Assembly: GCA_010093705.1 (NCBI GenBank)
Contig: MU006092.1
Location: 1,260,500-1,324,499 of the forward strand
DNA length: 64,000 bases
Direction: 5' to 3'
Source: Patellaria atrata CBS 101060
Taxonomy: Eukaryota; Ascomycota; Dothideomycetes; Patellariales; Patellariaceae
A program made the translations under genes and the position numbers. Shown one piece after another: positions 1 to 64,000 of the stretch. A model generated the notes under the pieces. It saw only the letters and a program-made list of their open reading frames with translations. It ran no database searches and had not been told where the DNA came from. Position 1 is the stretch's first letter. Each line of letters starts with the position of its first letter.

Positions 1-1550
1 CCATACTCCATCAACATCGGATAAATTTCCGTATACAATTGTGAATTCCACAGCCGAGTTATTATCTTAGGACTATTTACCCCCAAGAAATAGAAGGAAA
101 AGTCCAATACAAGCCATGAGATTGATGTACCTGCTAAATCGGTCCAATTACCGTCCGTAAAGAGAAACTTTCGAAGGCCTTGCCAGTATTCACACCAAGT
201 CTCTTTGCTCACTTTTCTCCGGATGTCGAGTTCATCCATATGTTGAACTTCACCCGGTTGAATCGTGGAAGGCAGAGGGGACGGTGTCAACTCTTGCCTT
301 TCGCCGAATCGAAGCGAGCTGATTAAAGTGGATGAGCGCTCGGAGGTTCCGTTCGGAGGTCGAGGTTCCGGTAATGCTTCCCTCGGGATATCATTTTTTG
401 GTTGTTGAGTTTCCGTTACGATGACTTCGTTGTCATCTGCAACTTCCCTGGGATTCTCCACGCCGCCTGGGACCAGCTGCTCTCTTTGAGCGATAGGCTG
501 GAGAATCATTGGTTCCTGGCCAGTTGAAGTTGATCTTGAACGGTTGCCAAAGTACGCTTTAATGTCATGCCCTGCCGTGTATGGATCCTTTTCGACATCC
601 AAAGTGTAACGCGGCGACTCTGGGATATACAAGCGCAACACGACGGCGAAAGCTGGTGGTATAGCTCCGAATCCAACTATCCATCTCCAAATTTGATCGG
701 TCGCGTGAAGGCACTGATCCATGCAATCGGAGGGGTTCGCATTTTCCGAGATATGTGACTTGAACGCTGCGACAGTGATGATAGCGACTAAGTTTGCCAT
801 GAGGGCCCCTACCGGTTGCATAAAGAACACGGTAGCTAACATACGCGCGCGATGCTTCCTGGGCGCAAACTCGGCACAGATTACAGCGCTTAGGGGATAA
901 TCACCTCCTTAATGGCTGTTAATTGTGTATGTACCCCACAGAACTTGAACGTACCTATTCCGATACCCATCAGGAGTCTCCATGATATCAACCAAGCAAG
1001 AATATTTACGGAATTCATGGCTCCCTTTGAGCAAAGAGCAAGTCCAACTGTTGCAAGCATGATGATGATAAGTTCGATACCATATAGTTTCTTACGTCCA
1101 TAACGATCTGCTAGGATACCCACTAGGACCTGACCCAGAACGGTTCCCACGAGTGTTGCAAGATTTATAGATATTTCTTCGTGTGCGGGTATGCTACCAT
1201 TCCAATACACTATTTCAAGAATAGGTAGCATAGTGTTTACGGCGAACAACTGTACGACAACGTGAGCAGCATACATGCGTGGAGAAAGGGGATATTACGT
1301 CGTAGGCATCTGTCAAGAAGCCGGCGCCTGCAACGAACACAGTCCAGTATCCAAATCCATCTTTATCGATTCTCGCGTATGCGAGTTCACGTTGCGTCCT
1401 CCAGTCCTAACAAATTGTCAACCAATCTCTTCGATGAACCACTGAGGAAATGTGCTTTACTAGATAATCATATTGCTTGATATGGTCCGGCCATGGTGTT
1501 GGTATTCGCGGTCTCCATCGCGGCCACTGAAATCTGGTAATCCCTGCCAT
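1..1550 (-). CDS. pho84: Pho84-type inorganic phosphate:H+ symporter (MFS), 3' part beyond window
   Basis: High-affinity phosphate uptake at the plasma membrane is the known role of this MFS family. I infer four exons: 1550-1461, 1406-1299, 1249-955 and 907 to beyond base 1. The exon junctions rebuild the family motifs: GAGFLTDAYD joined to LFAVNTMLP across a 49-bp intron, then GIGIGGDYPLSAV across a 47-bp intron (954-908). Further on come LADRYGRKK-type loop residues (ILADRYGRKKLYG), a central hydrophilic loop, and GNWTDLAGTSISWLVLDFSF followed by YFLGVNSPK, as in fungal phosphate permeases. The first exon (start ATG at 1550) is the least certain. The last transmembrane segments and the stop lie left of the window. 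A CACGTG box lies about 0.6 kb upstream. Confidence 0.88.
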
Positions 1551-2618
1551 GCAGATTATTCCTTTCGTCGATTAATCTGGATGGTTTAACATGTCTCCAC
1601 GAGGGGGATTCCATGTCTCATATGATTTCTGACTCTCCAGGTACAAGGCTGACTTTTTCTTATGATCTTCTCCAGGAAGCCTTGTACAGCCTCCGCAGAT
1701 GCAGCCAAGTATTCGTCACTTCCTGTCTCTTGATACTCCTGGGCGAGAGGTACGGTACAGTGCTGTGAAAGCCATGAGCCGACTTCCAGTGGTAAAAATG
1801 AAGTATCTTGAATCCTTTAATTCCACGCTACAATCATAAAATATATTCCTCTCTGTGCAGATCACATCTATCATCGATCGTACTGTACCTCGACATGCGT
1901 CTTCGCTGTCCATACCTTACCTTATAGGTACTTCCATCTTCTAGTTCTACTGAACTGTACTGAACAGAGTCGCAGAGTATATTTTGGATTGTCGTGCTAT
2001 TAAAGTATACCACGGAACAGTTGCCTACGGAAACTTACCCCCAACAATGCATTATTACTTTGCAGTTCTGGAAGTATTGATTTCCCTCAATACCTTGCTC
2101 CACCTGCATGTTCATAATGCATGACCACTACACCGGGAGAGCTCTCATCCAAAGATATCAGCACGTGGCATCTATGCTCGAACAACATGCTACCAAGACT
2201 TCTTGTACTGAATGATGTGAAATATACTTCAGCATATTGACTGATGAGGTTGGCTGAACAAATTACTGATATTTTGTACGGTTTAGGTCTCGTTGAAAGT
2301 GCCAATGTCAGCCACTTTACGCCAAGTGCTATGCATTGTGAGAAGGAGTAGGGCTTCTCTAGTATTCTCGCCCTTGAAGGCAATTCATGGTTGAGGGCAC
2401 GCGTTACTACTGCGGCCAGGGCAGCCTTTGAGGCTCTGGAGGTATTTCTGTCTTGCGACCTCTGGGCTGTGTTGCCAATATCCGTCATACAATAGTCTTA
2501 TCGCTCTTAGCACTCTTGTCTTCTCTTTGTACCATTATGACTATTGCGAGGACATTACCTTTCTGCTTTATCTATCGGAGCTGGGCGACCATACGCCGAG
2601 TCGTCGACTCTCTGCGGC
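1551..2618. other. Divergent intergenic region, phosphate transporter / orphan gene
   Basis: This 1.07-kb stretch separates two genes transcribed away from each other. It holds a CACGTG E-box at 2162-2167. A minus-strand open frame at 2087-2488 has no recognisable domain and I do not call it a gene. Nothing else stands out. Confidence 0.5.
2162..2167. promoter_or_regulatory. CACGTG E-box, candidate Pho4/NUC-1 site
   Basis: The palindrome CACGTG sits in the context GCACGTGGC. Pho4 of yeast and NUC-1 of Neurospora bind CACGTG upstream of phosphate-starvation genes. It lies about 610 bp upstream of the phosphate transporter start and about 450 bp upstream of the orphan gene on the other side. 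One six-base site can occur by chance in 1 kb. Confidence 0.35.
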
Positions 2619-4409
2619 ATGAGCTTAGGTTTCTCTGTCAGTGAGCTTGTCAAGGTGATCAATGGAGCTATTCATCTCTACCACAGAGTGCAGGAAGCAC
2701 CCTCGGAAGTTGAAGGACTGTACCACACGGTAAACTCATGTCGTCAATACCTAATTCAAGCGGAGAATTCGATTGCAAAGGTTGGCGACACCGTCAACTT
2801 CGACCAAAATCCACTCCGCCAAATCTTCTCGAAATTCTCGGTCAAGATAACGGAGTTTGAGAACTTCCTCGATCCTTATAGAGATTTAAGAGACTCTCGG
2901 TTAAGGAAACTAAGATGGACTGCAACGAACAATTACACTCAGAAGACTAAGATGCTTCGAGAAGAGCTCGATGAACTCATGAGGCATTGCAACTATCACA
3001 TGAGTTTATTGCACTTGTAAGTAGATAAAACAGCACATGGCTCTTTCAACTAACCAAGCGATAGGGAAGTCACCTTGAACCGGAATGGGAGCGTAACCGC
3101 GGTAAGCGTCGCTGCTGAGAACAGGGCTACATACATCACTCAATCACCGGATTCAACGCCTATGCTTCCTTCTCAAGCAGGATGCACAGTAGGGTCGTTA
3201 TCACCTACCTGGGATGCCCTTCCTGGTCCTGCTCTCGGGGTTGAATACGGAATAGGGATTGCTCATTCGAGCTCATCTTCTACGCATTCAGCTCGTTCGA
3301 GGTTCCGCAATTCGTTCTCCTTTGACAGCCAAGGTAGAGCCCGGACTTATTCTACGAGTGATGACCAAACTTTGTCGATTGAGCATCCTGAGGATCAACT
3401 TTCTCCTCTGAATGGTGCCCATAGGACTCATCAAAACCGTTATTCGAGTAGTAGCTATTCGACTAGTCCAGGCTCGTCACCTTCGATTTTCTCGCAACCA
3501 GGACAGACACCTCGATCTTCCTACTCATCTATTAACACCAATGGCCTTTATCATACTCGACAGACATCATACACCACATTATCTACTTCCCAAAGCCCAT
3601 CTCAGAACGACACCGAAGACTATACGATTGGGTTATGTGGTGAGCTTCAGACTCTGGAACTGGAGCCAAACACTGCGCGAAAATCCACATTTCAATCTCC
3701 GGTACCAGCATACTCTTCCAAGCAAGTCGATTTCGAGGACTCCGTAAAGGTGTGGTACAAAGCCCAAGGTACATACTATTCTTTCGAAATCACATCCGTT
3801 GAGGTCCAACGCTGGACTACAAACAACGAAGTGAAAACAAATATCCTCTCAACCGGAACTCAACCTATCCATGACTATCTCTGGCACTCGGCATCTCGAT
3901 CGAACAGTCTGCCTTTCTTAGAGCACCGGGAGATCATCGATCGCTTTTGCGCCCGCGACCCTAATATACGCGAAGTTGTCAAGTTTGCGCCTAACCCGGA
4001 GGAGCATGCTCAATATTCATTTTCAAATAAAATCGATGCATGGGCTTTCCTCAATGCTTGCACCAACCAAACCCTTAAGGCCTCCGTAGACGTTGATAAA
4101 GTCAAGTCTGACTGTACGCATGGAAATGCGGAGGAGATGGGCGCCGGCACACTGCAGATTTGGGAGACCGAGAGTGAAGAGAGGGAGTTCAAGATGTTTA
4201 GAAATAAAATTACGGGTAAAATGCAGAAGGTGGTCACGATTCAGCTCGAAGAGTTGAGAAATCCGGTCAAAGATAAAAGTGGAAAGAAGACCAAGGTGGA
4301 GTTTCTGAATAAGTCAAAAGGATTAGGAAGGGAGATGGGATATTTGAAGATTTCATTCTCAAGAGCGAAGGACCAAACCACATTTTGGAAGGAAGCGAAT
4401 TGGAGGTGA
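2619..4409 (+). CDS. Orphan protein with fungal STAND-type N-terminal domain look
   Basis: Two exons, 2619-3016 and 3065-4409, give 580 aa. The 48-bp intron has donor GTAAGT and branch point CTAAC. The start is chosen at MSLGFSVSELVKVING because that opening and the following alpha-helical stretch (residues 1-130) resemble N-terminal domains of many fungal STAND/NLR-like proteins; this is a resemblance of style, not a proven match. Residues about 150-330 are rich in Ser/Thr and probably disordered. The C-terminal 230 residues look folded, with alternating beta-like and charged segments, but no known domain is recognised. No NACHT or NB-ARC P-loop is present, so it is not a full NLR. Confidence 0.75.
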
Positions 4410-5894
4410 GATGTAGTATTGATCTCATACTTCTCCACATTCGGTTTGCGAAGTTGGTAAACTCCTCTATTAGAGTTTTGGCTTAGTCGACCTGGGACGG
4501 ACCGCACTTCTATTAAGATATCAGCGGACAAATAGGGACTCATACCTCGCTATTGTGGAGCATATCTTGCTATAGCATACTGTATACGAAACCGCTCTGC
4601 GCAAAAGATCACAACATCCACGGAATCCACGCATTCATGAAGAAACTCCAAAGAGCCTTCTAATTCTATCTTAGGGTTTGATACTGGACTCCATATCAAC
4701 GCAACTTCCCAGCTCTTATACGAATATTGGTGGATTCCGTAAGAATATCGGGAGGAATATCAGGGGCAACGCTTACGATTTTACAATAGAACCACGGGCG
4801 ACGGTGATGATTGCCATCCTGGATTGACGACCAGAGTCATGCGGAATTTATTGATATGAACCGACAGATGGAAGCTGGGAATGCGTTACCTAGATTCAAA
4901 TAGATATCTTCTATTTCTTTTAGCGATGCATCAAGTCATTGGATAGCTACATGGTAGTGGAACTCTCTCACCGACACTGTTCAGCAGCGAAGTATGTTAA
5001 ACAACCTGCCGAAAACTGGTTCATTGAGCAAGGGCATATTCAGCTTTTCAGGAGGCCAAGGAAAATAGATGAAAGAAACAAGGGATCACAGCCAGCCACA
5101 AACAGTTGATGTTCTGCATATTGTTATGTCAGCTATGCCTGCCACATCGTCTAAAACTGCTATACATTCATGGACTCCCCCTTTATTACCAACTTTATCA
5201 TGTTCACTACCAATAAGCTCAGCAGCAAATCTTCAAATTTTCGCTTATATGAGCTGTTTCATGTTCCCCGGGAGGCCTGACCGTAAACTCCACGTGCATA
5301 TAGCGGTTAGGCTTTCTATTTGGCCGTAAGTGGGATGCATGCCTCAATCTAGATTTCCCATCCTCTATGCGCCCTGTATCTTTATTTGCTTTGACCTGCA
5401 TGTTTAATCCGTGATCACCAACCGCAATAGTATCTTGGTGTTCATTTTTACGTCTTTAAGGATGCTGCAACTACCTTGCCCGTTTCCATTCAGCTTTCCA
5501 TGGAGTTTCGATCTGTGAAATTAATAGCTCTCCTACATCATATCTCCCCAGAAGGATTTACACACCTTTCGGACAGGGCATATGTTCACAGACCGCTTTG
5601 CTGTGTCCAACAGTAACGAGAATTTTGATTCCTATTAGAAAAACTATGTTCTAACTGGACTCCATAAGGACGGTGTACTGTAGTTCAGGCCTGCAGGCTA
5701 AGGGAGAGTTATTTTGAGAATAACAACTTAGAACTACATTACACGAAAAGGAATCTAGTTATGGAGGATATTCGTCAGTATATATTCAAGTCGAATTTTA
5801 GTCCGTATATTGCATATCGGGAGTATTCATATACATTCTTTCCTTCTGTACTATCTCTACAGCCGCCTCCTACTAGCGAGAGTGGAGTTCAAAG
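4410..5894. other. Intergenic region, no gene seen
   Basis: 1.5 kb of AT-rich sequence with only short open frames that lack codon bias or recognisable motifs. The last 200 bp carry the likely promoter of the downstream gene; a C/T-rich stretch precedes its ATG at 5895. Confidence 0.5.
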
Positions 5895-7484
5895 ATGTCG
5901 AGTCTCACTACCATTCTTTTGAACAACACTTTAGACATCCCTATTATTCTCTCTAACTCATCGCTCGCGCGGGGTGAATGGCCGATTGCTCAACCTCCAT
6001 GGAGAGTCTCCGCACAAAGTCTGGAACATATCATAGTACAGGGTAATTATTTCAAAAGGTTGTATTTTAGTCCTGATATTAAGTAAATTCAAGACTCGAA
6101 TGAAGGCACCCAAGCTTCAATCATATATACCTTGGTCATTCCAGAGCTAGATGACTTGGTTACGTTTACCATCGACATAGCGGACTCCATCCTTCCATGC
6201 GGTCAGAGACATTTTCGAGCAAGCACAGAGTTTGACGATTTGATTACCGTCAATGTCGAAACGAATGATAACACTAGGGAACGTTCAACCGGTTAGTTCC
6301 TTCCAATTCGTGGTAAAGATCCTTACGCTTATGAATATTCCAGCTCAAGTGGACATCATCCCCACACCTCAACTTGACCTCCTAAAAACCAACCAAGAAG
6401 CCCAACTCGATCTACTCAAAGCCCGTGACGTTGCTCTCTCCAAGCGCTTTGAAATCGGTTTCGATGCCCTCGGCGTTGTCACCGCCCTCGACGCAATCCA
6501 CGAATCCATCACCCTCGCCGCCTTCATCGCAAGAGCGCACCCCTTGTTCCCCCAAACCTCAACCTACGACAACGCCAACAACGCGCAATGGGAGTTCCTC
6601 CGCGGCATCCTCTGGAACGACGACCCGCGCTGCCTCCTCTTCGACGACGACGACGACGACAACCACAACTTCGGCCTCGGCGTCGAGTTCCTCGCGGAAT
6701 TCCAATTCGGGAACCCCGGCACCCTGACGCAGCGAAGCCACTACGGAGACCTGCAATTCCTACACGCCATGGCGAGCGCGGAGGGCGAGAGCCCACACGC
6801 AACGAAAGCAAAGATCATGCACTGGGTAGAGGTGATGTACAAGCTCGCGGCCGGCGCCCAGAGCATCAACCCCAGCGACAAGCTAAGCGCACACTTCCCT
6901 TCCTTCTTCAACGCGACGACCAAACCATCTGGCGACGCCACCCTCGCGACGCTGCTCGTAGGCACGACGCCGAGTTTCACCGCCATCGACGTCCGCAAAC
7001 GCGCGCTGGGCACGTGTCTCCATCTAATCCAGGACTCGTACGCCGTGGGACACACGGCGCGCGTGGTGCTGAACCCGGGGGATATGGTTCCGCGAAATAG
7101 TTCTGAGGGTACGTGCCCCGTCCTCTCTTCTCCAATACCCCCTACCCCAACCAAGCTAACAGACAAGACTACATCCTCTTCCCCCCCTCGCGTCCTGGCC
7201 GCTTCGGTCCCATCCGCTCCTTCCACGCCTACAATAACCAAGACCATGACCGCCACTCGCACTACGACGCGCTCAACGGCGCCGAGATAGTCTACACGGA
7301 CCCGAGCTCGTATAACGCCATCATCGGCGCCAGGGACGCGATCGAGATGTGCGCGACGCTGATTGCGCACTTTATGGGTGGGAGTGCGTGGGAGCAAGGG
7401 GGCGTCAGGTCGTTTTTGGAGATGGGAGTTTTTGCGCTTGCCTCTGGGGCTGAGGTGGCGGATGGGGAGGTGGATCCTTTGTAA
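5895..7484 (+). CDS. Two-part protein ending in a zinc phospholipase C / P1 nuclease-like domain
   Basis: I infer four exons (5895-6042, 6094-6291, 6344-7108, 7168-7484), total 475 aa, all junctions in frame. The N-terminal 115 residues look like a small beta-sandwich of the kind seen in fungal aegerolysin-like proteins (pattern around EGTQASIIYTLVIPE); this is tentative. The C-terminal half has HLIQDSYAVGHTAR (residues 342-355) and FHAYNNQDHDRHSHYD (389-404). Histidine and aspartate pairs in this spacing are typical of zinc phospholipase C-like and S1/P1 nuclease-fold proteins, where they bind zinc. No signal peptide is seen. A run of six Asp is coded by a GAC repeat near 6645. Exons 3 and 4 are far richer in C and G than exons 1 and 2 and the flanks. 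Substrate unknown. Confidence 0.7.
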
Positions 7485-9426
7485 GGAGGCGGGGACGGAG
7501 AGGGTATGGGTGGAGGAAGGAGGGTTGATGTGGTGTTTGAGTGAATGGAGTTCGGTGTCGGGGTGTTGAGCCGCTATAGATGAGATTTATAAAAATTGAG
7601 ATGGTTAAGAATGGAATGTTGTATATTTTTTGGGTGGTATGGTTCTATGAAGTATATCAGAATGGTATCTCCAAATAAGAAGTGAATTGGAAACAATACC
7701 TAAATCCATTATCTTGCACAATTATTACCATAAGTCGAACATCCATGTGTATATATCAAGGGATACATTCAACCACCAAAACCTAAAGGTCCTATCTCGC
7801 TGTAGAACTATACTTCTTAACATCTCTGGTACCCATACATATCAAGCAAAAAGTATATCTCCATATCCTAAAATGATATAGAAAATCAAAAATATAGCTG
7901 AAAACGGTTTCGATCCGTTGTCCTCCGGGTTATGAGCCCGGCGCGCTTCCGCTGCGCCATTCAGCTTTACAGAATTGTTATAGGCTGAATTTTGCCAATA
8001 GTTTATAAACAACGAATTTTGGTTACTTTTATGGAATGAGTCATTACTTAAGTGGAGAGTGAAGATTTTCATTGGGTGAGATGGAGCGAAGTGGGGTGGA
8101 CTGGGATGATGTCACACGAACCCGAGTTTGCGAAGTTCGAATTGCAGTTAAGGAATGGTGTCAATTTCCATTAAAGGTCAATGCAAAATGTGGTGCTGCT
8201 GAATTTAAAGAACTGTTGTCGCTCTCCTATATACTCCTACCTTACCGTACTACTGCTGTATTCCTGCAATTCCCTATGGAGTTAAATAACACTCACAGAG
8301 TGAGTAACTCTATCGAACCCCTCGCAGCCCGGGTACATTTAGCTGTTAAACCATCTCCCCCCCCTCCCTCAGTGATATTGACTCTGATAGTCTTATGAGT
8401 GTAGACCACGATCTAGGCTTGGGTACATAAGAGAGGTCATAAAATCCCAGCTAGATATAACCCCCGCGGTTCACTAAAAGTAGGGTGGTTGATAATTACA
8501 ATCATGAACGTCAGAATCATGCAAAGTAAGATTTGTCCAGGTTAGACTCATGAAAAGGGGATATGGTAAAGGGGTATAGAGCAAGTGAAGAAGTGATTAT
8601 TGTAATGGGTCAAGTTCAGAATCTTAGGCTTCTTGCTTTTGAATACTTCATATGTCGTCCCTTATGACACGGAATATATCCTACGAAGCGTGATCGTATC
8701 TTAGCTGAGATCATTTTCAGGTTACTTTGGAGAGGATTCGTATAGAAAGGGCCTGAGGCGCTGGGCTAGTTGGAAAGTGGATCAACGTGATGGGATAGGA
8801 TAGCACCTACGTGGGTGATAGAGTATATCGATGTATACAACTGATATTGGATGCTGAGATGGTTACTCTGTAATGAAAGAGTTTATCTTTCTTTTTGGAG
8901 ATTAACAGGTTTTGGGTTTCAGACAGCTATGAAAGGGGTAGACACATGGTGAATATGCTTGATATTCTCATCTACGGAGTGCTGAACTTTTTGATACGGA
9001 ATCGGTTGAAAGGAACTGAATGACTGGTATATGGAATTTGTCCTTCTGGTCGTTGACTAGAATTGAGAAGGATATGATTTAGCATGAACACGAATTGAAC
9101 TGGGATATGGTTGTTGACTGTTGTATGCTCGGGGCAGAACCGTGAAGATTGTAAATATGTAAATATCTTGTCAATAGCGCGGAAAATCTAGAGAGTATGA
9201 GGGTATGTATGATGAAAGAGCTTTTACAAGCTTTATAATCAACGCCGTAGGTAGAAACTCCTTCCTTTCGATCTCTCTACCTTTTATCTTCTATATCAAA
9301 CTTTTCCACATGAGATCTTTGCATAATTTAACACATGTTTTGCTTGAATGTGAGCATACGCAACATCAGGGTAGACTGTTCTTTGCAAGGCTCACACCGT
9401 ACTTTGCGGTAGCCAGCATTGGTTTC
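7485..9426. other. Intergenic region with one tRNA
   Basis: Nearly 2 kb between two genes. It holds the initiator tRNA at 7895-7966. The remaining sequence has only short, unsupported frames (for example 8072-8398). The final part is downstream of the FolB gene, which ends at 9427. Confidence 0.5.
7895..7966 (-). tRNA. Initiator tRNA-Met (CAT)
   Basis: On the minus strand a 72-nt cloverleaf folds: 7-bp acceptor stem AGCTGAA/TTCAGCT, D arm GCGC-AGCGGAA-GCGC, anticodon arm CCGGG-CTCATAA-CCCGG with anticodon CAT, and T arm AACGG-ATCGAAA-CCGTT. The A1:U72 pair, the three G:C pairs next to the anticodon loop (GGG/CCC) and the AUCGAAA T loop instead of TTCRA are marks of the eukaryotic initiator, not the elongator. 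No intron. An oligo-T tract just downstream fits a Pol III terminator. Confidence 0.95.
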
Positions 9427-10294
9427 TTAGTTGTCCGTAGTTTCCTGCTCTGGAATAAGCCTGTAAATTTCAATCGCAGGTGCGACCGCGCTAGGGACAG
9501 CAGTCGGTTTCTCCAATCTCAACCTAACGAAAGCTGCAAGACCGAGTTTCTTCATGAAGTCTTCTGATATCCTAAACAGGACCTGGGACGCCAGAGTCTC
9601 CAGCGTCTTAAAGTGCGACCCATCTATGACCTGCGATTTATGTCAGAGTTCTCCAAGAATTCAAGATTGCTACAATACTCACATTGGTGACCACACTTTC
9701 CAACCGCCCATACTCCTCAACTGCTTTCCAGTGAATGCCGTCGATCCAAACATTTGCGACAACGATCTGCTTGCGCTCTCGTTCGTGCGCGAATAATCCG
9801 ATTACACAAGGGAGACGTAAGTTACTGACGCTCATCCCACAGCTCTGATGATTCGCAACCGTATCAAGCGCATACGACACCGTCGCGCTCTCGCCTAGCA
9901 AACTCGCCTTCGGATAGCCCAACTCGATCTCGATCGCTCTGATCGGCACACTCCCACCATCCGCGATACTCAACGCCGTACTCTGGATCGCGGTAAACAG
10001 CTCTCCCGTGCTGAGCCAAGACTCGTACTCCCTCAGTTTCAAGATGAGTTCCTGGCTCAGCTGGCTATAGTTGATGGTGCTCTGATCCAGATTGTCGTTT
10101 TCGGCTGCAGATTCAAATGCGCGGGTTAAGTGGATAGTTAGGGATACTGAAACTGGTTGTGGGACTTTCCTCCCCCAGGCGTCTAGGCCGGCGTTGATGG
10201 AGAGGCTGAGGTTGCGGATCAGGATTTTGTTGCTCGCGAGGGGTTGCTTGCAGTCCCACTCATTCTTACTTAAGGATCTTTGTGGGTCAGACAT
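9427..10294 (-). CDS. Dihydroneopterin aldolase (tandem FolB), folate biosynthesis
   Basis: FolB enzymes split dihydroneopterin into hydroxymethyl-dihydropterin and glycolaldehyde in folate synthesis. Two exons, 10294-9683 and 9630-9427 (52-bp intron, GTGAGT donor), give 271 aa. Two FolB-like repeats are visible. The first, opening ILIRNLSLSINAGLDAWGRK, has lost the usual catalytic Glu. The second has GLFAHERERKQ, keeping the Glu, and VRLRLEKPTAVPSA, keeping the Lys before the Pro. Such degenerate-plus-intact pairs are known in fungi. The start is set at the ATG at 10294; the frame extends nine bases further without another ATG. It is divergent from sti1. Confidence 0.88.
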
Positions 10295-11226
10295 TCTTCT
10301 CAATAGTGTATGTAGATGTATGTATATGTGTATTTGTATGGAGATGTTTGTGTTTTGGCTTCGGATCGGAGTTTGAAGGTTTCTGATAGTTTATTATGTA
10401 TAGGGCTCTGCTTAAGGTACGTATAAAGTGCATACCAGAATGGCGGAAAAGCCGGCAGATAAGCGTAGGAGCCAATCGGGCGTTAAGAAGCCTGCAGTTA
10501 CAACTAACCCTACCCGTCTCAGCTTTCTAGGCGTGGGAAGATCTGGAGGGTTTGGTTGTGGTGTAGATATTATACTTGTCAGCTTAAGCCCTGAGGATGA
10601 CTCAACGTCGGAGTTGCTCCTTTGATCTCCTAGAATAAGAGAGTCTTTGTCCGTTTGAAAATATTCAGCTCTCGAAGTTATCTGGGAGAGCTGTCATCGA
10701 AACCGGTGAGCAACTGAGCAACAATACGAAGGCGGTATATAAACCTGGACTCGGGAATCAGACACGGATTATGGGGATGACAGCACATCATAGCGTGTGT
10801 ACTGTACTGTACCTTGACGTCGAAGATGAAAACCTATTATGATGAGCCAGCAGGATCGACAAGAAGGATGCTTAAGTGTAATCTATTTTGATAGTATTCG
10901 TATTCTTCTGTTGTTGCATGTCTCAGAAGTACAACAGCCCTATGACACTATATATTACTAGATGGTAAAATGGTAAATATCAAATAGGTAGTCGTACAAA
11001 ATTCATGTGGAAGCAGGATGGGAAACACGCCGGACGGAACCTCCACCATCTAAACTAGAACTAGTTATGCCGAAAGCGGTGAGCCAGTCTGGCCAGCAGA
11101 AAAGAAACCTCTAGAAGCGAAAGTTATACCGACATAAACACCTCCCTCAAGGGCAAAAAAAGCTTCCATACTGACCATAAAATTCACTATCATCTCAAAT
11201 CACCAAACTCTAATTCCTCAATCAAT
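10295..11226. other. Divergent promoter region folB / sti1
   Basis: 930 bp between two divergent genes. It contains a heat-shock-element-like triple near 11104 and a C/A-rich leader just before the sti1 ATG. No other gene is seen. Confidence 0.5.
11104..11116 (+). promoter_or_regulatory. sti1: Heat shock element-like motif upstream of sti1
   Basis: The sequence reads GAA-ac-CTC-ta-GAA, which matches the Hsf1 consensus GAAnnTTCnnGAA with one mismatch. It lies about 110 bp before the sti1 start codon. Sti1 genes are known Hsf1 targets, so the position fits; binding is inference. Confidence 0.45.
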
Positions 11227-13292
11227 ATGGCAGACGCTCTAAAAGCAGAAGGTAATAAGCTCTTCGCAGCAAAAGATTTCCAAGGCTCAATGTATGGACC
11301 CCGCAACACCTAAAAGTCACATTGTAGCTAATGAGCTTTTGATTATAGAGAGAAGTTCTCTCAAGCTATTGAACTTGATCCTTCGAATCATGTACTTTAT
11401 TCAAATAGATCTGGCTCCTATGCCTCCCTGAAACAATTCGATAAGGCGTTGGAAGATGCGAATAAGGTAACTGAGCTGAAATCGGACTGGGCAAAAGGTT
11501 GGGGCCGTAAAGGAGCTGCGTTGCATGGGAAGGGAGACCTTGGTATGTATACTAAGCTATATGGTGGGATAGTAGGGATAGGCTGATATTGATATCAGTT
11601 GCCGCCCTCGACGCCTTCAACGAAGCTCTCAAACTCGAACCCAACAACGCCCAAGCGAAATCCGGTCTGGCGGCTGTACAACGCGCAATAGACGCTGAAG
11701 CGCAAGCCGATAGCAATAATCCCCTCGGCGGACTGAATAACATGTTCAACGACCCTCAACTCATCCAGAAGCTGGCGAGAAATCCTAAAACGAGCGGGTT
11801 GCTGGGTGATGCACAGTTTATGCAGAAGCTTAATCAGCTTAAATCGAATCCAAGTGCTATTGGAGAGGCAATGTCAGATCCTAGAATGTTGCAGGTCATG
11901 AGCGTGCTATTAGGAATTGACATGCAGTTTGGTAATGCGCCAGGTGAAGGTGGGGATGCTTCAGCCCCCAAGGAACAGGAGGAGGATATACCAATGCCAG
12001 ATGCACGACCTGAACCTACTCAATCCAAGAAAAAGCCCGAGCCGGAACCAGAACCGGAACCGGAACCGGAAGACGAAGAGGCGGTCACCAAACGCGAAGC
12101 AAAAGAGAAAGCAGAACAGGAAAAGAAACTAGGCACAGAGAATTACAAAAAGCGACAATTCGACGCAGCCATCGAACATTACGGCAAGGCTTGGGAATTA
12201 CATAAGGACATAACCTACCTCACCAACCTCGGTGCCGCCAAGTTTGAAAAAGGCGACTACCAAGGCTGTATCGAAGCCTGTCAACAAGCCATCGAACACG
12301 GCCGTGAAGTGTTAGCCGATTTCAAACTAATAGCCAAGTACGTCTATAATCCCCCCNNNNNNNNNNNNNNNNNNNNNNNNNNNNNNNNNNNNNNNNNNNN
12401 NNNNNNNNNNNNNNNNNNNNNNNNNNNNNNNNNNNNNNNNNNNNNNNNNNNNNNNNCCCCCACCCCAGAGCATTCGGCCGCATAGGCACCGCCTACGAAA
12501 AACTCAACGACCTCCCCACCGCCATCCTAAACTACCAAAAATCCCTCACCGAACACCGCACCCCCGAGATCCTCGCGAAGCTCCGCGCGGCCGAAAAGGC
12601 CCAAATCCAAGCCGAGAAGCAATCATACATCAGCCCTGAAGAAGCGGAAAAAGCGCGGGAGCTAGGGAACCAGCACTTCAAAGACGCCGACTGGCCCGCC
12701 GCGGTGGAGGCGTACAGCGAGATGATCAAGCGCGCCCCCGACGACGCTAGGGGGTACTCGAATCGAGCTGCATGTTTCATCAAACTACTCTCTTTCCCCT
12801 CCGCGGTGCAGGACTGCGACGAGGCCATCAAGCGCGATCCCAGCTTCATCCGCGCGTATTTGAGGAAAGCACAGGCCCTGTTCGCGATGCGGGAGTATAA
12901 CAAATGTCTCGATGTCTGCTCCGAGGCCGCGGTGCACGATACAGACGGCAAGAACGCGAGGGAAATCGATCAACAGCAGCAGAAGGCGCTCATGGCACAG
13001 TTTTCGGCCCGTGAGGGCGAGACCGAGGAACAGACTATGGAAAGGGTCCAGCGGGATCCGGATGTGAGTGCCCCTTCAATTTTCCCCATCCTTCCAATCT
13101 CAAAAAAAAAAATGAGATGGACTGTACTGATAGGAGTAGATCGTAGCTATACTCCAGGATCCGGTTATGCAGAGTATCCTCCAGCAGGCTAAGACGGATC
13201 CTGCAGCGCTGCAGGATCATATGAAGAATGCGAAGGTTAGGGCTAGTATCCAGAAACTCGTTGCTGCTGGTGTTATTAGGACGGGCCGGTAG
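11227..13292 (+). CDS. sti1: Hsp70-Hsp90 organising co-chaperone Sti1/Hop
   Basis: Sti1 bridges Hsp70 and Hsp90 through TPR domains and passes clients between them in the cytosol. Five exons are inferred: 11227-11291, 11349-11542, 11599-12337, 12469-13063 and 13140-13292, giving 581 aa, the usual length. TPR1 covers residues 1-105 (AEGNKLFAAKDFQ, LYSNRSGSY). A DP1 domain follows (NNMFNDPQLIQKLARNP). A Pro-Glu repeat linker leads to TPR2A (GTENYKKRQFDAAIEHY) and TPR2B (GNQHFKDADWPAAVEAYSEM). The DP2 domain (ILQDPVMQSILQQAK ... GVIRTGR) closes the protein. The third intron contains a 100-N gap between C runs, but donor AA|GT and acceptor CAG|A keep the frame, so no coding sequence need be missing. 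Confidence 0.96.
12357..12456. other. Assembly gap of 100 N
   Basis: Exactly 100 N, flanked by CCCCCC on the left and CCCCC on the right, lie inside the third sti1 intron. A C homopolymer is the likely cause of the gap. The true length is unknown. Confidence 0.98.
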
Positions 13293-14172
13293 GTGCGTGG
13301 TTTGCTGATCGGGACCCAGGGGTTGAGGAGGAGCGAGAGAAGTAGGGGGGAGAGGGGGGATAGGGGGAGGAAAGGGAAGAGTGTGAGAAGAGGGATGTGT
13401 GACGTGGAAATGATAGCGAGATAGCGAGATAGATACTGCATACTACATACTGAATACGATAAAATGGAATAAATACCATGGTTAAGATGCATGAGTCGTC
13501 CTGATCTACAAGTACCTTTTGATGTTTGAGATGAGATCCTCGACTGCATATGAGAACGGGAGATGGATCGGATGAGAGGTAGACTGGATGGGAGAATTGG
13601 CTGTACGGAAAAGGTTTCCACTCTGTGGAGGAGTCAAATATACTTTGTATGGAAAGAGTGAACGTGCAGAGAAGAGTCAAACCGTACCACCCTAAGAATC
13701 TAAGCTATAGGACACGACAAGAGTAAATTACTAAACACAGTGCGGAAAGAGCGGAATGTACTGCTCGTAACGAAACCACTGTGCGAATAGGGAGAATAAG
13801 GGTGAAGTGCACGAATAAAGCGGACAACATGGATTTCAAGGATTGGACGAAACTTTAGATAGAAAATTCAATGTCCCAAAGGAAATCGGTTTCATTCTAA
13901 TTCTAACTCTACTCTAATGCCAATTCGTTGCTCATCATGCATTAATTCCATCAACGGTATCGCAGCAGCTACCAAGTCGCCAAAGTTCTCGATCTCATGC
14001 ATCCGAAGTTACCACATTCTCATTCTCTCACTGCAGAAACTTATACTCGCCAAATGCAAACTCAGATGCCTCATAAGAAGCAATCAGCCAATTGTGTACA
14101 ATCACATTCTCTCATCCTGCAAGTTTCAACTTCAAAGTAGAAGTGACCAAGACTATCACAATCAGGCACACA
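13293..14172. other. Convergent intergenic region sti1 / ugp1
   Basis: 880 bp hold the 3' regions of two convergent genes. A purine-rich stretch (about 13310-13400) and a short tandem of GATAGCGA near 13420 are present. No gene is seen. Confidence 0.5.
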
Positions 14173-16512
14173 CTAGTGCTCCAACAACCTCAAGCTACCC
14201 TGGACAACCACGTTCTCCAAGATACTTCCTGGTGGAATATCAATCGTCTGACCCTCAGTGGCAACGATGATAACTGTTCCCTTCAAGGTGACACCACGAC
14301 CCAGGTTGACTGCACCAGTGATGGTCAAATGATCCAACTCGACAATCTTAGGGATGCTGGAAATGCGGGATTGAAAGCTTGAGACCTTCTTGAAGTCGGA
14401 TCCGAGTTTGATGAGCGGTGCGGGACCGAAACGGTTGGGATCCATGACGAGCTGACCGTGCTGCAGGGTGTAGAGGTCCGACTTGACGAGCATAAGGTCG
14501 GAGCAGGTCTTAACGGGCAAGAAGCGACGACGAGGGACGTTAACACCGTGAGCGTTCTTGAAGTGGCGGATAGCTGCACCGACGGCAGTTTCGAGTTGGA
14601 TGACGCTGAGGTCGGCTTCACCCTTCTTGTCGGCAGGGATTGATTTCTGATTGGGGATAATCTCCATGGCGAGTTCATTGTTCTCGACGACACGCTTGAC
14701 AGCATGAAGGTTCATCCAGATGTTGTTCGTATTGAAGTACTTGAACTTCTTGATTGACTTAAATTCATTGACATGCTCCTTAGGTACCTGAGCAATTTCC
14801 AAGAGACGAGCGGTGCCCTCGTAATCGATGATGGTACCACCCTTGACATCCGCCTTGGTCTTATCAGTCAACTCCATGATGTATTCAGAATTACTGTCAA
14901 CCATGTGTTGCAAGATGCGGAGGTCGACGACAGCGCCCAAGTTATCGGCATTAGATAGGAAGATGATTTCAATCCCTCTATCCAAAAGCTTGTCGAGAAT
15001 TCCGGAGTTGTAGAGGGATTCGAAGACGTCACCGTGTCCTGGTGGGTACCAGTCAGAGATTTGGGAGTCTGCAGACTTTGGAGCGGGTAACAGAGAATCC
15101 TTGAGCACACGGGGGTACTTTGACTGGTTGAAGGTAAGGATATCGATATTATGACCCTCATACTTCTTGATGATGTTTGCGGTATCCGCATCGGTATTGA
15201 AGGAGTTCATCAGAACGAAGGGGACGTTCACATCATACGTCTTGTTGAGGTATTCGATTTGTCGGACCGATAGGTCGAGGAAGGACATGCCATCGCGAAC
15301 TTCGATAACAGACTTGGGACCAACACATCCCATAGAAGTACCAAGACCACCATTTAGCTTGACGACCGCAAGCTTGTTCAGAAGTTCGACGGATTGTGAA
15401 TTTGCAAGATCAGCATAGTTGACAACTTGATCTTCCTTGGGTGGTGCGATCCTCGACCACTCGATGGCATTGCCCTTGGCTTTGTCGTTTAGATATCTGC
15501 GGAAAAGAGCGAAGAAGTTGTCCATCTCAGTCTCGAACCGCTATCTTCTATGAGCAGGTGTTTCTCACGCGAGGGTTGATTAACACATACCTTCTTTTCA
15601 TTCGGATCCTTCACCGTGTCGGCGAGGTTATTGAGGGCATTTCGCATCTGTGATGCGGCGACCGAGGTAGAGGTGTTTTCGAAAGCCTGAAGATCGGATG
15701 ATTTGCTCATCAGCAATTGGTCTTCTAGTGGACAACAGTCACAAAAGAGGGATTCATGAAATGGAGAAGAAGTAAAGGCGTCTGTCATAACAGTGTCTTC
15801 TTGAATCTATGTTGAATAGGAGACCAAAGTAAGTAAATGATAAAGAATGGAATTGATTGTTAGTACTAGGGTGTCCACTATCTCGGCGATATCTGGGGGA
15901 GGGGGAGGGTGTGGGATTTAGGGTCGCTCAGTCGATAGGATGGGAGAGATAATCATGCCCGGTTTTGGCAAATTAATCTCTTGTATGTTCATAGTCTTTG
16001 TATGGAATAGCCGGGTTCAAGATGACGCGTTTATAAATTTCCTAACCGTTAAGAACGCGTCGTCTGCTGGTCGGTACTGGTGTGAGCTGAGATCCTCATT
16101 TGATAGAGGAGGTTTGCTCAGAGTTCCACCATGGGTTTGAACTAATGTACTGGCCTAATGTGCCGTTGGATGTTATAGTCCATATGGGAAACCTAAATCT
16201 TGACAGACTCTTCTGATTGCATTTGACAGAGAGACATGAGTACAAGGTAGTTCGGTTGTTGAAAAGAACGAGCCATGTATTTGCTCTGATAGAAACATGT
16301 TATAGATGGATGAAACAGTTTCTAGAAGCAATACTATAGCCCCAGTGAAGGATAGTGAAGGAGATATGGGTTCATGTTTGACGACGGGTCGAATTGGTAC
16401 TCACCACATGTGATTGTGTCTTCCCATGGTGTTTCCTAGCAAAACCAGAGTCGCTCTCCGCACTTGAAGGCTTCAAGTGAGAAGGAATCGCGTTCTTGAT
16501 TGCCTGAGACAT
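14173..16512 (-). CDS. ugp1: UTP-glucose-1-phosphate uridylyltransferase
   Basis: Makes UDP-glucose from UTP and glucose-1-phosphate, feeding cell-wall glucan, glycogen and trehalose synthesis in the cytosol. Three exons are inferred: 16512-16405, 15686-15591 and 15540-14173, giving 523 aa. Exon 1 codes for a Ser/Lys-rich N-terminus starting [15 protein letters not shown]; exon 2 holds [18 protein letters not shown]; exon 3 holds [20 protein letters not shown]. The nucleotide-binding motif [11 protein letters not shown] is at about 130-140, and the uridine-binding [15 protein letters not shown] and the C-terminal left-handed beta-helix are present. The first intron is long for this genome (718 bp). 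A TATAAA on the coding strand near 16850 suggests a long C/T-rich leader. Confidence 0.96.
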
Positions 16513-17324
16513 TGCGGATATTCGAGAATTGGAGTGTAAAGTGGGTGGAAAATGAAGGAAGAGAGTTGTTGCGGGTTGTTGTTGTTTCTTGCTGAAGGTG
16601 GGCGGGTTGGAAGTTTTTTTTGGAGCTTGGGCGCTGTTAAAGCTAAAAAGCTGGGCGGTGACGACAAAGTGGGGAGCGTCGTGCAAGCAGCCGACAGGGA
16701 TCTTGGAGGGGCAGATGGTGAAGGCGGAACACTTTCTAAATACTGTGATGGTTTACAGTACAGTTGAGAGAGCGTCTTTAGGAACTTGGAGAGGAAGAAT
16801 TGATCAGTGAGAAGCATAGTACTCGGCCTCTGCAAGTTCCTCCTTTATATGCACTCTACCACGCCTCTTTATTGAGGTGTTGTTGACACTCAACGCTTTT
16901 TCGTGGCCCGGCAACCAGACCGAGGGGCAAAAGCTATTTCGGGATTATGTTTGCTGTTCTCGATGTATTGCTGATCAGATATCACACCTTTGACATGTCC
17001 ACCAAAAACTTCCTTCACACCGGTACCGACGCTTAGGTTTAACGTCAAATGTACGTATGAATTGTTATCCTAAGCTTCACGGATTAAATCGAACACTTCG
17101 GTTAGTCACGGTCATTGAGGTTACATCATCCTCGATTCCATCCTCTGCTTATGGGAAATTTTCCATCTTTCTCCATGAAAACTCCCCATCTCTCCACCAT
17201 CAAAGGTTCTCTCGGCTCATTTTCGTATACAGTGGCGTTGACACATCTTCGCGCCTAAACCTTACAGTAGAACTAGTACTAACGCCACAGGAACAAGACT
17301 TTCCTTTTCTCCCCTCCTAATCAA

Positions 17325-17367
17325 GAATAAAAATTAAAAAAAAAAAATTAAAAAAAAATTAAAAAAA
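17325..17367. repeat. A-rich simple repeat (A-runs broken by TT)
   Basis: Runs of 5-12 A are separated by TT over about 43 bp. It is low-complexity sequence with no attached element visible. Confidence 0.8.
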
Positions 17368-18607
17368 TAGCAACCACTACAACTAATCCCTCATGCAATA
17401 TCCCAACATTTTCTAAACCACCTTTCAAGGGTCTCAGTAATGATTTTCCCCATCTCGATAACGTACGGAATAGAACCTGCCCATGTTATCAGTTAGTACC
17501 GTAGAGACGAAGTCATCCCCGCCGCAATATCTATAGACCTTGTTCCTCTTTCGTCTGTCTACTTCCTGTCAACCATGCACGTGGGACGGCTTAAGTCAAC
17601 CCCCACGTGAATGCCAGAAGCCTACGAAAACGTCCCCGAGTTTGAGCAACGTTGGCTGTTTCGTCGTCCCGAGAGGCTGCTCTCAAAGGACAAACCAGAA
17701 GATACATAATAAGCCATATCACCTCCATGAATTGGACATCTGCATCGACTCTGCTTTTTATATATTGAAACCGTTTCTGCCGCATGACGATAATTGAAAA
17801 ATCATCCCCATGGAGACCGATAACATTAACAACAATGAATGGACGGTAGGACGGCCGTCACTTGCATATACTCGGCTCTTCCGGTATGGACTTGTCCCTT
17901 GGGATTCTAATCAGTAGGATTTCACGAAATAGCAGGAGTAAATTCGAGATAATTTTCCTTGATTCCATTTTTTTCAAGGCAAGAATTTTATTCTATGTGA
18001 ATTCCCGAAAAATTCAGGGCTAGACGGAATCTAGGTCCCCGTCGACGAAAATGTCGATTTATACTTTCTACGCACATGTAAGCCTTTCAGGTGGAAGAGC
18101 TCCATCAAGCATATGCGACAAATAAAATGTCAAATCCTCGTCTTGTCTATAAAGTTTTTATTGCTAGTGCTCCTAATTCCACTCTCAGTACCATTACATT
18201 TGCCAATCGTCAAGCGCCGGTGTTGGGTTTAAGAAATTTGACGAAAATAACTCTGATAACATGCGGATGATAAGGATTTTCAGAAATATAGGCTGTCTAG
18301 AACGCTATCGCTACATACTAGTAGGGAATCCCATCTGATAATTCATATTCTAACCTTCCCCTCGGTTCAATTGCCATGTTAATTGAATCTTACATGTCTG
18401 TACAGTAATTCCTTATTATCATAGTGAGGAAACCCTTCACTAAGGCGCTTCCTAGTAGGACTGTACAGTTCGGCCAAGTCTGTACAGAACCGTTAATTAT
18501 ACAAACTGCCTAGGCCGTACCATTCCATCTGACTATGGGGTTCACCTGGGCTGTACTCGACGCTGTACTTTGACCGAGCCGTACAATTTGATAGACTGTA
18601 AAGTACG

Positions 18608-18712
18608 ACAGAAGTGTACAATTCGACTGGACTGTACTATTCGACTAAAGCGTACAATTCGACTGGACTGTACAATGCGACTAAAGTGTACCATTCGACT
18701 AAGGTGCACACA
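18608..18712 (+). repeat. 18-bp minisatellite with GTAC core, about 5-6 copies
   Basis: Successive units fit GTACAATTCGACTGGACT with a phase of 18 bp; alternate units end TGGACT or TAAAGT, hinting at a 36-bp higher-order unit. Looser copies of a GTAC-containing motif continue on both sides from about 18460 to 19190. Because 18 is a multiple of three, open frames appear on both strands; they are a by-product of the repeat. Confidence 0.8.
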
Positions 18713-19506
18713 TTCCCAAACTATAAAAGAATCCCTAACCTGTACAAACAGATAGACCAGATAAGCCCACCAACCCCATACCAATCATCTAGATCGTATA
18801 GACCAACCAGGTCTTATAGGAAACCTGAACCGTACGGAGCCAACTCAACGTATAGAACGAAACTCAACATAGAGACCCGCCTACCGTAGAACGGCGCAGA
18901 ACTCCTCACCTATATGAACCCATGGCCTATACGCTACAAAACCACTATCCCGTACTACGATTCCGTACAAACTCACCATCCCGTACAAAAATAACGAGAC
19001 CCTATAAAATCGACTAGAGCGCACGTAGAGTATCCAGACAATGCCAAGTAACAAGTCTTATCACTCTATGGAAAACAAGACCGTAGAGAACAAAACCTCA
19101 TCACTTACAAAATCATCGGTGTACATTGAATATGTGGGGGGCTATATAGAGTAAATAGACCGTACGCGGGTATGGTAAATAGCGCGTACCATCATACATC
19201 CTCGTTTCTTAATCTCGAACGTAAGGCCCAAGGATTCCTGTCGTATACTCCTCGCCAGTTCCGGCGCATACATTTGACGTTCCATCAATCCAATTTACAA
19301 ATTGTACAAACACTCACTCAAGGTATAAGAACATGTTTCAGTCTTTGGATAGTACCTTTCACCAAGCTCAGAGGTCACGTAGTTAATCTTATATTCAACA
19401 GACCATCGCGATTGCGATCTCCCTAATCTCATCATCTTACACCTCTTCCCTTCTTTTCCCCTCTTCCTATGTTTACCTCTACTCCACCCCTCCCTCATAC
19501 CATCCC

Positions 19507-22500
19507 CTACACCATCTCACTCTCCGGAGGCCCCAAATAACTCCCCTTAACTCCGCCCGCACCCCCCGCCATCCCGCCCAAATCCACCACCACCTTCTGA
19601 AACACTACACCCGGTTCGAGAGCCCACACCCTGAGCGTATGCGCTCCGGCACTCATCGTAAAATTCGTCGTAGAATACCACGCCGCGTCCGCAACAGCCT
19701 TATACCAGCCGACCGGATTCAAATTACTATCCTGCTTGAACTTCTGATCGACCACATACTGCACGACTTTCGGCTCCGCTTCATCGACTTGGACGGCGTA
19801 CTTGAGCGGCCGCTCGCGGATCGTGTTGATCGGCGTGCCGAGATGCAACGTCACGTTCGCCGGCTTCGACGACGAGGTGTTGGTGAAAGTGTAGATGCTG
19901 TATTCGAGCGCTGGGGACCCTGAGTCGGGTGACTGCGAGGCGGCGAGGTTGTCCGAGAGTTTGACGCCGGAGAGCGTGCGGCCGTAGTGCGGGATCTCGA
20001 TGTAAGTTAGCTCGTCCGAGGCGCCGGAGAGGGAGGTGTAGTGGGCGGCTTCGATGGCGATGTGGCCTCTGGACTCGACGAAGCCGTGAAAGTCGTCGGG
20101 GACGACGGTGTTGTTGATGGGGAGGAAGAGCCAGGGTGCGTTGAACTGCGCGCCATAGTCTGTGCTGGAGGTGACGTTGAGGCGAGAGCGGCTGCCGCCG
20201 GCAGGAGCGGAGGCCCAGTCCACGTCGACGTAGATGCGGGTTTGCATGTCTTCGAGCCCGCCACGGGGGTCAATGCGGCCGGTGTAACTTGTTAGTTTGA
20301 CGTGGGGCTCGGCGCTGATGGTGTAGGTGAAGGCTTGGGTGCCGGTACTGTAGATGTCGATGTAGGTCTTCTTGCCGAAGGGATCCATGGGTTGCAGTTC
20401 AAGCCAGTTCTGGCCGTTGCCGTGCCAAGGGTCATCGCCGGGAACGGTGGCGTTGGATGCTTCAACTCCGATTCCCATGTCGCCGTTCAGTCCTCTTTCT
20501 AGAGCTTGAACGTAATACAGCGGCGGGGTTGTTTGACGCATTGTTTGCTGCCAGTGCGCGTATCCGATGTGTGTCTGGTCCATCATATGTGCCCACCGGC
20601 CATTGAGCATGGTGTTGTATTCTTCGCTAAGCTTTCTGTCTTCTTCGAATGCATCGAGGACGTTTTGCGCGGCGATGTTAGTACTAGTACGGCCTTGTTG
20701 AGCGTAGAGTTTATTGTACGCTGCGTGGATGTGGACGTCGTGGACTGCTTTACCGGCGCGTACGGGGTGTAGTACCATTTCGAAGAAGGCGGGCTGATGC
20801 GCTGAGTCGAGAGCAGAGTTGATCATCTCGGTAGCGTTAAGGAGGGAAGACCATTCGGAGAGGACTCGCTCAGCCTCTTCATAGTTTATCACGCTGTATG
20901 TCGAGGGATCTAGCAGCTCGTACTTGCGGCGGGCTGAGAGCTGGCCGTAGGTAGTCAGAACATCTGCAATTGCTGAGGCATGTTCACTGCCGAATTCACG
21001 GGCAGCCCATGCTGCCGTCCACGAGACGGTGCTGTTCAGGTCGTAGGCAGTGATGTCATAGGCGAGATCGAAAAAGTGACTAATGGGGAGTTCCTGGGGT
21101 GAACGTTAGTAAGTGGTTGAGAGGAGGGTGGTTTCAGAGGAGGAACTTACGAGAGGCTTGATGTCGCCGACGTTGACAATCCAGATGTCTCGTGCATGAC
21201 GTTCGTAAGCCATGGACATTTGCTCCCAAGTCTTCTCGAGCTGGATGGTGTTAATCCATTTGTAGTTTCTTGGATCACCAACGTAATCGAAATGCTACAG
21301 CATATCAGTCGATTTTCTTCGATATCACCAACAGTACCGCTCACATAATAGACCCCAGCACCACCACTTCTCTCCACCTCTGAGCCAACAGGCAAGCGTC
21401 TTAGATTACCCCAATTATCATCCGTCCAAAGCAAGGTAATATCATCCGGCACCTCAAAGCCATCCTCATAATACTCCTGGACCTCCTTATACAGACACCA
21501 CATCTGCGGCACATCGTTCACATTCTGCTCTCCATACAAATCCGCCAAAATATCTCTCTGAGCATTAACCACATTCTGGAGATTCTCGACCTCGATATCT
21601 GCGGACATAGCGGTGTCACCCACGCCACGCATACCCATGGTGAGCACGCCTTCGTAGGGACGCGCACGTGCAGCGCATTGCTCGAAATACTCGTAGAGAG
21701 TGGCGTTGTTGGTCTTCCATTGGTATTCGGAGGTATGAAAGTTACCCCATTCGTTTGTGGCGCACATCATAGGTTCGGTGTGGGAGGTACCCATTACAAT
21801 ACCGAATTCATGAGCAAGAGGCTGGTTACGCGGATCATCAACACCGAACATCTCACCCCACATCGCGGGCCAGAGGTAATTTGCTCTTAGACGGAGGAGA
21901 AGCTCGAAGACGTGTTGGTAGAAATCAGCATAGTAGGAGGAGCCCCATTGGTTGCGGGGATACTTCGAGTTCATCCAGCCTGTGAGCGCGGGCGCCTCAT
22001 CGTTGATGAAGAAGCCGCGGTATTTGACGGAGGGAGAGGCTTGGACTTTGGTTTCTCCGATGGCGTAGATTTCGCTATGTTGTTTAGCGGGTACGTCGGC
22101 GAACCAGTACCAGGGGGAGACGCCGATTTGCTCGGAGATGTCGTAGAGACCGTAGATGGTTCCCCGTCTGTCGGCGCCTATTGTACGATTAGCATCATAT
22201 ATCCCATAGTTGTTGATTGAAGATATCTTACCAGCAATAACCAAAGCTTGAGAGACTCCCGGCATGGGATTACTCACAACCGTACTCACAAAAGCTTCCC
22301 ACTGCCCTTTAGTATTGCTGACATCAATCTTTCCTGCCGCCACAAGGTCATCAATCATCTTTGATTTCCCAATGGTACCAGCAAGGATATGACCCCCAAC
22401 TGTGCCATTAGAGCTCATCTCGAAAGTAGTGATACCGGTGACGTTGAAGATGGCGGATGCGTTGCCAACAGTAGAGTTTCCGCTATCCATAAGATGTACG

Positions 22501-22745
22501 GCGCCATTTGTGCCAGTAACACGCCCAAAGTCCTTTGCCAGATCATTGGACGCTCTTAAAACAGACGGATCATCACCCTTGGAAACATGAATCTGAACAG
22601 CACTGCCATGGCTAGCGAGCTTCAAGGTGCTGTTGTTACCAGCTTCGAAGCCAATTGTCGCATTTTGACCAATTGCAAGCACGGAGGGTAGAAGTAAGAG
22701 CAAGACTGAAAGAAACAATGACGAAAAGCTATTGAGAGCCCTCAT
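19507..22745 (-). CDS. Secreted xylan alpha-1,2-glucuronidase, glycoside hydrolase family 115
   Basis: GH115 enzymes remove (methyl)glucuronic acid from glucuronoxylan in plant cell walls. Four exons are inferred: 22745-22232, 22177-21345, 21294-21151 and 21093-19507, giving 1025 aa. A signal peptide is clear: MRALNSFSS then LFLSVLLLLLPSVLA. Family blocks include YGLYDISEQIGVSPWYWFAD, KYRGFFINDEAPALTGW, LRANYLWPAMWGEMF, GIVMGTSHTEPM, LLWTDDNWGN and HFDYVGDPRNYKW. The last one appears only after splicing the third exon to YY. The C-terminal third is the beta-rich accessory region of the family. Many N-glycosylation sequons are present. The 54-bp first intron has no stop and is a multiple of three. 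Confidence 0.95.
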
Positions 22746-23713
22746 CTTGATGATTAGAAGTCAAGATGGTAAAAGGGAGAAAAGGAAGCTCGAGCTCAAC
22801 GTACCTTTCGCAGATCCTGGGGAACTGCCCTAATTATACCATAACAGCATCATCAATAACCCCAGCTCTCTTACCTCCATTCGCCGGGAACGATCAAAAC
22901 GTGATATAATCGCCATGGGGAGAAGCATGTAGCGATCCGGGTATTATAGTGGATAAATTAAGGGGACGATCGTAGCTCCAATCTACGGGATAGAAAGATC
23001 CTAGAAAAGCTATGGAAGCATCATGGAACTCTGGAAGGTCAAGGGCTTGGTCTATTTCGATGTCGTATTGAGCCGGGGAAGATAGATGAAGAGGCTTGTG
23101 GTTCTCGAAAGTGGGATATGGAACGGTTCTCTAGATGGCATGCGGTAATGCAGGTACATACATTAAGTTACTTCTCGTGCATTTCTTCTATATAAGACTC
23201 GCTAGATGAACATTGTCCGTATGCGAGCATGGTATGGTATAGCCGTGATGGTCAGTCTCGACCGTGAATGCCAATATATCAAGATGACATGACAAGACAT
23301 AAGCCGGGCTGGTGGGAAGTGTTGACAACGAGGTCGAACATGGGAAGCCGGATAAAATCTGTTCCCCATGCGGCTCCACTCCCTTCAATTTCTCCACATG
23401 ACGCATCCCGCCACGAGACGTCCTACACCTAATCCAGCTAGCCCCTCCATACCCTCCCAGGATAATTTTATATCCAGCAAACGGCGAATTTTCTGAGGCT
23501 CACAAACACCAAGAGTCCAACGTTTATCCCACTCTCCGCACGCATTTAGGCACCTCGACGACGGTTCACTGGCTCACTCCCGTCACTCGCACCACAACAT
23601 CTCCAACTTCCTCGGTTCACAATTCTTCCCGTAAAAATCAGTTCACCACATCCTCACGTGGGAACGTCGCCACTCCTCTCCAAGTTCTTGGGCTCTTAGA
23701 TTATTCCATAGCC
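22746..23713. other. Divergent promoter region GH115 / UPF0390 gene
   Basis: 970 bp between divergent genes. CTGGGG and CCCCAG near 22820-22855 fit the SYGGRG consensus of the carbon repressor CreA, which would suit a xylanolytic gene, but such short sites are common. No gene is seen. Confidence 0.45.
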
Positions 23714-24042
23714 ATGGCACAAGGTGCTCCGAAGCTGAAATCCAAACCCGCCGCGAAACCCCGCTCTGGTTCTCGTAGTGGGCCGAAACCAGGAGCGAGG
23801 GTTATAAAACCTAAGAATCCGAAGCTTATCAAGCAGCAGAAAGTTATCAAGGTGAGTCCTTTCTTTTGTGATGAGGTTGACTGACTGAGTTTGGGAAATG
23901 TGGGTCGTGACTGACTAATTTGGTGTAGAAACGAACGGCGGGTTTAACGGCGCAGACGGAGAAGGCGTTGGCGGAGCGAGCGGGGCATTTGGAGATGTTG
24001 AAGGGGGGTAAGAAGGAGAAGGAGAAGGAGAACAAGGGTTGA
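23714..24042 (+). CDS. Small basic protein, UPF0390 / L10K (DUF2462) family
   Basis: Two exons, 23714-23851 and 23929-24042, give 83 aa. The intron has donor GTGAGT and branch point CTGACTAAT. The opening [16 protein letters not shown], a [15 protein letters not shown] block and the closing helix [18 protein letters not shown] followed by a Lys/Glu tail are the family pattern (Leydig cell tumour 10-kDa protein homologues). It is strongly basic and probably nuclear or nucleolar; its molecular function is not established. Confidence 0.85.
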
Positions 24043-24324
24043 AGGGGCGCAGAGAAGGGAGAGGTTGTTACGAATTTGCTTCGAATGTTGGGGAGGCGGC
24101 TCATGTATAGATTTGGGGAATGATCAAAACTTGATACCCACTTTAGAATTATGTCTTGGGTGTTCTGAAGAGGAATGAGCATACCAATCATGGAGTATTG
24201 ATCTGGGTCTTATTTTATTGAATGATATCTTATACGGTCTCTCTGCAAGATCCATTCCCTTATATGTCAAATCTACATCTACCTAAATGATATCCAACAC
24301 CGTACATACCAGTCACAAATACCC

Positions 24325-26553
24325 TTAAACACTTCCGGTACTACCCACACTTTCACACCTCGCCCTCTTATACTTCCCAGTTTCCGTCACAGACCGCCTC
24401 AACATCGCCCTGTGCTCCAATCCACGGAGGACTGGTAGCATAACTCGTCTTTCTGTAAGTTCCCTACTCACATGCCTCATAGGTGGACTCAGTTCAATCA
24501 ACCACTCTCCCCCGTCCCTATCCGTAACTCTTGCCTGCTGTTGAGCGCGATAGTTCTTATACCACTCTCTTACATCAAACTCTTCAGTATACTTCCCCTT
24601 AGCATGATCCTGCTCAGAAAACTCCTCAATTTTAGCTCTCGGGTTCTCGGATACCTGTAAATTTTGCTCCTCTTCTCTGGCGAGCAACTTCAAAGTCTCC
24701 TCATTATTCGCATAATAACCCGATGAACCTTCCAACCCCATCGTTGGCCCCTTTGCTTCTGCTGGAGCTTCTTCTGCAGCCGACCCTTCCACTTTAGCCG
24801 GGGGATGGGAATATCGCATTGAGTACCTGCCCCTTGATTCTTCACTACAGTTATCCTGTGCTTCATCAATAGTCTCCCACCCGATCCCATGCTCCTGCAG
24901 CAATCCCCACAACGTACTAATCATGCCCCGTGCTTGAAGAACCGTCTTTTCCGTTTCTGTAAGCTCGGCGCGGAGGGTTTGGAGTTCTTCCTCTGTTGGT
25001 GTGTTTCCGTTGGGGGAGTGCTGCTCGCGCCGTGGGCCGGTAGAAGCGCCGGATTCGCAGAATGCGGGACAGCACTGAGGATCATTGCATGGGATTGCAA
25101 TGAAGGGGGTTGAGGCCGGTGAAGAAATTGTGCGTTTGGCCGATGTCAAGAATTCGGTCTCCAAGATCTCGGTCCCGTTTGTGGAGAGGTTAGTGGAAGA
25201 CGTCATGCATCCTTGGGGAAGTACTCCCGCACGGCGGGTGAAAATGTCATATAGAGGTGCTAAGGGAAAGGAATTTTTGATAGGAGGTTCAATTACTTCT
25301 TCATCGGGTATTAATATCGCTTTTTCGTGGTCATACGCTTTCCACACTTCCTCTGCGTCATCGAGAATACCTTTGAAGTGATAAGCTCCATCAATAGTAT
25401 TCTTGTGATTCATGATTGTAAACCGAATAATGTCGCGCGCTCCGGTGAAATGAATCCCGTGATATGTTGCTGCAGCGAGGGTAAGCGGAATTTTGAACAT
25501 CTCCGTCGATTTCACCGTTCCATCAGCGTTGAAATAATCTCTCTGATAAAGGAGATAGGGGTAATCGCTATACACCGGATCATCCCATTGTACAGCAAAG
25601 TCGAGGCCAGTTTCGTTACTCTCATCGGAAGGTATACTTTGTCTTCCTACCCCTGCTTTTCCGTGTAAAGAGGCGACCGGTTCCTCATGTATTGGCCACG
25701 ACTCACCGTTTGGCCCAACTCCTAAGTAGGTCCTATACATTAATCCTTGGTTCGGATATACAACAGCATCATAGCTAGACTGGGTAGCGTCATGGGCCTG
25801 CCACAACTTCTCCGCGTCCGCAATCACGCGATCGAAACGCGATATGGCACCCCAATCCCCGTTTTCGGGATGCTTGAGCATATAGCGGATTGAGTCCCGG
25901 AGGCAAGGATTTTGCATTCCGATCGTAATAGCATCGAGTACTGTAGGTGGATATTCCTGGAGAATCGCTGTGTCTTCGGCGGTGATTCTAACTGGTGGAT
26001 CTTCTGAGATCCATGAATTCTCGAGATCGTTCGAGGGGAAGTTATGCCCAGCTCGAAAACTTGCTCTAAGTCGGTTCTCAACTGACGATTCATCTCCTGC
26101 TGGAGACTTAAGAGGACCGTGCGACCTTGTGAGCCAAGAATAACGCTTTCGACGTGTCCTAGGTTCGGCGTTAATGACCATTGGTTTTGGAATACCAACT
26201 TCTGTGGCGTAGGGTTCTTGAGTAGCTTGGCCTGTAACTGGTCCTGAAGAGTTCCAAAGAGCAGAAGAGTGTTTGTTCTTACGTGCCATGTCAAATCGCA
26301 CACCATCAACCATAACGAAATCCTGGACGTCTTTTGGATCTATAGAAGGGGCCAATGTTATGGAGTAAGGGGGAAAGTTAGTGGGCGAATGATTGTGCGG
26401 TGTCTCTGAAAACAAAAGTGTCCATAACGTTATGACTCGATGTTCGAGCTGATGTAGACGCTCTAAAAGAAAGAAATTAATTTAACGTTACTAAGAATTA
26501 TTACAAATAGTAGATTGCTTACGTTCTACAATTGTATCGCGAAGCTCAGCCAT
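24325..26553 (-). CDS. Orphan protein with an internally repeated DAExxWxAxD module
   Basis: A 31-bp first exon (26553-26523, MAELRDTIVE) joins a long exon (26462-24325) across a 60-bp intron, giving 722 aa. No known domain is recognised. Two similar segments stand out. Residues about 177-235 contain RDSIRYMLKHPENG and IADAEKLWQAHD. Residues about 332-388 contain RDIIRFTIMNHKN and LDDAEEVWKAYD. A coiled-coil-like helix follows near TEEELQTLRAELTETEKTVL. The C-terminus is charged and ends in Arg-rich sequence. It lies in tandem with another orphan gene upstream. The first exon is supported by frame and splice sites only. Confidence 0.7.
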
Positions 26554-27055
26554 TTCTAGGAACTGAAATGATATATTAATATTGGTGAGCGTTGCTTGTC
26601 TACTAACAAGGGGTTGATTAAGAAAGCAAGATCTGATTGTAGAAAGAGAATCTAGAGTTAGAGTAAGCTGAGATATATAGCAAAAGGTCTGAATAGTACA
26701 GCGCATCAAACATCGTCCCCCTCGCAAGTACACGTGGGATTGATAAATAGATTGCCGCGCTGTACTGGCTGCTTTGTTGGTAACAGCGTGACACTGGGAT
26801 CTCATTGTGCACATCTTTGACACACTATAATGGAAACATCGACAATAATCAGAAAAACACATCGTGGGATTCACAACAGAAAAAACGTGCCAAAAAAAAA
26901 AATTGGAGAAGAAGAGCAGTTTTAGACATAATGTATTACTTTTGATCATAGATGGGGAATGTTTGCGTGTTGATTATGTTCATTGATATACTGCAGAAAA
27001 TGTAGAACTGGGAATTACTCAGCCAAAAAGATAGCTAAGAAGATGACCATCTGGT
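26554..27055. other. Intergenic spacer between two orphan genes
   Basis: 500 bp, AT-rich, with a run of A near 26890. Nothing else is seen. Confidence 0.5.
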
Positions 27056-27826
27056 TCAAGAAGAAAGCGAAAGATTATAGTATCCTTGTTGGATATCTAC
27101 CATATCGACATCTGTCCGTCGGTTCCGAGCAAATGCGTTCATGTTCCTGGTACACTGATTATTCTCAACCAGGAACCTACCATTATCATAGTTGGTCTGG
27201 GGATCGTAAACCCAGAAGTGGGACGCAGATGGGAACATGGTTTGCATGGAATGACTAACGTATTTCTGCAAGAGAAGTGCATCAAGCCCCTGCGGATTTG
27301 GGTTCGCAAGTTCAGATATCTGACACTGCCAATCTCGCCATTCAAGCTCGTTGAGCCACTTTCCCAGGAGAAAAACGCGGTCCTGGCATCCCCAGCACAT
27401 ACAATAACATGATTGTGGGTAATCAAAGTTGCATACCATCATTTTGATCCTCGTAGCCTCCTCGATTACATAAAACCTAGCTTGGTCATCTGGAAGAGGA
27501 GGATTTGGGTGCATGAAACGTTGTTCGCGACGTTCGACGTACGAACGAACAAGGTCGATGTGGTCAATGATAGTGAGAACCCGTTCATTACAGGTGTCAC
27601 ACATACATTGTCCCTGGCAATTGGGAGGCCCTAGGCGAGCATTTGGGTATCCTGCCATACTCCCGCGTAACTCTGGCATAGCCTCTATATAGATAGGATC
27701 ATTCAAGAAGTTTCGACGATGGATGTCAGTATACGGAGGTTCCCAAATGGAAGGAAACCAGCGCATGACAGTAGAGGAGACTCCGATAGACCCGCGACGG
27801 ACAGCGCGTGTTCCAGACATGGACAT
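27056..27826 (-). CDS. Orphan cysteine-rich protein with duplicated CMCxxC motif
   Basis: A single-exon frame of 256 aa from ATG 27826. Two related segments are visible: QGQCMCDTCNERVLTI at about residues 71-86 and SCYCMCWGCQDRVFLL at 139-154. Both fit CMCxxC[NQ][ED]RV. Clustered cysteines in CxCxxC spacing suggest metal binding, possibly zinc; this is inference. There is no signal peptide, so it is probably intracellular. Trp and Tyr content is high. No family is recognised. Confidence 0.65.
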   Translation of the reverse strand: MSMSGTRAVRRGSIGVSSTVMRWFPSIWEPPYTDIHRRNFLNDPIYIEAMPELRGSMAGYPNARLGPPNCQGQCMCDTCNERVLTIIDHIDLVRSYVERREQRFMHPNPPLPDDQARFYVIEEATRIKMMVCNFDYPQSCYCMCWGCQDRVFLLGKWLNELEWRDWQCQISELANPNPQGLDALLLQKYVSHSMQTMFPSASHFWVYDPQTNYDNGRFLVENNQCTRNMNAFARNRRTDVDMVDIQQGYYNLSLSS

Positions 27827-30296
27827 TGTAATGTAGGTGGTGTTTTGGACGGTTTATGTATATACTTTAGAATCCTTGTGGTGGAGTCCGGTGTGGATGA
27901 AATATCCTTTGGTGGAGATGCTGCTGTTTTATGACTAGATGATGAGAACAGGGTGTTTATACATCTGTCATGATAACATTTTGCATATTGTAAAGTGAGC
28001 GTGTGAAACAAGTTGTGCAAGTAGAATGTCTTTGACTCCTGGTGTGTTGTGAAGAATATAAAAGGGGATAGCAACAGATAACAGCACAATGTTCAACAAG
28101 GGTTGAAAGACTGGAAGCATTGTTCTGGAAAGACTGGGACTTGATGTAAGAGAGGTGTGTTGTGTACGAAACCCGTGCGCGAAAGAATGGTTCTATGAAA
28201 TCGCAAAAAATATAAGTATGAAATTGAAAAAAAAATAGAAAAAAATAAAAAAAAATCACAGCGTGGGTAGAGAAGTGGATTCAAGAAGCGATAGTTTGCT
28301 ATGTAAAGTAGCAGAGTTGACGGTGAAGTTGTTACTCTACATCCACGGGTACAGTGCCTTTAGCGTGTCCGAGGCACTGTATTCTCACTTCGATTATACA
28401 ATGCTAGTAACAGTTAAAAATTCGTGATCCAAAGACAATGCGGATGAGTTCTATGGCGATGGAGATGATGTGCGAGGTCTCTTGTAAGCTAAGATTTGAG
28501 ATGAAGATGGAATCTAGCTCGCGCTACCCAGATACCAGGCTCCCGTTCAAAGTCGGATATACCTTATCAAGTAAGTAGTAAGTAACAAGGAAGGACATAT
28601 TTCATTTTTGTTGTTGAACACCTTTGAAGGTGATGCATGATGCGCGATGATCTAAATATGAGTTGAGGATGCACGAAGGAAAAGTTTTCAACGCTGTCAT
28701 CAGCAGACGAAAAGAGGATGCAGCAGATGCAGCAAGCAGATGTAATCCTCACAGCCTGGTTAGGGTCCCCGGACTTTTTGGCCTGGAGAATGGGAGATTT
28801 GGGGCTCTGGGCTCGTATGGGAGGGTTTTCTTGCTTACGACGTGGGCGGTCGGGGCGCCCTTGCACCCAGACTTGACTCTTTCCTTTTGCTTGTCGTTGC
28901 TTTCTTGCCGCTTTCTTGGGAAGTTTGTTGGGCTGTTGGCGGGGCAGAGGGTAGAAGGCAGAAGGTGGTGCATTTGGCCTTAGCGCTACATCTGAAACAC
29001 CTAAACAAGCCGTACATCAAAACGACAGAAAAAGGGAAGAGCGACTGAGCGAGGGGGAGAGGCCTGGAGGGGGAGGGGCACTCTGGCGCAACTTTGGCGG
29101 AACTTCATCAGACACAGTACACGCACACTAGCAAAATAGCTGTTTCTATTTTGTTTCTACTTTCTCGATAGATTTTTCTCATCACATTCCCGTCTTCCCA
29201 AATCATAGGAATCGTAATAAAGATTTCTGTTTTGTGTTTCCGCCTTTCCAAAGAACCGCACATTCTGTACCATGCCGGTCGAGCATGATCGCCAAACCTG
29301 AAACAAGACGCCATTTGGTAGTTGCACCGAAGCGTCAACAACGGCCACACGCCCTATAATTAGAGCCAAAAGTACAACCAACGAGCAACGACAAAGCTCG
29401 ACATTCAGCAAGGCTCACCGACATAACTTACCATAAAACTACAGTACCCGGTACATCTGTTCTGTAATCATAACCGTCCTGAGTCTTGACCCCTCTTCCC
29501 TGCTTTCTTTTCGTAAGGTGACCCGTATACCTTCGAAAGGATATAAACTCCGAGCCCCTTTGTGGCCCCCAGCAGCTACGTACAGGACATTCGAACCTCC
29601 CGGTAAGATTCATCCATCTACTGGGCAAGCTTAAGCGCCAGAACATCCAACCCCGGTCAGCGCTTCCACCACTCTTATTCTCCACGCGCTCCAGAACTCC
29701 ATCCCGCTGTTCAGTAAAAAGAGCCAGCCAGCCCAAGTTTCCACGAGACAAACTCGGCCACAAGAAGCTGCTTCCAGAAGCCTGGCAAGCGCTGCGACTA
29801 CCGATTGGCGAACTCGATTGCGCCAGTACACTATCTGAACACTCTCCTCGGCGCAAAGAGAACTTGGATCATTGCGCCAGAGCCTCAAACTTCTCCCGAA
29901 GCCTACACACCACGATTGTCTCTAAAGCAGGAGCAAACCTGTTCCGTTCGGTGTAACGCGATTCCATTGCGAAGATACCGCGACCTTTGCTATCTTGACC
30001 CTCTCGACCATAAATCACCGAACTTCCGGGAGGCACGGTTGGATTAAAATTGGGAAATTTCCTCAATAGATTCAGGAGAAAGAGCTGGGACATTGAGGCG
30101 CGGTCACAAAAGCATAAAACAGCAACGTTCTAGTACCTATACTGGTTCATCCTCCGGCCCATATCGCGACCTTGAGAAGCTAGTACGCTCGTAATAAGAT
30201 TGGGACTCTTTTGGATTACCCTTTGGGACTTTGGGGATTTGGGTTATTGCGCCGTTGGTTAGGAGGAGAGTGCGGATACCATTGTAAACCTTCATC
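27827..30296. other. 2.5-kb intergenic region, no supportable gene
   Basis: Contains A-rich low complexity near 28220-28260 and a GC-rich purine stretch near 29045-29085. Frames at 28567-28866 and 29428-29856 lack protein-like features. The right end should hold the promoter and leader of the SH3-domain gene. Confidence 0.45.
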
Positions 30297-31760
30297 ATGG
30301 CAGCCGTCCTCTCCCCTAAACATTCATCCTCATCAAAGTCACCCTCGTCAGGTTCTCTTCCGCAACGATCGGCGGCATCTCCAAATCCATCACCGCAGTC
30401 GCTTCCACCTCTCGTAACCTCTCCACCACTGAAAACACCAGGCAGTCAGCGGATACCCTCGTACGCCAACAAACGATTATCCACATTCTCCACTGTATCC
30501 AGCGGATTCTCAAAATCACGGCCTCAATCAAGCGTATTCCCTGTCTTTCACTCCAGCTTACCATATGCACTAGTGCGCGACTTTGCATACCCGCAATTCC
30601 ATCCCCTTCATTATGGCCCCTTACCGGAAGACCGATCGGAAGTCTCCACACCCGCCAGTGAACGGCAAAGACGATTATCAGACCCTCCGCCAACTTGGGA
30701 AGGCTCGCGAGGAAACTGGTCCGCAACACCATGGGGCTCAGGTGAGCAATTACCGCAAACGTCTTTCGGAGATGGACCGCCTTGGAGTGAAGATGAGGAC
30801 CTTCACAGCCCTGTAGTTACTAGTGCCAGGCACAAGAAGCACAAAAGCAACACCATCGACTTTGACCACAATCGAGGCCGTTCGCGAGACTCACGGGGTT
30901 CATATACTACCACGAACGGTGACGGTAGTCAAACCGTGTACCGTAGTGATCCAGGTGGCGATTATATAACATACCCCCCAAACTCTGCGCGACACGGACA
31001 ACAACTCGCCATCCCCTCCTCTGGCGACGATGCATCGCGGCGAGATTCCCACTTCGCCGCCACCCTTCCGAGCCGAACTTATGCCGACGCCCCATCCAAC
31101 GCCGCACCATATGATCACGAGATGGACTCCCCTGATGACGACGAACCGGATGATGATTTTATGACTGATGAATCCCGTTTCTCTCGCGATTATCAATTCA
31201 CAATTGCTTCCCCCGATGAAGAGTACCACGGGAAGGCTGTGGCACTGTTCGACTTTGCGAGGGAAAACGAGAATGAGCTCCCCCTCATCGAAGGTCAAGT
31301 TATTCTAGTATCTTACCGCCAGAGCCAAGGCTGGCTCGTCGCGCAGGACCCGAAGACTGGGGAGTCAGGCCTCGTGCCGGAAGAGTACGTGCGTCTACTT
31401 CGAGACATCGAAGGCGGGTTGAATGGCCTCATGAACGGTGTCTTCTCTCCCTTAGCAGAATCACAAAATAGGGGAGCTCTCGCGCACTCCGGCGCCTTTG
31501 CGGAGAGCCCCGCGGAAGCGAAAACCCCAACCCAAGCGGAGATGCCAGGACATAAGCGGAGCGGGAGTGGCACGGGGCAAGCGCATTATACACCTGTCGT
31601 CAGCACGTTTTCGACGAGCAGTAAAGACCTAGAACTTGTACCGGGACATTTGTTAGGGAGTCAGGTTAGTACGCCTGTTGTGGAAGGGCAATTTGGGAGG
31701 AGAGGGAGCGAAGATCGAAGACCGGGGAGTGGAAGGGGAGATAAGATGGATCTGAGTTGA
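30297..31760 (+). CDS. nbp2: SH3-domain adaptor, Nbp2/Skb5-like
   Basis: In yeast Nbp2 brings the phosphatase Ptc1 to the kinase Pbs2 and damps the osmostress HOG pathway; Skb5 is the fission yeast relative. One exon of 487 aa. Residues 1-300 are Ser/Pro-rich and probably disordered, with an acidic patch (DSPDDDEPDDDFMTDE) just before the domain. The SH3 domain covers about 312-368: AVALFDFARENENELPLIEG, the QGWLVAQD Trp and GLVPEEYVRLL. The NELxLxEGxV pattern and the VPEEYV ending are those of the Nbp2 group. The C-terminal tail is Gly/Ser-rich. The assignment rests on one domain, so the pathway role is inferred. Confidence 0.8.
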   Translation: MAAVLSPKHSSSSKSPSSGSLPQRSAASPNPSPQSLPPLVTSPPLKTPGSQRIPSYANKRLSTFSTVSSGFSKSRPQSSVFPVFHSSLPYALVRDFAYPQFHPLHYGPLPEDRSEVSTPASERQRRLSDPPPTWEGSRGNWSATPWGSGEQLPQTSFGDGPPWSEDEDLHSPVVTSARHKKHKSNTIDFDHNRGRSRDSRGSYTTTNGDGSQTVYRSDPGGDYITYPPNSARHGQQLAIPSSGDDASRRDSHFAATLPSRTYADAPSNAAPYDHEMDSPDDDEPDDDFMTDESRFSRDYQFTIASPDEEYHGKAVALFDFARENENELPLIEGQVILVSYRQSQGWLVAQDPKTGESGLVPEEYVRLLRDIEGGLNGLMNGVFSPLAESQNRGALAHSGAFAESPAEAKTPTQAEMPGHKRSGSGTGQAHYTPVVSTFSTSSKDLELVPGHLLGSQVSTPVVEGQFGRRGSEDRRPGSGRGDKMDLS

Positions 31761-32817
31761 TGAAAGAAGTTGAAAATGAGCAAAGATGAGGAGAGGAAGT
31801 GAGGTTTGCGCGTTCTGGCATCGCGTTGGCGTAATTGGTTTTCTTCAACTTGGGGATATTGCAGGGCCTTCTGGTTACCTCTTCGTTTCTTTCCGCTATA
31901 ACCTTCTTGGTTGCCCTTTTTCTTCACGTTCGCTTCGTCCTTGTCTTTATCACCCCTATTTCTGTTTCCTTTTCTGTTCAGCCGTCCACTTGTTCTTATC
32001 TTGTGCTGGTGGAGAGACTTCCTTTTTTGTGCCACGAACCTTCATCTCCTCCCCTCCGATTTTACTTCACCATTTTTCTTTTCAGCGGAGGGAGGGCTCA
32101 GATTGCGACGACCGATACGAGGAAGTGGTAGGATATGTTCTATGCATGTCTTCTTTTTTGGATGCTAGTGTGAAGGAGGAACTATTAGGCAAATAGTTGA
32201 TGGATATGGGATGTTTGATTGACCCCGGGCTGTAGAGTAAGAGAATCCATGATACATACTTCAGATGTTGCCACATTTGTTTGATAATAAAGTCTAAAAC
32301 CTGGGAAGTTTATATACATAACTTCGACTGATGAATATATTTGAAGGCTGATGCTCACCGCCCAGGGCACCTAAATTTGTAGGACAAACCGCCAGATTAA
32401 GGCGGGATTGAACGGTTATCCAACCGACTTCCCAGAATCTATCATCCAGGGTAATACAGTCCCCGTAATGCTGAGGACTATTGAAGTACTATCATAATTG
32501 AGTTTCCACAGCAATGCTTTCTTTCATCGTTACTTCCTAACCCGGGGTTCCTCTCAGTCCCCCAACTTACCATCTCAGTAAACATAAGTGATTTCCTTAC
32601 CTTGAGGGAAATTCAACCTAATTATGGCTACGTTGTATATCTTGACGTCCCTTGCATTAGGTTACTCATCCCCAGGCTGATTACCAGCGTGCATGTAGAC
32701 TTAAGTATTACTTCATCCTCTCTCACCCCTTCTTTTCTTCCCGTCCCTTAACCCCTTCCTTTCTCTTCTCATTCACAACTCCACTATGTCCGCATTTCTC
32801 ATTATTTCTCGCGTACC
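31761..32817. other. Convergent intergenic region SH3 adaptor / aldehyde dehydrogenase
   Basis: About 1 kb with a T/C-rich stretch (31900-32100) downstream of the SH3 gene and another at 32710-32800. No gene is seen. Confidence 0.45.
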
Positions 32818-34419
32818 TCACGCTTGAAACGTAATCGTTTTCAACCTTAGGAACTCGTTGATGCCCTCTTCAGCATTGAACCTGCCCCACCCGCTTTCTT
32901 TCACTCCTCCGTGCGGCAGACTCGCTTCGTCGTGGATGGTCATGGAGTTGATATGGACGGCTCTAAGATATCACGTTAGCTCACAACCCCTTAGGTACTT
33001 CAACTTGACCATCCATTCCAGCCCCGATTTTCAATTCATTTAGCCTTGTGGCTAACTGCCCAAACCTTGTAACGAAAGAAAAACTGAATGTAGCTCGACT
33101 CACCCTGATTCTATCTGACCAGCGATTTTAAGACCCCGTCTCAAATCGCGTGTAAATACCGCCCCGGTCAAGCCGTAGGTAGTGTCGTTCGCCAACGCTA
33201 TAGCTTCCTCATCGCTCTCGACCTCAATGAGACTCACAGTCGGTCCAAAGCTCTCAGTATGGTACAAGTCCATCTCATTACTTACTCCTTCCACCACTAT
33301 GGGACGCATACGGTATTTAGAGTCCTCCTCTCTTAACACGTCGCCGTATACCACCTTGGCACCTTTGCCTACAGCATCTTTGATCAATTTCTGATTCTTT
33401 TCGACCGCCGCCGATTGGATGAGTACGGGCGCTTCCTTCGTGCCCCCAAAAATCCCCTCAACGGCTTTTTCCAATGCCTCTTTAAAATCACCCACGATCT
33501 CCTTCCTTACTAAGATTCGCTCCGTCGCCATGCAAATCTGCCCTGAGTGCAGAAAGGATCCTAAGGCAACCTGGGTCGCCGCTTTCTGCAGATCCGCGTC
33601 TTCACATATGATGGCGCTCGCCTTCCCACCTAACTCCATCAGGACGGGTTTCAGGGCTTTCCCCGCTGTTGCCGCTATTATCCGTCCTATCGCGGTACTG
33701 CCGGTGAAGTTCACCTTCTTGACAGCCGGATTCTCGATCAATGATTTCGTGACATCCGCAGCATCAGCTTGGCGCGTATATATGACATTCAAGCATCCCT
33801 TAGGCAGTCCCGCCGCAGCCATTATAGAACCAATACAGTGGAACGTCCGCGGCGAAAGCTCGCTGCCCTTCAGCACGGCGGTGCATCCTGCCGCGAGCGC
33901 CGGCACGAAGGCGCGGAAACCTAGGACCAGAGGCGCATTCCAGGGTGCAATCCCCAATACTACACCCATGGGTTCTTTGACCACCATCGCGCTCACGTCT
34001 TCTTGCGCGCAAACCGGTATACTCCCTCCTAGCGCCCCGGCCAACCTACCAGCCACATCCTTTATCATCTCCACGGTTGTCGGGACGTTGAAGCCTTCCG
34101 CGAACGCGGGCAGCGCCCCCGTCTCCTCTTTCATGTACCGCGCTATCTCGTCGCTGCGTTCAGCGAGGATGTCGGCGGCGCGGAGAAGGATGTCTCGACG
34201 GTAGGAGGGCTTGGTTGCGCGCCAGGAAGCGAGGGCGGCAGTGGCAGCTGAGATCGCGGATTTGGCCTCAGCGACGGAGGCGGAGGAACTGTGGTGGAGA
34301 AATTGGAGGGTGGACGGTGATGTTATGGGGAAGGTGGTCTCTGTTGTGACCTCTTCGCCATTGATCAGAAGGGGGACGGTATAGTGGGTCCCATTGACAT
34401 TTGTGCTGTTGGTTTCCAT
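32818..34419 (-). CDS. NAD(P)+-dependent aldehyde dehydrogenase, salicylaldehyde/vanillin dehydrogenase-like
   Basis: Oxidises an aldehyde to the acid with NAD(P)+. Two exons, 34419-33104 and 32962-32818 (141-bp intron), give 486 aa, the normal size. Key residues are visible: Asn161 in IAPWNAPL, the cofactor loop NFTGSTAIGR, Glu262 in LMELGGK and the nucleophile Cys296 in SGQICMATER. The second exon supplies GAVHINSMTIHDEASLPHGG, VKESGWGRF and the C-terminal beta-strand. The SGQICMATER and FLHSGQ context is nearest to aromatic-aldehyde (salicylaldehyde, vanillin) dehydrogenases, so a role in catabolism of plant aromatics is plausible but not shown. No targeting peptide. Confidence 0.93.
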
Positions 34420-35267
34420 TCTAGATACCGTATATGGTGGAGGTGCTATTCACGGGCTTGTTCTGGGATATGAGTTAGTGTATAAATTTGAATGGCAGTC
34501 GATTGGGGATTAGAGGTTAGGCCGAGAGAGAGCAGCTTTACTCCGATATACATTTCATCGGGGCACAAATCGATACATCCCCGCGTAACCCTAACCCCAG
34601 AAAAAATCCTTCCCCCCCATCAAGCTAAATTTCGTCATTTCGAGTAGGGTTAAAGGAGGGGGTGGGTGTTGTAATTCTAAAGGGTATAGTGGTTTTTTCA
34701 AAATCGAGCTAAAAGCTTCGCTTCGCGCTCCGTGTCAGCCGAGACGACTCGGGACGGGAGAACCGACACGACCGAGCCGCGAAGCTAAGACGGAACCAGA
34801 GGCTTGGCCCCCTTTTCGGCAGTTCTAACGATATCGGCATTAATTACTACCAGTTCTCTCTCGGTGAAACCTTTCTACTTTCACCTTTTTGTTCTTCATT
34901 CGATCAATACTCAATGCATTTCAATAGGGGTAATGCTGGTATCTGGATCAATTGTTGCATTAACGGAGCCTTTGCCTGATGGGACCGGAGATAGAATCTC
35001 GTCCGAGCGTTACGTCCTCTGTATCGAGTTCAACCAAGGCAGAAGTGTATGGTCTCACTAAGCAATATTCCCTTTCGTCTAGCGCTGGAATAGTCATGGT
35101 CTGATTTGCTATTGCTAAAAACCCCTTTTTTTCATTTCATGATTGTTTATGAGTGCTTTGTGGACATACCTATCGATATCTGAAAAGACTGTTCTACCAT
35201 TACCCTCCCAGTGAATATTCCACCTTCTTCTCCGCTATATCATGAACTTGCTAGTCTTTTGGGAATG
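34420..35267. other. Intergenic region with a nested inverted-repeat structure
   Basis: The left part is the aldehyde dehydrogenase promoter. At 34714-34786 there is a three-level nested inverted repeat. No gene is seen. Confidence 0.5.
34714..34786. repeat. Nested inverted repeat, three helices
   Basis: An outer pair AGCTTCGC / GCGAAGCT (8 bp) encloses a pair CGTGTC / GACACG (6 bp), which encloses the hairpin CCGAG-ACGA-CTCGG (5 bp). The segment is much richer in GC than its surroundings. Confidence 0.65.
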
Positions 35268-36461
35268 CTATGGAATTTGCCCTGGACCATATGGTACATT
35301 CTTCAGCACTCCCTTGTCTAGAATGTAAATAAAATATTGCTCCAATGTCTCTGCTCTCATTTTAAGAGTTTCCATTTCGGCCTTGAGAGTCCTCATCTCC
35401 TTCGTCATGGTAAGCTTTTCAATTTCCATTGACTCCACGTAATCCTGCATCTTTGCGACGACCGCATCAAGATTTCTACCTTCTTCTTCGTGTTCTATTT
35501 GGTCCTGTTTTCGGGCCTCCTTATTTCGAAGACATGAACCTCGCCAGACCCGCACCTCTATCTTGCTCAGACGCAATTGCCTATCCAGACTCTCGACTTC
35601 TTCTTTCAGCTGTCTCCTTTCGTCCTCTACGCTGAGGTCTGGATCGGACTTGTGTGAAACCTCAGATGAGGTCGTCATGGCAGTGTCTTCGGGAACGGCG
35701 CCACCTGGCTGCTCGCTTTCAACCCCCTTTGCATCCGAGGGACCGTGATAGGCTTTAGTGCCGATTCTACCGAGAGTTTCCACCTTTTCCTTCAATGATA
35801 GCGGCGTCTCGTTCTCAGGTTCTGGCGGGTTACGCTTCCTCTTACCTGCTTCTGGCACTTTCACGTCGTCGGGTGAGGTTTGCATACGAATATCACGAGC
35901 CATAGCGCCGTCTAGCTGCACATTCTGTATTTTGTCTCCACCTTGAGTGATGTTTTGAGTCGAAGCAGCTGCTTTAGTGGTAACCTCTTTCTCCCTTTCC
36001 TTCATTCCGAATGCAAGACATTCAACGGTTATGGCCTCGAGGTCTGCTATCATCTTTGCGTCTGGTGGAGTTCCCATAGGAGTATCTTGAGGCACAGGAC
36101 CATCTTGTTGCGCATTTCGATGACCGTCTTCGTCAGCTGTGGCGTTCTCAGGAGCGCCCATGGCGTCGTCTTGATTCTCATCAGCCTCTTGCTCGTTTGG
36201 GTCGTCGGGTGTTGTCTGCGTAGCGGCATGCTCGGAAATCGCTCTGTCTGCACCCCAATTGGAAAACACGTCTGTATTGAACGTGACGTTCGGACGTGGG
36301 GTTGGCACTCGAATAGCAATACGCATCCGCCTAATTTCTCTCCGGAGAGATCTCAGCACTTGGTTGGAGCTGAAGTCCGCTATTCGAGAACTATGTTTCA
36401 TTCGTTGGATTACTACGTATACGCTCTTCAGAGCCTCGTCGGCGGTCATGGGGGAAGCCAT
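35268..36461 (-). CDS. Orphan coiled-coil protein with degenerate internal repeats
   Basis: One exon of 397 aa from ATG 36461 (MASPMTADEALKSV). The N-terminal 50 residues look helical and basic. Residues 118-266 carry three degenerate copies of a pattern like DGxVPxDTxMxTxPD (QDGPVPQDTPMGTPPD, LDGAMARDIRMQTSPD, PGGAVPEDTAMTTSS). A possible nuclear signal GKRKRNP is at 206-212. Residues 277-300 and 335-375 have heptad-like Leu/Met/Glu spacing and should form coiled coils. No known family is recognised. Confidence 0.65.
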   Translation of the reverse strand: MASPMTADEALKSVYVVIQRMKHSSRIADFSSNQVLRSLRREIRRMRIAIRVPTPRPNVTFNTDVFSNWGADRAISEHAATQTTPDDPNEQEADENQDDAMGAPENATADEDGHRNAQQDGPVPQDTPMGTPPDAKMIADLEAITVECLAFGMKEREKEVTTKAAASTQNITQGGDKIQNVQLDGAMARDIRMQTSPDDVKVPEAGKRKRNPPEPENETPLSLKEKVETLGRIGTKAYHGPSDAKGVESEQPGGAVPEDTAMTTSSEVSHKSDPDLSVEDERRQLKEEVESLDRQLRLSKIEVRVWRGSCLRNKEARKQDQIEHEEEGRNLDAVVAKMQDYVESMEIEKLTMTKEMRTLKAEMETLKMRAETLEQYFIYILDKGVLKNVPYGPGQIP

Positions 36462-38266
36462 TGCGTTTTGCTGTGTAGCGTGAGTGGTGTAATCTCTTCT
36501 GTTCGTTGTTTCGGGTGCAATTCTTTAAATCTTGATATGTGTCGATGAAATGATCGTAATAACGATAGTGTTGATAATGTCTAATGATGGTCTTCAGTTT
36601 GTGATGTGAACCCTTTGTTTCTCGTCTCGTCGCGCAAGAAGTTTTGTATATGACTCTCCGCCGAGCATGACTTCCATAGTAGTGACGTCGTTCCTCCCTT
36701 TTTCTCAATTTTGTTCATCTAACCGGTGATTTCCTCTCCATGACTTCAACCCTTCTGCTTATAAACTGTCACCAGCGATTTCATCAGGTAGTTCGTAGCT
36801 GAGAGTTCAAGGCATAGGTGCGATTGAGGAAATCTAAATTGGCCTTCACATCTTCTTCGCATCGCCTTCACCGCTCTGTTTTTCGGTCAAAGAACTAAGT
36901 CGGAGAATATTGCATATGCACATGTTGACGCGACATGGGTCGAAGGAGCAGGTGTATGGGAGAATGTACTTTATATGGGGGGGAGATATCGGCCCGCAGC
37001 GCTACAGAAATTGTATATTCAATGACTTGAGGATTTAAATCATGGCACAGGAAGTATTTGAATCAATCCTTTGAATTTCGCCACTGCAAATACATCAGAC
37101 CATCTGCAGTCCTACTTAGAAATATCAACTGATATTCGGTCCCTACGCATCCAACCTGTGAGCACGAATCATTGGTATCGTGATCACTCGCCCTAGTGAC
37201 CCTTGGTCAGTCGTGCATAATCATTTACATATTCTTCGGCAGGAGATGATATAAATACAGCTCTCTCTTGCTTTTCTCTCTTTTATTTTCGGTCAAAGGC
37301 CAAGATAATGATTGGCTCGATAGGGGACCAAACGAAGTACTTCTTGACTCGGAAGGACAGGGAGGTCGTCCGATCTCTAAGGAAGGCATCAATTTGAATC
37401 CACAATCCCATTTCCCTCTTTCTCCTTTGGAAGAACCAGCACCCAAATTAGGAAAAGTATAACCAGAAGATTCGGGAAGATGGGAAAGGGTCGTTGCTTG
37501 GGGAAAGGTAGGTTGTGCGAGGGAAGCTGACGCAAGATTCGCATGCGAGTTGATGATTGTTATCACAATAGAATGATAGAAAATATCGAATTTACATACG
37601 TTGTGAGGAATATTATCTTAGACACAACAATACTCGTCACTACTCTTTCCCCCCTATCTTTGTATCCCGTAAGAACTTGAGGAAGACTCTTTACCCTCGA
37701 AATATTCTCATTGTTGTTTTGGTTCTAGGCTCTAAATAAGCCGGGAATGGAAGCGAAAAATTGAATCAGATGGATTTTCAAACCTTGGTGACGGTTGTGT
37801 AAACTGTAAGGCCTGAATAACCCCCTTCCTTGTATGGTATCAGTGTTAAGGGTTAAGAGATATATGACCCCATTTTCTCATGCAGCCTCTGTGGTTAGGG
37901 GTACATAAACCCTTTCCCTTCCTTCTTCTCCCTTTCTTTTCTTTTTTTCAGTCAAGAGATATTGCATGCAGACTATTGACTTTGCTACTCGTCCCTGAGG
38001 TTTGTTCAAATTTGTATTATGACAGCTTGTTCATTTCTGGGTTGAGCCCTGTAGTTGTGAATATGAGGTGTTTTTTGACCTTTGTCTTCATTTGGAGGGG
38101 AAGTGAACATAGGAAATAGGGGGTTTGGTCTTCTATTAAGCCAGGAGTCATGAATATTCTTAGTATAATGCCATGGTATGCAGAGTCAGGATAGGTGTGT
38201 GGTGATAAAACTTAGGAGTGGAAGGCGATATGTAACATCACTGTAACGTTATCTGCTTATATTTCC

Positions 38267-38283
38267 TTTTTTTTTTTTTTTTT
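38267..38283. repeat. Homopolymer run of 17 T
   Basis: Seventeen consecutive T between modules of the array. It has no other visible feature. Confidence 0.9.
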
Positions 38284-41200
38284 GTTTTTGAACAACAATT
38301 GAAAGTTGGAAACGATGCGGTGCCCACTTGATTCCAGTAGTAAAACAGTTAGAGAGAGGAGGGAGGTTTCAAAGCGAATGGCTTTATATACGTTTACGTC
38401 AATTGGTCGGGTGAGGTATGTCTCGTGCCATCTCCGCTAGCACTGAGGGATATAAACCTGCTTTCCCTCTCCATTCCCCTGCCTTCCTCATTACTTCATC
38501 CTGAATTGAGAAGCGGAATCGACGTTTGGGGAAGTTCCAACTCCGAAAAGCCATCGACCTATTCAGTTCGAGCGGAAATTCTTCAACTAGGGATAGTCAG
38601 ATTGGTCGGAGCCGTCGGATACCGTTTTGGGCGGTATGAGAGTATTTTAGTGTAGCAAGGCAAACTGTGAATATGGAAGGAGGGTAAGGCGATGATGGTC
38701 TTTAGTATCAAGGGGAGATGATGGAGGGGTGCTGGTTATGGTAATGATGCGTGGTATAAAGCTCGAAAAGGGGTAAGGAATGAGACGAACGCCATGCTTG
38801 TACATCCTGGAAATCTCCCAATGTGAGTTTTAATTAAGTACAATCTTGAAGTGGATTCCTTCGTTGATGATAATATGTTAGTGGAAAGGGAAAACGATAG
38901 AAATGCTACAAAGATACTCTATAAAACCAGCCATGTCGAATCGCAGGTGACCTCGTCTTGTATTATACCCACAGGTCCCACACTGAGCTATTTAGATACC
39001 TCCCACCTCCTTCGCTTTCTTTCCATCTCGAACAGATCAGCAATGGTATGAGATCCTAAAACAAGAATCCGATGGATGATTTATTCTCGCTCGGACTGGG
39101 ACTCGGATTCGGATTGGCAGTATGTTCTGGAGAATCCCGATTTTCCACCCATATTCACGGGATGACTGGGATTAGGGGGATTTCGGTAGATGCAACCTAA
39201 TATGAGAGCGGTTGCCATGGATATCTGCATCAGAACCCGATAGTGATGAGTTTCAGATCATGTTTGGAATATCTTATTCGCACAACGTCTTAAAGATCCT
39301 TTAAGAATACCGTTTCTCCATCTCTACTTTTTCCAAATAATAGACTCTCCACTCATATTATTCCAGGCTTAAGAATCAACGGCACTGCCTGTTGTTGGAA
39401 GAACTCAAAAGCCTCTTATACTGTATTTATACATCTATTAAGAGGACAGAGTTAGGAAGGTTTTTGAACTAATGACGATACTACCATATGATTGTGTCAG
39501 GAGAGGGTATGGTTATGTCAAGGACCTATATGACCCTTAACGTCCTGCCACCCCTAAAAGAAGGAGCATATCAACCTCTTAACCCTCCTCCTCTTCCCTA
39601 TCTCTTTTTTAAACATAATGACCAAGATAGCTACGAATTAGTCTGAACTGTCCACCATAGCTCCCAGGAAGCATTGTAAGGTCCGAAGATAATCATTATT
39701 GGTGGGTATTAGATAAACTGGATCTGCAGGTGCACTAAATATCTCGCTTGATTTGCTACTACTGAGAGATGCGGACTATTTGTATACAGAACGAAGACAA
39801 CGAGCATGAATCAAAGGAAACAAATAAAACAACACAGATAGTTAAATGTTGTGTTAGAAATCTGTTTTGATACAGTTTGACACAAACGTCTCAAGCTAAC
39901 GTTCCATACCGCTATTTCCACTAGTCAGCATCACATTTACCCGATAGTAAGCACCACCATCTAACAATGGATATAGAACAAAGTTTCAAGAAGGAGAGAG
40001 AGTTTAGAAAGTAGAATGGGTTGGTAATAAGTCCTTTACCACTATTAGAATCACGCGAGGATGGGAATGACGGTGAGTCCGTGATGCGGATCACTGAGTT
40101 GAAAGATGATGATTATCATTGTCGCTTTCTCTACCTCCTCTAAGTCCTATCGACAAGGGACAGGTCGAGGACAACCAGTCCATTAGGCACAAATTCCTAA
40201 ACCCCAATATATGGGCTTTGATGGGAGCTCTTGTGTTGGCTCTCAATGGGAGTAGTTTTCCGAACCAGGGAATCTAGTCAATACTTATAACAGAATAAGA
40301 TATACTCGTCAGATGGGAAGGTGTATTGCATTCAAGGAAAGAGACTAAAAGAGGTGGCTATTAAGAGAGCCAACAAGTAAAGAGTACGGGAAGTCTTACG
40401 GACACGTGTGTAGAATAACGTCAAATGGTCCTCATAATCTCGTCTCGTAATAGAGGTAGCCACACTAAGGGGTACATAAACCTCTAAGACCTCTTTTCTT
40501 CCCTTTGGTCCCTTAATCTTCGTCGGAAATGAGTTTGAGGTTCATCTCCCTGAGCCTACCTGGAGGAACGAGATTGGTTTATATTCTGATATTTTCTAAC
40601 CAGAATTGGTGTTCGTGACTAGAGACAAATATCAAGGGAAGTCCAATCTCAGCGACCTGCCCACTTCATCTCGCAGCGCAGCTGTGACTGAAGTTGAAAG
40701 AAAAAGCTTGTACAAGAAAATAAATGTACGAAACAGGATGGTATGATGATAATGGAAACTATTGGATCTAGAAAATGGTAAGGATCATGGTAAGATTCGG
40801 CGCCCACCAAATTCTTTTGACAGTACCCCTATTCATCAACGTTTCCCCCTCTTCTCTTCTTCCATCACGAGACAAACTACTGACAAGTTCCACGCCCTTA
40901 GACGCAAATCTCTCGGTATCCAATTGTCTCGCGGTGTCGACAGGCCAGCCCCAATCCCAATTCCCAAAGCTCGTATTTTCGTTGTAACACCTGCTCTAAC
41001 AGACAACGACTCCCACACAATGTTTCTGAACTCGCAACCCTGTGGAAAACTGTAGCATTTAGAGAAGAAGAAATGCTCTGAATAACTGAACTGGGTAGAG
41101 CTTATGAAGAAAACTTTAAAGGACTGCTGACTGGAGAACACTTGACTCTAGTTGCGTTAAAAGTCCCATGGTCCCTATTCCTGGCCGTTTTCCTGATAGG

Positions 41201-42183
41201 TGGTATATAAGTCCCCTCTTTTTCCCATTCTTTCCTTCCTTAGGGCTCAGTAACGGTCAGCCATTTATATGGACCCTGATGAACTACTAACTGCATGGAG
41301 GCCCTGCATTCTTCTCCTGGGAGGGCGCCATACCGTCGTAAAGATTCCGAGGAAGGATGCATTAGAACAAAATGGGGTTCAAAAATTCAGTGCCACCAAG
41401 TAGATAGCGAAAGCGTAGTGAGCGGGGACATTAAAAGTTTGGGTGTTGTAAGAGACTAAGAAATGCAGATGACGACAATGGTCATTACAGTAGTATAATA
41501 ACCTCCATCATCCTCGGCCTCTTATCCTGTAACTTTTGATTTTCTGTCAACAACTATATGTTTGCACCTGAAACACACAATGTAAGTGCCTTCGGCGATT
41601 CAAAATATCCGGTTCACGACGGATAACTGCAATCTCTGGATTCTGATCAGATTCTCTACTCAAACATTCTCTCTGACGAAGTCTGGGCCAACAGATCTAA
41701 TGAAGAGAAGATAAAGAAGAAAGGAGGTCAAAAGGGACCGTCTCTAAACTCATTACGTCAAAACACCACACGGTCCCATCTCGTGATTCTCCGAGACGAG
41801 AGTATATCAACCTCGCTCCGCCAAGTTTCACAGCTGCATACTGCGACTCATGCTCAAGGGTAATTCTCCGTCTTTGAGACTTCGACCCCTCTTCTTCTCT
41901 CTCTTTCTTCCCCCAGAATCAGTAACGCTTCTTTATTCACATACCTGGAGAACCCTATTTGCTGTGCGTATACCCTGGTGAACATTCGAGAGGTCCTGTG
42001 CCAGAGCACAAAGTGGAAAATTGGAATTTTGTTGCATGCTAGTTTTGGTGAAGGTGAATCGTGGACTACTTGAGTGTACATAGTCCTGAAAATGGTGTGA
42101 TGGTGATTATTATCGGGTTCGCGAGAAGATTGTTAAGGCTCAACCTCAGATGAGAGCTGAAAGGTATATTGCTGTATGTACAT

Positions 42184-42377
42184 GAAGCTTAAACTTAAGG
42201 AAAGAGAGTAAAAGAGAGTATCAGAACAGCGTGAGCTGTTCTATTAAAGTACAACATGACTAAGCTACTGGATCATGCATGGAGCTTAAACTTAAGGAAA
42301 GAATGTAAGAGAAAGTGCCAGAACAACGTAAGTTGTTCTATTAAAGTATAGCATAGCTAAGCCGCTGGATCATCCAA
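42184..42377 (+). repeat. 97-bp tandem duplication carrying covarying hairpins
   Basis: Two head-to-tail copies, 42184-42280 and 42281-42377, with about 80% identity and mostly transition differences. Copy 1 has AGAACAGC-GTGA-GCTGTTCT (42223-42242); copy 2 has AGAACAAC-GTAA-GTTGTTCT (42320-42339). Both are perfect 8-bp stems with a GNRA loop. One stem base pair changed from G:C to A:T on both sides. Confidence 0.85.
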
Positions 42378-42690
42378 GGCACTTATACCTATCGGGTCTA
42401 ACCCGTGACAAAGATGATCTTCATCAGCAGTACTTGCCTCAACTGATATGAATCTTTAAGCACAACTACGTGTTCGGGGAAGGGAGAAGTTTTGACAGAA
42501 CGTTCAAAGAAACTGAGAAACAAACAACGAGAGTACTGTAAAATCATATAAACGAGCCCCTTGACTTCATCCCGACATCCGAACAAAGGGGTATATGAGT
42601 CCCCACCCCTTCCGCTTTCTCCAACTTTGAAGAAGTAATATAAACCCTTCATTCCGAATTGGCAATGTGCAGCCAAGCTTAAGGTTTTAT

Positions 42691-42770
42691 TCTCGTTGTG
42701 CTGTACTCTCGTTGTGCTGCACTCTCGTTATGCTGTATTCTCATTGTACCGTATTCTCGTTGTGCTGTTA
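42691..42770 (+). repeat. 16-bp minisatellite, five copies
   Basis: Five units of TCTCGTTGTGCTGTAC in exact 16-bp register, with one to four changes per copy. It follows the module whose core is at 42593. Confidence 0.92.
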
Positions 42771-45700
42771 CGTTAGAGAAACCCAATTGAGGAAAGGCCA
42801 TCGAGGTTTGAAAGAGGAAAATCGGCGCGAGTATAAGGGATTTGGTTAATTAGGGTGATAGTGATAATCATTATTGTAATATGGTTAAGTTTATTATCAC
42901 CACTGTTATAACAGCAGCTTGCGTAATAATTACAACTACGAAAGGAAATGAAGCGTTAGAAGGAATTCGTAAAAGTGGTTGTGGTTAATAAGACGTATGA
43001 CCCCTATCAAGTTGCTAAATGCATATTGAGTGCGTATATATTCCTTTTTCTCTTTCTTCTTCATCCCCTTTCTTTCATACCGACAGAGACATTTCCGCTT
43101 CATGTGAAGATACAAACTCGCATAGTAGTTCATAATCGTTGATTACATATTCTGTTGTGCTCTTGTTCTAGAGTATACCGACCAATTGGAAACAGGCTAG
43201 GGGAGAAGGGAAAGAAGGGGTGTGACATGTGGAGTTATCACTATACAAATATTGACTCGGTGATGGGAAGCTATGAAGATGAGCATCACTATGATATATA
43301 ATAATCTCTATCATAACCAGTCCCTTATTTTTCTCTTTCGAGGCTGTAGGAGCCATAAATACTTAGAGGTGGAGGAATATCATTTCTATAAGCTTGTAAA
43401 AGAGAATATAGTGTGTCCAGTAGAGGATTAGATATTATTTGTCGCTACTTCGACGAATGACCTGAGATCCTAACTAGTGACACACTAGGACCAACGGTGA
43501 GAAATTTGGGATGTATAGACCACTCGACAATCCAGTAGGGAGAAGTGGATAGTGAAAGAATTGGCACCAGAGATGAACTCAACTAAATAGTCTCGCTTTA
43601 CCCATGTGACAGAGCCATTTACAAGTCACTTGTATCTTGTGCAATCCAGACCAGATATATTATGCTCACGCTGACGCAATGGTCGAAGTGGAGTGACCCC
43701 ATAGAAAGTGCCTCTATTACCGGCGGTAAAGGGGGTATAAAAACTTCCTCTCACTCACCTTCCTGTTGTTTCTTCAAAGAAAACTTGTCGTGAGAATGGT
43801 TAGCGTGAGAAATATGGTTACTCATCTGGTATCATTTTTGTTTTATGAATGGGAATCGGCACCGTGGAGAAACTGTGATATTTGCCTTCTCAAGACAGAA
43901 CATCTAACAGTGATCAAGAAGGTGGAGTTGTAAAAATGTTTAGAAATATATGGAATCAACCATCAGAATGCAGTGGTGGTGATGCGTATTCCCTTGAAGT
44001 AGTGATTAGTCCCATCATCAAGATCGTACCTTCACTCGTCGACTTAATCTAGAACAGGGAGCCAGAAACACGATGGAAATATTACTACTCTTGGGTTAGA
44101 TAGTATTAATCCCTTCCCCACCAGAAAGGAAATATGTTGCTAGTCAAGCTCCACGAGAGGTCTTCGTAAATATAGTAAAGGAACAACTGAACAAACATGA
44201 CTAAAACGGGGCCATACCCATAGGATGAGGTCACAATTGCAAACGCATGCGCAACCATCCCCTCTGACCGTGTCAGTCACTATTTCCAGGGTCGCTGATA
44301 CCGAAATAGGGGTGCAAATAGGTGACCTCGTAAGTCAAGTGCCTCCATTTCAGATGGAATACGGGAATTTAAACCTCCTTCCCCCTCTTCATTTTCCGTC
44401 TTTTCCTCAGACTTCGTATTCTTCCCATTTAACTGCAATGAATTTGTCTATTGTGGCTTTCCGGGGCCTGTCTGGTTTTATCAGTGACTTCAATCGATTC
44501 CTTTGGAGGAACCAGCGGATGAGGGAAAGGAAGTACAGCTCTCAGAATTCGAGAAGATGACTTACGAGATTAAGGAGGTAATGAGGTGGGGGGTGTTTGA
44601 GGGTAATAGTGACTGGTATCATGAGTGCAGCATTAGTCAATAGATTTGCGACGAGCTGAAGAAGTGCATCGTTGAAACCATACTTTGATCCTTATAGTGT
44701 AGGGAAACAAGGAGAAACAAGGTCCCGAAATAGGTCTGCGTATTAGAGTCATTGCGGAAGAAGAGAACAAAATGAAAATTCTTGCGGAGGTTGCGGACTA
44801 GGTTTGCTTTGGAAATTCGATCAGGTTACCGAAACTAAGAACAAGAGAGTAAACCTGTGAGATTATACCACTACGGTAAAAGGCCGACCTTAATGCCGGT
44901 TTTTGGCAGTAAGGCTTATATCTGACAAAACCCAACGCTTAATACCAGACTTTATACCCATAGAAAGATAGAACCAAGGACGTATGCGACGGAAGCACCT
45001 GTGATAGACCTGTGACGATGACATTACAGCGTCTGATCTTTCACGTGCATTTACAAATCAACATGCGGATTATCTCACACATCACTGACACCGACTTGGC
45101 CGTCAGGGAGATGATCTCATGCCCTAGGTGACAATATTACGGCTCATAGTTGTGGTATATAAATTCCCTCTTCCTCTTCCTTTTCCACTTTCCTCTCTCT
45201 CTCGTCAAGACTTCTTTAACATATGGCCACTGTGTCAAAGAACTCCCTAAAAGTCGAAACAATTGGCTGTTTCCTGCTATTTTGGCGAAATTCGAGGAGC
45301 GTGTGGGAATTGCAATTGGGTGCCCTTGGTGGATCAACAACAAGAGCAATATACCCCCTCCAAAGAGACATTCTTAAGATCCTCGAGGCATGTATACAAC
45401 CTGAGTGCAATAATCACCATCACAGCGCCAAGCTGAGTATCACCATCTTGCCCAGTCTTGTCACATGGACTAGGACTAACTGACTGACAAGAAAGCCGTA
45501 AACGAGAAAATGGGTAAAGGGAATAAAACATCTCCAACGATTTTGGACAGACGTTTCATTGAATCAAAGCGCGTGTTGCGCTCTGAACGCCTAGCTGTAA
45601 GAGAATCTGAGTTTCAAACTTCAAATTCTGAGGAAGATAGGGTTTTAAGTTGCAACGTTAGATCAAAATATGCGAGTAAGCAGGTGTGATACGCATATAA

Positions 45701-47090
45701 TGAGCTTTTCATGACGTTTATCCTCGCAGGGGCAACCCCTATTCACATCATCCACCATGACATCTCATGCATTCTGTCTCCGCAAGTATGATTGATAAGT
45801 ATATAAAACCTCTTCTTGCCTCTCCTCCTCAACTTCACCACTTCTTCATTATTCTATCCGGCATGAGTTTTGGACTTCTGGTCAAAAGTTAAAAGAGAGC
45901 ATTGGAGCTTGCTTCGGAGAGATATCTGATGCTAAACAAGCAACATTGCGTGGCACTGGTTGGCAAATATCAACCGGAAAAGATTGGTGTTTGTTGATTG
46001 TGCCGGCAATAACCCCCAGCAAAGAGACATGGGGAGTACATACTCACACCCCCTTCCCCAAGTTCAAAAAATGGAGTCGGTCAGTTATGAACGAGGAAGC
46101 CTAGTATAATAACACGGAGCAGCAGTACGAAAAGGTGATAGACTCCATCACAACCCGATATAACCCTATCAATACTTTTCACAACCTACGCCAGATCAAA
46201 TCAGATCATTCTGGAGGAGAACACCACCGAATAAAGAAATCTTTCACCGTAGTACACTTGAAACCAGAAAAACCACATACCAAACCACACGAAAAGCTAT
46301 ATCTCCAAATTGAGGAAAAATCCATCTTTGCGCAGAGCTCCGACAACAATAATAACATTCAATAGTCCATCCCGGAAACCTAAATATGCTGCAGAATGCG
46401 TTGGTATCCGAAGAGCCGGTATAGCCAGCAGAAAGCATCATCGGCACAAATTAGTCATGACGGGATTTATAGGAGAGAGGAGGGGAATGCATACATGTCA
46501 CTTGCTCGTTACATCATTGGGATATTCAGTGGATATATAACATCATAACACGATATCTGCCCTTTCCTACGCAGGTTGACCAGTATCCTTCTACCCACGA
46601 CACTTTCTCCGTTTTCAAGCACTGAAAAGGCAAGATTTCCTTTAAAATCGGTGGAGTGGAGTGTACTGGGTAAATGGATGCCGAGTATGACCCGGACTTT
46701 ATTTGCTTCTATGGGGAGAGTGGCTAGGGATTTATCTTACTGAGGAAGGGGAGACGCCGGAGGGTATGATCTGGGGTAGTAAATCCAGAAACCGTGCTCT
46801 GGGGAAAGGTGAGCGAGGTGATGCGTATCATCGCAGCGACATCAGAAGGGGAGACTTTTAAGGGGAGTTGGTGATGCGTAACGCCATCGAAGGAGATTTT
46901 CGCAGGAGGATTGCAGAATGGGACTTGTTAATTGAAATATACGAATAGGGGAAGTCAGGTGGGAGCATGCGGTTGTTCATTTTAAGGGAAATCTTAATTC
47001 CTCCCCCCTTCCCAGAAGAAGGAGAGGCAAAGGCCTTCCAAACCTCCTCCTCCCTTCGTTATCACCAAACAATTTCCTAACAATCGCTCC

Positions 47091-49001
47091 TCAATCAACC
47101 TCCATCAACCGATACCTCCCCCCACCAAACTCCTCTAACGCGTCCTCCACCCTCTCCATAACAGCAAGCACCTTCTCCTCCTCCAACCTCTTCCCAACAA
47201 CCTGCACCGCAACCGGCAAGCCCTCCATAGCCTCCGCATCATAGAACTTATACGCGCCCCTCGCGACTCCATTCAACCCCCTTCCATCCCACCCCTTCGG
47301 AAGCCGATCCACCTTCGCATCAACCCTACTCACAGGCACAATTCCACACGTATAATCCAGTAAATTGAACAAAAACGTATACCCGCACGACGCGACCGCA
47401 TCCTCCATAGCACCATGCGGCAGCGCGGGCGTAGCATTCGGCGGCGTGACAATAACATCCATCTCCCCTTCTTCGCCGCCATCCGAGACAGCATCCTCGC
47501 GCCACCAATCGTGCCACTTGCTCTTATATGCCTCCCTCCGCGCGACCCAACTCCACTGCTCCGCCGCACTCATCGGACCCCACCCCCTTAGCAGACCCGC
47601 CCAGACAGCGTCGCCCGAGACGTAGCGCACCCAGAGGTAGTGCAGATATTTGAGGGGACGCGGGAGGAGGGCGTAGAGACGCATTTGCCAGGCGCCGGGG
47701 TCGGAGGACTCGAAGGGCCGCAGGAAGGAGGAGAAGGTTGTGCAGCCGTCGGAGTTGAGGAGGCGGGAGGCGATGCAGAGGGCCGCGTAGGGGGAGGGCG
47801 GGGTGATGTCGAAAGTGTCGTGGCCGGCGGCACGGAGGGAGGTTACGACGAGGTCGAGGGCGCGGCCGCAGGCGGGGGAGGGGTCGACGACGCCTTTTAG
47901 TGTTCGTTAGTATTGGGTTGAGAGATTACTTTTGGGGACCGCGAGGGGGGGGGGGGATGGGACGGGAGCATAAGTCAAGGCGTGCCGGGGATATGCAAAC
48001 TTACCATCCGTCCGCAGAACCCCTATCCTCAACCTCTTCTTCTCCCTATACTCCTTGACAACATCCTCTCTCCATTCCAGCGGATGCACACTGTGATCGT
48101 ACCGCCACGGCTTCATCTGTATGAAGCTCTTGCTGAAGTACGTCAGATCCGCCAACGTCCTGGCCATAGGACTGAAAACTGCCGCGATGCCCTCTTGGCC
48201 CGGCATGCTCGTATTGACCCCCATCTTCGGCCACCTTCCCGTCGAGCAGCGTAAGCTGTAACACCCACTCCACGCCGCGGGAGCCCTCACGCTGCCCGCC
48301 ACATCGGACCCGATGCCGATCCTGCTCCCCCCAAACGCCAAAATGGCGCCCTCGCCCCCGGTACTCCCGCCCGGTGAGTACTTGGCATTATGCGGGTTCG
48401 TAGTGCGTCCCCAAACGTCGTTGAAGCTCTCAAAGCTCAACAACGTAATGGGCAAATTCGTCTTGACGAACGGGATCGCGCCGGCATCTTTCAGCAAGCG
48501 CACCATGGAGCCATCCTTCTCTGCCTTCTTCCCGGTGAAGGCGGAGTATCCCACGCTGGTCTCGAAGCCCTTGACCTGCACCGAGTCCTTCAAGCTGACG
48601 GGTATGCCCGCGAGCGGGCCCGATAGGTTTATCTGTCCCTCCGTGATCCACGATTCGGCTTCCGGGAAGAGGATTTCGGTGCAGCAGTTTGTCTTTTCGT
48701 GGGCTTTAATCGCGACTTTGCCGTATGTTCTCAGTACATCGACTGGGGAGAGGGTTTTGTTTTGCACATCTTCTACGAGCTTCTGGATCGGGGCATCTAG
48801 GATATCTCGCTCGTTGGAGGCGAGCGGGGATCTGTACGTCTGCGGCAAGCTCGCTATCTTCGAGGCACGTTCTGATTGTTTCCGCTTGCTGCGTTACTGT
48901 CATTATAAGGTGTTTAGGGATAACGGAATGTTAATCGCAAGGGTGGGAAAGGGTGTATACCAGTCGTTACGGTGCTGGAAGTAATCCAGCAGGTACACCA
49001 T
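47091..49001 (-). CDS. Amidase (amidase signature family), fungal acetamidase-like
   Basis: Hydrolyses amides with a Ser-cisSer-Lys triad. Three exons are inferred: 49001-48961, 48888-48005 and 47893-47091, giving 575 aa. Exon 1 codes MVYLLDYFQHRND, which continues after splicing into KRKQSERASKIASLPQ, the usual N-terminal helix of these enzymes. The triad is visible: Lys114 in VSLKDSVQVKG, Ser189 in SPGGSTGGEGA and Ser213 in GIGSDVAGSVR. Exon 3 begins GVVDPSPACGRALDLVV. The third exon is very GC-rich and its minus-strand codons favour C. A G run of 13 lies in the second intron near 47946-47958. Substrate unknown. Confidence 0.9.
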
Positions 49002-49319
49002 GATTACTGTTGTATATGTGAGGTCGTAACCTCGCAATTGAGCACCGAGAATATGAACGGACTCCGCAGCGGGAGAGTTAGGAATACTCTGGGCTTTGTA
49101 ATTGTAGTGGAGCGGCATGTCGTCGGTGAAGCTACACCGACAGAAACCGAGATAAGATATCGCATGGACATACCGCATTGGGCTGGTTACTATACAATCC
49201 ACATATGATATGCCATGCTTCCGAAACATCTCTTCATCATCTTCATTCGCTGTTCTACTTCTGACCTCTTCTAGCTTACAGAACTTTTCGCCCAACTAGC
49301 CCAAACAACAAAGACAGGG

Positions 49320-49690
49320 AAACAAGTGATCTGTGATGTGAGGTCTCTTATAAATCGTAAGTGACCGTTTGAACAGGGGAAAAACCAGAAACCAAAGAGA
49401 TCCATGATGTGAAAGCCTCTCTTAACTTGCAAGCATCCGACTCAAGACAAGGGTTAGAAAAGAAGTGATTCGTGACGTGAGCCCTCTCATAACTCGCAAA
49501 GTGACTGACGAAACATACAAAACTAGAAAGCAAAGTGATCCACCTCTCATAACGTGCAAAGTGGCTTGCAGTAAAACAGGCAATTCGTGGTGTAGCGCCA
49601 CGGGTAACTTGCAGGTAGGTGACAAAAGAGACAAAGACAAGAAAACAAAGTGATCTATGACGTAACGCCATTCATAAGTCGTAAATAAGG
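49320..49690. repeat. Tandem repeat of about 70 bp, about five copies
   Basis: Units begin near 49323, 49394, 49462, 49532 and 49647, with a partial copy near 49579. Each carries AAGTGATC or a variant, a TGACGTGAG-like box and CTCTCATAACTCGCAAAGTG. Open frames through it on the minus strand repeat the same peptide pattern and are a by-product. It sits just upstream of the amidase start. Confidence 0.8.
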
Positions 49691-49767
49691 GAGGATCCAA
49701 TTCTCCCATCCTCCCAGTTGCCAAATGAACCCGTTTTACTCCATGAAATGCGCAAGTAGACTTCGAT

Positions 49768-51976
49768 CTATTCGTGCAACTGGTGCGTAGGACAGCTTCC
49801 TACACCTTTGATGTCCCACCACTTTCGGATACAAGTCTATTTGGAACTATTAGCTTCGAAGACGATATGAGGAAAGCGGCTATTACTCACTTTATGGAAT
49901 TTACAAAAACACTCCAATCTTCCCATTTCATCGCCCTGTTCAAAGTCTTCAAGGCAAAAGACGCATTCTTGCGCCTGCCCGTCTTCGTCAACGCAGTCTT
50001 TTTCTGTAGCTGTGTAGGTCAACATTCGACTGGTCGTTGCTCTTCGGGGTCGAGAGCCTTCAGGTCTGCCTATTCCTGGGGTATCTGGATCGGAAACATG
50101 ACTTGGAACAGAAGATGAAGGATCCGCTGTAGCGGTAGCGGCTCCATACCCGGCTACGCCACCAGTAATTCCCTGACGTCCTAAAGATCCGGCAGCCACG
50201 GGTCCAGCTCCTGCGGGTGGCATAGAGGGAGTTACGGTACCAGAAACTCCGGAAAGTTGGATGCGAATGCATTCTTCGATGTGTCTCTCTCTTGTACTTT
50301 CATCACCGTGAACGCCTTTGGGGGGTAATTCTTCTCCACAAACTGGACATTCGTCCTCTTCGGCAATTTGTCGCCCTGCTTGTAATTGCGGTGGAGGAGC
50401 GACAGGGGGCGCTGGAGGAAGAGGCCGGTTATACGGAAACGGAAAAGGATGGGAGTGGGAAGGACGATGGGAATAAGCAGGACCGAAAGTGCCAGTCGGA
50501 GGGGTTGAGGGTGCATCCATCATTGAGCGATACCGAGAAGCGGCGCCACCAGACGCTGTATTGCTGGGGGTGCGATGCGGGTGGTTATACAGAGCTTCAC
50601 TTTGCAGAATTTGGGCGGGAAAGTTCGAAGTTGGAAACGATGTTGATGGGCTAGGACTTGGAAAGTAATCGTTTAGAATCGGCATTCGTGGTATGCGGGG
50701 GACATTTCCTAGTGGGCTGTGAGTCTGAAGTCGATTCAAGGAAGGTGGGGGGAGGAAGCTCCTATTCAAGTGGGTTACATCTGTTGTCATGTATCGAGGT
50801 TGCGTACCTGGAGGTGTGGTGAAGGAGAATAGCGGCTGAGGAGCTCTGTTGGTACCTTGAGCAAGGTCAAAGCGAGGAAAAGGAAAATGCGGGTTTAGAT
50901 TTGGATCGGGCACACATGGGTTGCATACTCGAACTTCTTCACCGCCACCAAGAGCAGGGTCAATTGGTTGTGCCTCTGATGAATATTCCGACTCAGAAGT
51001 ACGTTCTCCGGTGATTCCAATGAAGTCGGAACCCTTGGCTGGGGATCGAACAACAAACTGGCGAGGGATTGTGATGCGGTGAGTCGAGCAATTATCGCAA
51101 ACGACTCTTCCACATTTTCTACGATATGGGATGTAAGTCACAGCTGCAATCGCGAGCCAAACAGCCGTATATAACAGCATTTTCGCGAAGGTGAGTATTT
51201 GATGTGGTGAGAAAAGGGGGGTTGGTGTGACATTATCTTAGGGGGAAGATGATATATGAGCTAGATAGGCTTTCATTCGGATGCAACAGTGATACAAACA
51301 TAGGCAGTGTACATAAACAAAGGGTTTAAGGAATAGACTCCACATACCTGCAGTGATGTTTGCGTAACCAAAAGGTGAAAGATACGCCACAAACCGGACA
51401 TATTGACGCTTCGTTATCGGGCTGCCATCGGGGCAGTAAAAAGTTGTTTTCTCCACTTTCGGAATGGTTCGCTTCTCTAAAGAGTGGCCTCTCCGGTGAT
51501 GGCCCAGTGAGGTCTATCGCATTCATCGCAGAATCCCCGGGCATCCGTCTACCACCCAACGGCGATAGGTATCCAGCTGGAACATCTTGTGGTAGACCTC
51601 TTCTCCCAGCGCTCGGTGTTGTTAATCTTCGCCTCCGTTCCGCAGCTTGGATATTACGGGCGTCCTCCGCCGTCCGACCACCCGGAACAGCGGGTGGCAA
51701 CATAGAAATACGGTTTGTGGCGCCCCACCCTAGATCTTCGTCATTTGGTTGAGCTGCGATCCTAAGTCGTGGGTCTAAGGAGTTGGGCCAACTTTCGATG
51801 GACGTACGCGACGGATCTGAGGTAGGCTGGTTTGCATCGCTCCGGCTGTGGGGAAGGAATGATGACGGACGAGGATATTGGTCTGTCATGTCATCGTGAG
51901 AAGATTGTTGTCGACGTAAGGTGGGACTGCTCGAGCTCGTAGCGTTATTGTCGGAGGGGTACGGTGATCTATCCAT
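49768..51976 (-). CDS. pib1: FYVE-RING E3 ubiquitin ligase, Pib1-like
   Basis: Pib1 is a RING ligase held on endosomes and the vacuole by a FYVE domain that binds phosphatidylinositol 3-phosphate. Three exons are inferred: 51976-51348, 51118-49891 and 49836-49768, giving 641 aa. The FYVE finger is at about 193-245: CPVCGVSFTFWLRKHHC, then after splicing RKCGRVVCDNCSTHR, and a later CNPC pair. The middle is Pro/Ser-rich, with a further CPVCGEELPPKG ... HIEEC finger. The C-terminal RING reads ECVFCLEDFEQGDEM, CFCKFHKTCIRKWWD and GSCPTHQ, completed only by the short last exon. The 229-bp first intron is longer than usual here. Confidence 0.9.
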
Positions 51977-53160
51977 GATGTTCGTTTGTAATTCGACGTT
52001 AAGTGAAATTTATGCAAATGTAGATAGCCGCCAAACTCTTGGTAATACCTGTTTCCTGATATGTATGTTAGGGAGTCACCGAGAGTCAAGAGGAACTTCC
52101 ATATCTGTACCAAGCTATCGTGCACACCTATTCTAGCTAAAAGCTCTTCGGGTTGTATCGTTCAACGTTTGCGTACTTTTCCCACGAGAAACATACTTCT
52201 AGACAAAATGAACGTCGGGTCTTCGTAAGCGGCTTGGAAAAGTAAAGTTGGTAGAACTAATCGTTACGAACGGGTTGTTGTTGTTGTTCTTTGGAGGAGG
52301 CGTGAACTTTCTTATGCACGTCACCGGTAAGAATCCGGCAATCGGGTCGGCCGTCAGCGTGTCTTGGCCAGAAAAGAGTGAATGTTCGGGGCCGGATATG
52401 AGTTTAGAATGGTAGTTAAAGGTCAAGTGGTGGGAAGAAAAAAAAAATCCGACCAGCGGAGGTTGTTGGAGAGCTCTCGTGTGCCTCTCAGCTTACACAG
52501 TTATGAGAAGAGGTCAAAGCTACGCTATCATGAGAACTACCATACCATGAGCAACAACAATAAATGCAAATGCATGGCAAAATCAATACCTCAATGAATA
52601 CGCAATTACTGAGCGAAATATNNNNNNNNNNNNNNNNNNNNNNNNNNNNNNNNNNNNNNNNNNNNNNNNNNNNNNNNNNNNNNNNNNNNNNNNNNNNNNN
52701 NNNNNNNNNNNNNNNNNNNNNTTTCACATCTCATTATGTGCCTACAGTACATTCTTTCCTCACTTTGAGACTGTGTTACTAATTAAACACTCCTAGAGGA
52801 GCTGAGTTTTGAACTTGAAGCTCATAAGTGAGCATAAGGTAGGCTTATGTACTAGAAAGGACCGCATACAGTCGAATTCTTCTCCCAGTCCAGCCTCTCA
52901 TTTTTTGCATATCTGCGTATTTGCCATAAACACACACATCATTTTTTCCGCCTTCTCGCCACCTGCCTATTAAGCGGCAAATTATCTCTCACCGACTCCG
53001 GTCGCTTTGCCATATCTCTATTTTTGCTATACAATCGAAAGGAAATTCATGATTCGCTAGTAGTGTCTTTCCCAACCTCATTAACCGCCAAATATGATTA
53101 CAATGAAATCAGGAGTATGCTGAAAACAAATTACAAAGAATCGAAGGTCGCTCTCATTCT
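51977..53160. other. Intergenic region with assembly gap
   Basis: 1.2 kb holding the promoter of the FYVE-RING gene, a short GTT repeat near 52275-52290, an A run near 52440, and a 100-N gap. No gene is seen, but sequence is missing. Confidence 0.5.
52622..52721. other. Assembly gap of 100 N
   Basis: Exactly 100 N, so a placeholder length. Flanks are ordinary AT-rich sequence and no gene model crosses it. Confidence 0.98.
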
Positions 53161-56100
53161 CTAACCATTGGTCCTAGAGGGCGTAATAGAGTTTGCTCTA
53201 CTGGTCGTGAAGCTACGACCGGTACTGAGACTTCGTCCTTCCGAGTCGTAGACGACCTCCGCGGAAGTACCAAGATGAGAATCTGCGTACATGCCCGGTT
53301 GAATGTTATCACCGGCGACATGCTGATGTACATAACCTGTACTCAACGGACGTTCCCTCTCGGCCTGCGATGGTGGTGGTGCGAGTGCACCGTCATACAC
53401 ACTCGAAGCTGCCGAAGGACCGCCGGATGGTCTTTCTGGCGAAGGGGACGGTTCCGCCGAGCCGAAAGGTACTCGTCCCATCATATTGCTACTCGGATGG
53501 AGGTGATCAGTAAGGGGCCACTGTGAATTGTTCGATGGCTCAAGAGTAGGTGTCGCTGCTATAGTAGAAAGCCGATTTCCTTGGGTGAGTATCGCAGCAT
53601 CTTGGGAATGAGTTCTCCTTGACGACTTTCGGGGGATTGACGGCACCCTCTCAGTGCCCTTAAGAGTTCCGGGCTTTGATCTTGACGGTCTAGAACTGGC
53701 CTTGGACCCAATTCGACTCGGCATCCTCAGGGCACCTCCAGTATCGATTTCACCTAGGATAGGGGGTACATCCGATACCCGATAATTCTGCATGCTGCTT
53801 TCTTCATCGAAACTATCCTCATCGTCTGAGCTCAATGGGGAAACATGGCGTTGGCTTTCGCTTGTCACTTTCCGTGCTAAACCAAATGGATCTGCTTGGT
53901 TTGTTGGGTTCTCGTCTTGTGGTGACGGAACATCTTGAGGGTCCGGACTATCCTTATATGGCTCCTGGTGGACTGGTGGTGGTGACGCTTCCAGCTCATC
54001 GAGAGGCATCATGGGGGGAGGCGCTCGAGTACTTCTGACAACTTCAAATCCCTTGCCCTTTTCTTTTCTGTTAACACCGAATAAACCTCTCAGCCAACCT
54101 CCAGCAGCAGAAACTGGCCCAACTGGATCAGCAGGTCCTGTCTTCAATTTACGAGTATGAAGGTTGGATAAGGCGGGACCTCGACTGATCCCATAGTAGA
54201 AATCGACTTCTCGGACAGTATAATCCGTAGGTCCTCGGTCAGTAAGATCCGGATTTGAGTCATCCCTATGACGCAGGAATGCCGCTGCAATACTACTGCG
54301 ATTGTGCGAGAATGGGGAATTCTCTGCGGCGTCGGCAGCCTCAATCTTGTCATCAGAGTCCTTGTACGGTGTGGCGGGAGTCTCGACGCTATTTTTGGAA
54401 TTCCTATTTCGGGTTGTCGTAGGAATAAGGGCATCCATGGTAGGTCTACGAGCACGAGGAGGGCGGTAGTACGCATTGGTCGGTTCTACACCTTTCAATC
54501 CAAACGTAGCCCTTCTAGAAGAAGGACCAGCAGATGTGCTTCCACTAGGTAAATATGAGAACGGCGTTTCAGCGCCGCTGGGCTCTGGACTTGCAGCACC
54601 GAATTCACCACCTTGACTGAATTGTTCCAAGCCACTATAACGTTGGTCGGGTGTGTTTTGCTTATTGAGGATCATGGCCGAGCTCGCAGACATGCTTCGA
54701 GTTCTTCCACTCATTAGGTTGATTGATTTATTATCGCCCTCTGGACCAAGCATCGCAGCATCAGAGTTTAGGCTGCTGCGAGCGCCACGGTCCCGACGCC
54801 TTGACAGTTGTCGAGCTCCAAACACCTTCACAAGCCCACCTCTTGAGTCGCCCCCTGCACCTGCTCTCCTTGCTGCAACTTCGATAAGTGTTTGGATGGC
54901 ATTGAGGAAGAAGCCAAATACTAAAACAATTGCATGGAGAAACAGGATGACATACCCTACCCATCCCTTCGGACCTTCCGTCACACCTAATGTAGGGACG
55001 AAGGTAATGCTAAGTAGGACAGTAATAAGCCTGATCGAGGAGAAAAATATGTGGTACGCATTCATGGATGTTTGAGATTGGAATGGACGAAACGCATGAA
55101 TAGTGAGTATCAACACAACCTCACAGATTGCCAATACAACCAACTGAGCTATACCTGAAGGTTGTATCGCTCCGATAGCGGCACCACGAAAGAGGGTCAG
55201 TAGAACAGGAATAAAGGCGAAAGGGGCAGCATGGTCCGAATAGGTATTGTACAGGGGCCCATAGAGTAAGACCGTGGGGAGATCGTCAAAGAGATGTGCC
55301 CTTGGTCGTGTCATGAAGATCATTCGAAAGATCCAAACAGCAAAGAGTAGTAAAACGAGCAGAAGGAAAACTGCAAGTGCAACCACATATGCGGGGGAGT
55401 GAGGGGCGTCGACAAGCTGGAATAAGGACAAGGTCATGATCGGAAGGAGGAAATAATTGTAGACGATTCGAATCGCATTTCCAGCACTGAAGGGCAGGTT
55501 CTTGTTTCGATGATCACCTTCTGGATTTTGAGAAATTTTACGATGACCCCAACGAAAAGCGAAGCATATCTGGAAAAGGACTGTTACACCGAGAAACATG
55601 GCGACTAGCCAGATTGCCATGCCTGCCCAGATATCCTGGTCTTTAGTCATGCCAACGAGTTGTCTGAATCTAGTTAAGCCATAGGTTCCATTTGCGACAT
55701 ATATGCCATCTATAAGGCTCTGGGTACCATCACCGTGGCTGACGAAGCTCTGATTGAACATGAGCGTCGACCAGCTTGCGCGACTGACGACTGGTTGATA
55801 ATATCCTGGATAATTTAAGCTCAAGCAACCAGTAAGTACGATGAATTGTATGTACTGGAGGCAATCTCCAAAACCAGGTGTTACAAGGCGTAGGATATCC
55901 TCATCTCTGCCATAGTTGCTCGTCCAACGAAAAGGATCCCAAGAACCCCACGGACTTAAAGTTGCCGCGAAAATGGTCGAAATTGCTACCAAGGCCAGTA
56001 TAATTGCCGGGACATATCTTATTGTGTTTTCCAACCGAATTCCTAATTCTGGGGTAATGACTGCGGACACGCACCCTATGATGCTCTCGTTTATATCTCC

Positions 56101-56853
56101 TTGGGTGAATGATAACGTGGTTTGAAACGAAGCAAAAGCATATGAACTGTAAAAGTTGTGGGATGTGTTGAATCCAGGCAGGTCATCGGGTTCACTTGCA
56201 TTCTTGAAGAAAGCTGGAGGTACTGGACACTCTGCGTTGATAACGTGATTACAAAAGCTCGTACCTCTATTCATGGCCGGGACATACGTGAGTACTTCGT
56301 ATTTTTCATACAAAGTCGAGAAGTTCCCATAAGAATCTTTGGGCAACTTTCCAAAAACGTCTTTCGGGTCGCTCCAACGCGGATCATCCGCTGGTGGATA
56401 AGTGCCTCCTGTTGCTTGACCAGTGACATTACCATGAACGGTCAACGTCATTCTGTGCTGTGCATCCTCGCTGTATTTTGCATCAAAGAAAAGCGGAACA
56501 AATTGGAGTAGGACGGGGCTATTCTTCCGTGATCGTTCTAGGCAATTCTCGAAATTAACAAAGGCTGCCTCCGTATGCGTCGCTAACATTGACCACGTAA
56601 AAAAGATCGCGATGACGAGGAGTTGGATCGACGTGGGCGTAGACCGAAGTCTTCTGCGTCTAAAAGGGTGCCGTTGCAAAGGATCCACCGCGGTGAGGTC
56701 TGATGTGTCCATGTTTTCTGAATGCAGTGAGCTTCCACTGCTCTCCATAGATAACCAAAAGTCCGTCATTTCATCTCCTGCATCTTCAATTTCTCTCAAG
56801 TATCCAACCTTGTGACTAGAACGATTGTAGCGTGAGGGAGGGTGAGTCTCCAT
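53161..56853 (-). CDS. Spray-type TRP-like membrane protein (fungal TRP/Flc family)
   Basis: The family includes Neurospora Spray and yeast Flc proteins, linked to calcium handling, cell wall upkeep and hyphal growth. One exon of 1230 aa. The start is set at the ATG at 56853 (METHPPSRYNRSS); the open frame runs 126 bp further without an earlier ATG. A first hydrophobic segment at about 76-92 (SIQLLVIAIFFTWSMLA) leads into a lumenal domain with FENCLERSRKNSP, LQFVPLFFDA and HGNVTG, the ML-like domain of this family. About eight more membrane segments lie between 280 and 655. A 570-residue Ser/Pro-rich cytosolic tail follows. Ion conduction is inferred from the family. Confidence 0.88.
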   Translation of the reverse strand: METHPPSRYNRSSHKVGYLREIEDAGDEMTDFWLSMESSGSSLHSENMDTSDLTAVDPLQRHPFRRRRLRSTPTSIQLLVIAIFFTWSMLATHTEAAFVNFENCLERSRKNSPVLLQFVPLFFDAKYSEDAQHRMTLTVHGNVTGQATGGTYPPADDPRWSDPKDVFGKLPKDSYGNFSTLYEKYEVLTYVPAMNRGTSFCNHVINAECPVPPAFFKNASEPDDLPGFNTSHNFYSSYAFASFQTTLSFTQGDINESIIGCVSAVITPELGIRLENTIRYVPAIILALVAISTIFAATLSPWGSWDPFRWTSNYGRDEDILRLVTPGFGDCLQYIQFIVLTGCLSLNYPGYYQPVVSRASWSTLMFNQSFVSHGDGTQSLIDGIYVANGTYGLTRFRQLVGMTKDQDIWAGMAIWLVAMFLGVTVLFQICFAFRWGHRKISQNPEGDHRNKNLPFSAGNAIRIVYNYFLLPIMTLSLFQLVDAPHSPAYVVALAVFLLLVLLLFAVWIFRMIFMTRPRAHLFDDLPTVLLYGPLYNTYSDHAAPFAFIPVLLTLFRGAAIGAIQPSGIAQLVVLAICEVVLILTIHAFRPFQSQTSMNAYHIFFSSIRLITVLLSITFVPTLGVTEGPKGWVGYVILFLHAIVLVFGFFLNAIQTLIEVAARRAGAGGDSRGGLVKVFGARQLSRRRDRGARSSLNSDAAMLGPEGDNKSINLMSGRTRSMSASSAMILNKQNTPDQRYSGLEQFSQGGEFGAASPEPSGAETPFSYLPSGSTSAGPSSRRATFGLKGVEPTNAYYRPPRARRPTMDALIPTTTRNRNSKNSVETPATPYKDSDDKIEAADAAENSPFSHNRSSIAAAFLRHRDDSNPDLTDRGPTDYTVREVDFYYGISRGPALSNLHTRKLKTGPADPVGPVSAAGGWLRGLFGVNRKEKGKGFEVVRSTRAPPPMMPLDELEASPPPVHQEPYKDSPDPQDVPSPQDENPTNQADPFGLARKVTSESQRHVSPLSSDDEDSFDEESSMQNYRVSDVPPILGEIDTGGALRMPSRIGSKASSRPSRSKPGTLKGTERVPSIPRKSSRRTHSQDAAILTQGNRLSTIAATPTLEPSNNSQWPLTDHLHPSSNMMGRVPFGSAEPSPSPERPSGGPSAASSVYDGALAPPPSQAERERPLSTGYVHQHVAGDNIQPGMYADSHLGTSAEVVYDSEGRSLSTGRSFTTSRANSITPSRTNG

Positions 56854-58428
56854 GGACCGTGATCCACACAAGCTCCCTCCCAAATATCGAACGCGCCAAG
56901 CGGCGTTCGTGAATGTGACTTTTGTAAACACTGAGAGTGATCTGTGACGCGTAATATGTTGACCGAAGAATTCGTTCACGAGTTGTAATCTTTAGAAGCG
57001 AACGTATGTAGAAGATGCTGGATCGAACGTAATTGGCGCACAGGGCAGTCGCATAAAACTAGCGGAGTTTCACCGATGATGCTGTAGAAAGCGTTTAGGA
57101 TTGATTCATCGTGACAGTTGGTAGAAGGGAGAAGAGCGAAGGGCGTGAGATGGCGATTGAAAGCGTAGTAGACGTTAGGTGAAGACTGAAGTTTCAGGTG
57201 AGAGATGCGCGATTCAAATGTTGACAAAATTCTGCGAATACGACGCTTAGAACTAGGGGAGATGGGTTGCCGCAATGCAACACATCAGAGGCGCTAAGGT
57301 AATCTCGTCAAACGGGAAACGCGAATGTTTGGGTCCACTCTTAATGACTCTACAAGCCGAATTGGAAGATGGAAAAGATTGAAAGGAAAAGTTAGCAGTT
57401 GTTGGAGATTGTTTGGATTTCGTCGTGGCGAAAGATGATGGATGATTCTCGACAGAAAGATGATGCAGTTCTTCAGACCCATGGGCCGGCTAACTGCTCA
57501 ACAAGGCCCAAAGGCTGCAATCAAGACCTTCAACCCTGCACGTAGATTATAGAAGATGATATACTCCCCCGGGAGGCATACGAGTATGATGGCATCAGTG
57601 GGCATTTACAACTGATAGTCTGACGGAATACGAGATTTGTTCATGCGATACTGCAATTCAACTAGCCGCACGGAATTGATATGCGGTCATTCTACAACGA
57701 ATTATTCCCAGTCCTACTAGAACAACTATAAAAACCTATAGTAGTACAGTACACGCTGTAGCTTAATAGTACACGACACCATCTCAGATTCAGGCGCACC
57801 GTGGGTGGGCTTGTTGGTCGGACCCTCCACTTGGTGTCGATTCTCTATGTCAAGCGCTCTGGAGTTCTATTGACGTCAGCTCTTCTATTCGACATGAGAC
57901 GTCCTCTTCCCCTTGAATGCTGAATGCTGCATTTTATATCATCAACACGTACAGGGCAGTAAGTCAAGTAGGAAAAGTTAAGTAGGAAAAGTTACCTGAG
58001 GGTGTTGATGCAGGTGATGGCATTAAATGGCGGGATGAAACGAAGTGAGTACATCACATCAACGGTGTGGCAGTGCAAATGCTTACAACGAATAAACGCA
58101 GATCACTATCCGAATTAGGCGAAGTCAGACAGCTATTTTTGGCCCTACGCTAACTTCAGCTTTGAGCATGGCATCAAAACTGGCAAATTGTTCAAACAGT
58201 CCAAACAGTCCAAACAACATCAAGCTTCTTTTCATCATTGAAGTCATGATAATTAAGGTACCATCCAAATAAAGTATTCTTGAAGGTCATACGTCCCACT
58301 CAGCAGATTGATGAGATGGTTTCGGATTAACTCCCAATTGACCCGTGTTCATTCATCTCCTCTCCTTCTCCAAACCATGTCCTTCGATCATAACCGGGAG
58401 TCCTGCTGGCCAAATCGAAGCCAGCGCA
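56854..58428. other. Divergent intergenic region, no gene seen
   Basis: 1.6 kb between the Spray-type gene and a small plus-strand gene. Small direct repeats occur: AAGTAGGAAAAGTT twice near 57965-57995 and CAAACAGTC twice near 58192-58215. No supportable gene. Confidence 0.5.
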
Positions 58429-59160
58429 ATGCAAACCAAAACCTCATCATCATCCAACACCACTCCGCCACAAACTGAAGATTCATCACCTTCAATCACC
58501 GGCAGCATGGCCAGTACAACAGAGTCCCCCGGGTCCTCTCCCTTTCCCGCCTCTTCCACGACGACGACGATGTACAAATCTCTCCAACTCCCCTGGTCTC
58601 CCAATGCCCTCCCCCTCGAAGTCCTCTACCGCATCTCCGGCCTCGTAAATACGAAAGGAACTATATTCCTCCTCCCTCCGCCCTCACCCATTCTACGCGC
58701 CTCCTTCTCGGTTCCTCCGCGCCCCCGCTCCACAATGTCCTCCGGCGCTATCGCGCTCTGTAAACACTTCGAGCGCGGAGGTGCCTCTTCAGAGCACGGG
58801 CGTCCACATCCGTTCTGGGTCCTGCCTAAGGGAAGCAACGCGAATAAAGATCGTATCGCGGGGGAGATCTTGGAGGAGATGCTACAGGGCGCGGTGTGGA
58901 GAAATGTTATGTTGTTGCATAAGGGGGTTGCGGTTTACGAGATCAGGAATGGGAAGGGATATGGGATGAGGTGGACGCTGGATGTTGAGGAGACTGGGAG
59001 GGAGAAGGAAGCGGGTTTGAAGAAAGGTGGAGACATGGATATGAGCAAAGAGCAGGAAGAATTCGAGGAGAAAATTAAGGAGTATAGAATCAAGAAGACC
59101 ACTTTCCGAGGCTTTGTGGAACCGATTATTGGGATGGATCATGAACTTCCTATATCATGA
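58429..59160 (+). CDS. Conserved-looking hypothetical protein, no family recognised
   Basis: One exon of 243 aa from ATG 58429 (MQTKTSSSSNTT); an internal Met at 58507 (MASTTESPGSS) is an alternative start. The first 70 residues are Ser/Thr-rich and probably disordered. A folded core follows: SLQLPWSPNALPLEVLYR, then RPHPFWVLPKGSNANKDRIA, GEILEEMLQGAVWRNVMLLH and GYGMRWTLDVEE. The C-terminus is charged and helical. The dense aromatic and glycine pattern looks like a real conserved domain. I see no signal peptide or membrane segment. Confidence 0.7.
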   Translation: MQTKTSSSSNTTPPQTEDSSPSITGSMASTTESPGSSPFPASSTTTTMYKSLQLPWSPNALPLEVLYRISGLVNTKGTIFLLPPPSPILRASFSVPPRPRSTMSSGAIALCKHFERGGASSEHGRPHPFWVLPKGSNANKDRIAGEILEEMLQGAVWRNVMLLHKGVAVYEIRNGKGYGMRWTLDVEETGREKEAGLKKGGDMDMSKEQEEFEEKIKEYRIKKTTFRGFVEPIIGMDHELPIS

Positions 59161-59665
59161 AGAGGCAAGACAGATACCGATTTTAAAAATCAAGAGCTGG
59201 GACAAGGACCTTTTGAGGAATTTCCAATGTACTGTAACTTGAGCAGTCAACTCGAAAATAACGTTTACTAGGAAGATGGCATTCTCCCGGCTCCCCTCTG
59301 ACTCAATCTGCCTACTTGGTCCTCAATAAGTTTTTCGAATCCAAGACCCAGTTTTGCTGCCTGTCTCCTGCAGCGGTCTCCCGGCTCCAAACGTCTTAAA
59401 ATGGGGGGAAGGCCCAGGCGGCATTCATAACCATCCAGCGCAAATTGCCCGAAGCGGTAAATCATACACAACACCCGCGGGACAAATCATAACTTACCGA
59501 TATGATGGACCCAAGTACCACGGTTCCCTCACCCACATACCCGCCCAGTCAAAATCCGAACAAAACCACACTTTAAAACCCCCCTCCATACCCTCCCATC
59601 CTCATCCCCATCCCCATTCCCATTCCACAAATACCAACAACATCAACATCACGTCAAACCCCAAC
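59161..59665. other. Spacer that may hold an upstream exon
   Basis: From about 59374 the frame is open into the next gene and reads protein-like (GGIHNHPAQIARSGKSYTT), just after a good acceptor CTCCTGCAG. No convincing donor exon with ATG was found upstream, so it is left unassigned. Confidence 0.35.
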
Positions 59666-60064
59666 ATGCCCCCAGCGCGAACCACCCTCAAACCCCACTC
59701 TCCCATCCCCACCAGAACCCTCCCCTTCCGCCCCCTCCGCCGCCCCCCCATCCCCCAACAACAGCCTCCCACCCTCCGCACCCACTGCACACGCATCGCA
59801 TGCACCTCCCTCGCCCTCGCCCTCGTCCTCCTCTGCGTCGCCATTCTTCTTCTCATGCTCCTCGTCGTCCTGGCCTTGGCTATCAGCGTCGTGGCTGGGG
59901 TTGCGCGGACGCTCGGGTATACGGGGATATATCGCTACGTCCTGGGGGTTTGTGCGCCGTATACGCCGCTGCGTGTTGGGTTGGTTGCTGGGTTGGGCGC
60001 GCTTATGGTGTGGTTTTTCATGGTAACGTTTATTTATGTTCTGAAGTGGACGGTCGAACCCTGA
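59666..60064 (+). CDS. Small membrane protein of unknown function, start uncertain
   Basis: From ATG 59666 (MPPARTTLKPHSP) the frame gives 132 aa. A Pro/Arg-rich N-terminus precedes a long hydrophobic stretch (SLALALVLLCVAILLLMLLV and on, about residues 50-80) and a second segment near the end (LVAGLGALMVWFFMVTFIY). Two membrane passes are likely. The frame stays open upstream to about 59374, so the real protein may be longer and include an extra exon. No family is recognised. Confidence 0.5.
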   Translation: MPPARTTLKPHSPIPTRTLPFRPLRRPPIPQQQPPTLRTHCTRIACTSLALALVLLCVAILLLMLLVVLALAISVVAGVARTLGYTGIYRYVLGVCAPYTPLRVGLVAGLGALMVWFFMVTFIYVLKWTVEP

Positions 60065-60968
60065 GGGTGAAGGGGCTGAAAGGGGGGGTGTGGGTTTGGG
60101 AGAGAGTGTACGGTGGATTCGTGGTTACGACTCCGTTGGGGAGGTGTGGAGGAGAGGTTGAAGACAGTAAGAAGGCACGTTTACTCTGGAATCATACCAT
60201 CGGCCTGGATTACGTATACATCACATCACATCACATCGCCACGCGCCTCTTCGGAGAATAGATATGCGGCCTTCTTTCGCCCGGGCACCTTAACATCCAA
60301 TATCGAAGGTCTCGAGATCCCGAACCAAATCCTCCGAACGAAAACTCTCCTTGACCCTTATATCTGGCAATATCTTACGTCATCCCCGCTCTAGTTTTAC
60401 CTCCCATATACTCCCCGTACCCATACCCAGGGACTAACGGAGACGGAGAGGGTTGTATTTCGCAATTAGTCGCTCTTGGTGTGACGTTATTGCATATTCA
60501 AATTAGAAGCGGCCGAGGAAGGGGATGGGAGTTTTCTATATGAGGCTCGAGGACGAGGTTTGAGCGCGATTGTTCGAGGCCGAGTGTTGATATAGGTAGT
60601 GCGACCGGTATTGACGGGTTTTCACAGTGGGCAGGTAGTCATGGGAACTGACGGGGAAATGTCAATGGGATATTTTGACAATTTGAAATTTGATTTTTTT
60701 AGTAATAGTATCTATGGAATTTTACTTCCTCATAACAGCAACTTAAGAGTGATATCGAAAACGTGACGCGCGACCCTATCCGGCATGGTTCTAGTTCCCA
60801 TGTGGCTGAATGGTGGATCCAGATCTCGCACCCCGATCGCGCTACCTTAGCTCATCGAGATCTATGACATCGACGCGGCGCCGCGATTGAAATAACCCAA
60901 TACCCCTGATCGCTTTTGTCTTTTCGTAAGTACTTCCTTCTATTTGTCTTGTTCGATGCAAATTCTCA
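60065..60968. other. Photolyase promoter region
   Basis: 900 bp upstream of the photolyase gene. The last 155 bp carry five GATC motifs. Short CATCA repeats occur near 60220. No other gene is seen. Confidence 0.5.
60816..60911. promoter_or_regulatory. phr1: Cluster of five GATC motifs, candidate light-response element
   Basis: GATC occurs at 60816, 60822, 60835, 60859 and 60908, against one per 256 bp by chance. White-collar complexes bind GATC-containing elements (for example GATCGA), and fungal photolyase genes are commonly light-induced. The link is inference. Confidence 0.4.
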
Positions 60969-63010
60969 ATGCGAGTTTGTAGAACTAACCCATTGATCGG
61001 AGCAACAAAGAACATTCTCCGATCCCAAAGCATCACCATCTCCCAAACACGGGACATATTCTTACGGTCTCCCAGCTTGAAAGCACATCCCTTCCACACT
61101 AGCATATTATCCAACCGATCCACGACAATAATGACGCCCAAGCGAAAACTCCCCTACACCGACCCTACTGGCATCGCGCCGAACAAACGGTCCGCGCGCT
61201 CTAAACCCGTCGTCTTAGTCGACGACACTATCCCAACCCTTAACTCCAAATCAACTGGACCAGTCGAACGTAATTCTCCGGAGTTCGACCACTCGCGCCC
61301 GGAAGAGCGTGCAGGGATAGTCCAGCGCACCTTCTACCCGCCCGAAATGTCCAACGAGCGGTGCGCACAATACAACGCCAACGAGATCCCACGGCCGATT
61401 GAAGAGCTCGAGGGCGCGATAGCCTCGACCGCCCAGTCTCGCGCGAAGATTACTACTGGGAATGCGGTGGTGTTTTGGTTCAAGAGGGATTTGAGAATAA
61501 GGGATAATAAAGGGTTGAGTCTTGCGGGCAAGAAGGCAAGAGAGGCGGGAATACCGCTGCTTTGTGTGTTTGTGGTGAGTCCGCAGGATTATCAGGCGCA
61601 TTTAACGAGTCCGGCGAGGGTAGATTTTGAGTTGAGGACGCTCGCCATTTTGAAGCGAGATTTGGCGGAGCTAGACGTACCATTGGTGGTAGAGACTATT
61701 GTGAAAAGGAAGAAAGTTCCGGAATACTTGACCGGTTTGTGTGAAGAGTTGGGCGCGAGACATTTGTTTTGCAATATCGAGTATGAGGTTGATGAGCTAA
61801 GACGTGAGACACTACTTACGAAGAGGTGCTTAGAAAAAGATATTGATTTCTCCGCCGTCCATGATGATGTGGTTGTTGCACCAGGAAGATTGAAAACTGG
61901 CACTGGAAATCAATACGCAGTATATAGTCCTTGGTTTCGATCGTGGATTAGACATGTGCATGAGAATCCGGAGCTTTTAGATGAATGGGAAACCCCCGGC
62001 AAAAATCCGCCGTCTGCAAGAGATAAGTATGAACATCTTTTTGATAACCACATCCCACCGGCACCGGAGAATAAGAAGCTTGGAGACGAAGAAAAGGAGC
62101 GGTTTGCACATTTGTGGCCGGCCGGCGAGCATGAAGCTATGGGTCGCCTAAGCAAGTTCCTTAACGAGAAGATTGGAAGATATCAAGCGGGTAGGAATTT
62201 TCCCGCTTCAAATAGTACAGCCTTAATATCTGTCCATCATTCAGCAGGAACGCTCGCGGCCCGGATGTCTGTGAGGGAAGCCAGAAATGTCAACAATACG
62301 AAGAAGCTTGACGGTGGGAATCCCGGCATCGCGGGTTGGATCAGTGAGATAGCTTGGAGAGACTTCTACAAGCATGTCCTAGCTCACTGGCCATATGTGT
62401 GGTGAGTGATGAGATGTTTACTTGTATCTAGAAGATGTTCTCCTACTAATTCTATGTCAGCATGAACAAACCTTTCAAGTATGAGTACACTAGCATCGAG
62501 TGGGAATATAACGACGACCATTTCGACAAGTGGCGTAATGGCCAAACTGGCTTTCCCATCGTAGACGCAGCAATGCGGCAACTCAATCACATGGCCTATA
62601 TGCATAACCGTTGCCGTATGATCGTCGCATCGTTTCTCGCCAAAGACCTACTTCTCGATTGGCGTTTGGGCGAAAAGTATTTTATGGAGCATCTCATCGA
62701 CGGAGACTTCGCCTCGAACAATGGCGGCTGGGGTTTCTCAGCATCAACTGGAGTAGATCCCCAACCGTACTTCAGAATCTTCAATCCACTGTTGCAGAGT
62801 GAAAAGTTCGATGCCGACGGAGAGTATATCAGGAAGTGGGTTCCGGAATTGAGGGATGTGAAGGGAAAGGCGATACATGATCCGTATGGGAGAGGGGAGG
62901 GGAAGTTGGCGGCAAAGAACGGCTATCCAAAGCCGGTTGTAGATCATAAAATCTGTCGGGAAAGAGCGTTGGCGAGGTATAAGGCAGGAATCGGACGGGA
63001 TACTGCGTAG
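60969..63010 (+). CDS. phr1: Class I CPD photolyase
   Basis: Repairs UV-made cyclobutane pyrimidine dimers using blue light, FAD and an antenna cofactor. Two exons, 60969-62401 and 62461-63010, give 660 aa; the 59-bp intron has donor GTGAGT and acceptor CAG, joining YV to CMNKPFKYEY. The N-terminal antenna domain begins AVVFWFKRDLRIRDNKGL. The FAD domain shows SVHHSAGTLAARMSVREA, GWISEIAWRDFYKHVL, TGFPIVDAAMRQLNHMAYMH and SASTGVDPQPYFRIFNP. The first 54 residues are rich in Arg, Ser and hydrophobics and lack acids over most of their length, like a mitochondrial presequence. A second Met (MTPKRKLPYTD, 61131) opens on a basic, nuclear-signal-like stretch. Confidence 0.96.
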
Positions 63011-64000
63011 TCCTAGAAGGAAAAGGAACCTGAAACGTCTATACCACGGCGGCGGTACCTGCCCTAAGAGGAAATAAGAAAACAACGACAGATACCCACC
63101 CCTTGTTATAAGCAAGAGAACACTTATCTTCGCAAATCGCACATTGGCAAGTTTCTCTACCATGCGGTTGGAAAATAGATGTAGTTGTCTATACTCGCAT
63201 CGAGCTTCTCCTGAGGAAGAAGTTGTTGATGTTCTTCCCGCCCATGCAGTGTCATCGCCTGTTGCAGCGGATAGATTGGCCGGGAAACGGGGCATCCTTT
63301 AGGCATTTCCGCCTTGTCGTACTGCTTTGAAGTGTGAGTGTAGACTCTTCATCCCTCGAGGGTAGATGCTGGATAATTCTCGAGGACTTGGTGACATCAA
63401 TGAAGGTGCTCTGCTCGCAGGGGTTAACGGTGGAACATGAGTGTCGCTCTGAGGAGCTTTCACATCACAGTAGGAGTTCATCCATTCCGTTCCAGTGAAA
63501 GTCAAGCTCGAAGATTGAAGGGAAGTAATTTGTGCATTCAGATACAATTTAGCATAGTGACGGGAGTAAACAAGGCAACGACAAGCAGAAATGATATCTA
63601 CAGCCGACTGAAGATGAATGAAAAGGGGTATATATGCGCTAGGGTTCAAAAGTCTCTCCGAAGATTAGTTTCCATTCAAAGTCTACATTCTCCTACGTCC
63701 GCGTAAACGGACAGCTTCATGATACAAATGACCTTGTGTTACGAAGATACTAATGTTTAGAACTACTCGAGTAGTGTTGTTTCCCCGTCTCCTTGTCCAA
63801 GGTCCGGCAAACCTCATCTCTCGCATAGGGCCACCGGATCAGGCTCGAGCAAGGGATGACCATCGTAAAGCACCGTATTTGACCCGCACCATCAAAGGTG
63901 AGGTAATCAAATTGTCCTCAGCTGAAATGAGCGCGTGCTAAAAGAAATTTGTTGCGATGGCATCATAGTGGAACAGTTGTTGTAGAATCGAAGATACGGA
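63011..64000. other. Downstream of photolyase, no gene seen
   Basis: About 1 kb to the window edge. Short frames on both strands have no protein-like features. A gene starting beyond the edge cannot be excluded. Confidence 0.45.

Follow-up and report, generated by a model that had tools for sequence, protein, structure and literature searches.

A same-strand array of promoter-like modules with a recurrent downstream palindrome, one of several gene-poor clusters in a Dothideomycete genome

Introduction

Noncoding transcription is usually viewed as a scatter of by-products of gene promoters, and fungal genes commonly have start regions made of a TATA box followed by CT tracts. Pol II snRNA and snoRNA genes, which are short and noncoding, carry upstream, core and 3' elements. 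Fission yeast has one centromere per chromosome, and the Reb1 site is TTACCCG.

Central-domain DNA of fission yeast is described as carrying many Pol II starts on both strands and giving few transcripts (Catania et al. 2015, PMC4349457). At a Reb1 roadblock, a sequence-specific protein bound past the start limits noncoding Pol II transcription, as summarised in PMC7618759 (citing Colin et al. 2014). The account of Zymoseptoria tritici centromeres presents them as short and regional (5.57-13.55 kb), states that most contain expressed genes, and describes no common motif (PMC4589918).

Here we analyse a 64,000-nucleotide stretch (hereafter the window) of a 28.3 Mb Dothideomycete genome, in which 15 TATA-plus-pyrimidine cores repeat on the + strand between 37.2 and 46.6 kb.

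Results

Promoter-like cores recur on one strand

All 15 cores were found by eye to within a few bases of where the original prediction had placed them (Table 1), and the array cores have the promoter arrangement of a TATA box and then a pyrimidine tract. Scanning 36.7-46.7 kb for TATAWA (≤1 mismatch) followed by 35 bp with ≥80% pyrimidine returned 14 sites on the + strand and 2 on the - strand; 12 of the 14 coincide with these cores, the other two lying at 36833 and 43293, and the cores at 41803, 42593 and 46533 fall below the cut. The same scan gave 9 + and 5 - sites in the remaining 54 kb of the window; with zero mismatches, the array retained 8 + and 0 - sites, against none elsewhere in the window. 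Against the 14 scan matches, 100 dinucleotide shuffles of the array region (one strand scanned) gave a mean of 0.09 sites and a maximum of 1. The last core (46533), already flagged for its weak tract, has a PWM score of 9.5 vs 13.9-31.2 for the other 14, the PWM having been trained on window units plus loci L067, L068 and L069; 15 of the 16 window hits over 14 are on the + strand. Spacing, predicted at about every 440-900 bp, measures 442-905 bp from the predicted coordinates and 442-789 bp with two dispersed repeats removed, the two long core spacings thus being due to solo-LTR-like inserts (~260 and ~280 bp).

Table 1. Positions of array features within the window
Feature	Position	Strand	Basis
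Module array, 15 units, no recognised protein gene	36923..46950	+	scan, ORF and Pfam searches
Core 1, TATA and pyrimidine tract	37250..37290	+	by eye, PWM
Core 2	37904..37950	+	by eye, PWM
Core 3	38451..38500	+	by eye, PWM
Core 4	38992..39030	+	by eye, PWM
Core 5	39569..39612	+	by eye, PWM
Core 6	40474..40520	+	by eye, PWM
Core 7	41204..41241	+	by eye, PWM
Core 8, broken pyrimidine tract	41803..41830	+	by eye, PWM
Core 9	42593..42628	+	by eye, PWM
Core 10	43035..43078	+	by eye, PWM
Core 11	43736..43775	+	by eye, PWM
Core 12	44368..44410	+	by eye, PWM
Core 13	45157..45205	+	by eye, PWM
Core 14	45800..45860	+	by eye, PWM
Core 15, weak	46533..46570	+	by eye, PWM
Upstream element, core 2, TATGACCCCAT, 2 mismatches to CATGACCTCAT	37863..37873	+
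Upstream element, core 4, GGTGACCTCGT, 3 mismatches to CATGACCTCAT	38946..38956	+
Upstream element, core 9, CTTGACTTCAT, 2 mismatches to CATGACCTCAT	42560..42570	+
Upstream element, core 11, AGTGACCCCAT, 3 mismatches to CATGACCTCAT	43692..43702	+
Upstream element, core 12, GGTGACCTCGT, 3 mismatches to CATGACCTCAT	44321..44331	+
Upstream element, core 13, GATGATCTCAT, 2 mismatches to CATGACCTCAT	45110..45120	+
Upstream element, core 14, CATGACATCTC, 3 mismatches to CATGACCTCAT	45756..45766	+
Palindrome TGATTGTTATCA, +304 of core 1	37554..37565
Palindrome TGATGAGTTTCA, +252 of core 4	39244..39255
Palindrome TGATGATTATCA of core 5, +538 raw, +278 without the 39709-39968 insert	40107..40118
Palindrome TGGTAAGGATCA, +302 of core 6	40776..40787
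Palindrome TGATGGTGATTA, +296 of core 8	42099..42110
Overlapping palindromes, +263 to +269 of core 9	42856..42873
Palindrome TAATCTCTATCA, +267 of core 10	43302..43313
Palindrome TGACTGGTATCA, +242 of core 12	44610..44621
Palindrome TAATCACCATCA, +254 of core 13	45411..45422
Palindrome TGATGCGTATCA, +286 of core 15	46819..46830
Dispersed ~258-bp repeat, solo-LTR-like, within unit 5	39709..39968
Dispersed ~280-bp repeat, solo-LTR-like, within unit 8, AAGAT on both sides	42131..42411

Related clusters elsewhere in the genome

The module was found at five or more further gene-poor loci (at least C1, C3, C4, C6 and C11), making the window array one of at least six. PWM cores scoring over 14 number 13-16 per 10 kb in the window, L067, L069 and L045, ~10 in L059, 9 in L071 and 7 in L070, vs 1.2 in background; three further loci lacking long ORFs (L009, L014, L043) have zero. 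Rejected as arrays were C13:541-550 kb (L068; ordinary genes, 4 cores), C17:610.5-614.5 kb (L072; 2 cores) and C3:782-785.5 kb (L073; 1 core), and a 50-kb sample (L062-L066) held no arrays and 3 cores altogether. The upstream-element, fold, ORF and position tests used 58 hand-picked cores, some PWM matches being omitted (e.g., L070 -2393, -3495, -5113, -9721; L071 +395; L069 +3968, +1804; L067 +4466, +7082, -1600, -447; L045 -2463, +2700; L059 -558, +1304; all L068).

The expectation that all units point one way holds for the window and nearly so for the array at C4:1.53 Mb, whereas core direction is mixed or convergent in the other arrays; at the C1 locus, the palindrome described below sits between converging cores.

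Assuming correct assembly of C4, this contig carries one array at 1.297-1.307 Mb and another at 1.528-1.535 Mb, ~220 kb apart, a pair incompatible with one centromere per chromosome. This weighs against the arrays being chromosome-structure domains, for instance origins or short regional centromeres, of several kb, rich in promoters, free of genes and kept in special chromatin through low-level transcription in the manner of the fission yeast central core. Array size does fit the 5.57-13.55 kb of Z. tritici centromeres (PMC4589918), and fission yeast central-domain DNA is likewise reported to have many starts on both strands (PMC4349457); however, the Z. tritici centromeres are described without a common motif (PMC4589918), and we regard this reading as quite improbable.

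A palindrome at a preferred distance downstream

The palindrome TGATN4ATCA, overlooked in the original prediction, lies ~200-310 bp downstream of cores. De novo search downstream of window cores gave a likelihood ratio of 101.6 (≤71.9 in 8 shuffles, ≤76.3 in 8 random sets), with leave-one-out placement at +235 to +297 in 12 of 15 units. A separate search downstream of 25 cores from L067, L068 and L069, where converging cores share sites, returned TGATCCCCATCA (118.8 vs ≤61.8 in 5 shuffles), and across 46 units the palindromic motif reached 129.3 (≤40.2 in 4 shuffles, ≤70.3 in 4 background sets).

Palindromes with ≤1 mismatch at +200 to +310 were then counted against 5000 circular shifts. They occur in 10/15 window units (5 without; reached by 22 shifts), in 12/23 units of the core-picked L067 and L069 (11 without; 6 shifts) and in 12/20 units of L070, L071, L045 and L059, which were picked mainly by palindrome (8 without; 0 shifts), placing a candidate protein-binding site at the preferred position in 34/58 units, as judged by site and position only. 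The form of the palindrome was set using the window, L067, L069, L045 and L059, which leaves L070 and L071 as the only fully held-out loci; both had been selected mainly for their palindromes, but one core match was known beforehand in each. Between one third and one half of the units have no good palindrome, which we count against our preferred explanation.

Taking every PWM core, a palindrome lies at +190 to +340 in 9/17 cases in the window, 18/28 in L067/L069, 11/23 in L070/L071/L045/L059/L072 and 2/4 in L068, and downstream of 4/37 background cores; in the control interval -560 to -410, which extends into neighbouring units, the respective array counts are 4/17, 9/28, 9/23 and 2/4. The small difference in L070/L071/L045/L059/L072 (11/23 vs 9/23) counts against our preferred explanation. 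Among the hand-picked units, other intervals of the same width held it in 18/57, 16/57, 6/58 and 12/57. Could gene-free DNA here simply be rich in TATA and pyrimidine runs? Cores are indeed present elsewhere, including 37 in the background set, but their density in array loci (7-16 vs 1.2 per 10 kb), their absence from L009, L014 and L043, and the palindrome-core position test in separately chosen loci make such a composition artefact extremely unlikely.

For 37 distinct palindromes from the 58 units (shared sites and those with >1 mismatch dropped), flanking bases beyond the 12 bp can pair in 6-14 of the 37 sites, i.e., there are no extended arms, and no RNA fold was detected around the sites (mean fold z 0.02 and -0.20). 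An RNA hairpin was rejected as the palindrome's role because pairing stops at 12 bp; box C/D snoRNAs were also rejected, the palindrome being identical both ways and its spacer free. Lacking arms, and with unit bodies lacking a fold or common sequence (see below), the palindrome thus looks like a protein-binding DNA site. Genome-wide, TGATN4ATCATC occurs 145 times vs 62 for the reversed pattern, and TGATN4ATCACC 72 times vs 38.

Such sites could themselves be what matters, rather than transcription: the arrays would then be clusters of transcription-factor-binding sites (long-range regulatory or decoy), with TATA cores that are incidental or yield no more than enhancer-like transcripts. The genome-wide enrichment of a palindrome apparently working at the DNA level, and bodies without common sequence, are consistent with this; yet among 29 palindromes of the two tandem arrays, spacing from the preceding, upstream core (median 267, sd 96) is tighter than spacing to the following, downstream one (median 325, sd 152), and cores in both arrays mostly share one orientation. 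We consider this alternative rather unlikely.

An element upstream of the cores

A CATGACCTCAT-like element, which we take to be bZIP/CRE-like, lies upstream of the cores and was likewise overlooked; the original prediction was right about a shared core, and thereby captured one of three shared features. Upstream motifs of width 12-25 in a first, window-only search did not exceed all controls, and the element emerged once the search region was narrowed to -75 to -8, scoring 64.0 in window units (≤48.1 in 12 control sets) and 60.1 in 43 other units searched separately (≤44.4 in 12 control sets); in 46 pooled units, it scored 97.5, barely above background (≤92.3). The 43 other units also yielded motifs above controls at -160 to -75 (76.8 vs 62.1) and +90 to +200 (69.7 vs 61.1), intervals at which window units fail (46.4 vs 47.2 and 43.7 vs 45.4).

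Unit bodies and coding potential

As predicted, no protein gene was recognised: the longest ATG ORF starting within the array is 111 aa, none of ten array ORFs of 59-111 aa reaches its Pfam cut-off (one scores 14.7 bits vs a cut-off of 27), and a homologue search with the 86-aa ORF after core 45157 found none. A CaaX box has two aliphatic residues after the cysteine; no ATG ORF of 20-120 aa at 36900-46950 has such an end, cysteine at the fourth-last place occurring in only three distinct ORF ends (CHLR, CSCC, CSFF), none with two aliphatic residues, and a pheromone-precursor array was therefore rejected. Reading frames after the cores are neither shared nor long.

These units, at least those of the window, might nonetheless be small protein genes, fast-evolving or decayed, arranged in tandem families, whose promoters remain while their coding part has become unrecognisable. 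Besides start regions typical of fungal genes, the first ATG falls at +47 to +72 in 13/15 window units (shuffle mean 6.3; 0/1000 shuffles reach 13), and window ORFs from that ATG are slightly long (mean 24.7 vs 17.0 codons; 50/1000 shuffles reach that). Short coding in the window array is therefore possible, and this ATG excess just after the tract is a mark against the term noncoding. In the 43 units of other loci, however, there is no excess of ATGs at +47 to +72 (17 vs 16.4 expected) and ORFs from the first ATG are not long (mean 15.2 vs 18.8 codons); over all units, 55/58 such ORFs are <50 codons, the longest stop-free runs are 58.0 codons sense vs 60.8 antisense (54.9 in shuffles, sd 2.4), and shuffles contain intron-like sequences just as often. 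The Pfam and homologue results also count against the small-gene alternative, which we likewise consider rather unlikely.

Word-7 blastn within the array detected no clear body homology, save a 97-bp repeat inside one insert; the remaining pairs are weak, many within pyrimidine tracts. Units are not alike along their length, as judged for tandem-repeat or transposon membership, and transposon units were rejected for want of body homology. The predicted tandem array of diverged copies thus stands as a series of same-strand promoter-like units, but not as recognisable copies. At gathering score, Rfam has no match in the array, the only passing match in the window being a tRNA at 7895-7966; three sub-threshold matches lie inside the array. 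With no Rfam family and fold z near 0, known structured RNA genes (snRNA, snoRNA) were rejected.

Discussion

Our results support the array as real: the window carries a series of promoter-like units on one strand, with no recognisable protein gene, and we infer that these units are transcribed and noncoding. Sequence analysis establishes the three elements and the order in which they stand, the distance preferred by the palindrome and the recurrence of the elements elsewhere, as well as the absence of an RNA fold, of introns and of common body sequence in the units, which look like a mostly noncoding class hitherto undescribed.

The explanation we prefer, tentatively and with a chance a little short of even, is that Pol II units, short, mostly noncoding and limited by a putative dimeric factor, form several dispersed clusters, of which this region is one. 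Each module would comprise a CATGACCTCAT-like site, then a TATA box and pyrimidine-rich start region, then ~150-250 bp in which no constraint was detected; between half and two thirds of the units then have a TGATN4ATCA palindrome. Pol II would start at the pyrimidine tract, and a dimeric DNA-binding protein would occupy the palindrome and may end or limit transcription in a roadblock-like manner, a role suggested by the palindrome's symmetry, its preferred distance past the start and its location between converging cores in C1. A roadblock is one possible reading of a downstream site among others. Selection would keep transcription or the bound factor, not RNA sequence, perhaps so that the chromatin of these domains stays open or specialised.

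A bolder reading, possible but unlikely in our estimation, is that several-kb arrays without recognised genes, built of upstream site, core promoter and, at its preferred distance, a dimer-binding palindrome, form a new class of chromosomal domain. RNA sequence would drift freely under a conserved transcription-and-stop geometry, and such arrays would thus serve a chromosome-scale purpose, be it chromatin, replication, pairing or loop anchoring, via a dedicated DNA-binding protein.

If our preferred explanation is true, these arrays would offer a clean natural case of selection on the act of transcription, or on a factor inside the unit. The palindrome provides a direct handle for finding its protein, and whole-array removal should be feasible because no gene is recognised inside.

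Compared with known systems, the arrays resemble Pol II snRNA/snoRNA genes in having short units with upstream, core and downstream elements, but differ in lacking an Rfam match at gathering score in the array, an RNA fold or a common RNA body. With Z. tritici centromeres, as these are described, they share a fungal class, a similar size and a constitution not built from repeats; unlike them, the arrays have shared motifs and no recognised genes. Like the fission yeast centromere central domain, they are DNA of a few kb with many (here predicted) Pol II starts; in contrast to the published description of that domain, which sets out no common ordered module, three-part modules are present here, at several loci, two of them on one contig. 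As with the Reb1 roadblock in its published outline, a candidate protein site lies downstream of the predicted start; unlike the Reb1 site, it is a TGATN4ATCA palindrome for a putative protein, repeated at +200 to +310 in arrays.

Core modules, inserts and setting of the array

All 15 TATA-plus-pyrimidine cores named in the original prediction are present in the array (window 36923-46950, plus strand). Scanning for TATAWA with at most one mismatch, followed by a 35-bp stretch in which pyrimidines make up at least 80%, returned 14 sites on the plus strand of the array, 12 of which are cores of the prediction, and 2 on the minus strand, with 14 sites in the other 54 kb of the window (both strands summed). 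The cores also withstand comparison with shuffled composition, as scanning one strand of 100 dinucleotide shuffles gave a mean of 0.09 sites vs 14 on the plus strand of the array. No protein genes had been expected, and none of 10 ORFs has a Pfam match above cut-off, the longest ATG-initiated ORF starting between the flanking ORFs being 111 aa.

The spacing, put at about 440-900 bp, is 442-789 bp once two inserts, in units 5 and 8 (each unit beginning at one core), are removed; the long spacings are thus due to the inserts. Among the best-scoring candidates listed in a genome DNA search with the array as query, 35 of 47 matched pieces fall on the unit 8 insert and 11 on the unit 5 insert (up to 99% and 96% identical, respectively). 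In the unit 8 family, most full copies begin with TG, finish with CA and show a 5-bp duplication; given these ends, the duplication and the AAGAT flanks, this insert is consistent with a solo LTR. The unit 5 family has similar features, judged on four copies.

The host genome comprises 28.3 Mb in 46 contigs. For the TRP-channel protein of the window, Lepidopterella palustris is the nearest named relative (59% identity) among 120 matches listed, and the other named matches recognised there are from Dothideomycetes. The window also holds 200 N, presumably an assembly gap, and two short tandem repeats.

Features of the window and of other loci
Feature	Location	Remarks
200 N	window, first at 12357	
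18-bp tandem unit	window 18580-18715	ACTGTACAATTCGACTGA, ~6 copies
Left flanking ORF of array	window 35268-36461	
First-ATG zone, first unit	window 37297-37322	matching offset in other units
Solo-LTR-like dispersed repeat	window 39709-39968	unit 5
Solo-LTR-like dispersed repeat	window 42131-42411	unit 8; AAGAT on both sides of window copy
16-bp tandem repeat	window 42691-42768	TCTCGTTGTGCTGTAC, ~5 copies, inside unit 9
Amidase, right flank of array	window 47091-48848	
Window	C4:1260500-1324499	
L045 + L071	C4:1527.6-1537 kb	minus strand, ~10 tandem units; longer ORFs at right end
L067	C6:1069.5-1079.5 kb	gene-poor, many cores
L069	C1:2823.5-2833 kb	gene-poor, many cores
ORFs flanking C1 array	L069 2-1411, 8649-9499	both pointing into array
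L070	C3:1604.5-1614.5 kb	gene-poor, many cores; adaptor-complex gene at left end
L059	C11:375.2-378.3 kb	gene-poor, many cores; 3 kb examined
(ATG)n-like simple repeat	L072 3938-3997	mimics palindrome

Related arrays elsewhere in the genome

A genome pattern search for the core gave 414 matches vs 222 for the reversed pattern (first 100 places listed), and further loci were found through such searches for the core and for the palindrome described below, then fetched. Per 10 kb, cores scoring >14 against a weight matrix number about 10 in L059, 9 in L071, 7 in L070 and 13-16 in L045, L067, L069 and the window, relative to a background of 1.2 (from a set still including L045 and L059). The window, L067, L068 and L069 supplied the training units for this matrix, and a fair density comparison is therefore the one made with L045, L059, L070 and L071. 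Three of three further loci probed (L068, L072 and L073) were ordinary. As the match listings were capped, this tally of arrays is a minimum.

Nearly all cores point one way in the window, as predicted, and also at C4:1.53 Mb. In the C1 array, four pairs of cores converge, each pair having one palindrome in common. Both C1-flanking ORFs match HSP70 barely above the cut-off of 20.6 bits, at 22.4 and 27.5 bits.

A palindrome with a favoured spacing downstream of the core

De novo motif search at +180..+400 of the 15 window units (offsets from the core) yielded GATGGTGATTATTA, in either orientation, with a likelihood ratio of 101.6; controls reached at most 71.9 (8 shuffles) and 76.3 (8 sets of random window pieces). 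The same approach, applied separately to the sequence following 25 cores of L067, L068 and L069, yielded TGATCCCCATCA, and refinement on 46 units gave TGATN4ATCA, often with added TC or CC. In leave-one-out analysis on +80..+430, the best match lay at +235..+297 in 12/15 window units and at +336, +375 and +382 in the remaining three. An independent check on this distance comes from unit 5, whose palindrome is found at +538 with the insert in place and at +278 without it. Just 5' of the palindrome, at +180..+240, lies a purine-rich stretch (0.57-0.63 purine per 20-bp bin; 58 hand-picked units). (ATG)n-like simple repeats inflate palindrome pattern counts.

The position test (INDEPENDENCE) counted the units that have a palindrome (up to one mismatch allowed) at +200..+310 and compared each count with those from 5000 circular shifts of the palindrome positions. 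Counts were (i) 10/15 units in the window, reached by 22 shifts; (ii) 12/23 in L067 and L069, reached by 6, sites common to converging units being entered twice; and (iii) 12/20 in L070, L071, L045 and L059, reached by none. L067 and L069 were chosen by their cores, and their palindromes therefore constitute a separate test; L045 and L059 were chosen via a palindrome-like pattern, and L070 and L071 mainly via palindrome clusters, one core match being already known in each. The result in set (iii) is weaker with unpicked cores (11/23 at +190..+340 vs 9/23 in a control interval), but the palindrome sites keep their maximum at this distance, with 17 lying within +200..+299 and 0-6 in any other 50-bp bin up to 800 bp away. 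Cores in ordinary DNA gave 4/37 vs 3/37 over the same intervals. The palindrome tracks the core upstream of it (median distance 267, sd 96) more closely than the next core (median 325, sd 152; 29 sites).

Upstream of the cores (-75..-8), de novo search returned CATGACCTCAT in window units (64.0 vs at most 48.1 in 12 controls) and CTCATGAC in 43 other units (60.1 vs at most 44.4). This element, which we take to resemble a bZIP/CRE site, occurs exactly in 0/15 window units (best, 2 mismatches), and is poorly detected in wider searches; TGAC is present at -31..-45 in 8/15 window units.

Coding potential and RNA structure

One test of coding potential runs counter to the rest: the first ATG falls at +47..+72 in 13/15 window units (shuffle mean 6.3; 0/1000 reach 13), and the ensuing ORFs average 24.7 vs 17.0 codons (50/1000 shuffles reach 24.7). 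The 43 units of other arrays show neither an ATG excess (17 vs 16.4 expected) nor long ORFs from the first ATG (15.2 vs 18.8). Since the excess is confined to window units, the window array may hold short translated leaders or remains of small genes, whereas the units taken as a class seem to be noncoding. Intron-like sequence and stop-free runs show no excess over the 58 units, and unit bodies within the array have no clear homology to one another.

No Rfam family reaches gathering score within the array, and the fold of +40..+320 is no stabler than shuffles (mean z 0.02 in the window, -0.20 in other units). An RNA stem at the palindrome is ruled out because the bases beside the 12-bp palindrome pair in 6-14 of 37 sites.

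Proposed mechanism and known systems

The palindrome lies inside or just 3' of the presumed transcript. It reads the same on both strands, and it keeps a preferred distance to the preceding core, which it tracks more tightly than the next one; for these reasons we favour a candidate dimeric protein that would bind there and stop or limit short Pol II transcripts, in a manner like that of the Reb1 roadblocks of budding yeast (PMC7618759). As neither the sequence nor the fold of the RNA seems constrained, the product would probably be the act of transcription or the bound complex itself, not the RNA.

In the literature searched, which covers few subscription journals, the palindrome in four spellings had no match, and nothing of the kind was named among the matches listed for tandem noncoding units or clustered noncoding arrays. 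That the arrays are simply centromeres is argued against by the two on C4, ~220 kb apart, and by the centromeres of Zymoseptoria tritici, which are reported to be without a common motif (PMC4589918). Fission yeast central-domain DNA is promoter-rich, gives few transcripts and can promote special chromatin (PMC4349457).
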